Assembly: GCA_012271265.1 (NCBI GenBank) | Contig: JAAXGQ010000045.1 | Coordinates: 1-49,345 of the forward strand | Length of the DNA stretch: 49,345 nucleotides | From: Vicinamibacteraceae bacterium | GTDB taxonomy: Bacteria > Acidobacteriota > Vicinamibacteria > Marinacidobacterales > Marinacidobacteraceae | Reading direction: 5' to 3' | In this document: in pieces, positions 1 through 49,345 of the stretch | How the letters are laid out: each line of letters starts with the position of its first letter | Position numbering within the stretch: the stretch's first letter is position 1 | Notes under the pieces: model-generated | Seen by the model: the letters and a program-made list of their open reading frames with translations, nothing else | Told to the model about the DNA's origin: nothing | Database searches by the model: none | Program-made: the position numbers and the translations under genes

Positions 1-330
1 GAGCGCCGGCGTCCTCACCGGCCTACGCCGCACCGTTGGTCCCTTACGGAAGTCTCCTGCCGACAGCCCCGACGTCCCGACCGACCGTGGGTCCGGAGCC
101 ACGGACCATGCCCGCCTACGGCGGTGGCCGGTGAGGACACCGGCGCTCCCTGTGCAGTGGCCGGCGAGGACGCCGGCGCTCCAGAACTGCGCCCCCTGAC
201 GTATCGAGCGCCGGGCCCATGGAACGCCGGCCCCATGGAGCGCCGGCGTCCTCGCCGGCCCGCGCTGCACCTTCGGTCCCTCAGGCAATCTCCTGCCGAC
301 AGCGCCGCCGGGCCGACCGGCCGCCGCCTG
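1..330. repeat. GC-rich palindromic intergenic repeat cluster A (units in both orientations)
   Basis: Repeated core GGAGCGCCGGCGTCCTCGCCGGCC (stem GCCGGCG-TCCT-CGCCGGC) and its inverse GGCCGGYGAGGACRCCGGCGCTCC, plus shared spacers such as 'AGTCTCCTGCCGACAGC' and 'CGACCGACCGTGG...CCACGG...CATGCCCGCCTACGGCGGTGGCC'; the same motifs recur in clusters at about 14.9, 39.8 and 49.1 kb. Confidence 0.85.
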
Positions 331-331
331 G

Positions 332-620
332 ATCCTCCCCGGCCTGCGGCCCGCGTTCGAACGCAAGCTGGAGATCCTCGCCGAGTGCATCCCGGACGGG
401 CCGGCATCTCTTGCGGATGAAGAACTGGTTCCCGTCCGGAAGAAGACCTGATCCCCCTGCTCGACCGGTTGGTGGTGGCCCACCCGACGGTGCAGATCGG
501 CTCCTACCCGGTGCAGGCAGGAACCCGATCACGATGGACGGCGACCACACCGAGGCTGTGGACAATGCCGCCACCGCCTTCCGCGACGTCCTGGCGCAGC
601 TGCCGGACGCGGGCGTAGGG
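332..620 (+). pseudogene. Decayed C-terminal remnant of a CinA/MoaB-like (competence/damage-inducible protein A, molybdopterin-binding fold) protein
   Basis: Three consecutive fragments in different frames: ILPGLRPAFERKLEILAECIPDGPASLADEELVPVRKKT* (from 332), DLIPLLDRLVVAHPTVQIGSYPVQAGTR (from 445), ITMDGDHTEAVDNAATAFRDVLAQLPDAG (from 528); order and motifs (LPG..FxxK, LLDRLVxxHPxVxIGSYP) match the C-terminus of this family. Confidence 0.6.
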
Positions 621-646
621 CCCCCCGTTAGAATGATTTTCCGACG

Positions 647-892
647 ATGACATACACCCTCGATACCGCGGCCGCCATCGAGCGGATCACCGCCGCGGGC
701 GCCGATCCGGCGGTTGCCCGCGCCATCGTCGCCGAAGTCGCCCGCGCCGACGATGCGCAGCTCGCGCACCTTGCCACCAAGGCGGACCTCGCCGACCTCG
801 AGGTCCGGCTCCTGAAGTGGGGATTCGGGATCGCCCTCGGGGTCGCAGGACTGCTGTTCGCCGCCATCCGCCTCACCGGCGGCGCCATGTAG
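647..892 (+). CDS. Small coiled-coil protein with C-terminal transmembrane helix (81 aa)
   Basis: ATKADLADLEVRLLKW coiled coil followed by GFGIALGVAGLLFAAIRL TM segment. Confidence 0.6.
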   Translation: MTYTLDTAAAIERITAAGADPAVARAIVAEVARADDAQLAHLATKADLADLEVRLLKWGFGIALGVAGLLFAAIRLTGGAM

Positions 893-1181
893 GCCGGCCG
901 GCCGTCTCATCACGAACTCTTCCACCGGCACGAATCAGCCCCTTCGGACGACTCCGGTGGAGGATCAGCGAACGGATAAGAGTGCGCACAACGCGAACGC
1001 CGCCGCCAGCTGCCGAGCCGGCCGACTGGAAGGCCATCCTGTAGGTCGCTTTCCTTCTCGATCCCCACGCCTGCCATCGGAACATAGGTGAGCCGGAACC
1101 AGTTCCGCGCTTCCTGACGTGAGAGCGGAGTGAGCCCCGGGTGCGCCCCTCCGCGATTCAGGGCAGAATGAACGGGACCCC

Positions 1182-3257
1182 ATGATGCCTGCCCCCTGCT
1201 GCCCACGCCTCCCGGCGCTGCTGCTCGCCGTCGCGATCCTGACCGCGCCGCTCGCCGCCGCCCAGGATTCCTTCCCCCTCTCCGACGAGCACAAGACGTG
1301 GCTCGACGAAGAGGTCGTCTACATCATCAGTGATCGCGAGAAAAACGCTTTCGAGCGCCTGCAGTCCGAAGCCGAGCGTGAAGCGTTCATCGCCAGCTTC
1401 TGGCAGCGCCGAGACCCGGAACCCCTGACCCCGGAGAACGAGTACCGCATCGAGCATTACGAACGCATCGCTTACGCCACCGAGCGTCTGGGCCGCGAGT
1501 CGGCGACGCCGGGCTGGATGACCGACCGTGGCCGCACCTACATCATCCTCGGCCCTCCGGAGGAGCGCGAAGTGTTCGATTCGGTTCCGGCCCTCTATCC
1601 GGCGGAACTGTGGTTCTATCTGGCGCGAGACGAGAAGCTGCTCCCGCCCCTCTACATCCTCTTCTTCCGGGAGTTCAACGCCGGCCCGTACATCCAGTAC
1701 AACCATCTCTTCCACGAACCCGAGGATCTGATGCCGGCGCAGTCCTTCACTCCAGGCGAGTCCCGATTCGAAGCCTTCGAGTTCCTCCAGGAGATGTCTC
1801 CCCAGCTCGCTCACGCCTCGATCACGATGCGCGCCGACCGCGGAATCCAGGCGAGCCTGGTCCAGCCGGACATCGAACAGCTCCAAACCCAGACCCTGCT
1901 CTCCGACATCGCCCGCTCCCCCCACCGCCTCCTCGACACCGGCTGGATCAACGGCGCAGAGACCGGGCGCGGGCTCGTCGAGAGCGAGTACCTCTTCAAC
2001 TTCGTTCCCAGCGCCGGCGTGACGCGCGTCCTGCAGGGTCCGACCCCGGAGTCGTGGTTCGTGCACTACGCGATCGAAATCGAACCGCAGCACTTCACCC
2101 TCGCCCGCGAGGAGGAGGGGAACGATTACTTCACCCGGTTCAGCCTCCAGGGCGAAGTCACCACCGAGGAGGGCGAGGCCGTCTACGACTTCTCGACCGA
2201 GCCGTTCCTGCGACTCAACCAGAGCGACCTGAACCGAGTCGGCGCCCGCCCGTTCGCCTATCGGGGCATGTTCCCCCTGATCGCCGGGCGGTTCGTGTTT
2301 CGGCTGATCCTGAAGAACGAAGCGCGCACGGAGTACACCCTCTTCGAGGACAAGGTCGTGATGCCCGAGGGGGCCGGACCGTTTCTTTCGCGACCCCTGC
2401 TCCTCCACGGACGCCCGGACCCGGAAGCTCAGGGCCACGTCTGGCGAGCCGCCCGCGGGCGCATCGTCCCGAACAGCCCCGGGGTGGGGGCGCTGGGCAC
2501 GCCGATCACGATCGCCGTCGCCGCTCCGGGGCACGCCGAGGTGCGATTCCGCCTCCATCCGTGGAGCGCTGATGACAGTCGTTCTGTCCCAGCCGTGCTC
2601 ACTGAGGACGTGGCCGTCGAGGGCGGGCTGGCCCTCTGGTCGCTGGCGACCGATCCCCTCGATTCGGGCCGCTACGTCCTGATGGCGGCTTCCGGCGAGG
2701 AGGAGCGTTCGACCACGCTCGATCTGATCGCCCGCCGAAGCGTCGCCGTGCCTTGGGGGCTAACCGATTCATTCGATCCGGCCGCACCCGGCGCCCTGCC
2801 GGCGGCACTCGCCGAGCAGTGGCTGCGCCTCGGCGATTACGGGCAGGCCGTCGGCTCGTTCGAGGCCGCGTTGGCGGCGAACCCCAATCTGGGCCGCGCC
2901 CGTCTGGTGCTCGGCCGCCTCGCGCTCGACGACCGCGAGCCGCTCCGCGCGGTCCGGCTGCTCGAGCCCGCCCTCGCCCAGGCGCCCGAAGACGTGCGCA
3001 TCCTCCGGGTCCTCGGCGACGCCCACCGCGAGTCGGGCAACCCGGCGCGGGCGGCGGAGCTGTATGAGCGCTCGCTGTCCCTCACGGCCCCCGGGGTGGA
3101 GCTGCTGAACGCCCTCGGCTGGTCGCTTGCGGCCGCGGGCGAGCCGTCGCGGGCCGTCCCCTACCTTCAGCGCTCGCTCGAGGCGCGCCCTGACCAGCCC
3201 GAAATCCGGGAGCTGCTGGCTTCGCTGCGCCGCGGGCCGGCCCCGCCACGGCCCTGA
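1182..3257 (+). CDS. GWxTD domain-containing protein with C-terminal TPRs
   Basis: Signal peptide, FIASFWQRRDPEPLTPENEYRIEHYERI...GWMTDRGRTYIILGPPEE motif, TPR-like repeats from about residue 540. Confidence 0.85.
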   Translation: MMPAPCCPRLPALLLAVAILTAPLAAAQDSFPLSDEHKTWLDEEVVYIISDREKNAFERLQSEAEREAFIASFWQRRDPEPLTPENEYRIEHYERIAYATERLGRESATPGWMTDRGRTYIILGPPEEREVFDSVPALYPAELWFYLARDEKLLPPLYILFFREFNAGPYIQYNHLFHEPEDLMPAQSFTPGESRFEAFEFLQEMSPQLAHASITMRADRGIQASLVQPDIEQLQTQTLLSDIARSPHRLLDTGWINGAETGRGLVESEYLFNFVPSAGVTRVLQGPTPESWFVHYAIEIEPQHFTLAREEEGNDYFTRFSLQGEVTTEEGEAVYDFSTEPFLRLNQSDLNRVGARPFAYRGMFPLIAGRFVFRLILKNEARTEYTLFEDKVVMPEGAGPFLSRPLLLHGRPDPEAQGHVWRAARGRIVPNSPGVGALGTPITIAVAAPGHAEVRFRLHPWSADDSRSVPAVLTEDVAVEGGLALWSLATDPLDSGRYVLMAASGEEERSTTLDLIARRSVAVPWGLTDSFDPAAPGALPAALAEQWLRLGDYGQAVGSFEAALAANPNLGRARLVLGRLALDDREPLRAVRLLEPALAQAPEDVRILRVLGDAHRESGNPARAAELYERSLSLTAPGVELLNALGWSLAAAGEPSRAVPYLQRSLEARPDQPEIRELLASLRRGPAPPRP

Positions 3258-3393
3258 CCCCCCGGCGCGCCGCGCCGTGCGGTTCGGGAATCCGGCGCGA
3301 GGGAACGGTTCGTTGGATGCACCGGGGGCACCTCACCCGGCGATGACGCCTCCCAAGGGCCTAACTCATTGAACGGAAAAGGATAAGGGACAC

Positions 3394-3423
3394 TGTATTT
3401 CGAAGGCTCCAATCTGGCATAAT
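3394..3423 (+). promoter_or_regulatory. Possible sigma70-type promoter of the TonB-dependent receptor
   Basis: TGTATT (3394-3399) - 18 nt - CATAAT (3418-3423, preceded by TGG) in a locally AT-richer region about 80 bp upstream of the ATG. Confidence 0.35.
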
Positions 3424-3505
3424 CGTTGCCTTTCGCTTCTCTTTGGAGCCGGCCTCTTCCGGTTCCGGACCCCCCTTCCCTTTTTCGCCCCACACAGGAG
3501 GAACC

Positions 3506-6500
3506 ATGCGGAAGTCCACTTTGGCACTGCTGCTAGCAGCATCGCTGGTCATTCCGGCCCTCGCCTTCGGCCAGGCCGGCGACTCCAGCATCCGCGGCAC
3601 CGTCACCGACGAATCGGGCGCGGTGCTCCCCGGAGTCACCATCACCGCCACGAGCCCGGCGCTGATCGCGGCGGAGGTCGTGATCACCGACAGCCAGGGC
3701 ACCTACCGGCTGCTGAACCTCCCGGTGGGTGACTTCACCGTCGAGGCCTCGCTTTCCGGGTTCGCCACGTCTCGCCAGGAAGGCATCCTGGTTCGGGCCA
3801 GCACGAATATCGCGCTCGACGTGGTGATGTCGATCAGCACGGTCCAGGAGACGATCACGGTGACGGCCGAAACGCCGATGCTCGAGATCTCCCGTCCCGG
3901 CAACATCCTCACGATCGAAGGAGATTTTCAGCGCGACCTGCCGATCCAGGCGCGCGGCAACTGGAGCGATTTCCTCGAGATGACCCCGGGCGTGAACGCC
4001 CGCCCCTTCGATGACGGCTCCGGGCGCATGGTCTATTTCGGCCACGCGACCGAGCACTTCGCTCATGTCATCCAGCTCGAAGGCATGGCGGCGGCCGGCT
4101 ATAACGACGCCCAGATCACCTATGTGGGCATGGGCGCGGACATGATCGAGGACGCCTCGGTCAAGACCGGCGGCGCCGAGGCCAAGGACCCGATGGGGAC
4201 CGGGCTGATCATCAACATCGTCACCCGAAGCGGCGGCAACGACCTCTCCATGTCGGCCGCTTACGACCGCCAGGACTACGCTTGGGGAACGGGCGATGAC
4301 GAGGGCCTCAAGGGTTTCTTCGGTGACAACGAGCTGCCCGATGGCTTCGACCCGTTCGCGTCCGAGAAGGCGAACTTCGCTGCCATGGGCGTCTTCGACC
4401 CGCCCGACCAGCCGAACGCCGGCGCCGGCACGCCAACGGCGCATTTGGTCAACCAGGCCGATTTCTCGATCGGGGGACCGATCGCGCAGGACAGGGCCTG
4501 GTTCTTCGCCACCTACCGGTATGCCGACCTCGCAGCCAGGATCAGCCGTTCGGCCCTCGACGTCGGTTTCCTGCAAGCCCTCTCCGGACTTCCGATCGGG
4601 GGCGGCCTCGGCACGACGCCGTCGTACAGCGAGTTCCCGAACACCACCAAGAGCCACCAGCCCTACCTGAAGCTGACAGCCCAGCTGAATCCGAACCACG
4701 AACTCTCCGCCTACTACCAGCGCGACCAGCTGAACAACACTTCGAACCGGGAATACGACCTCGCGCCCCGATACATCGTGAAGACAGGCGGTGACCTGCT
4801 CGGCGCCAAGCTGACCTCGGTCTTCGGGGCCAACACCACTGGGCAATTCCTCGTTTCGTGGAACAACAAGGCTGCCGAGGTGAACCGTACGACCCAGCCG
4901 CAGTACGGCGATCTTCCGGTCTACATCGAGATCCACAACGGATACACCGTGAATTCCAGCGGAACGACCGGAAACGGAGGCCGCATCGCAGCGATGGGCA
5001 CGGGGGGCGGGACCGACCGCCCGACCCGGCTGCTCCTCTTCCGGGCCGACATGACGCGTTACATCGAGGACGCCGCCGGCTCGCACGAAGTCGGTTTCGG
5101 CATCTACGCCGCACCGGTCAACCGGTATCCGCAGTACAGCGTGTATGCCGACGACACCGGCTGGAATTCCCAGTACCACACGCCGGTGGATGCCAACGGG
5201 AACATCGTCTACCAGGACAACCTGGCTCAGGCGGTGGGTACCCGGTGGTATTACCGCACTCGGGCGGGCGACGCGAACTCTGCGGCCAGCGAACTGAAGT
5301 CCCGCGACGCCCAGGACAGCGACCTCGCGTTCTATCTCCAGGACGCCTGGAAGCCGACCGACCGCCTGACGCTGAACATCGGCCTCCGCGCCGACTTCGT
5401 GAACCGGTACGACGGCATCCTCGACTTCACCCGAATGAACACACTCGCGCTCGGTCCGCGCGCCGGCTTCTCCTACATGCTGACGGAGGATGGCCGCACG
5501 GTTCTGCGCGGCAGCTACGGGCGGGTCCACGAGCAGATGAACGGCCGGGACAACATCACCTCGAGCCATTCGGGAGCCACGATCGGCACGTATCGCGAGT
5601 ACGACCACGACCTGGACGGAATCGCCGACTTCACCCGATACATCCCGCCGAGGTCGAACCTCGATCCTTCCGTGCTGTTCGACACCGAGATCGGCCAGCC
5701 GTTCGTGGACGAGCTGATCGGCGGCGTGCGGCGCCAGTTCGGCGGACAGTTCGCAGTGGACGCGGCTCTGGTGCATCGCCGTTACACCGACAACTATGCC
5801 TACCTCGAGCAGAACGGCTTCTATCCGGCAGAGTCCCCGGCGATCCCACCGCTGGGCGAGTTCCAGTTCGGCCGCGCGGACATCACTCAGGGCACCATCA
5901 ACCAGCAGACCAACAACTCGTGGTCGCAGCTGGTCTACACCGCCATCGAGATCACCACAACGCGGCGGACCGACCGCATGTCGGCGACGCTGAACATCAA
6001 CCGCCAGTGGCAGCATTACGCCGGCGACTGGAACCCGAACGATCCCGCCCGATACATCTCGCCCGAGAAGTTCGACAACAACAAGGCGCTGAACATGCCG
6101 CGCGGTAACAACGAGCACAACTCGTTGCCGACGAGTTCCTACTCACCCACATGGCGGCAGTTTTCTGTTCGCGGCGGCCTGACCTATCTCCTGCCCTACG
6201 ACATCACCGGCGGAGTGAGCTACACGGCGAACGCCGGTCCGTGGTCCGGCCCGGTCACCGACCGACTGTCAGCCAGCGATCCGGAAGTGACCCAGTACGG
6301 CCCGGGGAGCGCGAACAACGGCTTCACCAACCCACTGTCCACGCGTTTCCGCTTCGTCGGGCAGACACGGGGCGACCTGCAGGTCCAGGCTCCTACGGTC
6401 CACACGATCGGCGTGTCGGCGGGGAAGATCTTCGACCTCGGCGCGACCCAGTTCGAGCTGACAGCCCAGATCTTCAACCTGATGGACGCCTACAACCACA

Positions 6501-6610
6501 ACCAGTACACCTACAGTTCGGCGAACCGCACCTACAGCCCGAACTTCCTGCAGCTTCGGAGCCGACAGAACGCCCGGACGCTCCTCCTTCGGGGAACGCT
6601 CCGCTTCTAA
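3506..6610 (+). CDS. TonB-dependent receptor with N-terminal carboxypeptidase-regulatory-like domain (Oar-like)
   Basis: AGGAGGAACC ribosome-binding site before ATG 3506; signal peptide; SIRGTVTDESGAVLPGVTITAT CarboxypepD_reg; plug and barrel sequence to a terminal LRF. Confidence 0.9.
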   Translation: MRKSTLALLLAASLVIPALAFGQAGDSSIRGTVTDESGAVLPGVTITATSPALIAAEVVITDSQGTYRLLNLPVGDFTVEASLSGFATSRQEGILVRASTNIALDVVMSISTVQETITVTAETPMLEISRPGNILTIEGDFQRDLPIQARGNWSDFLEMTPGVNARPFDDGSGRMVYFGHATEHFAHVIQLEGMAAAGYNDAQITYVGMGADMIEDASVKTGGAEAKDPMGTGLIINIVTRSGGNDLSMSAAYDRQDYAWGTGDDEGLKGFFGDNELPDGFDPFASEKANFAAMGVFDPPDQPNAGAGTPTAHLVNQADFSIGGPIAQDRAWFFATYRYADLAARISRSALDVGFLQALSGLPIGGGLGTTPSYSEFPNTTKSHQPYLKLTAQLNPNHELSAYYQRDQLNNTSNREYDLAPRYIVKTGGDLLGAKLTSVFGANTTGQFLVSWNNKAAEVNRTTQPQYGDLPVYIEIHNGYTVNSSGTTGNGGRIAAMGTGGGTDRPTRLLLFRADMTRYIEDAAGSHEVGFGIYAAPVNRYPQYSVYADDTGWNSQYHTPVDANGNIVYQDNLAQAVGTRWYYRTRAGDANSAASELKSRDAQDSDLAFYLQDAWKPTDRLTLNIGLRADFVNRYDGILDFTRMNTLALGPRAGFSYMLTEDGRTVLRGSYGRVHEQMNGRDNITSSHSGATIGTYREYDHDLDGIADFTRYIPPRSNLDPSVLFDTEIGQPFVDELIGGVRRQFGGQFAVDAALVHRRYTDNYAYLEQNGFYPAESPAIPPLGEFQFGRADITQGTINQQTNNSWSQLVYTAIEITTTRRTDRMSATLNINRQWQHYAGDWNPNDPARYISPEKFDNNKALNMPRGNNEHNSLPTSSYSPTWRQFSVRGGLTYLLPYDITGGVSYTANAGPWSGPVTDRLSASDPEVTQYGPGSANNGFTNPLSTRFRFVGQTRGDLQVQAPTVHTIGVSAGKIFDLGATQFELTAQIFNLMDAYNHNQYTYSSANRTYSPNFLQLRSRQNARTLLLRGTLRF

Positions 6611-6633
6611 GCGAACTCTCCAGGCACCAGCCA

Positions 6634-6666
6634 GGCGCCGGCCCGTACGGGCCGGCGCCTTTTTTT
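6634..6666 (+). terminator. Rho-independent terminator
   Basis: Perfect stem GGCGCCGGCCC-GTAC-GGGCCGGCGCC followed by TTTTTTT, 24 bp after the receptor stop codon. Confidence 0.95.
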
Positions 6667-6694
6667 GTTTGCATTCTGTTCAGGGGGCATGACC

Positions 6695-7597
6695 ATGCGC
6701 CGTTTCCTGCTCCTGACCGCGATCGTCAGCGCCTCTTTCCCCGGGATCGGACGGGCTTCCGAGCCGGAGGACGAGCGCCGGGACGAATCCGCCGACGCCC
6801 AGCGAGGCCCACAAACCGCGGCCGCGGAGTGGGGTGTCGAGCTCTTCGCGCGGGGCGGGCTGGCAGGGCTCACGGCCAACGGGGATGTCGTCTGGGAGGG
6901 AACCGTGTTTGCGGTGCCACAGCCGTTCACGGGACAGCTCAACTTCGAAGCGTCCAACGACGGGCATGGGGCGGCGGGTTTCGGGCGATGCGGGGACGCT
7001 GGAGTCTCGAAACACAATACGTGCGAATCGGGAGCGCGGTGTTTCAGCCCGGCAGCGTGATCCGGGAATCTCACATCGATCCGCTGCAGGAGATGGCGCC
7101 GGGGGGAAGACCGGAGGACCTGATCGTCGCTCAAGGGAATCTTCCAGTTCCCGATCCGCGCCGGCCGCGCCCGGTTCTTCCTCGGAATCGGGGCCGGCCT
7201 TGCCCGGACCCCCGCGTTGGAGCAGGGCCGCCATCCCGAGTTGCCGTTCTCCGATTTCATGGCGGCCGACGCCCCCTTGCCGCCCGGGTTCGACGCGCTG
7301 CCGAGCCTCTCGTTCGGTCACTCACCCGGTTCGGACGGCCCGAATCACCATTCCTGGCTCCTGGGCGGATCGGCCGGGATGGGCTTGCGAACGGGAGGCC
7401 TCTTCATTCGACCGCGGATCGACGTGTTCTTCGGCCCGACACGCCACAACGTGTCGAGCTGGAACGTCGCTGCCGAGTTCGATGTGCCAGGCGTTGGCCG
7501 TCAGAGCGTGGACCTCGGGACGGAGTCGCTCGACGTTGCCGTGCGTCCACTCTTCGTCCTCGTTGGCTTCGACGTGGGCTGGTCATCGCGCCGATAG
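6695..7597 (+). pseudogene. Predicted outer-membrane beta-barrel-like protein interrupted by two compensating frameshifts
   Basis: Signal peptide and WGVELFARGGLAGLTANGDVVW... in frame 2; continues as MRGRWSLETQYVRIGSAVFQPGSVIRESHIDPLQEMAPGGRPEDLIVAQ in frame 1; then GIFQFPIRAGRARFFLGIGAGLARTPALEQGRHPELPF...VAVRPLFVLVGFDVGWSSRR back in frame 2. Confidence 0.6.
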
Positions 7598-7881
7598 ATC
7601 GCCTCCCCGGAACAGCATTCTGGGTCGCAGACCGGGCGGCGCTTCCGGCTGCCTGGCGGCCGCGTCAACTCCGGCGCTCCCTGCCCTCCACACCGCTTCC
7701 CCAAGAGCGGACATTCTTCAGTTGACATTGACCCAGTGAGGGGACTTCGGCCGTGACGCGCCTCCTGACGGTTGCCGCCAGCGAAGCGAGGCGCGCGACA
7801 GTTGGCCGCTCTCGGCCCATTTGCGCGGAGCCCCAACCCGAAGTCACGGCGCGCGCATGGGGTACTCTGCTTCGGCCGACG

Positions 7882-9036
7882 ATGACCCCGCGCAGGCAGA
7901 ATCCCTTCCGGCCCGGGCGCGGCGTGGCGCCGCCGGTTCTGGCGGGACGAGAGGTGGAACTCGGGCGCGCCGGTCAGCACCTCGACTGGCTGGCAAACGG
8001 GGTCATGCCGCCGCAGGACGTGCTCTTCTACGGTCCCCGCGGCAACGGCAAGACCGCGCTGCTGGGCGAACTCGCGGATCGCGCCAAGCGTCTGGATCTC
8101 CGCGTCGAGCGGTTTCCGGTGGGGGCGCTCGCCGACCGGGACGCACTCACCGAGGAGCTCCAGGAACGCGCCGGAGTGCGGCGGGATCGGCTCAGCGGAC
8201 TGCAGGTGGCCGGGACCGGCGCTACAGCGGCGCTGGTCCCTCCGACGAGGAACACGGACAGCCTGCTGACCGGCTGGCTGAAGGCGGCGCCCCGGCCCCT
8301 CGTCGTGCTCCTCGACGAAGCGCAAGCCATCTCAATCGAAGCGGGACGCCTGTTCTTCGACGCGGTCCAGAGCGCCAAGGCCGGCCGCAGTCCGTTCCTG
8401 TTGATCCTTGCGGGTACGCCGGACACGCCGCGCCGCCTTCGCGAGGCAGGGACCCATAACGAACGCGGCTTCGACGCCATCCCGGTGGGCCGTCTCGACC
8501 GGACCGCCAGCATGGCCGCGCTTGAGGAACCCGCCGCGGCGGCCGGGCTCAGGATGACGCCGGAGGCAGCCGAAGCCCTCGCCGACGAGGCGCGCGACTA
8601 CCCGTATTTCGTGCAGCTCCTCGGTAGCGCAGCCTGGACCGCCGCCGATCGGCCGGGTGAGGACGCGATCGCCGGCCCGGCCGCCGAGCAAGCCATCGCC
8701 GCGACTCGACCCCGGCTGGACCTCTTCTACCAGCAGCGCTTCGCGGAGGCGCGAAGTCGCGGCGTCGATCACCTGCTCGTGCCGCTGGCGATCCGAATGC
8801 GGGAAGCGAACGGCCGGCTCGCCGATCGGGAGTTCCGGTCGCTCCTCCGAAACGCTCCTCGGGAAGAACCGAATCCCGGATCCTGGACGGCGCTCCTCGA
8901 CACCGTGACCGACCTGGGAGTCGTCTGGGAGACACCTGCCGGGGCATGGGAGATGGGCATTCCCAGCTTCGCCGACTACGTGCTGCGCCGGGAGGCCATC
9001 CCGCGGCCACTGCCCCGTCAACGAGCCCGGGACTGA
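7882..9036 (+). CDS. AAA-type ATPase (standalone, Orc1/Cdc6-like architecture)
   Basis: LAGREVELGRAGQHLDWL, Walker A GPRGNGKTALL, Walker B RPLVVLLDEAQAI, then LILAGTPDTPRRLREAG. Confidence 0.8.
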   Translation: MTPRRQNPFRPGRGVAPPVLAGREVELGRAGQHLDWLANGVMPPQDVLFYGPRGNGKTALLGELADRAKRLDLRVERFPVGALADRDALTEELQERAGVRRDRLSGLQVAGTGATAALVPPTRNTDSLLTGWLKAAPRPLVVLLDEAQAISIEAGRLFFDAVQSAKAGRSPFLLILAGTPDTPRRLREAGTHNERGFDAIPVGRLDRTASMAALEEPAAAAGLRMTPEAAEALADEARDYPYFVQLLGSAAWTAADRPGEDAIAGPAAEQAIAATRPRLDLFYQQRFAEARSRGVDHLLVPLAIRMREANGRLADREFRSLLRNAPREEPNPGSWTALLDTVTDLGVVWETPAGAWEMGIPSFADYVLRREAIPRPLPRQRARD

Positions 9037-9130
9037 TCGCCGAGCTCCCCGTTCGCGGGAGCCGCGCACTGCGACCCGCCAGAGGATGGGCCCGGCGCAC
9101 CGGACCGACGCCATGTCGCGCCCGGGCCCG

Positions 9131-10093
9131 TCACTCCGTATGGCAGGCGCCGCGGGCGTCGCAGTGAATCCGGAGGGGTTCGCAACCGGGCGCGTGCGCC
9201 GAGAGCTCTAGATCGTCGAACCACCCGGGCGTGAAGGTCTGCTCAAAGCCGTCACCGTCGGCCATCAGCTCCATTCCGGCGATGAAGAGCATGGGATGGC
9301 CGGTCGCGTCCGGCTTTCGCTGCGCCGAGGGGTCCCATGCCGCCTCCGCCAGTTCGCCGCCGCGAAGGCGATACGGCCCCGGAAGGCGCATCCCGACCCC
9401 GAACCGGGTGGACCGAAGCGTGAGTCTTCCGGTCCGGAATTCCGTGACGTCCGGAAAGAGCCGAGAGAAAAAGCTCCCGGCCGGGCCGGACGTGCCGTCC
9501 GCCTGCGCGGTCAGCGTCAACACGTCGCAGGGGATCTGCGCCTCCCGAGCGGCTACCCGGAACCGGAGCGGCGTCGGTTCGATCGAGATCTCATACGGCT
9601 CCCGGAAGCCGTCTCCCGGCGCCACGATGCGGAGCTCGTAGGTCTGGGCGATACCCACCTCGTCCGCAGGCTCGCGAACCTCGATTTCCACGATTCCGAC
9701 GTACGCCTGCGCCGTCACGCTCTCCTCCGTGGATCCAATGACTTCGACCTCGACGTCCCGGCTCCGGATCTCCCGCGAGAGGGAAAGAAGTGCCGGAGGA
9801 GCGTCCGTCTGGATCACGAAGGAGGTCCACTGGGGCGGCGTCGGCCCGATCGAGGGATTCCGTGGTTCGGCGACTACGCGAAGTTCGATCCGGGCGCCGG
9901 GCCGGAATTCGAGGACCTGATGCGGCGCGTAGAAGACGCCGTCGAACCGAACCTGCACAGGCCCCTCGCCGAGCTGGCCATAGTCGGGCGAGGGTGGGAG
10001 CGGCGCCGTCGGAGGCGGCAAGCCGTCGCCGGGGTCGCAGGCGGCAAGAGCCATCGTGCAGCCCATGGCTGCCGCGAGAGGCAGGTGTCTCAC
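9131..10093 (-). CDS. Hypothetical lipoprotein
   Basis: GTG start with GGGGAGGAGG ribosome-binding site; lipobox ALAAC; start overlaps the stop of the upstream protease gene (GTGA). Confidence 0.7.
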   Translation of the reverse strand: MRHLPLAAAMGCTMALAACDPGDGLPPPTAPLPPSPDYGQLGEGPVQVRFDGVFYAPHQVLEFRPGARIELRVVAEPRNPSIGPTPPQWTSFVIQTDAPPALLSLSREIRSRDVEVEVIGSTEESVTAQAYVGIVEIEVREPADEVGIAQTYELRIVAPGDGFREPYEISIEPTPLRFRVAAREAQIPCDVLTLTAQADGTSGPAGSFFSRLFPDVTEFRTGRLTLRSTRFGVGMRLPGPYRLRGGELAEAAWDPSAQRKPDATGHPMLFIAGMELMADGDGFEQTFTPGWFDDLELSAHAPGCEPLRIHCDARGACHTE

Positions 10094-11256
10094 CGCGGCG
10101 GCCTCCTCCCCCTTTGCATCGTCACGTCCGGCACGACGGCCGCCACTCCTGCGCGGACGGAATACCAGCGATGCTCGTCCACCAGCTCCCATACCCGTGC
10201 CTGCTGGTAGCCGGGCCGCTCCATGTACAGCAGGGTCGGACGCCCCCAGAGGTGGACCGGACCGGCCGGCAGACCTTCGAGAAGGAACTGGCCCCGCTCG
10301 TCGGCGAACGCGCCCGGGCCGAACACCGCCTCCCCAGACGCGTAATCCACCGACTGCACGTAAACGAACGCCGCTGGCTCACCCTCCGGGGTCAGGACGC
10401 GTCCCCCGATGGAGCCGCGCTCTTCGAGGAAGCCGGGTGCCGGATAGAGGAGCGATACCCCGATCCGGTCGTCGGGCGTGAGGCTGGGGACGCCATAGCT
10501 GGCGGCGATCGCCATCTGCGGATCGGAAGAAAGGCCGGTGATAGGCTCGGGAAGGAAACCGGCAGGCCAATCCGGCGAGTTCGCGCCCTGCCCGAGCCAG
10601 ACGGGGTTCGCGGGCACATGCTGCAGTCCGAGGCAGTGCCCCATCTCGTGCATGACCAGTTCCCCGAGAAAAGGGGCTGCGCGCTCGACGACCCGCGGGT
10701 CGTCCTCCGGCCAGTCATCGAAGATAGCCGGATCCAGTAGAACGTCACACCCGATCATCCGTCGTCCGGTCCAGACGACGAGAGCGCTCGCCCGGTTGTC
10801 ACCCCATTCCTCGCGAGCCTCGAAACCGATCGTATTGAACCCGTCGTCGATGTCGGCCCCTTCAGCAACGAACGTCCCGTCCTCGACCACGATGGAGATG
10901 TCCGCCGTCTCCACTTCGACCCACGCGGATATTCCGCGCAGCACGATCTCACGCCAGACCTCCTCCGTCAGACCAGCGTAGTCCGGAAGAGCGCCCGTAT
11001 CGAGAATCCGGAAGCGAAGCGGAAACGCGCTCGCTTCCCACCGCACCGCACTCGCCGACGACGCCACTCCCGGCGGCCAGAAGTCGTACGCCGCGATGGA
11101 TGAGCCCGGGAGCCCGTGCGCCGCCAGGACGCCGAGAACGGCGAGGCGCCGCAAGCCGGGCCCTGGCTTCGGGCGCCGACTTCTGGAACGTGTCAATCCG
11201 CGCGTCCCGACTGTCGTCAACCGGCGAACGGGTTCGGAGTTTCGCCAGGACTGCAA
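10090..11256 (-). CDS. Matrixin-like metzincin zinc metalloprotease with C-terminal carboxypeptidase-regulatory-like domain
   Basis: HEMGHCLGLQH (HExxHxxGxxH) at 10618-10650; DDRIGVSLLYP; C-terminal GSIGGRVLTPEGEPAAFVYVQ. True start may be downstream of 11256. Confidence 0.8.
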   Translation of the reverse strand: MQSWRNSEPVRRLTTVGTRGLTRSRSRRPKPGPGLRRLAVLGVLAAHGLPGSSIAAYDFWPPGVASSASAVRWEASAFPLRFRILDTGALPDYAGLTEEVWREIVLRGISAWVEVETADISIVVEDGTFVAEGADIDDGFNTIGFEAREEWGDNRASALVVWTGRRMIGCDVLLDPAIFDDWPEDDPRVVERAAPFLGELVMHEMGHCLGLQHVPANPVWLGQGANSPDWPAGFLPEPITGLSSDPQMAIAASYGVPSLTPDDRIGVSLLYPAPGFLEERGSIGGRVLTPEGEPAAFVYVQSVDYASGEAVFGPGAFADERGQFLLEGLPAGPVHLWGRPTLLYMERPGYQQARVWELVDEHRWYSVRAGVAAVVPDVTMQRGRRPPR

Positions 11257-11530
11257 CCAGCAGCACTGCTGCCCGTGAGGCGGCGGACTGCGCGCGGAGA
11301 GTGCTCAATCCGGGTGATTCGGTCGAGCGCCAACCGGTTCCCGCTCGCCATGCCTCTCATGTTCTCGCTCCCTCACGTGGTTTCGGACTTCGAACGAGCT
11401 CCCCGGCTCGCCTCGGCCCAAGACTACAACCGCGGCCCCCGGACAAGGAAACCGTCGGCATGGTCCGCCGTCGGACGGTCCAACGACGTAGGACCACCCC
11501 TCGCCGCGATCTGCGAGAATGGGGCGCATG

Positions 11531-12331
11531 ATGGATCGGAAGGCAACCCGGGCGCCCCTGAGTGAGCGGTCGCGGGGCCAGATCGGACGGCTGGTCTCGA
11601 TGTTTCACGCCCCGGGCCGAACGATGGCCGGGCTTCGGGCGTCACCGACGATCGCCGCCGTCCTCATCGCTTCGGCGCTCGCGGGCGGCATCAAGGTCAC
11701 GGCGGTGAGCCGGGCCGCTGATCTGGAGACCGCGGCGCGCCATGCGTGGGACGAGCAGAGCCGGCTGATGCCCGGCACCATTTCGCGCAACCTCTCCGAC
11801 GCCGACCGCGAACGGGCGCTCGACGGTGTGCGGAGCGGGATCCGGATGACCCGCAACTTCGCCCCGGTGCTCGGCGCGCTGGGCGGCGTCCTCGCGCCTG
11901 TGGCCGCATCGGCCTTCTTCCTGCTGGTGTTCGGCGTTCTCGGCGCGCCCGCCCGCTACCGGGTGATGCTCTCCACCGTGGCGCACGCCTGGTGGCCCGC
12001 GGCCGCCGTTTCCAGCGTGCTGACGGCGGCCGTCGTGGCGGTCTCCTTTCCGATGGCGCCGGAGCGCATGGAGGAGCCGCTTCGGACGAGCCTCGCCGCT
12101 CTGGCGCCGGAGGCAAGTCTTGCCATGGCGGCCCTCGCCTCACGCCTTGACCTCTTCCTCGGCTGGGAGCTGGCTCTCGTGACACTCGGATTCACGCTGA
12201 CCCTGGGAGTGAGCCGACGCCGGTCCCTGACCGTGGCGCTGCTGCTTTGGGTGCTGGTGACGGCGGTGACCGTCGGGTTCGCGATGGTCGCCCGCTTCAT
12301 GACCATGGCCGTCGGAGCCCCGCCGGCGTGA
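11531..12331 (+). CDS. YIP1 family multi-pass membrane protein
   Basis: RLVSMFHAPGRTMAGLRASP N-terminus and several hydrophobic TM segments; ATG at 11528 or 11531. Confidence 0.65.
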   Translation: MDRKATRAPLSERSRGQIGRLVSMFHAPGRTMAGLRASPTIAAVLIASALAGGIKVTAVSRAADLETAARHAWDEQSRLMPGTISRNLSDADRERALDGVRSGIRMTRNFAPVLGALGGVLAPVAASAFFLLVFGVLGAPARYRVMLSTVAHAWWPAAAVSSVLTAAVVAVSFPMAPERMEEPLRTSLAALAPEASLAMAALASRLDLFLGWELALVTLGFTLTLGVSRRRSLTVALLLWVLVTAVTVGFAMVARFMTMAVGAPPA

Positions 12332-13647
12332 GCCGCGCTCCAGCACCGTCGTTCTCGAGGGGCCGCAAGCTGGCTCTCGCCGCCGCGTTGATCCTCGGCG
12401 GGGGCGTCCTGATCTTCCTGAACGCGGAACCGGCGGACGAACGGCCCCGGGTGGAGGTCCAATCGGTTGCCCCGCGCGCGTTCGTCGAGACGGTGGACGC
12501 CTCGGGCATCGTCCGCCCCGGCGAGAGCGTGGACATCTCGGCGGAAGTCGTGGGGCGTCTCCTCGAAGCCCTGGTACGCCCTGGCGATTCCGTCGCGCGG
12601 GGACAGGTCGTCGCCCTCATCGATGACGCCACCCAGCAGCCCATCGTGGAGGAGCACCGGGCGATGGTCCGCGAGGCCGAGACCGCCCTCGCCGGGGCGA
12701 AGATCGAAGAAGAGGACGCTCAGCGGGAGCACGAGCGGGCCCTGGAGCTCCACGCCGAGGGCATCGTGAGCGCCCGGGACGTGGAGCAGGCCCAGGTCGC
12801 TCTGGACCGGGCGGCGAACAACCGCGCCCGCGCCGCCCAGAGCATCGACCGGACGGCTTCGGCGCTCCGCCGCGCCGAACAGGACCTCGAGCGGACGGTG
12901 GTGCGTTCGCCGATTCAGGGCACGGTGCTTTCGGTGGACCTCGAACCCGGCGAACTCGTCGTGGCCAGCAGCCGGAATCTGCCCGGGTCGAAGATCATGA
13001 CCCTCGGCACGGACGCCGAACTGATCGTCGAGGCCGACATTCCCGAAGTGGATGTCGTGCGGGTGGCGGAGGGCCAACCCGCGGAGGTGACGCTCACGGC
13101 GCTCGGAGACGGGGTCACCATCCAAGGGGAAGTCATCGAGATCCAGCGGGTGGGCCAACGCGACGAGACCCGCCGTTTCGGCGGCGCAGGCCCGGGAGCG
13201 GAGTTCCTCGCGCGCATCCGCCTTCTGGACCCCCCGGCTTCGGTTCGGCCCTCGATGAGCGCCCAGGCGCGCATCGAGACACGGCGCCGCGACGGGGTGC
13301 TCGCTGTCCCGATCGGGGCGCTGATCCGGCGCTTCGCGGATGATGGCGAGGGAAGACGGTTGGTCTCGTTGTCCTTCGGCGCCGACGGCGGCCAACTTTC
13401 CGGGAACACCGCGCGGCGGGCCGGGGGCTCCGACCCGTCCGGCGAGGAAGGGGCCGGCAGTTGGCAGGTGGCGTTCGTGCTCGAGAACGGGCGAGTCGGG
13501 GAGCGGCGGGTGGCAACCGGCCTCTCCGACCTGCTCGAGGTCGAGGTCACCGAAGGCCTTGCCGGCGGGGACCGGGTGGTCGTGGGCCCGCCATTCACCC
13601 TGCGCGGGCTGCAGGACGGGGACGAGGTCGTCGCGGACGAGCGTTGA
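12328..13647 (+). CDS. HlyD/MacA-type efflux RND periplasmic adaptor subunit
   Basis: VEVQSVAPRAFVETVDASGIVRPGESVDISAEVVGRL...VRSPIQGTVLSVDLEPGELV; GTG start overlaps the previous stop (GTGA). Confidence 0.85.
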   Translation: MSRAPAPSFSRGRKLALAAALILGGGVLIFLNAEPADERPRVEVQSVAPRAFVETVDASGIVRPGESVDISAEVVGRLLEALVRPGDSVARGQVVALIDDATQQPIVEEHRAMVREAETALAGAKIEEEDAQREHERALELHAEGIVSARDVEQAQVALDRAANNRARAAQSIDRTASALRRAEQDLERTVVRSPIQGTVLSVDLEPGELVVASSRNLPGSKIMTLGTDAELIVEADIPEVDVVRVAEGQPAEVTLTALGDGVTIQGEVIEIQRVGQRDETRRFGGAGPGAEFLARIRLLDPPASVRPSMSAQARIETRRRDGVLAVPIGALIRRFADDGEGRRLVSLSFGADGGQLSGNTARRAGGSDPSGEEGAGSWQVAFVLENGRVGERRVATGLSDLLEVEVTEGLAGGDRVVVGPPFTLRGLQDGDEVVADER

Positions 13648-14858
13648 TTCGCGAGAACCTCCGGATGGGGTTCCTTTCCATCCGCCGCAATCCCCTCCGC
13701 TCGATGCTGTGCACCCTCGGGGTCGCCATAGGCATCGCCTCGGTGGTGGCCGTCGCTTCGGTCGCCGACGGCCTCACGCAGTCCATCGCGCGCGAGTTCG
13801 GGGAGGTGGGGGCCGGGCACATCACGGTGATGTGGATGCCGCCCCGGGACGACGTCGTGCGGCGCCGCTCCTTCCTGACCGTGGAGGATGGCGAGGCGGC
13901 GTTTCGGGAAGCGCCGGCGGTCGCCGCCTTCGATCCGGTCATGACGCTCCGCCCCACCCTCCGCCTGGGTGACGAGGAAGTCGAGGTCGAGACGAACGGC
14001 GTGGGTCTTTCCCACCTTGATGTTTCCGGCAAGACGCTCTCCTCCGGGCGCTTCTTCAACCTGGACGACATCCGCCGCCGGACCCGGGCCGCGGTCCTCG
14101 GAGCGGAGGTCATGGACCTGGTCGGAGGCACGACCTGGGGCCCGGTGGGGGAACGGCTGCTGATTGGCGGCGTCCTGTTCACGGTGGTGGGGGTCCTCGA
14201 AGAGAAGGAACGCGGTCTCTTCGGGGGAGACCCGAACGAGACGGTGCTCATCCCGATCACGACGGCCGAGGACCGGTTCGCCGAAGGCCGGGCAACGCCG
14301 ATCACGCTGAACTACCTGGCGCGCTCGCTGGACGAAGTGGAGCTGGCCGAGGAGCAGCTTCGTGAGGGCCTCCGCCGGGCGCGAGGCCTGCCGGACGCCG
14401 CGGAGGACGATTTTCAGATCCTGGCGATGGACGCGCTGCTGGGCTCGGTCCGCGGGGTTCTCGTTTCGGTCGTCCTGGTGGGGCTCGCCCTCGCGGCGAT
14501 CAGCCTCCTCGCCGGCGGTGTCGGAGTGATGAACGTGATGCTCGTTGTTGTCCGCGAACGCAGTCGGGAGATCGGCATCCGGAAGGCCATCGGAGCCGGC
14601 AACAGCCACCTGGTGGCCCAGTTCCTCATCGAGTCGGTGCTGCTGTCCCTCGCCGGAGGGGCCCTCGGAGCGACGATCGGCGCCGCGCTGCGGCTCCTCG
14701 CCCCGGCCTTCGTGCCCGAATTGCCGCTTGGCCCGCCCCCGCTCTACGCCTTTGCCGTCGCCTTCGGGTTCTCGGTGTCGGTCGGGGTGGTGTTCGGGCT
14801 CTATCCGGCCGTCGTCGCCGCCCGGCGCGACGCCTGGGAGTCGATCCGGGCCGAATAG
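13644..14858 (+). CDS. MacB-type ABC transporter permease (FtsX domain)
   Basis: SIRRNPLRSMLCTLGVAIGIASVVAVASVADG...GGVGVMNVMLVVVRERSREIGIRKAIGA; TTG start overlapping the upstream stop, or ATG at 13665. Confidence 0.9.
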   Translation: MIRENLRMGFLSIRRNPLRSMLCTLGVAIGIASVVAVASVADGLTQSIAREFGEVGAGHITVMWMPPRDDVVRRRSFLTVEDGEAAFREAPAVAAFDPVMTLRPTLRLGDEEVEVETNGVGLSHLDVSGKTLSSGRFFNLDDIRRRTRAAVLGAEVMDLVGGTTWGPVGERLLIGGVLFTVVGVLEEKERGLFGGDPNETVLIPITTAEDRFAEGRATPITLNYLARSLDEVELAEEQLREGLRRARGLPDAAEDDFQILAMDALLGSVRGVLVSVVLVGLALAAISLLAGGVGVMNVMLVVVRERSREIGIRKAIGAGNSHLVAQFLIESVLLSLAGGALGATIGAALRLLAPAFVPELPLGPPPLYAFAVAFGFSVSVGVVFGLYPAVVAARRDAWESIRAE

Positions 14859-14875
14859 CGGGCGTCCTTCAGCCC

Positions 14876-15115
14876 CCGGACGCACGGAGCGGCGGCTCCA
14901 TGGAGCGCCGGCGTCCTCGCCGGCCTGCGCCACACCCTCGATCCCTGAACCAGTCTCGTGCCCACCGCGCCGCCGTGCCGACCGACCCTGGGCCGGTGAG
15001 GACACCGGCGCTCCATGCGGGCACTGGCCGGTGAGGGCACCGGCGCTCCAGGACTGGCGCGCCCTGACGTACGGAGCGTCGGCCCCATGGAGCGCCGTAG
15101 CGGGGCGTCAGCGCT
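14876..15115. repeat. Palindromic repeat cluster B at a convergent gene junction
   Basis: CCATGGAGCGCCGGCGTCCTCGCCGGCCTGCGCC and inverse GGCCGGTGAGGACACCGGCGCTCC / GGCCGGTGAGGGCACCGGCGCTCC. Confidence 0.85.
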
Positions 15116-15125
15116 CGGCCGGACG

Positions 15126-16700
15126 TCAGCGGCCCTTGCGTGGCATCTTCCGGTCGGCGGTCGCCGCGTGCCAGGCGAACGCGGCAACCACGACGGCGTT
15201 CTTCTTGAGGTCCTCGACCGGTAGGGTGTCGTAGAAATCCAGGTTCGTGTGGCCACCGGTTCCGCCGACCCGGGCCTGGAGGAACTGGAACGCCGGCAGG
15301 CCGGCCTGGTCGAAGGGCACGTGATCGGTGCTGCCCACGCTTCCGGGGGCCAGCGTGGTCATCCCGAAGTCCCGAAACGACGCCATCCAGACCTCGAACG
15401 GAAGGCGGGCGGCTTCGTTGCCCTGAAGCCAGATGCCCCGGTATCCGCCCGGTCCGTAGTCCTGGTTGAAGTAGACGGAGAGGTTTTCGTAGTCGGGTCC
15501 TGCACCCACCTCCGGGTCCATCGGGTCGCCGAAATGGCGGCGGACGTAGGCGCGGGAACCGTAGAGGCCCTGCTCCTCGCCGGACCAGAGCGCCACCCGA
15601 ATCGTCCGCCTCGGCGCTGCGCCCACCGTTGTCAGGATGCGCATCGCCTCGAGCATGACGGCCACGCCGGAGGAGTTGTCGCTGGCATTGGGACTCGCAT
15701 GCCAGGTGTCGAAGTGGGCGCCGATCATGACCAGCTCATGAGCCAGGTCGGAACCGGGAATCTCCGCCAGCACGTTCCTTGCCTCGGTGGGTCCGGCGCC
15801 GTGGAGGTTCCGCACTTCGACCGCGATCCGCGCCGGAACGCCGCGCCGAAGAATGCGGTACAACCGGTTGTAGTGCCCCGGGGTCACCGCGAGAATCGGG
15901 ACCGAGGCGAGGGTGGCTTCCCGGTCCCACATGTCCACCTTGGCGCCGGGCCGGGCAAAGCCGCGGACCGCGCCGGGCCAGCCGCTCCGGGACTCGAGAA
16001 CGACGGCCGCGCCTTCGTCCACCAGGAACTCCAGCTTCTCCGCCGGCGTCAGCAGGTCGGCGTTCCGAGGCGCTCCGTCGTGGGCCGGCTCGAACACCGG
16101 ATCCGGCGCCGCGGGGGGAACGACCGCTTCGGCGAGACGGCGCATCTCCTCGTCGCTGCGCCGCGGGACGCCGGTCGCGAAGATCTCCCGGTTGATTCGC
16201 GCCGGCGGGGTCGAGAGGACCGCCTTGCCTCGCAGCCTGCCGCGAAGCGGCTTCAGATCGCTTCGGGTGTGCACGTCGGCGATCACCACGTCGAGCGTGA
16301 GGGGGCCGTCGGTGCCCGGAGTGTGGGCGATCGGGTAGCCGACCATGCGCTGGTAGGCGGGCTCGACCAGGTGAAGAGAGGCGAACTCGTTGTCCCAGCT
16401 CGCCCCGTAGTTCATGAACGGCTCACGGCTCACGTTCTCGAGCCCCATCTCGCTCAGATGGCCGACGACCCAGCGCTGCGCCCGGTCCATCGCCAGGGAA
16501 TTCGTGAGGCGTCCCCCGAGAACGTCGGTCATGTAGGAAAGGGTGTCGGGCAGGCGCGACCGGTGGAGCCCTTCTTCGCGGATCCGGGCCACCATGCCCC
16601 GGTCCACGACCCAGACGTCCTGCGCCGCCGCCGCCGCGGCGAGCACAAGAAGGACCGCGGCGAACGCCGGCGCGCGCATCCTCTGCGATTGGATCTCCAT
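15126..16700 (-). CDS. M28 family zinc peptidase (exported)
   Basis: Signal peptide; MIGAHFDTWHASPNASDNSSGVAVMLEAMRIL, WSGEEQGLYGSRAYV; AGGAGG ribosome-binding site before ATG. Confidence 0.9.
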   Translation of the reverse strand: MEIQSQRMRAPAFAAVLLVLAAAAAAQDVWVVDRGMVARIREEGLHRSRLPDTLSYMTDVLGGRLTNSLAMDRAQRWVVGHLSEMGLENVSREPFMNYGASWDNEFASLHLVEPAYQRMVGYPIAHTPGTDGPLTLDVVIADVHTRSDLKPLRGRLRGKAVLSTPPARINREIFATGVPRRSDEEMRRLAEAVVPPAAPDPVFEPAHDGAPRNADLLTPAEKLEFLVDEGAAVVLESRSGWPGAVRGFARPGAKVDMWDREATLASVPILAVTPGHYNRLYRILRRGVPARIAVEVRNLHGAGPTEARNVLAEIPGSDLAHELVMIGAHFDTWHASPNASDNSSGVAVMLEAMRILTTVGAAPRRTIRVALWSGEEQGLYGSRAYVRRHFGDPMDPEVGAGPDYENLSVYFNQDYGPGGYRGIWLQGNEAARLPFEVWMASFRDFGMTTLAPGSVGSTDHVPFDQAGLPAFQFLQARVGGTGGHTNLDFYDTLPVEDLKKNAVVVAAFAWHAATADRKMPRKGR

Positions 16701-16750
16701 CGGAACCTCCTGCTGAAACCGGCCCATCGTATTCGCGCGCCCCGGTCGCC

Positions 16751-18430
16751 CTACCGAGGGCGATGAAGGGTGATTCTCGTGTCCGGAAGCGGGGCCGGGT
16801 GGGAGGTCCGGGTTCCGTCCGGCCAGAGGACCCGGATGCCGGTCATCTGCGCGCCTTCCGGCAGGCCGAAGTGGACGATCGGCTCGTTGCTTGCCAGGTA
16901 GCCGGCCTCCGGGTTCAGGGGACGGACCACGGCGCCCAGGTTCGTTTCAAGAGTCACGACCGCCCCGAAGCTCGGGCGGCCCTCTTCCCGCGGCTTCACG
17001 ATCAGGTAGCCCCCGAGGCGAACCGAGCGGTTCTCGAAGAGACGAGCCGGCCCCCCGACCTCCGTCGTCACCAGGTCGAGGTCGCCGTCGCGGTCCCAGT
17101 CGCCGGTCACCAGCGCCCTTCCCACGACCGGCCGATCGGTGAATCCGTTCACTGCCACCTCGACGAAACTCCCGGCCCCGTCGCCCGTGAAGACCTGGGC
17201 CGGCTCGGCGTAGGCGTCGAGGCCCCCGGTGCGGGAAATGCCGCCCTCCATGGCCACCGCGCCGTTCACCAGAGCCAGATCCAGGTCCCCGTCGTTCTCG
17301 ATATCCAGAAAGCCCACACCGAAGCCCGTGAGAGGGAGACTCGGGAGCGCCAGGCCTGCGGCCGGAGTGTCGTCCACGAACCCGGCGCCGACATTCCGGT
17401 AGAGCGTGTTCGTCTGGGCGCGGAGGTGGGTCACAAAGAGATCGAGGTCGAGGTCCCCGTCCGGGTCCCCGAGGACCACGCCCATCCCCGCTTCGGGGCG
17501 CCCCTGCCCGTTCATCGCCGTGCCAAGAAGGAGCGCCACGTCCTCGAACGTGCCGTCCGGCTGCGCTTCCCAGAGCACATTCGGTTCGCCGTCGTTCGCC
17601 ACGTAGAAGTCCGGCCGGCCGTCCCCGGTGAAGTCGTGGCAGATCACTCCGAGCGCCGGCCGACGCAGCGCGGCGATGCCTCGCCGGATGGACACATCTT
17701 CGAAGTTGCCGCCACCTCGGTTCTCGTAGAGCGAATCCCTCACATAGGGCAGGCTCTGCGGCGAGCAGAAGTCGGGCTCACCGGAAGCGGAGACGCACTC
17801 CTTGCCCGGTTCGGGAACGAGGTAGCCGCCAACGTAGAGGTCGAGGTCGGAATCGCCGTCGAAGTCACAGAACGCCGCCGCCGTCGACCACGACGCCGTC
17901 TCCGGAAAGGCGGCTCGCGTGAACCGTTCCGCTTCGCCCAGATACAGGGCATCGGGGCCCAGGTTCGAGACGAAGACATCGGGATCGCCGTCGCCGTCCA
18001 CGTCCCCGACGGCCACCCCGACGCCGTAGCCGGAATCTCGAAGCCCGCTCGCTTCGGAAGCGTCGCGGACGGTGCCGTCCGGCTGCTGCAGGTAGAGCCG
18101 ATTCCCGGGCAGCCCGTCCACTCCGGCAACCGAACGGTGCTCGGGAAGCGGCCCCGCCTGGATCAGGTAGAGATCGAGGCGCCCGTCTCCGTTTGCGTCG
18201 AAGAGCGCCGCACCGGCGCCCATGATGGCCGGTAGTGGAAATCCCTCCAGCGCCCGGCCGCTGAGATTGCCCGGATCGTGGACGAACCGGACCCCGCGCT
18301 CGCCGGTGATCTCGACCAGCCGGATCGCATGCTCGACCTGAAGGGCTCCCGCGGCGTTCCCGCCACCCAGCAGCGGGAACACCAGGACGAGCACCGCAGC
18401 GCGACCGGGCGCGCCACCGCGCCGGATCAA
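16751..18430 (-). CDS. CRTAC1 family / FG-GAP (VCBS) repeat protein
   Basis: Repeated DxDGDGxxDLxxx motifs (DANGDGRLDLYLIQ, DVDGDGDPDVFVSN, DFDGDSDLDLYVGG); TTG start in a TTGA overlap with the upstream TPR gene. Confidence 0.85.
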   Translation of the reverse strand: MIRRGGAPGRAAVLVLVFPLLGGGNAAGALQVEHAIRLVEITGERGVRFVHDPGNLSGRALEGFPLPAIMGAGAALFDANGDGRLDLYLIQAGPLPEHRSVAGVDGLPGNRLYLQQPDGTVRDASEASGLRDSGYGVGVAVGDVDGDGDPDVFVSNLGPDALYLGEAERFTRAAFPETASWSTAAAFCDFDGDSDLDLYVGGYLVPEPGKECVSASGEPDFCSPQSLPYVRDSLYENRGGGNFEDVSIRRGIAALRRPALGVICHDFTGDGRPDFYVANDGEPNVLWEAQPDGTFEDVALLLGTAMNGQGRPEAGMGVVLGDPDGDLDLDLFVTHLRAQTNTLYRNVGAGFVDDTPAAGLALPSLPLTGFGVGFLDIENDGDLDLALVNGAVAMEGGISRTGGLDAYAEPAQVFTGDGAGSFVEVAVNGFTDRPVVGRALVTGDWDRDGDLDLVTTEVGGPARLFENRSVRLGGYLIVKPREEGRPSFGAVVTLETNLGAVVRPLNPEAGYLASNEPIVHFGLPEGAQMTGIRVLWPDGTRTSHPAPLPDTRITLHRPR

Positions 18431-19716
18431 GACCGGCTCGGCTCCGGGCTCCGGGCGCGGAGGGCCGCGAGGAAGGGCTCGGGAACGGTTGCCCCCCGGT
18501 CCCGGGCCTCGCGAACGGCCTCCCAAGCCTCGCCAAAGCGTCCCAACTCCGCGAGAGCCGCCGCCGAGAGCACCCGGGCCGATCCGTCGGCGGGGTCCAG
18601 CCGGGAGGCCTCCTTCAGCGCCGCGAGAGCCTCATCCACGCGCCGCTGGCGCAGCAGCGCGTCGCCGAGCGCCCGGTGCGCCGCCCCCGAGTCCGGGCGC
18701 GCCGCCGTCGCCCGCCGCAAATGGAACTCGGCTCCGGGCAGGTCTCCGGCGCGGAGGTGCAGGAGCCCGAGGGCCAGCCGCGCCAGGAACGAATCCGGAT
18801 CCAGCGCCACCGCGTCGCCAAGCCGGCGCTCCGCCGCCCCGAACTGCCCCAGGGCATCGAGAACCGCTCCGTACTCCGCCAGGACCACCGCATCGCGCGG
18901 GCGGATTTCGCTGAGCTCCGCGTAGCGCGACCGAGCGGTTTCGAGGTCTCCCTCGGTCCGGGCCTCGCGGGCCCGGGCCAGGAGGCGGGGCGAGGAGACA
19001 TCCCGGCTGCTCATCCGGAAGTGAATGGGATCCTCGATTCCTGGCAGGCCCGCGTCGCCGCCCTCGGCCAACGTCGCCCCGGCGCGTTCGCGGTCTCCCG
19101 CCAGCGTCCAGGCCCGCGCCAGTTCCGACCGCACCGCTCCGGCGTCCGGTTCCGCAGCGAGCGCCTGCTCGAGCAGCGGGATGGCGTCGTCCGGATTCCC
19201 CGCCAGAAGCCGCATCTGGCCGAGGCGGAACAGCGCGAGCGGCGCCCCGGGCGTCACGAGAAGGGCGGCCTCGAACGCCGCCGCGGCGCCGGCGCGATCC
19301 CCCGTCTCCTCGAGCAGTTCGCCATGCAGCACGTGCGCCGGGGCGTAGCCGGGGTGGCGCCGAAGGACCCCCTCCAGCGCCGCGCGAGCCTCTCCCGGCG
19401 CCGAGCCCCGGACGGCGTGCGCGAGCAGGTAGCCGGCGCTGAGCGCGAGCTGCGAGCCGGGTTCGGTCCGGAGCGCCGCCTCCCGATACGCCGTCGCCGC
19501 CGGGCGGACGAGCCCGTGGGCGTGGAGCGTCTCCCCGTAGGCCAGCCAGGCTTCCGGCGCCTCGATCCGGTCCCGAAGTCCGGCTTCCACGTCCGCCAGA
19601 AGCCGGGCGACCTGAGGCTCCATCGCGCTCCGGTCCACCGCCGGAAGTGGCGCCTGCCCCGCCGCGAGCGCGCTGCCCAGCAGATTGGCCAAGACGCTGG
19701 CCGACAAGAAGCGCAT
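18427..19716 (-). CDS. TPR repeat-containing exported protein
   Basis: Signal peptide MRFLSASVLANLLGSALAAG; multiple TPR-like helical pairs. Confidence 0.85.
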   Translation of the reverse strand: MRFLSASVLANLLGSALAAGQAPLPAVDRSAMEPQVARLLADVEAGLRDRIEAPEAWLAYGETLHAHGLVRPAATAYREAALRTEPGSQLALSAGYLLAHAVRGSAPGEARAALEGVLRRHPGYAPAHVLHGELLEETGDRAGAAAAFEAALLVTPGAPLALFRLGQMRLLAGNPDDAIPLLEQALAAEPDAGAVRSELARAWTLAGDRERAGATLAEGGDAGLPGIEDPIHFRMSSRDVSSPRLLARAREARTEGDLETARSRYAELSEIRPRDAVVLAEYGAVLDALGQFGAAERRLGDAVALDPDSFLARLALGLLHLRAGDLPGAEFHLRRATAARPDSGAAHRALGDALLRQRRVDEALAALKEASRLDPADGSARVLSAAALAELGRFGEAWEAVREARDRGATVPEPFLAALRARSPEPSRS

Positions 19717-19770
19717 CCTCCACGAATGGTAGTCCCGAGGCCTGTCGGAGCTCCCCGCCGGCAGCATGCA

Positions 19771-19806
19771 AAGAAAAAGGGGAGCGGACCCGAAGGCCCG
19801 CTCCCC
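19771..19806 (-). terminator. Rho-independent terminator for the minus-strand TonB-dependent receptor
   Basis: Minus-strand RNA GGGGAGCGGGCC-UUCG-GGUCCGCUCCCC-UUUUUCUUUG: 12-bp stem with one G.U, UUCG tetraloop, U tract. Confidence 0.95.
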
Positions 19807-19829
19807 CGAAGAGTTCCGGAGAAGGATCT

Positions 19830-22800
19830 CTAGAAGGTGACCTTGGCCATGAACTGGAAGGTCCTCGGATATCCACGGGTTCCCGGGATGCTTCCGAAGG
19901 TGCCGGTGCCCAGAACGGTGCGGGGTCCGCGCCAGTTCACGTGGTTGAAGGCGTCAATGAACTCGAACCGGAGGGTCAGGTTCATGTCTTCGTACATCCG
20001 TGTGGTTTTCTCGAGCGCGATGTCCCAGTTGACCAGCACCGGGCTGCGGACCGCGTCCGTGGTGTTCGGAGCGTTGCTCAGCACGAGACCCTGCGTCTCC
20101 TGAGCGTCCCCGGCCGTGAGGTAGTTGGTGTGGTCCCCCGTCGGGTCGCCGCCACCGCCCACGTTCGCGCTCGTCGGCCGCTGGTTCGGGAAACCGTAGG
20201 CGCCCAGCGGGTTCGAGTTCTGGGTCAGCACCAGCGGGAAACCGCTCCGCATGATCGCAACCGCAGAAAGGGCCCAACCGCCGAAGATCGGATTGTCCCC
20301 AGGGGTGCGCCACGTCCCGTTGACGTTGAGCTGGTGCGGCACGTGCACCCTCGACGGGCCGTAGTCGGCGTCCGACAGCGGTCCGCACTTGGCGAACGCA
20401 CACTCGTCCGGCGTGTTGTACACCGTGCCGGTCTCATTCTCGAGCAACTGGTTGTTCTCGTAGATGTTGTCGTCGTGCCTCGTGAAGGTGTAGTTGATCC
20501 GGGCGCCCCAGTTGTCGCGGAAGCGCTTTTCGAACTCGACCCGAAGGGCGTTGTAGAGCGACTTGCCGGAACTCACGTGGCGTGCGTAGACGTTCCGGAA
20601 GTGCGGGTAGGGCCGCAGCAACTGTCCGAGCGGCAGGGTTTCGTTACCGGCAAAGCTGCCGAAACGGGAATCGCCGTAGAACGGGTTGGGATAGTGCTCG
20701 TTCAGTCGGTCCCCAAGCGACAGGTACTGGTCGGCGAGCTGGTTGATGTTGATGGAGGAGTTGTTCGTGCCGCCGATCGGGATGTCGGCGCCCTGGCTGC
20801 CGACGTAGCCGATCTTCACCGCGAGGTCGTTGCCGATATCGCGCTGGATGTCGAGGGACCACTTGTTGATGTACGGCGAAGCGCGGAACTGCTCGTTGAA
20901 GTACACGTTGCTGCCGATGTTCTGGAAGCGGCCGTTGGCATTCCCGATCGGGTTCTCGATTCCGTTCGGGAACGGATTCGAGGCGGTGGCGACCGGCGGC
21001 GTGATGCCGTCCGTGCTTGTATTGAGGGAAGTGACGTTCGTGTAGCCGTAGGTGCCGAGGTGGCTGGCGCCGGTGCCGCTCGGGATCGCGTAGGGCGCCC
21101 AGAACACCGCGTAGCCGCCGCGGACCACGGTCTCGGGGTTCAACGTGTAGGCGAAGCCGAGTCGGGGCCCCAGCTTGATCCCGGGAGGATCCCACTGGTG
21201 GGTCGGGTTGCCGTCCACGCCGGCGTACATCAGGCCGCCACGCAGCGGGAAGCCCGGCAGGCTGCCTTCGAGGTTCGGGTCAAGCGCGACCTGCAAGGGG
21301 AACGGATTCGTACGATCCCAGCCGACGGCGAAGCCGTTGTCGTCTTCCATGAGGCCCGTCTCGTGCTCCACCCGAAGGCCGAGGTTCAGGACCAGGTTGT
21401 CGCTGGGACGCCAGTCGTCCTGGACGAAACCCCCGAAGTAATCGATGAAGACGTCCGCGGGCTGGACGAGCGTCGCGGCGCCGCCGTCCGGGATCCCGAG
21501 CAACAGGTCGGCCATCGCGCTGCCGGAGCCGCTGTCCGGGGCGGTCGGGTTCGGGCCCTGGGTGAACTTCTGCGCGAAGCTCATTGAGAACCCGTTCCCG
21601 AAGGCCGCCGAGTGGAGGCCCATGCGCCGCCACTGTCCGCCGTACTTCACCGTGTGGTTGCCGAGGAACTGGGAATACGTCCCGCTGACTTCGCGTGAAG
21701 TCCACTGGATGTCCGTGTTCTGCCAGGAACCGTGGGTGGAGCCGCCGTCGCCGAAGTTGGAGACGCTGATCGAGGGGAACTGACCCACGTAGCCGTCCTG
21801 GGCGTAGATCTGGTCGAGGAAACCGCCCTGGATCCCGAGTTCGCTGCGGATCTGGTCGATCCCGTACTCCGGGTTGATGTTCGAGTCGTTGAAGTACGTC
21901 TGGCCGTAGCGCAGCGTCAGCACCGAGGCGTCGCCGGTGATGAAGGTGTTGTTGAAGGCGACGGCGTGCACGTCACGCAGCAGGTCCGCCGCGCCGATGC
22001 CGAAAGCCGGAGCGCTATCCGCGCCCAGCAGGTCCGTGTACTGCTGGAAGGCGCCTTCCTTCGAGGTGTAGTAGAGGTAGGTCAGCGACGACTGCCACGC
22101 GTCCGAGAAGGTGTGGCTCACGTTCGCCGTGGACTGGAGCGCGGTCGTCGTCTGGGCGCCGGAGGAACTGACGCCGCCACCCGGTCCCAGCGTCGTCAGC
22201 AACTGCGCGAGCCCACGCCCTGCCGGGTCGATCATGTTGGACGGGATCACGTTTCCGGGGAACGGCTTACGGTTGCCGTTCGCGTCGAGGTCGTAGGGGT
22301 TGTAGATGGTTACTCCGCTCTGCGAAAAGTCGCCGGACGCCTCCGCGGCGGAGGGGAGGATCACCTCCGTGTTCTCCGCGAGCACGTCGTTGTTCCCCTC
22401 GGCCGACCACCAGAAGAAGGTGCGGTCCCTGAGGATGGGGCCGCCGAACGAGCCTCCCCACAGCCAGAAGGGACGGTCAGCGAACGTCCGCGAGTTGTCC
22501 GCGTCGTACGCCAGCTGGTCCGTGTACGACAGGGCGCGCCAGAACGTGTTCACCTTCCCCGGGCGACGCTGGTAGAGGGCGCTGCCGGCCCAGTTGTTCG
22601 TGCCCGTGCGGTGGATGACGTTGAACACGCCGCCGCCGGTCCGGCCCATCTCGGCGTCGTAGGTGTTGACCTGGACCTTCATCTCCTGGACCGCCTCGAA
22701 GACCGGGATGATCACGGTGCGGTTCCGGAGGTCGGTGGTCGAGACGCCGTCCACGGTGTAGTTGTTGCCGCGGAGCGGCCCGCCGCCGAGCGAGAGCAGC

Positions 22801-23342
22801 GAGGAGTTCGTCTGGTCGGACTGCTTCACCCAGACCGGGTTCCCGGTGTGGACGACGTTCGGAGTTCCGACGCCCAGGATGAACACGTTCCGGCCGGGGG
22901 TCGGAAGCACCTCGAGCTCGGCGCGGCTCACGGCGGAAGCCACCGACGCGGTCGCGGTCTCGATCAGCGGCGTCTCGCCGATGACCGTGACCGTTTCCTC
23001 GATGCCGCCGATGGCCAGCGTCGCGTCAACGACGAGGAAGGTGGAAATACCGACGAGCATCCCCTCGCTGACGAACGGGGCGAAACCGCTGAGCTCGGCG
23101 CGCACGGTGTAGGTGCCGGGCTGCACGTTGGCGAACGAGTACTCGCCGACGGCGTTCGATACCGAGGTCCGGGACGCTCCGGTCTCGTCGTTCGTAAGGG
23201 AGACGCTGACACCCGGGAGCACGCCTCCGTCGGCGTCCCGGATGATGCCGCGGACGCCGCCCTGGAAGGTCTGGGCGAATGCGCCCGACGCCAATCCAAG
23301 GACCGTCAGCACCGCGGCCGCTCTCAGTAACAAGGGCCTCAT
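19830..23342 (-). CDS. TonB-dependent receptor with carboxypeptidase-regulatory-like domain (Oar-like)
   Basis: AAGGAGGAGCTC ribosome-binding site; signal peptide MRPLLLRAAAVLTVLGLASGAFA; GGVRGIIRDADGGVLPGVSVSLTN; RNRTVIIPVFEAVQEMKVQVNTYDAEMGRTGGGVFNVIHRTGTN; terminal FMAKVTF. Confidence 0.92.
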   Translation of the reverse strand: MRPLLLRAAAVLTVLGLASGAFAQTFQGGVRGIIRDADGGVLPGVSVSLTNDETGASRTSVSNAVGEYSFANVQPGTYTVRAELSGFAPFVSEGMLVGISTFLVVDATLAIGGIEETVTVIGETPLIETATASVASAVSRAELEVLPTPGRNVFILGVGTPNVVHTGNPVWVKQSDQTNSSLLSLGGGPLRGNNYTVDGVSTTDLRNRTVIIPVFEAVQEMKVQVNTYDAEMGRTGGGVFNVIHRTGTNNWAGSALYQRRPGKVNTFWRALSYTDQLAYDADNSRTFADRPFWLWGGSFGGPILRDRTFFWWSAEGNNDVLAENTEVILPSAAEASGDFSQSGVTIYNPYDLDANGNRKPFPGNVIPSNMIDPAGRGLAQLLTTLGPGGGVSSSGAQTTTALQSTANVSHTFSDAWQSSLTYLYYTSKEGAFQQYTDLLGADSAPAFGIGAADLLRDVHAVAFNNTFITGDASVLTLRYGQTYFNDSNINPEYGIDQIRSELGIQGGFLDQIYAQDGYVGQFPSISVSNFGDGGSTHGSWQNTDIQWTSREVSGTYSQFLGNHTVKYGGQWRRMGLHSAAFGNGFSMSFAQKFTQGPNPTAPDSGSGSAMADLLLGIPDGGAATLVQPADVFIDYFGGFVQDDWRPSDNLVLNLGLRVEHETGLMEDDNGFAVGWDRTNPFPLQVALDPNLEGSLPGFPLRGGLMYAGVDGNPTHQWDPPGIKLGPRLGFAYTLNPETVVRGGYAVFWAPYAIPSGTGASHLGTYGYTNVTSLNTSTDGITPPVATASNPFPNGIENPIGNANGRFQNIGSNVYFNEQFRASPYINKWSLDIQRDIGNDLAVKIGYVGSQGADIPIGGTNNSSININQLADQYLSLGDRLNEHYPNPFYGDSRFGSFAGNETLPLGQLLRPYPHFRNVYARHVSSGKSLYNALRVEFEKRFRDNWGARINYTFTRHDDNIYENNQLLENETGTVYNTPDECAFAKCGPLSDADYGPSRVHVPHQLNVNGTWRTPGDNPIFGGWALSAVAIMRSGFPLVLTQNSNPLGAYGFPNQRPTSANVGGGGDPTGDHTNYLTAGDAQETQGLVLSNAPNTTDAVRSPVLVNWDIALEKTTRMYEDMNLTLRFEFIDAFNHVNWRGPRTVLGTGTFGSIPGTRGYPRTFQFMAKVTF

Positions 23343-23758
23343 GAGCTCCTCCTTAACGGAAATCAGTGGGACGCCACCGCGCCCCGCGCCGGCCGCCAGG
23401 GACCGCGCAGGACGCGGATGGGGGCTTCCGGACATGGCTTCGAGGGTGACAGGGGAGTGCTTCGCAAAGCGAAGAAAGTGCTTCCCAAACCGGCGAAAAG
23501 TATCACAGTGAGGGGGCGCCGCGCTGGAACCCCACACTCCGATGGGGCGCAAGTTCCGCGCCGACGCGTCCGATGGGTTTCCGCGCGGCATAAGTTCAAG
23601 ATGAATCAGCATTTTGTGAGCGCCTCCGGAGGCAGCGCCGGAATCGGCGCAACCATCGGCCGAATACGGAATTCCGAAGGTATCCGAAAATCCGTTCCCG
23701 GACCGCCCCACCGCGGTCTTCTCCGCGCGTTTCCGGCCCTCATATCCTTCCGCCGTAC

Positions 23759-24841
23759 ATGAACGGGGCGCCCGGAACACAGGCGGGGCGGCTCGCCGCT
23801 GCGCTTGCTCTCCTGCTTGCCGCCGCGCCTCTTGCCGGGCAGGAGGCGTTCCGGCTTGGCGGCATCGAGGCGGCACCGGGCAGTGTCCGATCCGGCCGCC
23901 TCGAGGTCGCTCCCTCGGGGGGTGACGCGGGAACCTTCATTCCGCTCACCGTCGTGCACGGGGCCCGTCCGGGTCCCGTGCTGACGCTGGTGGCGGGTGT
24001 GCATGGCTCGGAGTACGCGCCCATCCTCGCCCTCTTGCGGCTTCGCCCGCTGCTGGACCCGGCGGAGATCAGCGGCACGGTGGTCCTCGTCCACATGGCC
24101 AACCTGCCGGCGTTCCTGGGCCGGACCATCTACTTCAGTCCCGATGACCGGAAGAACCTGAACCGGGTGTTCCCGGGGAAACCGGACGGCACGCTGACTG
24201 AGCGCCTCGCGCACACCCTCACCGAGGAGGTCATCGTCCGCTCGGACTACCTGATGGACATCCATTCCGGCGACGGCAACGAGTGGCTGCGCCCGTCGTA
24301 CACCGGCTACTACGCCGAAGCCGGCGGCGCGGAGGTGATCGGAAAGTCCCGGCGGATGGCCATCGCGTTCGGTCTCGACGCCATCGTCGAGTTCCAGGGC
24401 GACCTGGACCCGGGCCGCGCGATCTGGTGCGGATCGGCAGCGGTGGCCCGAGGGATTCCGTCCATTGATGTGGAGTCCGGGGAGATGGGCCTCATCGAGG
24501 ACCGGACGATCGCTCCGATCGTGGACGGGGTGCTGAGCGTGATGCGGGACCTCGGGATGGCGCCGGGCGAACCCTCCCCCACCCGGAACCCGCTCTTCAT
24601 CCGGGAGCGCGCCTACGCGACCAGCGAACACGACGGCGTCTGGGATCCGGATCCGCTGGTCCGGGCCGGCCAGTACGTCCGCGAGGGCGCTCGGCTGGGG
24701 GTCGTGCGCGACTTCCACGGAAATCCCCTCGCGGAGATTCGGGCGCCGGCCGACGGCATCATGCTCATCCTGCTCGGAACGCCGCCGGTGAACCGGGGCG
24801 AGACCATCGCGGTGATTGCGCGGGTGGAAGTCCCGCGCTGA
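23759..24841 (+). CDS. Succinylglutamate desuccinylase/aspartoacylase-like (M14-type) zinc hydrolase, exported
   Basis: Signal peptide; LVAGVHGSEYAPILAL, DRKNLNRVFPGKPDGTLTERLAH, YLMDIHSGDGNEWLRPSY. Confidence 0.85.
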   Translation: MNGAPGTQAGRLAAALALLLAAAPLAGQEAFRLGGIEAAPGSVRSGRLEVAPSGGDAGTFIPLTVVHGARPGPVLTLVAGVHGSEYAPILALLRLRPLLDPAEISGTVVLVHMANLPAFLGRTIYFSPDDRKNLNRVFPGKPDGTLTERLAHTLTEEVIVRSDYLMDIHSGDGNEWLRPSYTGYYAEAGGAEVIGKSRRMAIAFGLDAIVEFQGDLDPGRAIWCGSAAVARGIPSIDVESGEMGLIEDRTIAPIVDGVLSVMRDLGMAPGEPSPTRNPLFIRERAYATSEHDGVWDPDPLVRAGQYVREGARLGVVRDFHGNPLAEIRAPADGIMLILLGTPPVNRGETIAVIARVEVPR

Positions 24842-24912
24842 TCGCGCCGCGGCCGCTTCCCGACGCGCTTCGCCCGCGGGAGGCGGCGGCGGCGGGATCG
24901 CTTCCGGCTTCG

Positions 24913-26073
24913 CTACGTCGGACCGGCCATCCGGTCGAAGAAGTCGCGGTGGCCGGCGAGGATCCGTTCCTCCGCCTCCCGGTTCGGCTCGAGCGACCAG
25001 ACGTCGCGCTCCTGGGTGCCGCCGAGCAGGATGCCGTCGGCCCGGGGCATCATGTAGAGACCCCGGTGGAGGGTGATGTAGCGGATCTCCGGTTGCGGCA
25101 GGAGAACGGTGAGCTGGCCCTTGAGCGGCACGAGGTTCTCGTCGCCGACCAGCTCGCGGGCGCCGATGCCGGTGCAGTTCACGATGCGGCGCTCCGGCAA
25201 CGCCGCCACCTCGTCGAGGGATGAGAAGTCGCGGATGCGGATCCGACCCCCGGCGAGCTGGAAGTCCCGCATGACGGCGTTCAGATAGACCGGGGGCTCG
25301 ATCATCATCGTCTGGAACCGCCGGGCATGGCGCGCCGGGAACGGATGCGTCCCGGCGTCGTACTCCTGGGCATCGGGAAAGAACCCCTCCGACCCCTGCT
25401 GGCCGACCGGCCCGCCGAAGGGCGTATCGCTGAGCACGTAGTTCGGAAGCCAGTGAACCCCGTAGCGGGCGCCCACAAGATCCTGGAACATCCGGTTCGA
25501 GATCCGGGCCGCCCGCTGCGACCGCGCGGCGAAGGCCTCGCTGTGGACGCGCGGGTCGGAGACCGAGAACGGGGCCCACTGGGCGCAGGCCACATTCGAG
25601 GTGGTTTGCGGCGGGAGATCCCGGGCGTAGATCGTCACCGCGACGCCCCGGCGCTGGAGAAGCCGCGCCGTGGCCAGGCCGACCGCGCCGCACCCGATCA
25701 CTGCCGCCCGGGCCGGAGGGAGGTCGTCGGCGAGGATCTCCTCGACGGCCAGCCAGGCGCTGCCCCAGGAAAGGGTCACCCCGGCGCCGCCGTGGCCGTA
25801 GTTGTGGACGAGGATCCGGCCCCCGCCAAGTTCCTGGCTCTCGACCCGGAAACCGGAGGGCCGGAAGGGGCGGAGGCCGGCCACCGTGCGGATAACCCGG
25901 TCGTGCGAAACGTTCACTGCCGGGAGGTGAAACGCGGGGCCCGGCAGCGGATCCGGCGCGGCGCGGTCTACGGCGACCGGTCGGCCGGCACAGGCCGCCG
26001 CGGCGCCGGCGGCGAGCCCGGAAACGACACGCGCCCCGGCGCCGAGCATCCGGCGGCGGGAGAGAGATCGCAC
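24913..26073 (-). CDS. D-amino-acid-oxidase-like FAD-dependent oxidoreductase with Tat/lipoprotein-type signal and permuted domain order
   Basis: SRRRML...AAAC signal; GLRPFRPSGFRVE and VHNYGHGGAGVTLSWG occur before the Rossmann motif AAVIGCGAVGLATARLLQRRG; RIVNCTGIGA in the middle, YMMPRADGILLGGTQ near the C-terminus. Confidence 0.85.
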   Translation of the reverse strand: MRSLSRRRMLGAGARVVSGLAAGAAAACAGRPVAVDRAAPDPLPGPAFHLPAVNVSHDRVIRTVAGLRPFRPSGFRVESQELGGGRILVHNYGHGGAGVTLSWGSAWLAVEEILADDLPPARAAVIGCGAVGLATARLLQRRGVAVTIYARDLPPQTTSNVACAQWAPFSVSDPRVHSEAFAARSQRAARISNRMFQDLVGARYGVHWLPNYVLSDTPFGGPVGQQGSEGFFPDAQEYDAGTHPFPARHARRFQTMMIEPPVYLNAVMRDFQLAGGRIRIRDFSSLDEVAALPERRIVNCTGIGARELVGDENLVPLKGQLTVLLPQPEIRYITLHRGLYMMPRADGILLGGTQERDVWSLEPNREAEERILAGHRDFFDRMAGPT

Positions 26074-26123
26074 GGCGGGAACGGCGACGGCGGGTCGAGC
26101 GGGCGGCAGGGACAGCGAATCCC

Positions 26124-26129
26124 TATACT
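26124..26129 (+). promoter_or_regulatory. -10 element (TATACT) positioned for a leaderless transcript
   Basis: TATACT ends 6 nt before ATG 26136. Confidence 0.5.
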
Positions 26130-26135
26130 ACGCAC

Positions 26136-26381
26136 ATGGATCCGGCTGTCCTCTCGATCCTGGGGGTTGGAGTCGCTCTCGCCGCGATCGTCCTCAACGG
26201 CCAGCGCACGATGCGGGCCGAGTTTCGCGCCGAAATCAGCGCACTGCGCGCGGAAGTCAGCGCACTGCGCGCGGACCTGCACGCCCTGGGCGAGCGGGTG
26301 GCGCGCATCGAGGGACAACTCGCCGGTCCGCCGCGGTTTCTGGAGCCGCCGCCCCCGACAGACAAAGGGCGCGTCGCCTGA
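26136..26381 (+). CDS. Small N-terminally membrane-anchored coiled-coil protein (81 aa)
   Basis: N-terminal TM ILGVGVALAAIVLNG followed by heptads AEISALRAEVSALRADLHALGERVARIEGQ. Confidence 0.65.
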   Translation: MDPAVLSILGVGVALAAIVLNGQRTMRAEFRAEISALRAEVSALRADLHALGERVARIEGQLAGPPRFLEPPPPTDKGRVA

Positions 26382-26397
26382 ACGGAGGACCTGAACC

Positions 26398-27123
26398 ATG
26401 AATCGCAGACTCTTGCTGAAGGCGACCGCCGCGGTGGGCGGGGCCGGGATCCTGGGCATCAACGACCGGGCCGAGGCGCTTGAACACGAGATGATCCGCC
26501 TGCTCGAGGCGCCGGAGCGGCCCCCGCTCCGCCGCTCCGAGGACGAAACGCCGCTCTCGGTCATGCCGGAGAAGCCGACGCTGGTGGACTTCTTCGAGCA
26601 CCGTTTCGCGCCGGCGTCGCACATCCTGCAGAGCGCGACCCGGGCGATGAACCACGGGATGAGCGAGGAGATCGTGCTGGCGTGCCTCCTTCATGACATC
26701 TCCGTCTCCAACCTGGTGCGCGCCGACCACGGCTGGTGGTGCGCCCAGATGATCGAGCCGTACGTCCCGGAACGGGTCTCCTGGGCGATCCGCTACCACC
26801 AGGCGCTGCGGTTCTTTCCCGACCCGGCGGTGGACTACGAGTACCCGGAGATGTACGTGCGGATGTTCGGCGCCGACCACGAGCCGGAGCCCTACATCAA
26901 GGCCGCCCACAACTACGCCCGAAACCACAAGTGGTACATGGACGCGCGATCCATCACCATTCACGACGACTACAGCTTCGAGCGGGATGCGAAGGTCTCG
27001 ATCGAGCCGTTCATCGACATCATCGGGCGCCACTTCAAGCAGCCCAGGGAAGGACTCGGTTTCGACAACAGTCCGGTGGCGCACATGTGGCGCACCATGA
27101 TCAACCCCCGGCGCCGCCTGTAG
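26398..27123 (+). CDS. HD-domain protein with Tat-like N-terminus
   Basis: NRRLLLKATAAVGGAG; H...LLHD...H...H...D arrangement (HILQSATRAM / ACLLHDISVS / RADHGWW / IRYHQALRFFPD). Confidence 0.7.
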   Translation: MNRRLLLKATAAVGGAGILGINDRAEALEHEMIRLLEAPERPPLRRSEDETPLSVMPEKPTLVDFFEHRFAPASHILQSATRAMNHGMSEEIVLACLLHDISVSNLVRADHGWWCAQMIEPYVPERVSWAIRYHQALRFFPDPAVDYEYPEMYVRMFGADHEPEPYIKAAHNYARNHKWYMDARSITIHDDYSFERDAKVSIEPFIDIIGRHFKQPREGLGFDNSPVAHMWRTMINPRRRL

Positions 27124-28450
27124 GGCCGCCCGGCCCCGGTCGAAGCGCCGGCTGTCCCCGCCCGTGAATGGGGAAGTAGGCGAGAGCGCCCGCAGCCGCG
27201 GTGGCCAGCCCCAGGAGTGACTCGTAGGGCCGCTCCAGAACGCTGTAGCCGAGCGCCCACCCGCTCATTCCCAGGAAGAAGAGCGGCGTCAGTGGATAGA
27301 GCGGCGTCCGGAACCGGCCCCGCAGCGCGCCGGCCACCCGGCCGCGGCGGAGGACGAACACGCCGGCGACGGTGAGGGCGGTCATGAGGCCCAGCGTGAA
27401 TCCCGCATAGAGCAGGATCTGCTCGAAAGTGCCCGAGTAGAGCAGAATGAGGCTCACGGCGAGCTGGACGACCAGCGCCCGATGGGGCACGCCGCCCCGA
27501 CTCGCGCGGCCCAGCACCCCCAGCCAGGGCTCGTCCTCGCCCATGGCCTTGACCACGCGCGGTCCCAGGAACACCATCGCGCTCACTGTGGACGCCAGGA
27601 CGATGGCCAGGAAGCCGGACATCACCCGGCCGCCCGCCTCGCCAAGAATCCGCTCGGCAGCGAGATAGCCGATCTCGACCTGTCCCGCGAGGAGGGACAG
27701 CGGCACGGTGCGAAGGATCACCAGGTTCACCAGCACGTAGAGCACGGTCACGATGAGCGTCCCGCCGACCAGGGCGTGGGCGAGTTTTTCCGGGCGGCGG
27801 AGGTCCCCGACGATGTAGGCTGCGGCGTTCCAGCCGGTATAGGCGTAGGACACGAAAACCAGCGAAACGGCGAAACCGGGGCTCGCCATCATGGCCAGGT
27901 CCCCGGGCATGAACCGCACCGGCTCGGCAACTCCGCCGGCGACGAAGCCGAGGCCGCAGAACCCGACGACCAGGAGGATCTTGGCGCCGGTGAGGAGGTT
28001 GTTCACCCCCGCGCCCCAACCCACCGGAAACGAGTGGACCACCGTGAAAAGGACCACCACTCCGGCGGCGAAATGCGTCGCGTGGATGCCGGGCATGAGC
28101 GGCCGCGCGTAGTCCGCCATGGCGGCCGCGGCGAGGGCCGTCGGAGCCGCGAATCCCACCGTCGCCGAGACAACCCCGGCGGCGAAGCCCAACGCCGGGT
28201 GAAACGTCCGCCGGAGCAGGTTGTACTCCCCTCCGGAGCGGGGGAACGCGGCCCCGAGCTCGCCGTAGACCATCGCCCCGGCCAGCGCCACCAGGCCGCC
28301 GGCCACCCAGAGCATGAGGGCGGGGAATTGCGACGGGACGACCGCGACCTGAAACCCAAGGCTGGTAAAGACGCCCGTGCCGATCATGTTCGCCACGACG
28401 AACAGGGCCGCCGTCGCGAGCGAGAGCCCGGCGCCCCGACGCGTGGTCAT
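27101..28450 (-). CDS. APC superfamily amino acid permease
   Basis: LSLATAALFVVANMIGTGVFTSLGFQ..., ELGAAFPRSGGEYNLLRRTFHPALGF, about 12 hydrophobic segments. Confidence 0.9.
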   Translation of the reverse strand: MTTRRGAGLSLATAALFVVANMIGTGVFTSLGFQVAVVPSQFPALMLWVAGGLVALAGAMVYGELGAAFPRSGGEYNLLRRTFHPALGFAAGVVSATVGFAAPTALAAAAMADYARPLMPGIHATHFAAGVVVLFTVVHSFPVGWGAGVNNLLTGAKILLVVGFCGLGFVAGGVAEPVRFMPGDLAMMASPGFAVSLVFVSYAYTGWNAAAYIVGDLRRPEKLAHALVGGTLIVTVLYVLVNLVILRTVPLSLLAGQVEIGYLAAERILGEAGGRVMSGFLAIVLASTVSAMVFLGPRVVKAMGEDEPWLGVLGRASRGGVPHRALVVQLAVSLILLYSGTFEQILLYAGFTLGLMTALTVAGVFVLRRGRVAGALRGRFRTPLYPLTPLFFLGMSGWALGYSVLERPYESLLGLATAAAGALAYFPIHGRGQPALRPGPGGPTGGAGG

Positions 28451-28562
28451 GCGCGCACTTCCCGGCGGCTGCGGATCACGGGCGGAGGCGCCGCCCCGTC
28501 ACCCCGCCCGCTGCCGGGGCGCGCGGAGGCGGGCGATGCGACTGCTGCGTTTTGGCGAGGGT

Positions 28563-29054
28563 TCAGCGGGAGGCGATCATGGCGATCTCGACGAGAGCGC
28601 CCAGGGGGATCGCCGCTACGGCGACGGTGGTGCGGGCGGGAGGAATGGCGCCCTCCGGGAAGTACGAGGCATACACCTCGTTCATGGCCGCGAAGTCGTT
28701 CACGTCCTGGAGGAAGACGTTCGTGTTGACCACGTGTTCGAAGCCCAGCCCGGCTTCACGGAGCACCGCCTGGAGGTTCTGCATGACCTGCTCCGTCTGC
28801 GCCGCGATGTCCCCGTCCACGAGGCCGCTGCCGTCCGGGTTCAGCGCGATCTGGCCGGCGAGGAACACCAGCCCCCCGGTGTCCACGCCCGAGGAATACG
28901 GGCCGACCGGCGTGATCTGACCGCTCAGGCGGGTCTTGTCCGGTCCGGCCGCCTCGGCTTCCGGAGCCGGAGCCGGCGGAGCACAGGCGAGGCCTGCTCC
29001 CAGGGGGACCAGGACGCCGAGTGCGATAGCGGTGCGGAACGGGCAATCGGACAT
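28563..29054 (-). CDS. RidA (YjgF/YER057c/UK114) family protein with lipoprotein signal
   Basis: ITPVGPYSSGVDTGGLVFLAGQIALNPDGSGLVDGDIAAQTEQVMQNLQAVLREAG...PPARTTVAVAAIPLGALVEIAMIA; lipobox GLAC. Confidence 0.88.
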   Translation of the reverse strand: MSDCPFRTAIALGVLVPLGAGLACAPPAPAPEAEAAGPDKTRLSGQITPVGPYSSGVDTGGLVFLAGQIALNPDGSGLVDGDIAAQTEQVMQNLQAVLREAGLGFEHVVNTNVFLQDVNDFAAMNEVYASYFPEGAIPPARTTVAVAAIPLGALVEIAMIASR

Positions 29055-29136
29055 GGACGGAAAACCTCCCGGGTGGTGCTGGCGGTGGCCGGCGGATCGT
29101 AACCGCGAGCGTGAGCCGCCGCTACGATCCCGCCCC

Positions 29137-29649
29137 ATGTGGCATCACCCCGGACGCGACGAATGCGCCCCCTACTACCAGGACGTGATCCGGCTGGTAC
29201 CCGAGGGGCACCTGGTGAAAACCGCGGTGGCCGAAATGGTGGCGCTTCGCCGTCTCCTCGAGGGTGTCGGGGACGAGGCGGCTTCCCGAGGCTACGCGCC
29301 GGGGAAGTGGTCGATCAAGGAGACCGTCGGCCACGTCGCGGACGTGGAACGGATCATGGCGGTCAGGGCCCTCTGCTTCGCCCGCGGCGAGCAGGCCCCG
29401 TTCCCGGGGATGGACCAGGACCCGTACGCCGCGATGGCCGCGCACGGGAAGCGTTCCCTGCCCTCGCTTCTCGATGAGTTGGAGTCGGTGCGGGGGGCGA
29501 CGGTCAGCCTGATGCGCTCGTTCGGTCCGGAGGAGCTGGCCCGCACCGGAACGGCGAGCGGCTTCGGCTTCACGGTGCGCGCCCTGTGCTTCCACACCGT
29601 GGGCCACGCGATCCACCACCGACGCATCATCGCGTCGCGCTACCTCTGA
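29137..29649 (+). CDS. DinB family protein
   Basis: YAPGKWSIKETVGHVADVERIMAVRALCFARGE...HTVGHAIHHRRIIASRYL. Confidence 0.88.
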   Translation: MWHHPGRDECAPYYQDVIRLVPEGHLVKTAVAEMVALRRLLEGVGDEAASRGYAPGKWSIKETVGHVADVERIMAVRALCFARGEQAPFPGMDQDPYAAMAAHGKRSLPSLLDELESVRGATVSLMRSFGPEELARTGTASGFGFTVRALCFHTVGHAIHHRRIIASRYL

Positions 29650-30898
29650 GGCCGGCAAGTCCCGCCGGGCGAATCCGGGCGCTCCACAGGAGGGTCCCGG
29701 CCCCGAGCGGGAGGAGGCCCACGGCTGCCGCGGTCCACGCGACGCCGGAATAGCCGACCGCGGCCATGAGGACTCCGGAAGCCGCGCTCCCCGACGCGGC
29801 CACTGCCCAGTTCAGGGAATCGGCGCGACGCTGCCGGACCAGCTTCCCGGCCGGATCCCCGCCGCGCGCGAGAACGGTGCTCGCCGCCACGAAGGCCAGA
29901 CTCCAGCCCAGCCCCAGGAGGGCAAGCGCCACGCCGAGCGATACCCCGACTCCCGGTGTCAGCGCCCCCAGCAGCCCGGCAGTCACGACCGCTGCCCCGC
30001 CGCCGAGCACCACGATCGCCGGACCGAGCCGGTCACAGAGCCAGCCCACCACCGGGGCCAGGCCGAACATGCCGAAAACGTGGCCCCCCATGATCACGGC
30101 GAGCGCGTCCAGCGAGCCGCCCCGTCCCATGACCACGACCGGCGTCATGGTCATCATGAGCATCATCGCCGCCTGCGCCCCCACCATGGCGACGACGGCG
30201 GCGGCGAGGCCAGGCGCTGACGGGCCGGACGCCGTCGCCGGTCCCGGCGGGGGCAACGCGGGCCGCGGCGGGCGAAACGCGGGTCGCGGCCGGGCGCGGA
30301 GGGCGCGGACCCGCCGCAGCGACCGGCTACGGAAGAGAATCACCGCGCAGGCACCGAAGAGGAGCGCCGCCGCGAGATAGGCCAGCGGGATCGAGGCATT
30401 CCCTGAGGAGCCGGCCAGCCGCCCGATTCCGCCGAGGAGGACCGGCCCGGCAAAGCTGCTCACCGCGGCCATCCACACGACAAAGCCGATGGCCCGACCC
30501 TGGCGGCGAGGCGGGAAGAGCAGCGCCGCTGCGAAACGGATCAGGTGGTACGCGGCGTAGCCGGCGCCAAGCAGGACGGCACCCCCGACATAGACGAGAA
30601 ACGGAGCGCCGCGCCAGGCGGCAAAGGCCGGCACGAGCGCAGCCGCCGCGGCAACGCCAAGACCGAGACCGAAAGCGGCTGGCCGGCCGAGACGCGGGAT
30701 CATGCGGGAGATCAACGGCGTGCCGAGGGCCATCCCCAGGGTGATCAGGGCGGAGGGAACGCCGATCCACACCGAGCCTGGCAGGTAGCGGGCGGACAAC
30801 ACCGGCGTCACCGTGATGACCAGCAGGAAGCCGGTGGAGGCGAGCACCGCGACGCCGAGCAGGACGACGAACGCCCGGAGCGGCGCCCGGAGCGGCAT
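29627..30898 (-). CDS. MFS transporter
   Basis: About 12 TM segments; AFVVLLGVAVLASTGFLLVITVTPVL, SALITLGMALGTPLISRMIPRLGRPAAFG. Confidence 0.85.
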   Translation of the reverse strand: MPLRAPLRAFVVLLGVAVLASTGFLLVITVTPVLSARYLPGSVWIGVPSALITLGMALGTPLISRMIPRLGRPAAFGLGLGVAAAAALVPAFAAWRGAPFLVYVGGAVLLGAGYAAYHLIRFAAALLFPPRRQGRAIGFVVWMAAVSSFAGPVLLGGIGRLAGSSGNASIPLAYLAAALLFGACAVILFRSRSLRRVRALRARPRPAFRPPRPALPPPGPATASGPSAPGLAAAVVAMVGAQAAMMLMMTMTPVVVMGRGGSLDALAVIMGGHVFGMFGLAPVVGWLCDRLGPAIVVLGGGAAVVTAGLLGALTPGVGVSLGVALALLGLGWSLAFVAASTVLARGGDPAGKLVRQRRADSLNWAVAASGSAASGVLMAAVGYSGVAWTAAAVGLLPLGAGTLLWSARIRPAGLAGLRGSATR

Positions 30899-30927
30899 CC
30901 CGGAGAGAGGGGCGGACCGGAGCGGAG

Positions 30928-32079
30928 CTACGGGGCTCCGTCCAGCGCGAAGCGGGCCGCGAGGTCAGCGAGAGCCCGGCGGGACGCGTCGCCGAGGCCA
31001 CGCCCGCTGCCAAGGGCTTCCTGTTCCCCCGGGGAGAGTCCGACTTCGGCGGCCCAGGCCTGGAACTCCTCGAGGGCGTCGTCGCCGGGGCCGACCCGCC
31101 AGGCCCCGTCCACGAGCCGCAGCTCATGCAGCGGCGCGCCCCCGGCCTCCTGGACCCGTTCCCGGAAGGCCAGGACTTCCGGAAGGACGAAGTCGTCCAT
31201 CGTTCCGACCACCTCGATCACCGGAATACGGAGCGCGGCCGGGGGGGCCGGGAGGACAGCGGCGGGCCCCGTCGCCACCGCGTCGAAGAAAGGCCAGAAG
31301 CGCGCGCCCCCGGAGCCGGTGCCCGCGGCCTCCTGGTAGCGGGCGCGGGCTTCGTCCGACTCCCGCCAGCGCTTCGCCAGTTCCAGACGGGTCTCGCGGC
31401 GGCGGGCGGCCGACGCTGGATCCCCGAGGTTGGCCGACACCAGCACTACGCCGTCGAAGGTGGGCTCGGCTGCCGACGCGGCGTAGCGGGCCAGTCCCCC
31501 GCCCTCCCCGTAGCCGAAGAGCACGAGGAAGTCGGGATCGCGCGCGAGGCGGGGCCGCACCTGGTCGAACATGAGGCGCGCAAAGGCCTCCACCAGGCGA
31601 TGGGCTTCGGGACCGGTTCCGAGTCCGGCCCGATCCAGGCTGGCCCAGGCAAAGCCCTGGTCAAGCGCCCACATCCCGACCAGGTCGTCGAGTTCGGTCG
31701 CGCCGCTGCCGAGCATCCGGCCTTCGGCGCCGCGGCGGATTCCCCCAACGCCCCGATGGGCGCCGATCACCAGCCCGCCGTTCCAGTCAGGCGGCCGCAT
31801 CGGAAGGCGGAGAACGAAGGGGCGGGCCGGCTCGCCGGTCGGCAGGGCGCGTCCGGGCGGCACCGAGGCGGCGAAGCCCTGCACCATCAGGGCGTCGCCG
31901 TAGGCGCGTCCGGGCAGGAGGGTCTCCCGGCCGGCGTGGATGTACAGATGAAGCCGGGCGTCGCATCCTGAGAGCGCGAGAGGCAGCAACGCTGCCGCGA
32001 GCAGGAACGGCACCCGCCGCGGCGCGGCCGGGCGCGAGGGACCGCGCGGAGGTCGGGAGCGGAAGGCCTCGCCGTACAC
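30928..32079 (-). CDS. Alpha/beta-hydrolase-fold-like lipoprotein, GxSxG elbow replaced by GYGEG
   Basis: Lipobox ALSGC; DFLVLFGYGEGGGLARYAASA; WNGGLVIGAHRGVGG. GTG start at 32079 preferred (GGGAG 6 nt upstream); in-frame ATG at 32118 is an alternative. Confidence 0.65.
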   Translation of the reverse strand: MYGEAFRSRPPRGPSRPAAPRRVPFLLAAALLPLALSGCDARLHLYIHAGRETLLPGRAYGDALMVQGFAASVPPGRALPTGEPARPFVLRLPMRPPDWNGGLVIGAHRGVGGIRRGAEGRMLGSGATELDDLVGMWALDQGFAWASLDRAGLGTGPEAHRLVEAFARLMFDQVRPRLARDPDFLVLFGYGEGGGLARYAASAAEPTFDGVVLVSANLGDPASAARRRETRLELAKRWRESDEARARYQEAAGTGSGGARFWPFFDAVATGPAAVLPAPPAALRIPVIEVVGTMDDFVLPEVLAFRERVQEAGGAPLHELRLVDGAWRVGPGDDALEEFQAWAAEVGLSPGEQEALGSGRGLGDASRRALADLAARFALDGAP

Positions 32080-32082
32080 AGA

Positions 32083-32211
32083 AACTCCCGAGGTCCCTGG
32101 TGAGGCTTCAGGCCTCATGCAGCGCGCTGGGCCGGCAGCAGGGGTCGCGAACGACCCGATCCGGATCCGGCCCCGCTGACCTGCCTGGGAGTGGTCAGGA
32201 CCTCGGGAGTT
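32083..32211 (-). ncRNA. Candidate structured cis-regulatory RNA (leader) upstream of the alpha/beta-hydrolase-like gene
   Basis: Minus strand: P1 AACUCCCGAGGUCC (32211-32198) with GGACCUCGGGAGUU (32096-32083), 14 bp perfect; P2 UGACC/GGUCA (32197-32193/32181-32177); P3 GGGCCGG/CCGGCCC (32173-32167/32135-32129) enclosing GGGUCG-UUCG-CGACCC (32157-32142); P4 UGAGGC/GCCUCA (32117-32112/32106-32101). Confidence 0.6.
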
Positions 32212-32251
32212 CGTCCGGTTGCGTCGGGGATTGGTCCGGCGGTGCGTTCAT
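32195..32251 (-). CDS. Candidate 18-codon upstream ORF / leader peptide MNAPPDQSPTQPDELPRS
   Basis: AAAGGGGGTCGGAA-ATG; the last codons GAA CTC CCG AGG TCC TGA cover the 5' strand of stem P1. Confidence 0.4.
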   Translation of the reverse strand: MNAPPDQSPTQPDELPRS

Positions 32252-32293
32252 TTCCGACCCCCTTTGTGAACGAAGGTTTCTGCCGACGGGTCG

Positions 32294-32324
32294 GTTATAG
32301 CACAGTCCGCAGCGTCCGCGTCAA
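32294..32324 (-). promoter_or_regulatory. Sigma70-like promoter
   Basis: Minus strand TTGACG (32324-32319), 17-19 nt spacer, TGC-TATAAC (-10 at 32299-32294) just downstream of the amidohydrolase stop. Confidence 0.65.
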
Positions 32325-32329
32325 GCGCG

Positions 32330-34171
32330 TCACTCCGGCAGGGCTCCGTGCTCGACCTTGCCCTCGACCATCGTCGCCACGATCCTCTCGCGCATGGTGA
32401 AGAGGAGCTCCGGATCCTCCTCCAGCACATCCAGTCCGGGCAGGTCGAGGACGACCAGATCGGCCAGCTTTCCGGGTTCGAGGCTGCCCCGCTCGTCCTC
32501 CTCGTGCGTCAGCCACGCGCCGTTGAAGGTGTACGAGCGCAGCGCCTCGGCGATGGTCACCGTCTCGTCCTCGCCGTAGGCGACCCCGGTCGTCTGGTCC
32601 CTGCGGGTGAGGAGCGCGAAAAAGCCCATCCACGGGTTGTGTGTGGTGACGCCATAGTCGGAACCGGAGGCCATGATCACCCCGCCCCGCATGTAGGTGC
32701 GGAAAGGCTGGAGGCGGGCCATGCGCTCCTGACCGGAGTTCGCCGCAAACGAGAGACCCTGCTGCCAGTTGAAGACCGGATTCGTGGCGGCGGCGATCCC
32801 GTAGCGGGCCATGTCCTCGAGCATCCGGGTCTTCGGCTCGATGGGGAAGTAGGCATGGATCACGCTCCAGCGCAGGTCGGGCATCAGGGCGTCGCCGCCC
32901 GCCTCGGCGCGCATCTCGTCGATCAGCTTCATGTAGAGATCCACGGTCTGACGCATCGCCTGATCACCGCAACTGTGGGTGTGGAGGTCCCAGCCGTGGG
33001 CGCGGATGGCGCGGTACTGCGCCTCGCGCACTTCGTAGTCGCGCACGACCGGGTTGCCGAAGTTCTGTTCCCCCTCGAGTTCATCCCACATGTGGAACGG
33101 CTCGGACATCCAGGCGCTGCGGGTGCCGACCCCCCCGTCGCCGTAGACCTTGACGCCGCGCCAGCGCAGGAAGCGGTCCCCCAGGTTGTTGACCTTGATC
33201 CCGTCAAGGTGCGCGGAGATCACCGCCGGCGGGTGGGTGTTGAAGGTGCCTTCGTAAACGGCCGAGATCCGCATCCGCAGGAAGCCCCGGTTCGCCGCTT
33301 CCTGGTAGATGCGCATGTTGTGCCCCATCCGCGAAGAGGGATCGATGATCGCAGTCACGCCGAGGGCCAGCATCTCGGCCACCCCGAGCCGGACGCTCTC
33401 CACCTCGTCCTCGAAGTCGGCCGGCGGCGGACGCTCCGTCACCAGGCGGGAGGCGATGGCTCCAAGGAAGATCCCGGTCGGGATTTCGCGGGTCACCGTC
33501 TCGCCGTCAATCTCCAGCTCCCGCTCGCCGCGAACGATCTGGTCCTCGAAGGTGAAGTCGGAAGGGTCCTCGAGCCACCAGGCCGGCCAGGTTGCCGGGT
33601 CCTCGTCGCGAATGCCCATCCGGCGGAACACCTCGGTGTTCACCGCCACGCCGCGGTAGACCCGATAGAGTGCCACCGGGTTCGCCGGGGCCGCTTCGTC
33701 GAGCTGCCAGCGCGTCACCATGGTCGGGTACTTGAACTGATCCCAGCGCCGGCCGACCACCCAGCCGCCGTCGGCGCCGACCCCTTCCGCCATGCGGGAA
33801 CGGACCTCGGCCACGATGTCCTCGGCCGACTCGGCGTAGCTGAGCTCCACGCCGCTGGTGATGTCGTTCCCAAGCGGCAGGAAGTGGATGTGGGAATCCT
33901 GGAGGCCGGGAATGACCGTCTTTCCGGTGAGGTCCACGTTCCGGGTCGCCGGCCCGGCCAGGGCGGCGACGGCGGCGGCGCTCCCGGCCGCCACCACCCG
34001 ACCATCCTTGATCGCCAGGGCTTCCACGATCCTGTCTTCGGCGTCCACGGTGCGGATCTCGGCCCCGGTGAGGATCCGATCCGGCTCCGGCGTCCACTGG
34101 GCGACCGCGGGACCGGGGAGAGACCCCAGCAAGACAACGGGTACGGCGAAACGAAGCCGACGAGTCATCAT
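32330..34171 (-). CDS. YtcJ-like amidohydrolase family protein, exported
   Basis: DRILTGAEIRTVDAEDRIVEALAIKDGRVVAAG, VIPGLQDSHIHFLPLG, MASGSDYGVTTHNPW, GSLEPGKLADLVVLD. Confidence 0.9.
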   Translation of the reverse strand: MMTRRLRFAVPVVLLGSLPGPAVAQWTPEPDRILTGAEIRTVDAEDRIVEALAIKDGRVVAAGSAAAVAALAGPATRNVDLTGKTVIPGLQDSHIHFLPLGNDITSGVELSYAESAEDIVAEVRSRMAEGVGADGGWVVGRRWDQFKYPTMVTRWQLDEAAPANPVALYRVYRGVAVNTEVFRRMGIRDEDPATWPAWWLEDPSDFTFEDQIVRGERELEIDGETVTREIPTGIFLGAIASRLVTERPPPADFEDEVESVRLGVAEMLALGVTAIIDPSSRMGHNMRIYQEAANRGFLRMRISAVYEGTFNTHPPAVISAHLDGIKVNNLGDRFLRWRGVKVYGDGGVGTRSAWMSEPFHMWDELEGEQNFGNPVVRDYEVREAQYRAIRAHGWDLHTHSCGDQAMRQTVDLYMKLIDEMRAEAGGDALMPDLRWSVIHAYFPIEPKTRMLEDMARYGIAAATNPVFNWQQGLSFAANSGQERMARLQPFRTYMRGGVIMASGSDYGVTTHNPWMGFFALLTRRDQTTGVAYGEDETVTIAEALRSYTFNGAWLTHEEDERGSLEPGKLADLVVLDLPGLDVLEEDPELLFTMRERIVATMVEGKVEHGALPE

Positions 34172-34249
34172 GGCCTCGCGGACTCTACCGCCGGTCCAGT
34201 CAGAATTCCGGCGTTACCCTGCCCGACTCCGCCCGGAGAAGGAGTTCCC

Positions 34250-35983
34250 ATGCGCCCGTACCGCCTCTTCGCCCTTGCTTTCGGCGCCGCCGCACTTGTC
34301 ACCGGCTGCGGCCCATCGGTTCCGGACATCGGGGGACCGGCCGACCTGGTGCTCCTCGGAGGTCGGGTTGTGACCGTGGACCCGGAGATCCCCGAGGGGG
34401 AAGCGGTCGCCGTGCGCGGCGGAAGGATCGCCGCCGTCGGAACGACTGCCGCGATCGAGGGAACCGTCGGACCGGACACCGAGGTCGTCCAGCTCGAAGG
34501 TCGGCTTGCGATTCCTGGTTTCATCGAGGGACACGGGCACTTCATGGCCGTCGGACAGGCGCAGCGCATCCTGAAGCTGGGCGAATCACCCAACTGGGCC
34601 GCCATCGTCAATCAGGTTGCGGAGGCGATCGCCTCGGCCGAGCCGGGCGGGTGGATCGACGGGCGCGGCTGGCACCAGGAAAAGTGGGACGAGGCGCCCG
34701 GCGGAGCGGTCGAGGGGCTGCCGCACCATCTGGGTCTTTCCGAGGTTTCGCCGGAGAACCCGGTGTTCCTCCGCCATGCGAGCGGCCACGCCGCCTTCGC
34801 CAACGCCCTCGCCCTGGAGCTGGCCGGCATCGACCGGAACACCCCTGACCCTCCCGGCGGCACGATCGTCCGCGATGCGGATGGAAACGCCACCGGCGCG
34901 CTGCGCGAGACGGCGCAGCGGCTCGTCGGGCAGGCGCGTAACCGGGCGCTGGCGGAGCGCACCGAGGAGGAGGTGCGGGCGGAAATGGAACTCGAACTGG
35001 AACTGGCCGCGGAAGAATCGCTGCGAAAGGGCGTCACCAGCTTCCAGGACGCCGGCTCGTCCTTCGCCACGATCGATTTCTTCCGCGAGATGGCGGAGGC
35101 AGGGCGGCTTCCCATCCGGCTCTACGTCATGGTGCGCGGACAGTCGAACGAGGAGATGGACGCCCGGCTCCCCGACTATCTGATGACGAACCACGCCGAC
35201 GGGTTTCTCACCGTGCGCTCGATCAAGCGCCAGGTGGACGGAGCCCTCGGCGCCCACGGCGCGTGGCTGCTCGAGCCCTACGACGACATGCCCTCCAGCG
35301 ACGGCCTCGTGCTCGAGGAGGTTCCGGACATCGAGGAGACCGCCCGGATCGCGCTGGAACACGGATTCCAGTTGAACACCCACGCGATCGGGGACCGGGG
35401 GAACCGCGAAGTGCTGGACCTCTACGAGCGGGCGTTCCGCGACGCCGGGGTGGACGGCGCGGAGCGGCGGTTCCGCATCGAGCACGCCCAGCACCTCCAC
35501 CCGGACGACATTCCACGCTTTGCAGAGCTGGGCGTGATCGCCGCGATGCAGGCCGTTCACGCCACCTCGGACGGCCCCTGGGTGCCGGAGAAGCTCGGGG
35601 ACGAGCGGGCGGAGAGCGGCGCCTACGTCTGGAGATCGCTGCTTGACAGCGGCGCCGTGGTCGCGAACGGCACGGACGCGCCGGTGGAGGATGTGGATCC
35701 GATCCCCAGCTACCACGCGACGGTCACCCGGGAACTCGCCGACGGCAGCCGGTTCTACCCGAAGGAGGCGCTCACCCGCGAGGAAGCCCTCTTCAGCTAC
35801 ACGATGGCCAACGCCTTCGCCGCGTTCGAGGAAGACGTGAAGGGGAGCCTTACCCCGGGCAAGTACGCGGACATCGTCGTGCTCACCAGGGACATCCTGG
35901 CGGTTCCTGAAGACGAGATCCGGGACGCCACGCCGGCGCTCACCATCGTCGGCGGGGAGATCGTCTACCGTGCCCCGGAATGA
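34250..35983 (+). CDS. YtcJ-like amidohydrolase family protein, lipoprotein
   Basis: GGAGAAGGAGTTCCC ribosome-binding site; lipobox VTGC; LVLLGGRVVTVDPEIPEGEAVAVRGGRIAAVG, LAIPGFIEGHGHFMAVG, VANGTDAPVEDVDPIPSYHA, GSLTPGKYADIVVL. Confidence 0.9.
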   Translation: MRPYRLFALAFGAAALVTGCGPSVPDIGGPADLVLLGGRVVTVDPEIPEGEAVAVRGGRIAAVGTTAAIEGTVGPDTEVVQLEGRLAIPGFIEGHGHFMAVGQAQRILKLGESPNWAAIVNQVAEAIASAEPGGWIDGRGWHQEKWDEAPGGAVEGLPHHLGLSEVSPENPVFLRHASGHAAFANALALELAGIDRNTPDPPGGTIVRDADGNATGALRETAQRLVGQARNRALAERTEEEVRAEMELELELAAEESLRKGVTSFQDAGSSFATIDFFREMAEAGRLPIRLYVMVRGQSNEEMDARLPDYLMTNHADGFLTVRSIKRQVDGALGAHGAWLLEPYDDMPSSDGLVLEEVPDIEETARIALEHGFQLNTHAIGDRGNREVLDLYERAFRDAGVDGAERRFRIEHAQHLHPDDIPRFAELGVIAAMQAVHATSDGPWVPEKLGDERAESGAYVWRSLLDSGAVVANGTDAPVEDVDPIPSYHATVTRELADGSRFYPKEALTREEALFSYTMANAFAAFEEDVKGSLTPGKYADIVVLTRDILAVPEDEIRDATPALTIVGGEIVYRAPE

Positions 35984-37031
35984 GAGCGCCGAAGATCAGC
36001 ATTCCGACGCCCCGCGCGACCCGCTAGCCGGCGTGCCCCGTTCCCCGGCCCTGAGGGTGCATCTCGCGACCGACGATCCGGAGTACATCCCCTACCGGCT
36101 CGACCGCACGCGCTTCGAGGCCGCCGGCCGGGAGTTCCCGGACGTGTTCGGGCGCCTCGCCCCGACCTACTCCGACGATTTCCGGGGATTCCGCGAGGGG
36201 ATGCGCGACGCGGAGGTCCTGATCGGCTGGAAATTTCCGCGCGAGGCTCTGATCGAGGCCGCCCCCCGGCTGCGCTGGATCCAGCTCGTCGGCGCCGGCG
36301 TGGACCACCTGGCCCCCTTCGACTGGCTGCCGCCCGGAGTCAGGCTGCTGACCGCCAGCGGGGTGCACACCGGCAAGTCGTTCGAGTACTTCCTGCTCGG
36401 GATCCTGGCCATCCACACCCGTCTCCGCCGCCTCATGCGCCGTCAGCGCCGCCGCCGCTGGTCCAAGATCCAGACCGGGACCGTCCCCGGGAAGACGGCG
36501 CTGGTCATCGGCCTCGGAGCCGTCGGGACCGGCGCGGCCCGGGCCGCGAAGACCCTCGGCATGCGGGTCCTCGGCTATCGCCGGAGCGCCCGGCCGCACG
36601 AACACTGCGACGAACTGGTGGCGCCGGAGGACCTCCACCGAGCCCTGCCCTGCGCCGACTACCTGCTGCTGGCGGCTCCCCTCACCCGGGAAACCCTCGG
36701 ACTCATCGGGGAACGCGAGCTCGCCCTGCTGCCGGAAGGCGCTGGTCTGGTGAACCTGGGCCGAGGCCGCCTGGTGTCCCAGCCCGCCCTCGTCGCCGCC
36801 CTCGAATCCGGACGGCTGGCCGGAGCCTTCCTCGACGTGGTCTGGCCGGAGCCGCATCCGCCGGAGAGCCCTCTTTGGGAAGCGCCCAACCTGATCCTGA
36901 CCCCGCACGTCGGAGCCGACGACATCGAGCAGTACATCCCGCTCTGCTACCGCATCGCTCTTCGGAACTTCGACCGCTACTTTCGGGGGCTGCCCCTCCG
37001 GAACGAGGTAGACCTGGAACTCGGCTACTGA
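35970..37031 (+). CDS. D-2-hydroxyacid dehydrogenase family protein
   Basis: GKTALVIGLGAVGTGAARAAKTLGMRVLGYRRS (GxGxxG), LINLGRGRLV-type motif (LVNLGRGRLVSQPALVAALESGRLAGAFLDV), NLILTPHVGA. Confidence 0.88.
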   Translation: MPRNESAEDQHSDAPRDPLAGVPRSPALRVHLATDDPEYIPYRLDRTRFEAAGREFPDVFGRLAPTYSDDFRGFREGMRDAEVLIGWKFPREALIEAAPRLRWIQLVGAGVDHLAPFDWLPPGVRLLTASGVHTGKSFEYFLLGILAIHTRLRRLMRRQRRRRWSKIQTGTVPGKTALVIGLGAVGTGAARAAKTLGMRVLGYRRSARPHEHCDELVAPEDLHRALPCADYLLLAAPLTRETLGLIGERELALLPEGAGLVNLGRGRLVSQPALVAALESGRLAGAFLDVVWPEPHPPESPLWEAPNLILTPHVGADDIEQYIPLCYRIALRNFDRYFRGLPLRNEVDLELGY

Positions 37032-37067
37032 GCCGCGGCGTGAGCCGCGGCGACGGGGGAGGGCGTC

Positions 37068-37931
37068 CTACTCTTCGTCTTCCTCTTCCGCTTCTTCCTC
37101 CTCGCCTCGGATCCGGTTGTACAGCACCCCCAGGCCTTCGATTTCGACCTCGACGAGGTCGCCGGGCTCGAGGAACACCGGCGGAGTCCGCGCCACCCCG
37201 ACGCCGGACGGGGTGCCGGTTACCAGCACGTCCCCGGGACCAAGGGGGGTAATCCCCGAGAGGTAGGCGATCAGCTCGCGGATGGGCCAGGTCATCTGCG
37301 AGGTGTGGCCGCGCTGGCGGACCTTTCCGTTGACCCGGGTCTCCACCGAGAGGTTCTGCGGGTCCGGGATCTCGTCCGAGGTGACCAGCCACGGTCCGAA
37401 AGCGCCGGTCCGGAAAAAGTTCTTCCCGGCTGCGAACTGGCTGCTGTGGCCCTGGAAGTCCCGGACCGAACCGTCGTTGAAGCAGGCGTACCCGGCGACG
37501 TGATCGAGCGCCTCCGCCGCCGGAATGTGCCGTCCCGGTTTGCCGATCACGACCGCCAGTTCGCCCTCGTAGTCCAGCTTGCGCGAGAGCATGGGGCGGA
37601 TCATCGGCTCTCCGTGGCCCACCAGGCTCGACGCAAACCGGGTAAAGAGCGTCGGAAAAGCCGCTCGCTCCCGCCCGGTCTCGCGGCGGTGGTCCTCGTA
37701 GTTGAGGCCGACGCACCAGACGGCGTTCGGGCGGGGGAGGACCGGCGCGAAGCGGGCGGCGACGATCGGATGCGGATCGCCCGCGTCGCCCGGGGGCGCG
37801 GGAAGGTCCTCGACAAAGTCGGACAGCCCCGGGCGGCCCGGACCGCCGAGCTCGCGAAAGGTGGAGCCGTCGGGTGAAATCGCCGCGGGGATTTCTCCCC
37901 GGCCGGGCAGGATCAGGGTGGCGAGGCGCAT
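37068..37931 (-). CDS. Fumarylacetoacetate hydrolase family protein
   Basis: VWCVGLNYEDHRRETG, LDYEGELAVVIGKPGRHI, YACFNDGSVRDFQ, VLVTGTPSGVGVARTPPVFLEPGDLVEVEIEGLG. Confidence 0.93.
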   Translation of the reverse strand: MRLATLILPGRGEIPAAISPDGSTFRELGGPGRPGLSDFVEDLPAPPGDAGDPHPIVAARFAPVLPRPNAVWCVGLNYEDHRRETGRERAAFPTLFTRFASSLVGHGEPMIRPMLSRKLDYEGELAVVIGKPGRHIPAAEALDHVAGYACFNDGSVRDFQGHSSQFAAGKNFFRTGAFGPWLVTSDEIPDPQNLSVETRVNGKVRQRGHTSQMTWPIRELIAYLSGITPLGPGDVLVTGTPSGVGVARTPPVFLEPGDLVEVEIEGLGVLYNRIRGEEEEAEEEDEE

Positions 37932-37982
37932 GCGGCGCGGATGCTATCCGGCTCCGCGCGCCGCGCTCCTTACAATCGGCGC

Positions 37983-39749
37983 ATGTCGCAGTCACGCCGT
38001 CCCGACCTGTCCCCGCCACCGCCCGGCCCGGAGCGCCAGAGGTGGAACCGCCGCCGGTTCGTCGCCGGCCTCTCCGGCATGGGGCTCGGGTCCACGCTCC
38101 TGCCCGGCGTTCTCACCGCCTGCGCCGGGGATGCGCAGCGCGTTTCCCTCACCACGCTCCGCCACGCGCAGGAGCTGGCCGGCCTCAGCCTCTCGGACGA
38201 GGAACTCGGGCGGGTCCAGGAGCGGCTGAACGGCGAGCGCAACCTGCTTGACGCCTATGCCGGACTCGGCGAAGCGGACCTCCACAACCACCTGCCCCCG
38301 TCCTTCGTCTTCCATCCGCTTCCACCGGGGAAGGAAATGCCGGAAACACCCGGCGGGATCGAACGGTCCCGCCCCGACGCGGCCCGGCCCGAATCGGACA
38401 CCGATCTCGCCTTCCTCCCGGTGACCCACCTGGCGCGCCTGGTCGAGTCGGGCGAAGTCACTTCCACGGAGCTCACCGAGCTCTACCTGGCGCGGCTCAA
38501 GGAGTACGACCCGCAGCTGCATTGCGTCGTGAACCTCACCGAGGATCTCGCCCGCGAGCAGGCGGGCAGGGCCGACGAGGAGATCGCCGCCGGGAACTAC
38601 CGGGGGCCGCTCCACGGGATTCCCTGGGGGGCCAAGGACCTGCTCGCGGTGAAGGGCACGAAGACCACCTGGGGCGCCTCTCCGTACCGCGATCAGGTGA
38701 TCGACGAAGACTCCACGGTCTACCGGAAGCTGACGGACGCCGGCGCCGTGCTCGTGGCCAAGCTCACGATGGGCGCTCTGGCCCAGGGAGACCGCTGGTT
38801 CGGCGGGCGCACCCGGAACCCCTGGAACACCGAGCAGGGGTCGAGCGGTTCTTCGGCCGGCCCCGGCTCGGCGACCGCGGCGGGTCTGGTCGGCTTCTCG
38901 ATCGGCACGGAAACGCGCGGCTCGATCATCTCGCCCTCGACCCGGAACGGCATCACCGGGCACCGGCCCACCTTCGGCCGGGTGAGCCGCGCCGGCGCGA
39001 TGGCCCTCTCCTGGACCATGGACAAGATCGGCCCGATGTGCCGGAGCGCGGAGGACTGCGCGCTGGTGTTCGAGGCCATTCGGGGCGCCGACGGGCTCGA
39101 TCGGGCCGTCACCGATCCGGCGTTCAGGTGGGACGCCGACGCCGACGCCGCGGCGCTCCGGGTGGGCTACGACCGGGCCGCCGTCGAGGACGAGATTGAA
39201 GCGGATCCCGACAACCCGGAGCGGACGGAGATGCTCCGGGCCTCGCAGTGGAACACCCGGGCGGCCATCGATCGCCTGCGGGGCGCCGGCATCACGATCA
39301 CGCCGTTCGACCTCCCGGACTTCGGGGCGAATGACGTGGGGTTCGTGCTGGTCACCGAATCCGCCGCGGCCCACGGCAACCTGATGAGGAGCGGTCAGGA
39401 CCTGATGATGAAGGAGCCGCCGGAGGAGAGCAGCTGGCCGGATTCCTTCCGCCTGCACCGGTTCGTTCCGGCGGTGGAGTACATCCAGGCCATGCGGGTG
39501 CGCACCCGGATCATGCAGGAGTTCGATGAGGCCCTCGGCGATCTGGACCTGTTCATCGGCTCGAACCTGGGGCTCACCAACCTGACCGGGCACCCTGAGG
39601 TGTGCGTGCCGAACGGGTTCCACGAAGGTTCGCCGACCAGCCTCCGCTTCACCGGGAAGCTGTACGGAGACACCGAGGTGCTCACGATCGCCCACGCCTA
39701 CCAGCAGGTCACCGACTTTCACCTGAGACGGCCTCCGGTCGGCGCCTGA
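37983..39749 (+). CDS. Amidase signature family protein with Tat signal
   Basis: NRRRFVAGLSG Tat motif; GPLHGIPWGAKDLLAVKG, GSSGSSAGPGSATAAGLVGFSIGTETRGSIISPS. Confidence 0.92.
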   Translation: MSQSRRPDLSPPPPGPERQRWNRRRFVAGLSGMGLGSTLLPGVLTACAGDAQRVSLTTLRHAQELAGLSLSDEELGRVQERLNGERNLLDAYAGLGEADLHNHLPPSFVFHPLPPGKEMPETPGGIERSRPDAARPESDTDLAFLPVTHLARLVESGEVTSTELTELYLARLKEYDPQLHCVVNLTEDLAREQAGRADEEIAAGNYRGPLHGIPWGAKDLLAVKGTKTTWGASPYRDQVIDEDSTVYRKLTDAGAVLVAKLTMGALAQGDRWFGGRTRNPWNTEQGSSGSSAGPGSATAAGLVGFSIGTETRGSIISPSTRNGITGHRPTFGRVSRAGAMALSWTMDKIGPMCRSAEDCALVFEAIRGADGLDRAVTDPAFRWDADADAAALRVGYDRAAVEDEIEADPDNPERTEMLRASQWNTRAAIDRLRGAGITITPFDLPDFGANDVGFVLVTESAAAHGNLMRSGQDLMMKEPPEESSWPDSFRLHRFVPAVEYIQAMRVRTRIMQEFDEALGDLDLFIGSNLGLTNLTGHPEVCVPNGFHEGSPTSLRFTGKLYGDTEVLTIAHAYQQVTDFHLRRPPVGA

Positions 39750-39774
39750 CGCGGGCTGGAGGGACAGAGGCGGC

Positions 39775-40003
39775 GCTGTCGGCACGAGACTGCCTATGGG
39801 GACCGGCGGCGCGGCGCAGGCCGGCGAGGACGCCGGCGCTCCAAGGGGGCGGCGGCGACGGTACAAGACTGCCTAACGGGACCGACGGTGCGGCCCAGGC
39901 CGGCGAGGACGCCGGCGCTCCAAGGGGGGCGGCGCACTCGGCACGAGACTGGCTGAGGGAGCGAAGGTGCGGCGCGGGCCGGCGGGACGCCGGCGCTCCA
40001 TAG
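39775..40003 (-). repeat. Palindromic repeat cluster C (three near-tandem minus-oriented units) at a convergent junction
   Basis: Three units containing GGCCGGCGAGGACGCCGGCGCTCC (third degenerate: GGCCGGCGGGACGCCGGCGCTCC) with 'GACTGCCTA' / 'GACTGGCTGAGG' spacers. Confidence 0.88.
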
Positions 40004-40004
40004 G

Positions 40005-41129
40005 TCAACCCTTCCCTGCCAGCCGGTCCTCCAGGCTCGGCACGCCGGCACTCCGCACGTACAGCTCGCGCTTCGGATAGGGCATTTCGATGCCGTTCCG
40101 GCGGAAGGCGATCATGGCGCGCTCGACGATCTCGTCGGCGACGCGCCGCCGTTCCCGCGCCTGATCGATCCAGACCCGGAGCTGGATCATGACCTCGGAT
40201 TCGCCGAACCGGCGGAAGATCACGAACGGAGCCGGGTCGGCCTTCACGTTCCGGACCTCGCGGGCGATCGCGGGCAGCAGATGCTTGACGGCGTCGAGAT
40301 CGCTCTCGTAGGAGATCTGGAAGGGAATCCGCAGCCGGATGTGCTCGCCGGACATCGTGTAGTTGACGATGTCCCGCTGCATGATTTCGCTGTTCGGAAC
40401 CACGACCACCAGGTTGTCCGGGTTCCGGATCTTCGTGGCCCGGAGGCCGATCTCGATCACGTCGCCCCAGGTTCCGGTTTCGTTCGGCGCGCTCCAGAGT
40501 TCGATGCGGTCCCCGACCCCGAAGGGGCGGTCCAGCACGATGAGAACCCCGGCGATCAGGTTCGAGAGGGTGTCCTTGGCGGCGAGGGAGAGAGCAAGGC
40601 CGACAACCCCGGCGCCGGCGAGGAGCGGCGCGATGTCGACGCCCATTTCGGAGAGCGCGACGAACACCCCAAGCCCGATGATCAGAAAGCGCACCGCCCG
40701 GTTCACCATCGGGAGCGCCGTCTGGTCGATCGCAGCGCCGGTGCGCTCGACGATGCCCCGTTCCAGTTCCGACAGCAACCGGCTGGCAAAGCGGGAAACC
40801 GGGAAGAAGAGAAGCCCCAACCAGGCGGCGCGGCCCCAGTCGGCGATCACCGGAAGCGACCAGAGGTCGAAGAGGCGGGTCACCGCCCAGGCGACCATCG
40901 AGAGCAGAATCACACTTCGCCCGAGGGCCACCGCGAAGTCGTCGATCCGGGTCGAGGTGCGGGTCACCCACCGGTGCTGGGCCCGGTTCAGGATCGCCCG
41001 CAGCAGGACGTAGGCCGCTCCCGAACCTGCCAGGATTCCCAGGCTGGGCAGCCAGCGCGGGGCCACGAAGGCGCTGCCGCGCAGCCAGACCTCGGTGAGT
41101 TCGGCGCCGGCCGGCCCCAGGAACTCCAT
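40005..41129 (-). CDS. Mechanosensitive ion channel family protein (MscS-like)
   Basis: GAGVVGLALSLAAKDTLSNLIAGVLIVLDRPFGVGDRIEL...GDVIEIGLRATKIRNPDNLVVVVPNSEI. Confidence 0.93.
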   Translation of the reverse strand: MEFLGPAGAELTEVWLRGSAFVAPRWLPSLGILAGSGAAYVLLRAILNRAQHRWVTRTSTRIDDFAVALGRSVILLSMVAWAVTRLFDLWSLPVIADWGRAAWLGLLFFPVSRFASRLLSELERGIVERTGAAIDQTALPMVNRAVRFLIIGLGVFVALSEMGVDIAPLLAGAGVVGLALSLAAKDTLSNLIAGVLIVLDRPFGVGDRIELWSAPNETGTWGDVIEIGLRATKIRNPDNLVVVVPNSEIMQRDIVNYTMSGEHIRLRIPFQISYESDLDAVKHLLPAIAREVRNVKADPAPFVIFRRFGESEVMIQLRVWIDQARERRRVADEIVERAMIAFRRNGIEMPYPKRELYVRSAGVPSLEDRLAGKG

Positions 41130-41263
41130 CGTTACCTCCTGCCGGCGCGGGAGCCGGGCGACGCCGCGGATTCCCGTCGCATCAGATCGCGCGGCCTGCC
41201 GCTCCTGGGCGCTTCCTGGACGGCTCCACGTCGATCGCTTTCTCGCTGGGGCCGGAGAACGGG

Positions 41264-42589
41264 CTACATGAACGTGGCCGGGTTCGCGGCGATGTGGCGG
41301 ACGCTGTCGAGCAGGCGATCCACCTCGTGGGGCATGTTGTAGATGTGGGTCGAGGCCCGGACGGCATTGAGATTCCCGGTGCCCATCGTGCGGATGAAGA
41401 CCCGGTCGCGGTTGAGGATGGCCTGCTGCACATTCTCCATCGGGAGGTCGTGGACGGAAAAGAGCGTGAGCCCGGCGGCGAGCACGTCATCGTCCGAGGT
41501 CCAGAGCTTCACCCCGGGGATCTCGGCGAGGCCGTCGCGGAGCCGGCGGGAGAGCATCCGCACCCGCGCCTCGATGAGGTCCTTTCCGATCACATTCTGG
41601 AATTCCACCGACTTCACGAGGGCGTACTGGCTCGGGACGTGGCGCTGCCCGGTGTTCTCGAACTTCCGGGAGTCCTCGCGGAAGCGCCGCTCGCCGTCCA
41701 CCCGGTAGGTCCCCGCCCCGATCAGGGGCCACACGTCCCCGATCGTGTCCCGGCGAATGTAGGAAACGCCGGTCCCGGTGCCGGCCATGAGCCATTTCTG
41801 GCCGGCGCCGGCGTAGTGATGGCAGTTCAGCTGACGCATGTCCAGAGCCATCATTCCGAGTGGGTGGGCGCCGTCCACGGTGAGCAGCAGGCCCCGCCGG
41901 GCACACAGGTCGGCGAGTTCCCGGACCGGCATGACGAGACCGGTCACGTAGGTCATGTGGCTCACCATGAGCGCGCGGGTCCGGGGCGTGATGGCTTCCT
42001 CGTAGATCGACACGATCTGGTCCACGCCTTCCGGCGGCGACGGGACATCCACCCATCGGATCACCACGCCGTAGCGCTCCTGGGCGTGGATGTAGGGCTC
42101 GATCCCGCCGTTGTGCTCGTGCGTGCACATGAGCACCTCGTCGCCCTCGCGCCAGTCGAGGCCGCGCCCGAAGATGTTCATCCCCTCCGTTGTGCTCCGG
42201 GTGTAGGTGACCTCGTCGGGTTCCGCGCCGATGAACGCCGCCAGCGTCTCCCGTTTCTCGTGCAGCTCGGCGCGGCGGTAGCCGTTCGTGGGGTCGGCGG
42301 CGATCTCGGCGTAGATCCGCGCCTCCTCGTCGGCGACGATCCGGGGACTGGGGCCGAGCGTGCCGTTGTTCATGAATGCCATGCCGTCCACCACGTTGAA
42401 CTGCGAGCGGACCTTCCACCAGTAGTCCTCGTCGGGGCTCGCCGGCGGGATCAGTTCGGTGAGCGGCAGGGGTGGCACGGCCCGCTGGCCGGCCGTCGCG
42501 GCATGCGCGCGCATCGGCCAGGCGGCGGCTCCGAAGGCGGCGGAGGCGCCCAGGAAGCTGCGGCGGGTAAAGCGGGATGATGACGTCAT
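41264..42589 (-). CDS. Class V aminotransferase-fold PLP-dependent enzyme with Tat signal
   Basis: FTRRSFLGAS Tat motif; NNGTLGPSPRIV, YTRSTTEGMNIFGRG, VDGAHPLGMMALDM, AGAGQKWLMAGTGTGV (PLP-Lys context). Confidence 0.88.
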   Translation of the reverse strand: MTSSSRFTRRSFLGASAAFGAAAWPMRAHAATAGQRAVPPLPLTELIPPASPDEDYWWKVRSQFNVVDGMAFMNNGTLGPSPRIVADEEARIYAEIAADPTNGYRRAELHEKRETLAAFIGAEPDEVTYTRSTTEGMNIFGRGLDWREGDEVLMCTHEHNGGIEPYIHAQERYGVVIRWVDVPSPPEGVDQIVSIYEEAITPRTRALMVSHMTYVTGLVMPVRELADLCARRGLLLTVDGAHPLGMMALDMRQLNCHHYAGAGQKWLMAGTGTGVSYIRRDTIGDVWPLIGAGTYRVDGERRFREDSRKFENTGQRHVPSQYALVKSVEFQNVIGKDLIEARVRMLSRRLRDGLAEIPGVKLWTSDDDVLAAGLTLFSVHDLPMENVQQAILNRDRVFIRTMGTGNLNAVRASTHIYNMPHEVDRLLDSVRHIAANPATFM

Positions 42590-42691
42590 CGGGAACCTCC
42601 AGAACGACACACGGCGTGAAGGCGTCAAGCGTACCGAATCCGCTTCGCTGTTCGCTCCCGAGCCGTCCCCGTCGGGGATAATGGGCGCCAC

Positions 42692-43852
42692 ATGGCCGAC
42701 GCCTGCACCATTCTGGTCGTCGACGACGAACCGGATCTCGAGACGCTCATTCGCCAGCGTTTCCGCCGCCGCATCCGCAAGAAGGAACTGTCCTTCGTGT
42801 TTGCGCGGGACGGGGTGCAGGCGCTCACGGCTCTCGACGAGCGGCCGGAAATCGAGCTCATCATGACCGACATCAACATGCCCCGGATGGACGGTCTCAC
42901 CCTTCTCAACGAGCTCAAGGAAGTGCGGCCCCGGGTGCGGGCCGTCGTGGTTTCCGCGTACGGCGACATGCGCAACATCCGGACGGCGATGAACCGGGGC
43001 GCCTTCGACTTCGTGACGAAGCCGATCGACTTCCGGGACCTCGAGGTCACGATCAACAAGACGATCCGTCACGTCGTCCTGATGCGGGAGGCTCTCCACC
43101 ATCGGGCGCAACTGATCGCTCTGCACGAGGAACTGCGCGTCGCGCGGAGCATGCAGATGTCGATCCTGCCGCAGACCTTTCCCGCCATGGCGGGGTCGGA
43201 GACCCATGCGGTGATGACGCCGGCTCAGGATGTCGGCGGCGACTTCTACGATGTCTTCCACCTGCCCGAGGGACGCATCGGCGTGGTCATGGCCGATGTC
43301 TCCGGGAAGGGCGTCCCGGCGGCCCTGTTCATGATGGTCAGCCGCACCCTCGTCAAGGGCCACGCCGTCGGGGCCCTGAAGCCGGGGGCGCTGCTCACCA
43401 GGATCAACGAATTGCTCGGGGAGGAAAACGAGAACGGAATGTTCGTCACCCTGGTCTTCGGCGTGCTCGACACCGGGACCGGCCTCTTCCAGTACGCAAA
43501 CGCCGGGCATTGCTCGCCGTACCTGGTGCAAAAGGGCAGGAAGCCGCGCGAACTGCCACTCACGCGGGGCATCGCCCTCGGTGTCTGGCCCGGCGTCCAG
43601 TATCAGGACGCCGAGGTCAGGTTGTCCCCGGGGGACACCATTTTTCTCTACACCGACGGGGTGAACGAAGCCGAGGGCCCCGGGAAGGAACTCTTCGAGA
43701 ACGGGCGGCTGGAGCAGACCCTGGAAGCCAACGCCGGGAAGTCGCCGGAAGAGATCAACGACGCAGTCCTGCAGGCGGTCCGGGACTTCACCGGCGGGGA
43801 GCACCAGTCCGACGACATCACCTGCCTCACCCTGTCCTATCGCCGCAGTTGA
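42692..43852 (+). CDS. Response regulator with C-terminal PP2C/SpoIIE (RsbU-like) phosphatase domain
   Basis: ILVVDDEPDLETLIRQ...MTDINMPRMDG...DFVTKPID; AQDVGGDFYDVFHLPEGRIGVVMADVSGKGVPAALFM; DDITCLTLSY. Confidence 0.93.
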   Translation: MADACTILVVDDEPDLETLIRQRFRRRIRKKELSFVFARDGVQALTALDERPEIELIMTDINMPRMDGLTLLNELKEVRPRVRAVVVSAYGDMRNIRTAMNRGAFDFVTKPIDFRDLEVTINKTIRHVVLMREALHHRAQLIALHEELRVARSMQMSILPQTFPAMAGSETHAVMTPAQDVGGDFYDVFHLPEGRIGVVMADVSGKGVPAALFMMVSRTLVKGHAVGALKPGALLTRINELLGEENENGMFVTLVFGVLDTGTGLFQYANAGHCSPYLVQKGRKPRELPLTRGIALGVWPGVQYQDAEVRLSPGDTIFLYTDGVNEAEGPGKELFENGRLEQTLEANAGKSPEEINDAVLQAVRDFTGGEHQSDDITCLTLSYRRS

Positions 43853-45045
43853 AGCCCCCGCTGCACCCTCGCCGGGCTCCATCTCGAACGGTGCGGGCCC
43901 GAGCAGCCATAGCCCCGCTGGCGTTCCTGCTTCCGGCGGTCGGGCAGGCCCAGGAAACCGGAGTCACCCCGGATCGGGTCCGCTTCGGCCAGACGGCGGC
44001 CCTCACCGGGCCTTCGGCCGGACTCGGCACGGGCGTGCGCGACGGCATTCTGGCGGCCTTCGGGGAGGTCAACGACGCGGGCGGCATTCACGGCCGCCAG
44101 CTGGAGCTCGTCGCCCTCGACGACGGCTACGAGCCTGCCACCGCACTCACCAACGCGCGCCGGCTCCTGGCCGAGGAACAGGTCTTCGCGCTGATCGGCG
44201 CGGTCGGAACGCCGACGTCCGAGCCCGCGGAGCAGGTTGCCGAGGATGGCGGCGCCCCGTACATCGGCCCTTATACGGGGGCCGAATTCCTGCGGGACCC
44301 GGTTGGGGCGCCGACTACCGTCAACGTTCGGGCCTCCTACTTTCAGGAGACGGCCGAGATGGTGCAGCGGCTGACCCGCGATCTGGGGATCAACCGGATC
44401 GCGGTCCTCTCCCAGGACGACTCGTACGGACAGGCCGGGTTGCGGGGCGTGCAGATGGCCCTCTCAGGATCCGGGCTGCAGCTCGCCGGCCACGCGGTGT
44501 ACCGCCGGAACACGACCGCAGTCAAGATGGCGGCGCTGGAACTCCGCCACGCACAGCCCGAGGCCGTGATCGTTATCGGGGCCTACCGGCCGGCGGCGGC
44601 GTTCGTCCGCTGGTGCCACCGGCTTGGGTTTCGTCCGCTGATGATGAACATCTCCTTCGTCGGGGGCGAGCTCCTCGCCGAGGACCTGCGAGCCGTCGGC
44701 GAAGGGGTTCTGGTGACCCAGGTCATGCCCCACCCCGAGGACACCTCGCTGGACGTGGTGCGGCGTTACCGGGCCGCCTTGCGCCGCCACGCCCCGCGCG
44801 CACCGTTCAGCTACGTCTCCCTCGAGGGGTACGTGGCTGGACGGGTCGCAGCCGAAGGCCTGGAACGCGCCGGCCTGGACCCGACCCGAGCCCGATTTCT
44901 CGAGATCTTTCGCTCCCCGGCGCCGATGGACTTCGGGGGCATCACGCTGCGCTACGGGCCCGGCGACAACCGGGGCTCCGACCAGGTCTTCCTTACGAGG
45001 ATCGGGCCCGATGGCAGGCTGACCTCAATCGGGAGCCTGCGCTGA
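43849..45045 (+). CDS. Branched-chain amino acid-type ABC transporter substrate-binding protein (Peripla_BP_6)
   Basis: DRVRFGQTAALTGPSAGLGTGVRDGILAAFGEVNDAGGIHGRQLELVALDDGYEPATALTNARRLL; TTG start in a TTGA overlap with the upstream stop, or GTG shortly downstream. Confidence 0.85.
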   Translation: MKPPLHPRRAPSRTVRARAAIAPLAFLLPAVGQAQETGVTPDRVRFGQTAALTGPSAGLGTGVRDGILAAFGEVNDAGGIHGRQLELVALDDGYEPATALTNARRLLAEEQVFALIGAVGTPTSEPAEQVAEDGGAPYIGPYTGAEFLRDPVGAPTTVNVRASYFQETAEMVQRLTRDLGINRIAVLSQDDSYGQAGLRGVQMALSGSGLQLAGHAVYRRNTTAVKMAALELRHAQPEAVIVIGAYRPAAAFVRWCHRLGFRPLMMNISFVGGELLAEDLRAVGEGVLVTQVMPHPEDTSLDVVRRYRAALRRHAPRAPFSYVSLEGYVAGRVAAEGLERAGLDPTRARFLEIFRSPAPMDFGGITLRYGPGDNRGSDQVFLTRIGPDGRLTSIGSLR

Positions 45046-45055
45046 AGGTGCTCCG

Positions 45056-47392
45056 GTGACCGGCGCCGCATCGGCCACCCCGCCCGGGGACGGGGACCGT
45101 GGAGGAGTCTCCCGCCGATCTGTCGCAGGGGCGCTCCGCGATGCGTTGACCGGAGTCTCCGAGGTCGCGCGCGGGACGGCGCCGACGGCGCAGCCTCCTC
45201 CGACCGACAACAACCAGAAGCGGACGGGGTTCTTTCGCGCGATCCGAAGCCTCGCCGGATCGCGGGGAAGCCTCCGGCGGCAGTTCGCCCTGGGGATCGG
45301 AACCGCGGTCCTGTTCCCGCTTCTCGCGAGCGCGGTGGCGCTCGTCGCGTTCTTCCGGGTGAGCACCCTGCAGCGGGAGATCAACAGCGAGTACGTGCCG
45401 GCGCTGACCCGCGCGGTACAGATCGGGCAGCTGGCGGCGCGGCTCGCCGGCGCCGCCCCGGCGCTCGTCGCCGCGGCCCAGGAGCGGGGTGATGACGAGG
45501 GGGACGCTCAAGGAATCCCCTCGCCGGGCGACGCAGAAAGCGGCGGCCAGTTGATGGAGCACGCGGCCCGGATGATTGAACTCTCCAGCGGGATGGCCGC
45601 GAGTGAGCGCACGCAGTCGCTGCAGGCGTTTTCCGAGGACCTTGCGAGCAACCTTCGGGACATTCAGGTCTCTGTCAACACGAGCGTGGCCCTGCAGGAG
45701 AAGGAGGAAGCCATCAGGGAACGCGCCGCGGTCCTCACCCAGCGGCTGAGTCAGGTCAGCGGCGCGCCGCTCGACGACCAGTTGTTCTACATGGCCACAG
45801 GTCTGCGGAACCTCGATGATTCCCCGGCGCCGCCAGCGGTTCGCGGTTCCGAAGCGGAGGTGAGGCAGATCGCGGCCCTCGGGGTCCTGGACTCCCGGGC
45901 CAGCCTGGCGTTGAGCCTGCTGAACGACGCGACCGTCCTGCGGGACTTTGCCCGGCTGGACACCGTGGAAGAGCAGTTCGTCGCGGCGACCGACGCGGTG
46001 GAGCGGGCGCTGGCCACGCTGGGGCCCCGCGCCCCGCCGCAGTTGGGCGAAATCGTGCGGGAAGTGACGGCGCTGGGCCTGGGGGAGGACGGTGCGTTTC
46101 CGGTGCATCGGGCCTATCTCACCGAGACGCGCAACCAGGTGGCCTACCTGGAACGGAACGTCCAGATCACCGAGTCTCTCGAGGCTGCGGTGACGAGCCT
46201 GACCATCGGGCTCGAAGTGGACGCCCTCTTCGCCACGGAGGGTTCGGAGACAGCGCTGAATCTCGGCCGGCTGCTGCTGGTCGGGCTGAACATCATTGGG
46301 ATCGCCTGCGCCGGCGTGGTGCTCTGGATCCTGGGACGCAGGGTCATCGCCCGACTCACCCGGCTCTCCTCCGCCATGCGCCGCATGGCCGAGGGCGACC
46401 TGGAGACCGAAGTGCGCACTCGCGGCAGCGACGAAGTCGCGGTGATGGGCCAGGCGCTCGAGGTCTTCCGGCGTCACGCGCTGGAGGTGCAGCGGCTGAA
46501 CCTGGTGGAGGAACTGGCGAAGAAGGTCGAGGCCCAGAACGAGAAACTGGAGAACACCCTCGCCGACCTGCGCCGGGCCCAGGATCAGATGGTCATGCAG
46601 GAGAAGCTGGCGTCACTCGGACAGCTCACCGCCGGCATTGCCCACGAAATCAAGAACCCGCTCAACTTCGTGAACAACTTCGCGGACATCTCGGTGAGCC
46701 TCATCGAGGACCTGAACGCGGAAATCGATGACGTCAGCGAGAGAATCCCGGAGGACAGCAAGGAAGAAATCAAGGACATCAGCGCCGACCTCACCGGAAA
46801 CATGGAGCGGATCGTTCACCACGGAAAGCGCGCCAGCTCCATCGTCTACGGGATGCTCGAGCACTCCCGGAAAGAAGCCGGGGACAGCCGCCCGACCGAC
46901 ATCAACGGCATGCTCGAGGAGTTTCTGGCCCTGGCCTTCCACTCGATGCGTGCTGAGGACAACACCTTCCAGATGACGATCCGCAAGGACCTCGGCAGCA
47001 ATGTGGGAGAGATCGAGGCCGTTCCCCAGGACCTCAGCCGGGTGTTCCTCAATATCGTCACGAACGCCTGCCAGGCCACGCTGGAGAAGCAGCACGCGGA
47101 CGGGGTGGATCCGGCCTGGGAACCTCTCATCAACGTCCGGAGCCGCCGCGAGAACGGCACGGTCGAAGTCCGGATCCGCGACAACGGCCCCGGCATCCCC
47201 GACAAGGTCAAGGCCAGGCTCTTCGAGCCGTTCTTCACCACCAAGGAGGGGACCAAGGGGACCGGGTTGGGGCTCTCGCTGGCCTACGACATCGTGCGCA
47301 GCCACGGCGGCGAACTCGCGGTGGAATCGGAAGTCGGAATCGGCACGGAGTTCACCATCACCCTCCCCGACCGCCCCCCACCCGCCGCCTGA
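45056..47392 (+). CDS. Transmembrane sensor histidine kinase (HAMP, HisKA-like, HATPase_c)
   Basis: TM segments flanking a periplasmic region; MQEKLASLGQLTAGIAHEIKNPLNFVNNF; NIVTNACQATLEK; RIRDNGPGIPDKVKARLFEPFFTTKEGTKGTGLGLSLAYDIVRSHGG. Confidence 0.93.
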   Translation: MTGAASATPPGDGDRGGVSRRSVAGALRDALTGVSEVARGTAPTAQPPPTDNNQKRTGFFRAIRSLAGSRGSLRRQFALGIGTAVLFPLLASAVALVAFFRVSTLQREINSEYVPALTRAVQIGQLAARLAGAAPALVAAAQERGDDEGDAQGIPSPGDAESGGQLMEHAARMIELSSGMAASERTQSLQAFSEDLASNLRDIQVSVNTSVALQEKEEAIRERAAVLTQRLSQVSGAPLDDQLFYMATGLRNLDDSPAPPAVRGSEAEVRQIAALGVLDSRASLALSLLNDATVLRDFARLDTVEEQFVAATDAVERALATLGPRAPPQLGEIVREVTALGLGEDGAFPVHRAYLTETRNQVAYLERNVQITESLEAAVTSLTIGLEVDALFATEGSETALNLGRLLLVGLNIIGIACAGVVLWILGRRVIARLTRLSSAMRRMAEGDLETEVRTRGSDEVAVMGQALEVFRRHALEVQRLNLVEELAKKVEAQNEKLENTLADLRRAQDQMVMQEKLASLGQLTAGIAHEIKNPLNFVNNFADISVSLIEDLNAEIDDVSERIPEDSKEEIKDISADLTGNMERIVHHGKRASSIVYGMLEHSRKEAGDSRPTDINGMLEEFLALAFHSMRAEDNTFQMTIRKDLGSNVGEIEAVPQDLSRVFLNIVTNACQATLEKQHADGVDPAWEPLINVRSRRENGTVEVRIRDNGPGIPDKVKARLFEPFFTTKEGTKGTGLGLSLAYDIVRSHGGELAVESEVGIGTEFTITLPDRPPPAA

Positions 47393-47520
47393 CCCCTTGA
47401 ACGCAGCACTCCTGACCGGACTCCCAGGGTGCGGCGGCTCCGGGTGACATCTCGCGGCCGCAGCGCGCCGCATCCGCGGACCCGCCTTTGGCGGAGGCCG
47501 CCCTGGAGCCAGGATTCGCA

Positions 47521-48960
47521 ATGAGTTCTTCCATCGATCGTCGTTCCTTCTTCCAATGGCTGGCCGTATCTGCGCCGTCCCTGATCGGGCTGGCGCGACT
47601 CGCCGAGGCGGCCGGATCCGCTGGACCAACCGGACCGACCGTGCGGAATCCACCGGCCGTCCCGGACGAGCCGACGCGCGCGCCCAATTACGGCCCACTG
47701 ATGACCAGTTCGGACAGTCCCCGTTTCGAGATTCCGGAAGGTTTCCGCTGCGTTCCCGTGAGTTCAAGCGGTCTGGCTACGTCGGGTCGATCCGATCTCG
47801 ACGTGCCCAACGCCTTTGACGGCATGGCCGCCTTCCCGTTGCCGAACGGCAACCTGCGACTGATCCGTAACCACGAAATGCGCGACAGCGCGACGAGCGC
47901 GCACGCGCGACCCATCGGCGAGCCTTACTACGATCCCCTGGCCACCGGAGGCACGACGTCGCTGGAGATCCGGATCTCCGACGCGGCTGGCGACCTGACC
48001 GTCGAATTGGTGGATGAATTCGTGTCCCTGGCAGGCACTCTTCGAAACTGCGCGGGCGGGCCAACGCCCTGGGGCAGTTGGCTGTCCTGCGAAGAGACCG
48101 TATACGGCCCGCAGGCCGGCTATCGCAGGCCGCACGGATACGTCTTCGAGGTCCCGGCAGGCGCCGCAGCCGCGGTCGATCCGTTGCCGCTGCGAGAGAT
48201 GGGGCGCTTCGTGCACGAGGCCGCGGCCGTGGACCCGGTCACCGGGATCGTGTACGAGACCGAAGACCGGAACTACGAACCGGGGCAGCACCCGGGCGCG
48301 GGCTTCTACCGGTTCATCCCCCATCAGGCGGATGTGTTGTCCGCAGGCGGTCGTCTGCAGATGCTGGCGATTACCGACCGACCCCGTTACGCGACGGCTC
48401 GGGGACAAACCGTTGGCGCCGTGCACCCGGTTCACTGGGTTGACATCGACAATCCCGATCCTGCGGATGCCGAAGAGAACCCATTGGCCGTCTTCCGCCA
48501 GGGCCGGGCGAGGGGCGCGGCGAGCTTCGACCGACTCGAGGGCGCCTGGCACGGAGACGATGGCATCTACATCGTGTCCACGAGCGGAGGCGACGCCAGG
48601 TCCGGACAGGTCTTCCACTACCGTCCCACATCGGATGACGCCGGCGAACTGACGCTCGTCTTTGAGTCATCGTCCAGCCGGGTGCTCGATGCCCCCGACA
48701 ACGTCGTGGTCAGCCCGCGGGGCGGAGTCGTGCTGTGCGAGGACGGGACCGACGATCACTACATCCGGGGTCTGAATCGCGAGGGGGAGATCTTCAACCT
48801 TGTGCACGCGCCGAACCCGGTCGGCGAGTACGCGGGAACATGTTTCAGCCCCGACGGGAGAGTGCTGTTTTTCAACGTGCAGGGATCGGGGAGGTTTGGC
48901 GGCCCACGGTCCAGCACGACGTATGCGATGTGGGGGCCGTGGGAAAAGGGGCCCGTGTAG
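47521..48960 (+). CDS. PhoX-like / DUF839 family protein with Tat signal
   Basis: IDRRSFFQWL Tat motif; RLIRNHEMRD, GGPTPWGSWLSCEETVYG, RFVHEAAAVDPVTGIVYETEDRN, PDNVVVSPRGGVVLCEDGTDDHYIRGL. Confidence 0.85.
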   Translation: MSSSIDRRSFFQWLAVSAPSLIGLARLAEAAGSAGPTGPTVRNPPAVPDEPTRAPNYGPLMTSSDSPRFEIPEGFRCVPVSSSGLATSGRSDLDVPNAFDGMAAFPLPNGNLRLIRNHEMRDSATSAHARPIGEPYYDPLATGGTTSLEIRISDAAGDLTVELVDEFVSLAGTLRNCAGGPTPWGSWLSCEETVYGPQAGYRRPHGYVFEVPAGAAAAVDPLPLREMGRFVHEAAAVDPVTGIVYETEDRNYEPGQHPGAGFYRFIPHQADVLSAGGRLQMLAITDRPRYATARGQTVGAVHPVHWVDIDNPDPADAEENPLAVFRQGRARGAASFDRLEGAWHGDDGIYIVSTSGGDARSGQVFHYRPTSDDAGELTLVFESSSSRVLDAPDNVVVSPRGGVVLCEDGTDDHYIRGLNREGEIFNLVHAPNPVGEYAGTCFSPDGRVLFFNVQGSGRFGGPRSSTTYAMWGPWEKGPV

Positions 48961-49017
48961 CCAGGGCGGCGCGCCCCTGCGGCGCCCTTTGGAACCCATT
49001 GCCGCGCCAGAGACGGC

Positions 49018-49345
49018 GATCCATGGAGCGCCGGCCCCATGGAGCGCCGGCGTCCTCGCCGGCCTACGCCGCACCCTCGGTCCCCAAGCCAGTCTCCTGC
49101 CGACTCCGCCGCACCATGGAGCGCCGGCGTCCTCGCCGGCCTACGCCGCACCGCAGGTCCCTCAGCCAGTCTCCTGCCGACCGCGCCGCCACATGGAACG
49201 CCGGCCCCATGGAGCGCCGGCGTCCTCGCCGGCCTACGCCGCACCGCAGGTCCCTCTTAGAGGCAGTCCCCTGCCGACCGCGCCAACGTGCCGACCGACC
49301 GTGGACCGGGAGGCCCACGGTCCATGCCCGCCTCCGGCGGTGGCC
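49018..49345 (+). repeat. Palindromic repeat cluster D
   Basis: Three copies of ATGGAGCGCCGGCGTCCTCGCCGGCCTACGCCGCACC (cores at about 49041, 49118, 49211; spacings 77 and 93 bp) and a terminal block CGACCGACCGTGGACC...CATGCCCGCCTCCGGCGGTGGCC matching cluster A (about 78-128). Confidence 0.9.

Follow-up and report, generated by a model that had tools for sequence, protein, structure and literature searches.

A circularly permuted D-amino-acid-oxidase-like protein family with Tat-lipoprotein signals in bacteria

Few flavoenzymes have been studied as thoroughly as D-amino-acid oxidase (DAAO). In its canonical order, the FAD Rossmann motif is N-terminal and the N(H)YGHGGxGxTxxWG block is C-terminal. 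A gene of a Vicinamibacteraceae bacterium raises the question of whether a protein with these elements in the opposite order is a true circular permutation of DAAO and, if so, what it may do. We analysed a stretch of 49,345 nucleotides (contig JAAXGQ010000045.1; the window), in which this gene occupies 24913..26073 on the minus strand, has a GTG start and encodes 386 aa.

Segment order, rotation and fold of the window protein

The protein begins with a Tat signal peptide and lipobox (SRRRML...AAAC, residues 1-28; 25990..26073, minus strand), recognised from the sequence and from relatives. The lipobox Cys is residue 28, and a low-confidence linker runs from there to about residue 50. The twin Arg, hydrophobic stretch and lipobox Cys by which a Tat lipoprotein is defined are all present, as judged from the sequence, and lipidation is inferred. 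The permuted block follows (GLRPFRP, NYGHGG and WG, about residues 56-116; 25726..25908, minus strand) and includes R68 and G96. The remainder is the core (residues 119-386; 24916..25719, minus strand), with the VIGCGAVG Rossmann motif, the substrate domain and Y340. A match to the Pfam DAO domain (PF01266, 2e-33) together with the FAD Rossmann GxGxxG satisfies one criterion for membership of the DAAO/D-aspartate oxidase (DDO) group, and the N(H)YGHGGxGxTxxWG block is found at residues 90-104. The motifs run from GLRPFRPSGFRVE (66-78) through VHNYGHGGAGVTLSWG (89-104) to the FAD motif AAVIGCGAVGLATA (from 123); that is, the C-terminal substrate/FAD block of DAAO lies N-terminal to the FAD/catalytic core, and the canonical order is reversed. 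The final helix (365-382) corresponds to the DAAO helix that precedes GFRPxRP. A preliminary description, made from sequence alone, had claimed this reversed order and this correspondence of the protein end; both claims held, as did its residue positions and statements about the sequence, the open reading frame being on the minus strand.

In a phmmer search of the PDB, every D-amino-acid or D-aspartate oxidase with an alignment shown was matched twice in swapped order; for human DDO, query residues 119-373 match 11-265 and query residues 61-110 match 280-331. We also compared a profile of 25 canonical bacterial DAAOs (320 positions) to every rotation of residues 49-386. The native order gave two separate matches, of 162.2 bits (profile 8-261) and 55.6 bits (260-309), and a single match of about 226 bits, covering profile positions 8-309 of 320, was obtained only for rotations starting at residues 111-122. 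In the control, the best-scoring start of canonical proteins was the native one or lay no more than 5 residues from it. The two pieces abut at profile positions 260/261; therefore, nothing is missing or duplicated, and each segment is present once. A circular permutant is expected to have each segment once and to be restored to a continuous match by a single rotation, and the window protein fulfils both expectations. The earlier claim that all canonical elements occur once, without fusion or truncation, is thus supported.

The structure prediction that the preliminary description had called for, an AlphaFold2 model from 74 sequences, is a confident single domain (pLDDT 90.6, pTM 0.87), with pLDDT of about 96-98 in the moved block. 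The 33 best Foldseek matches in the PDB are all DAAO or DDO, the nearest solved structures being human DAAO and D-aspartate oxidase; about 280 columns were aligned sequentially, and most of the human structures gave a TM of 0.66-0.69, relative to the target, in this sequence-order-dependent alignment. Such a result would be expected if an order-dependent method aligned the core and omitted the moved block; that this block occupies the DAAO C-terminal site in three dimensions is inferred, in the absence of a permutation-aware superposition. With that reservation, the profile rotation, the family-wide order, the single-domain model and the single permuted clade (see below) show that the window protein is a true circular permutation of DAAO with an added Tat/lipoprotein signal.

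Human DAAO (3g3e) and human DDO (6rkf), the top PDB matches in both sequence and fold, share the FAD motif, the R68-type Arg, the NYGHGG...WG block and the substrate domain with the window protein. They differ in that their C-terminal block is N-terminal here and in the Tat lipoprotein signal; in addition, Tyr228 is partly lost in the permuted family. Canonical bacterial DAAOs (for example, L089 from Streptomyces fungicidicus, L090 from Tsukamurella, L118-L121 from Acidobacteriota) have the same core and block motifs, and share with the permuted proteins a PR, not the eukaryotic PG, after the Tyr228-type Tyr; however, their block follows the core, and they fall on the other side of the tree. 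Every motif examined marks the permuted family as a homologue of DAAO, yet it fails the defining order. ThiO glycine oxidase, DadA-type dehydrogenases and the MnmC oxidase domain, all of the DAO superfamily, gave weak profile matches far under their cut-offs and lower fold similarity than DAAO/DDO. These three families have the canonical order. Membership in an NCBIfam equivalog was rejected, every score being far under the cut-off; for ThiO (TIGR02352), the score was 56.9 bits, compared to the curated cut-off of 250.8.

Distribution and origin of the permuted family

At least 569 relatives were found in GTDB genomes, among them cultured strains and finished chromosomes. Where a name was noted, annotated permuted members are called only FAD-dependent oxidoreductase. 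We examined 82 proteins, namely those of the best 80 loci, the window protein and its 51%-identical paralogue (G000:C220). All 82 are permuted, with lengths of about 350-420 aa. The twin-arginine RR is found in every one of them (82/82), and 76/82 have a Cys at the lipobox position, so that the claim of a Tat/lipoprotein signal added to a true permutation held as well. The preliminary description did not include the multi-phylum family, the permuted relatives without a signal or the lipoprotein RidA neighbour. The family spans at least seven phyla (Acidobacteriota, Gemmatimonadota, Pseudomonadota, Bacteroidota, Zixiibacteriota, Vulcanimicrobiota and Chloroflexota), with Actinomycetota added through a signal-less Nonomuraea member (L087). 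Among 297 sampled acidobacteriotal genomes, the permuted form is present in 26, the canonical form in 8 and both in none. All 20 pseudomonadotal matches (399 genomes) are permuted; for Bacteroidota, 3 of the 30 genomes with a match have the permuted form, the remainder being canonical where examined as loci. Two genomes of the same class as the window genome (G041 and G253) contain three to four permuted paralogues each.

Members without a signal occur in Rhizobium, Bradyrhizobium and Nonomuraea. On Rhizobium and Bradyrhizobium plasmids (L084, L086), the signal-less gene lies in an operon between a berberine-bridge-like FAD oxidoreductase and a TPP-dependent enzyme, an arrangement for which we found no description.

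Separate core and block profiles were used to classify 79 further proteins, each of which was either block-before or block-after; an overlap in L110, marked as 'inside', was read as permuted. Double-block intermediates, which are expected from permutation by duplication, were not found among these 79 proteins.

A phylogeny of permuted and unpermuted proteins had likewise been called for. Sequences were restored to the canonical order before tree building. In a careful IQ-TREE analysis (89 rows, after leaving out five long-branch rows and thinning 22 near-duplicates), one branch splits permuted from canonical proteins, with support of 100/100, and is present in 100% of 200 bootstrap trees. The quick tree of all 116 rows required two changes because L156, L160 and L161, whose branches are very long, are drawn together, which the program flagged. 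Several independent permutations were considered and rejected because the extra change comes only from long-branch rows, without which there is a single 100/100 clade. It is thus likely that the permuted members are one clade with a single permutation origin. The canonical order is inferred to be ancestral from its presence in the rest of the DAO superfamily. One of the long branches, L156 (G843, Bacteroidota), is an extremely divergent permuted Tat-lipoprotein whose tree position is unresolved.

Active site and gene neighbourhood

Conservation was counted in 88 permuted and 23 canonical bacterial proteins. R68, the equivalent of human DAAO R283 (the alpha-carboxylate Arg in GFRPxRP), is invariant in both sets (88/88 and 23/23). 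G96 (human G313), the FAD glycines G127, G129 and G132, and the block residues G93, H94, G95, G96, G98, W103 and G104 are each present in 88/88 permuted members. The window protein has Y340, which corresponds to human Y228; this position is Tyr in 54/88 permuted versus 21/23 canonical proteins. The position of human Q53 is mostly S/T, and that of Y55 mostly T/A/D/S, in permuted members. It is known that Arg283 and Tyr228 of DAAO (Arg278 and Tyr223 of DDO) bind the substrate alpha-carboxylate (PMC8260693). We infer from the residue conservation that carboxylate recognition is retained and that the side-chain pocket varies; therefore, the substrate cannot be named, and as 34/88 permuted members lack the Y228 equivalent, the substrates of some may differ. 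An acidic substrate, as in DDO, was disfavoured, since Arg216 and Arg237 of DDO have no clear counterparts, a comparison made by eye only. The identity as a D-amino-acid-oxidase-like enzyme suggested by the preliminary description holds by homology, and the activity is inferred.

Upstream of the oxidase, at a distance of 1-3 kb and on the same strand, lie an APC-family amino acid permease (27101..28450, minus strand; PF13520, 1e-39) and, beyond it, RidA, an imine deaminase of the Rid family that itself carries a lipoprotein signal (28563..29054, minus strand). The RidA protein scores 135 bits with TIGR00004 (cut-off 106), has the lipobox GLACA and is the best PF01042 match of its genome; from its lipoprotein signal, we infer that it is apparently an extracytoplasmic RidA. 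Between the oxidase and the permease, a protein of unknown role with a twin-arginine N-terminus is encoded (26398..27123, plus strand), weakly similar to HD-domain Phn-HD (8.9e-6, below the cut-off). The sister genome L003 retains RidA, the permease, this gene and the oxidase. An AstE/AspA-like deacylase, the convergent neighbour (23759..24841, plus strand), is not conserved in L003 and was rejected as a partner on this ground. Scanning the window for Rfam families and for tRNAs gave no match.

A RidA neighbour was also detected at seven Bacteroidota loci: divergently adjacent in five (L066, L070, L072, L080, L081), just downstream in L082 and nearby in L142. The Rid proteins at Bacteroidota loci have a hydrophobic, signal-like N-terminus. 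A RidA was found nearby only in Bacteroidota, the window and L003, and most of the other loci among the 82 have none within 5 kb, so a partnership with RidA is not universal. Gene clusters in which a Rid gene lies close to one for a FAD amino acid oxidase have been described (PMC4433059); in contrast to these, the window oxidase is permuted, and both it and its RidA have lipoprotein signals. Elsewhere in the window genome, a 531-aa open frame encodes three tandem Rid domains (G000:C9:3808-4881; L164, L165, L167).

No operon conserved across the whole family was found; neighbours vary by lineage (hslV/hslU, peroxiredoxin, RidA). In six Sphingomonadales loci (L037, L040, L048, L053, L054, L059), the permuted gene is directly downstream of hslV, and, except in L048, hslU follows it immediately, so that a protease operon is interrupted in a conserved and unexpected way. 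A peroxiredoxin neighbour occurs at five gammaproteobacterial loci. On a Kozakia baliensis plasmid (L088), the permuted gene follows an S9 peptidase gene and precedes genes for a cytochrome c and a CocE/NonD hydrolase, a cluster that possibly hints at an alternative electron acceptor or a peptide-linked substrate. Given the peroxiredoxin neighbours and the Kozakia cytochrome c, the electron acceptor of the permuted enzymes remains open.

Proposed function, alternatives and significance

The reading that we consider likely is a permuted DAAO-fold enzyme, exported and anchored to the membrane, that oxidises D-amino acids outside the cytoplasm; its activity, substrate and partnership with RidA are inferred, without biochemical data. 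In this model, a short linker (about residues 108-121) would connect the former ends of the chain, which would have been opened anew immediately ahead of the GFRPxRP strand, so that the DAAO fold remains whole. With the Tat signal and a Cys for lipid attachment at its new N-terminus, the enzyme would leave the cytoplasm already folded, with FAD bound, and remain tethered outside it. R68 and Y340 would hold the alpha-carboxylate of a D-amino acid during hydride transfer to FAD; hydrolysis of the imino acid, assisted by the lipoprotein RidA encoded nearby, would release a 2-oxo acid and ammonia, and O2 as the acceptor would yield H2O2. A bolder reading, which we see as slightly less likely than not, is that one ancient permutation founded a multi-phylum DAAO-type clade of mostly Tat-exported lipoproteins. 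Moving the N-terminus off the buried Rossmann strand may have permitted export and membrane tethering, and D-amino acids would then be oxidised by an extracytoplasmic module that includes an exported RidA of its own.

Two alternatives keep the permuted fold, and we consider both unlikely. The first is a dehydrogenase, in which a periplasmic carrier (cytochrome c or another), not O2, would take the electrons from reduced FAD. It is supported by the cytochrome c gene (PF13442) directly downstream of the permuted gene in Kozakia, by the extracytoplasmic location and by D-amino-acid dehydrogenase relatives in the same Pfam family. However, no cytochrome c was found among the 10 ORFs examined around the gene in the window, the nearest solved relatives are oxidases, and the peroxiredoxin beside five gammaproteobacterial members fits H2O2 production, albeit indirectly. 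The second is action on another substrate (e.g., an N-alkyl amine, an amino-acid derivative or an opine), outside D-amino-acid metabolism. The diverged Q53 and Y55 pocket positions, the variable Y228 position (54/88 Tyr) and the berberine-bridge-like FAD and TPP enzymes in the operon of signal-less members speak for it; conversely, the carboxylate Arg and the G313 equivalent are invariant, the window protein retains Y340, and the RidA genes nearby suggest an imine product. An artefactual origin (truncation or rearrangement of a canonical DAAO, a gene fusion or misassembly) has in its favour only the unusual order itself and a window genome fragmented into 274 contigs. It is all but ruled out: 82/82 homologues, some of them from cultured strains and finished chromosomes, have this order, the elements occur once each and meet exactly, and the frames are intact.

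The preliminary description knew of no published account of the permutation; likewise, we found no description of circular permutation of DAAO, of a FAD oxidoreductase or of a flavoprotein in open-licence PMC full text, outside which most subscription papers and preprints fall. If these conclusions are correct, a natural, widespread permutant of single origin would provide a clean test case for how permutations originate and persist, and a new starting scaffold for oxidase engineering. D-amino-acid oxidation would also reach beyond the cytoplasm in Acidobacteriota, Gemmatimonadota, Sphingomonadales and others, involving hundreds of genes, and the pairing with a lipoprotein RidA, a partnership that is inferred, suggests that imine detoxification may take place outside the cytoplasm as well.

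Follow-up and report, generated by a model that had tools for sequence, protein, structure and literature searches.

The minus strand of the window, which is the whole stretch of 49,345 nucleotides of DNA analyzed here, carries a structured leader in front of two genes that probably share an operon. The first encodes a predicted lipoprotein of the alpha/beta-hydrolase type (positions 30928 to 32118, minus strand) with the lipobox LALSGC and the start codon ATG 32118, which is conserved in the sister genus; its matches to Hydrolase_4 and Abhydrolase_1 were weak and below the cut-off. The next gene encodes an MFS transporter (29627 to 30898, minus strand; PF07690, E = 1e-20). Comparison of homologous sequences strongly supports the assignment of this region as a cis-regulatory leader with an upstream open reading frame (uORF) ending on the closing helix P1 of a three-way junction. 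The leader may be a uORF-controlled transcription attenuator of the hydrolase-MFS operon, a reading in which our confidence is about even.

All sequence letters given in a preliminary description of this region were found in the window. Upstream on the minus strand is a promoter-like pair of hexamers (32294 to 32324), TTGACG at 32324 to 32319 and TATAAC at 32299 to 32294, separated by 19 nt. This pair, previously named as an independent promoter, stayed under the strict cut-off of the promoter scan, but its letters were present and its position was kept in 9 of 9 homologues. It is followed by the Shine-Dalgarno site AAAGGGGG (32258 to 32265), which is identical in the seven genomes of the sister genus and reads AAGGAGG in the third genus, and by the uORF of 18 codons, MNAPPDQSPTQPDELPRS plus stop codon (32251 to 32195), which was confirmed as described. 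The UGA at 32197 to 32195 adjoins the 5′ arm of P1, which consists of the last uORF codons (AACTCCCGAGGTCC, 32198 to 32211), while some early codons of the main frame lie in the 3′ arm (GGACCTCGGGAGTT, 32083 to 32096). The arms form the reported closing stem of 14 bp with 100% complementarity and a spacer of 101 nt. With the first 260 bases excepted, no other internal inverted repeat in the window had perfect 14-bp arms and a spacer of up to 150 nt. P1 encloses the P2 arm (32119 to 32184), with GCAG/CUGC plus GCG/CGC at its base, and the hairpin P3 (UGAGGC-CUGAA-GCCUCA, 32101 to 32117), which has the main AUG at its foot. P1 is followed by a U-rich tail with GUACG (UUUCUGUGUACGGC, 32071 to 32084). 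Folding of a region of 271 nt gave a value 2.55 standard deviations under that of dinucleotide shuffles (z = −2.55), and 2 of 200 shuffles matched it.

The homologues showed which of these parts are conserved. The start region of the uORF (32 nt, 97% identity, M[TN]APPD) was matched in a DNA search of 60 genomes in seven genomes of the sister genus, and a protein search located the hydrolase orthologue in the same seven genomes plus one of a third genus (L017 in genome G002). The leader precedes the orthologous gene in all eight of these further genomes of the family, so that every family member found to possess the gene (9 of 9, three genera) has the leader; relatives with named records were metagenome-assembled genomes of Acidobacteriota. 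The nine loci have in common the promoter-like hexamers (consensus TTGAC[ACG], a spacer of 18 to 19 nt, TA[CT]AA), three parts of the uORF region (Shine-Dalgarno site, ATG, and APPD residues), P1, P3, and the tail. By eye, the gene upstream of the leader differs in the third genus, which indicates that the leader travels with the hydrolase gene. More distant relatives of the hydrolase were present elsewhere in the class, as indicated by the protein search, and a similar leader was not seen by eye upstream of those outside the family. A search of a viral collection revealed no relatives.

The proposed check by homologues and covariation agreed with a conserved fold: promoter, uORF start, and the P1/P2/P3 three-way junction recurred, and P1 displayed compensatory changes. 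When the core sequences were folded singly, P1 and P3 appeared in 9 of 9 with a structured arm between them, and the same P2 base was found in eight, the exception being L013. In folds of the whole leader, P1 was kept in 8 of 9, all except that of the third genus. Consensus folding of the nine homologues gave a P1 pairing of 98.5%, and sliding the partner by 1 to 3 columns decreased pairing from 94% to between 34% and 56%. Double compensatory changes occurred at four adjacent P1 pairs (16-132, 17-131, 18-130, and 19-129) in three lineages, with one in the window, one in two genomes of the sister genus, and three in the third genus. For the whole structure, five pairs with double changes were counted versus a shuffle mean of 1.7 (2 of 500 shuffles reached five), and seven double-change cells versus a mean of 1.9 (0 of 500 reached seven), in a sample of nine sequences from about four independent lineages, with the P2 base of the window misaligned by 2 nt in alignment A2. 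The closely related pair L015 and L014 differed by a double change in P3 from G-C to A-U.

Leader conservation together with the covarying fold excludes chance as an explanation. A perfect inverted repeat could also be a DNA-level feature, such as a spaced operator or a mobile element with inverted ends, and a dispersed repeat of about 165 bp adjoins the leader in one family genome. The leader was, however, present in a single copy, occupied the same position in nine genomes, had paired changes in its arms, and carried the U-rich tail on one side only. A DNA-level feature or a chance repeat is thus a very improbable reading, which the comparison has largely refuted. A mobile or repeated element had been considered separately and was discarded because the leader is single copy in its own genome. 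The repeat of about 165 bp stands directly after the leader tail in L013 (G001:C55:44401-44580), in frame with the gene, and one copy is immediately upstream of the leader in G005. It had 31 to 47 matches in each of 7 of the 8 genomes of the sister genus searched, 6 in the other one, and 15 in the genome of the window. Repeated palindromic units of the type GAGCGCCGGCGTCCTCGCCGGCC, resembling extragenic palindromes, were seen at positions 1 to 260, 14899 to 15100, and 49027 to 49240 of the window.

The compact, conserved three-way junction with its covarying closing helix could indicate a riboswitch-like leader that binds a ligand or protein, with the junction as sensor, P1 as switching helix, and an incidental uORF. 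This is unlikely because the loops and arm lengths vary: the loops were unconserved, including a variable P3 loop, and the P2 arm measured between about 33 and about 70 nt. The apical P2 hairpin GGGUCG-UUCG-CGACCC existed in the window genome only, and the apex of P2 varied among the relatives and was short in the third genus. The segment ACUCCCAGG in the P2 loop, for which a mutually exclusive pairing with the 3′ arm of P1 had been suggested, was present in no relative, so this alternative fold is not a conserved feature. In the comparison with Rfam, no family matched at the gathering score or at E values up to 5. A covariance model was trained on the same nine sequences, so its recovery of these loci is by construction; it identified the leader at one gene per genome, a strong second site in no genome, and, with strict filters that diverged copies could escape, zero leaders in 183 further genomes from the class. 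A riboswitch core would be expected before several genes. Moreover, the uORF start was as strongly conserved as the junction, leaving a low probability for a sensor of this kind.

With respect to the main start codon, the preliminary description had placed it at GTG 32079, with the GGGAG of the 3′ arm of P1 as its Shine-Dalgarno site. This pair was not conserved. Upstream of GTG 32079, the frame remains open and takes in ATG 32118, and the equivalent of the GTG is out of frame or missing in the sister genus. In L014 and L015, the ATG in P3 is the sole in-frame ATG, GTG, or TTG from the uORF stop codon to the lipobox. The third genus has ACG in place of the ATG in P3; here, an ATG located 18 nt beyond the terminal G-run of P1 is the natural start. 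The nonconserved GTG and these start positions indicate that the 3′ arm of P1 is not a conserved masker of a Shine-Dalgarno site. Of the riboswitch- or leader-peptide-type translational control proposed earlier, the cis-regulatory leader and the uORF ending on P1 were thus retained, and sequestration of a Shine-Dalgarno site was not.

Another form of translational control is the main rival to the attenuator and nearest to the idea of the preliminary description. P1 and P3 may mask the start region (ATG 32118 and the first codons), and ribosomes finishing the uORF may open P1, with coupling or reinitiation across P2. The main ATG is located within P3 and lacks a Shine-Dalgarno site; uORF stop codon and AUG are both at the junction, bridged over about 77 nt by P2; and many phyla, Acidobacteria among them, are proposed to use reinitiation after leader ORFs (PMC4833913). 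A distance of about 77 nt is, however, well beyond the optimum of 10 to 16 nt between stop and start (PMC4833913). The third genus has ACG in P3 and its start past the G-run, yet keeps P1 and the U-rich tail, and the conserved U-rich/GUACG tail would be left unexplained. Control of this type is possible but clearly less probable than attenuation.

The uORF itself gave information about the signal. In addition to its start, its end, DE[FL]P.. before the stop codon, is conserved in the genus of the window and the sister genus, and its UGA adjoins the 5′ arm of P1 in both, so that its position relative to P1 suits an attenuator; in the third genus, a UGA exists at the equivalent place, and the uORF as assembled terminates about 40 nt ahead of P1, at codon 15. 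This uORF contains a GGGGG run, and with one G less its frame reads ...FPDEFPEP to the UGA at P1; the run may reflect a genuine change or a fault of the assembly. The uORFs have lengths of 18, 26, and 40 codons, differing by multiples of three. Between the subgroups of the sister genus, differences at the three codon positions of the uORF interior numbered 8/12/9 versus 13/3/58 in the gene. This lack of a protein-type constraint indicates that translation itself, and not the peptide, is likely the signal. The selected trait seems to be passage of the ribosome, with a possible pause at Pro-Pro-Asp. EF-P is reported to keep intrinsic terminators from acting prematurely on polyproline messages (PMC5021804), and the conserved Pro-Pro-Asp near the uORF start could, as the motif suggests, pause ribosomes ahead of a terminator. 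Two further candidates were rejected. A fusion of uORF and main frame by frameshifting did not agree with the frame relation, which is −1 in L010-type leaders versus 0 in L014 and L015, where it is interrupted by the UGA of the uORF. Masking of the uORF Shine-Dalgarno site by an upstream CCGACCC/GGGUCGG pairing could be drawn by eye in three genera and was lost in minimum-energy folds.

The remaining part of the leader is the tail after P1, which scored in the top 0.02 to 0.4% of window positions in 9 of 9 homologues and contains a GUAC identical in all nine. The GUACG is in differing reading frames in the genus of the window and in the sister genus and is located upstream of the start codon, thus noncoding, in the third genus, which indicates conservation as a nucleotide sequence. 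The covariance model also had weak matches in the sister genus, which proved to be short GC hairpins located past stop codons and carrying the tail UUCUUCCUUGUACG. A pattern of G-run, U-rich tail, and GUACG had 28 matches in the family genomes versus 1 in the reversed control; most of these were GC hairpins of 12 to 13 bp located 40 to 75 nt past stop codons, which are gene-end terminators, with the leader among the others, and not all are independent because many trail paralogous genes. A second tail pattern added four more places with the same tail on unrelated hairpins behind other genes; it had 16 matches versus 14 in the control, and all 16 true matches were preceded by a hairpin. Since the conserved U-rich/GUACG tail is like that of the gene-end terminators, P1 with its tail is probably best read as an intrinsic terminator, and the GUACG part perhaps serves as a polymerase pause.

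As observations in their own right, the GC hairpins of intrinsic terminators in the sister genus (L057-L063, L066, L067, L069-L111), some of which are unrelated, were trailed by a common tail of a U-tract followed by UUGUACG. Open frames of about 475 amino acids precede many of these terminators (L058-L063, L066, L067, L071, L074, L082); their products have C termini with K/Q/E-C-x-x-K-like motifs and resemble a large paralogous family. At positions 6633 to 6668 of the window, a textbook terminator with a central GTAC is formed by a perfectly paired GC hairpin, GGCGCCGGCCCGTACGGGCCGGCGCC, and a TTTTTTT run after it.

In the attenuator as proposed, the polymerase would start at the conserved promoter, and P2 and P3 would fold first, bringing the arms of P1 together. 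Closed P1 plus the U-rich/GUACG tail would act as an intrinsic terminator and halt transcription at the start of the hydrolase-MFS operon. A ribosome at or near the UGA of the uORF would cover the 5′ arm and keep P1 open, allowing read-through by the polymerase. With the uORF unloaded, or with a ribosome pausing early, for instance, at the conserved PPD of codons 4 to 6, P1 would form and transcription would terminate. This model agrees with the good Shine-Dalgarno site of the uORF, the main ATG having none. We infer termination at P1, the direction of the switch, and a signal that would be ribosome arrival or pausing instead of a defined ligand. A hairpin competing for the 5′ arm of P1 was strong in the sister and third genera and weak in the window, and it may tentatively be regarded as an antiterminator from the folds.

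Several points are against the attenuator. The P1 loop of about 65 to 105 nt is far above the usual size for a terminator, the tail contains only 3 to 5 consecutive U residues, the uORF of the third genus stops early, and the competing hairpin is weak in the window. Moreover, a ribosome on a uORF of 18 codons may be gone before the 3′ arm of P1 is made. A standard terminator scan of the leader detected nothing. Alternatively, P1 may be a fixed premature terminator that yields a short stand-alone RNA or a micropeptide mRNA, with the operon transcribed mainly from another promoter and no switching, since promoter, Shine-Dalgarno-led ORF, and terminator-like end would form a complete unit of 200 to 300 nt. 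In the genus of the window and the sister genus, however, the terminator extends over the beginning of the main frame, and a functional peptide is unlikely because the interior of the uORF showed no constraint at the protein level; a fixed terminator is accordingly improbable.

In the pyrBI/pyrE-type attenuators, translation of a leader prevents formation of an intrinsic terminator. These and the mef(E)/mel-type attenuators are the closest working analogues of an attenuator at this leader. The same principle is described for mef(E)/mel (PMC4335068). As in these systems, a short ORF led by a Shine-Dalgarno site overlaps or adjoins an arm of the putative terminator, and the position of the ribosome would set termination; unlike there, up to about 100 nt separate the two arms, with two helices as a bridge, and the leader has no known inducer and no demonstrated sequence homology to them. 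The leader ORF, the putative terminator, and a hairpin competing for its arm (in the sister and third genera) also recall the trp, his, and leu attenuators, but these control biosynthesis, and here a hydrolase and a transporter would be controlled. Membership in the trp/his type fails because a regulatory codon run is absent, with just one Pro-Pro pair, and membership in the erm/cat type because a masked Shine-Dalgarno site before the start is absent, the conserved ATG having none. It is conceivable, although rather doubtful, that the leader represents a new architecture of ribosome-gated attenuator in which the closing helix of a junction serves as the terminator and the junction as a timing spacer, with a ribosome at the UGA as the gate after a pause at Pro-Pro-Asp and the lineage-specific GUACG aiding the stop.

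Premature terminators upstream of genes were predicted in Acidobacteria in a screen from 2010, almost none with an associated function (PMC2965389), and the leader resembles these candidates as a putative attenuator upstream of an acidobacterial gene. Attenuators of Acidobacteria are almost wholly uncharacterized; the fold of this leader is supported by comparison, and its putative gate is clear and testable. Translation of the leader appears to have been retained while the peptide of the uORF drifts. The terminator-tail signature of a U-tract followed by UUGUACG suggests an aid to annotating transcription ends in these uncultured bacteria.
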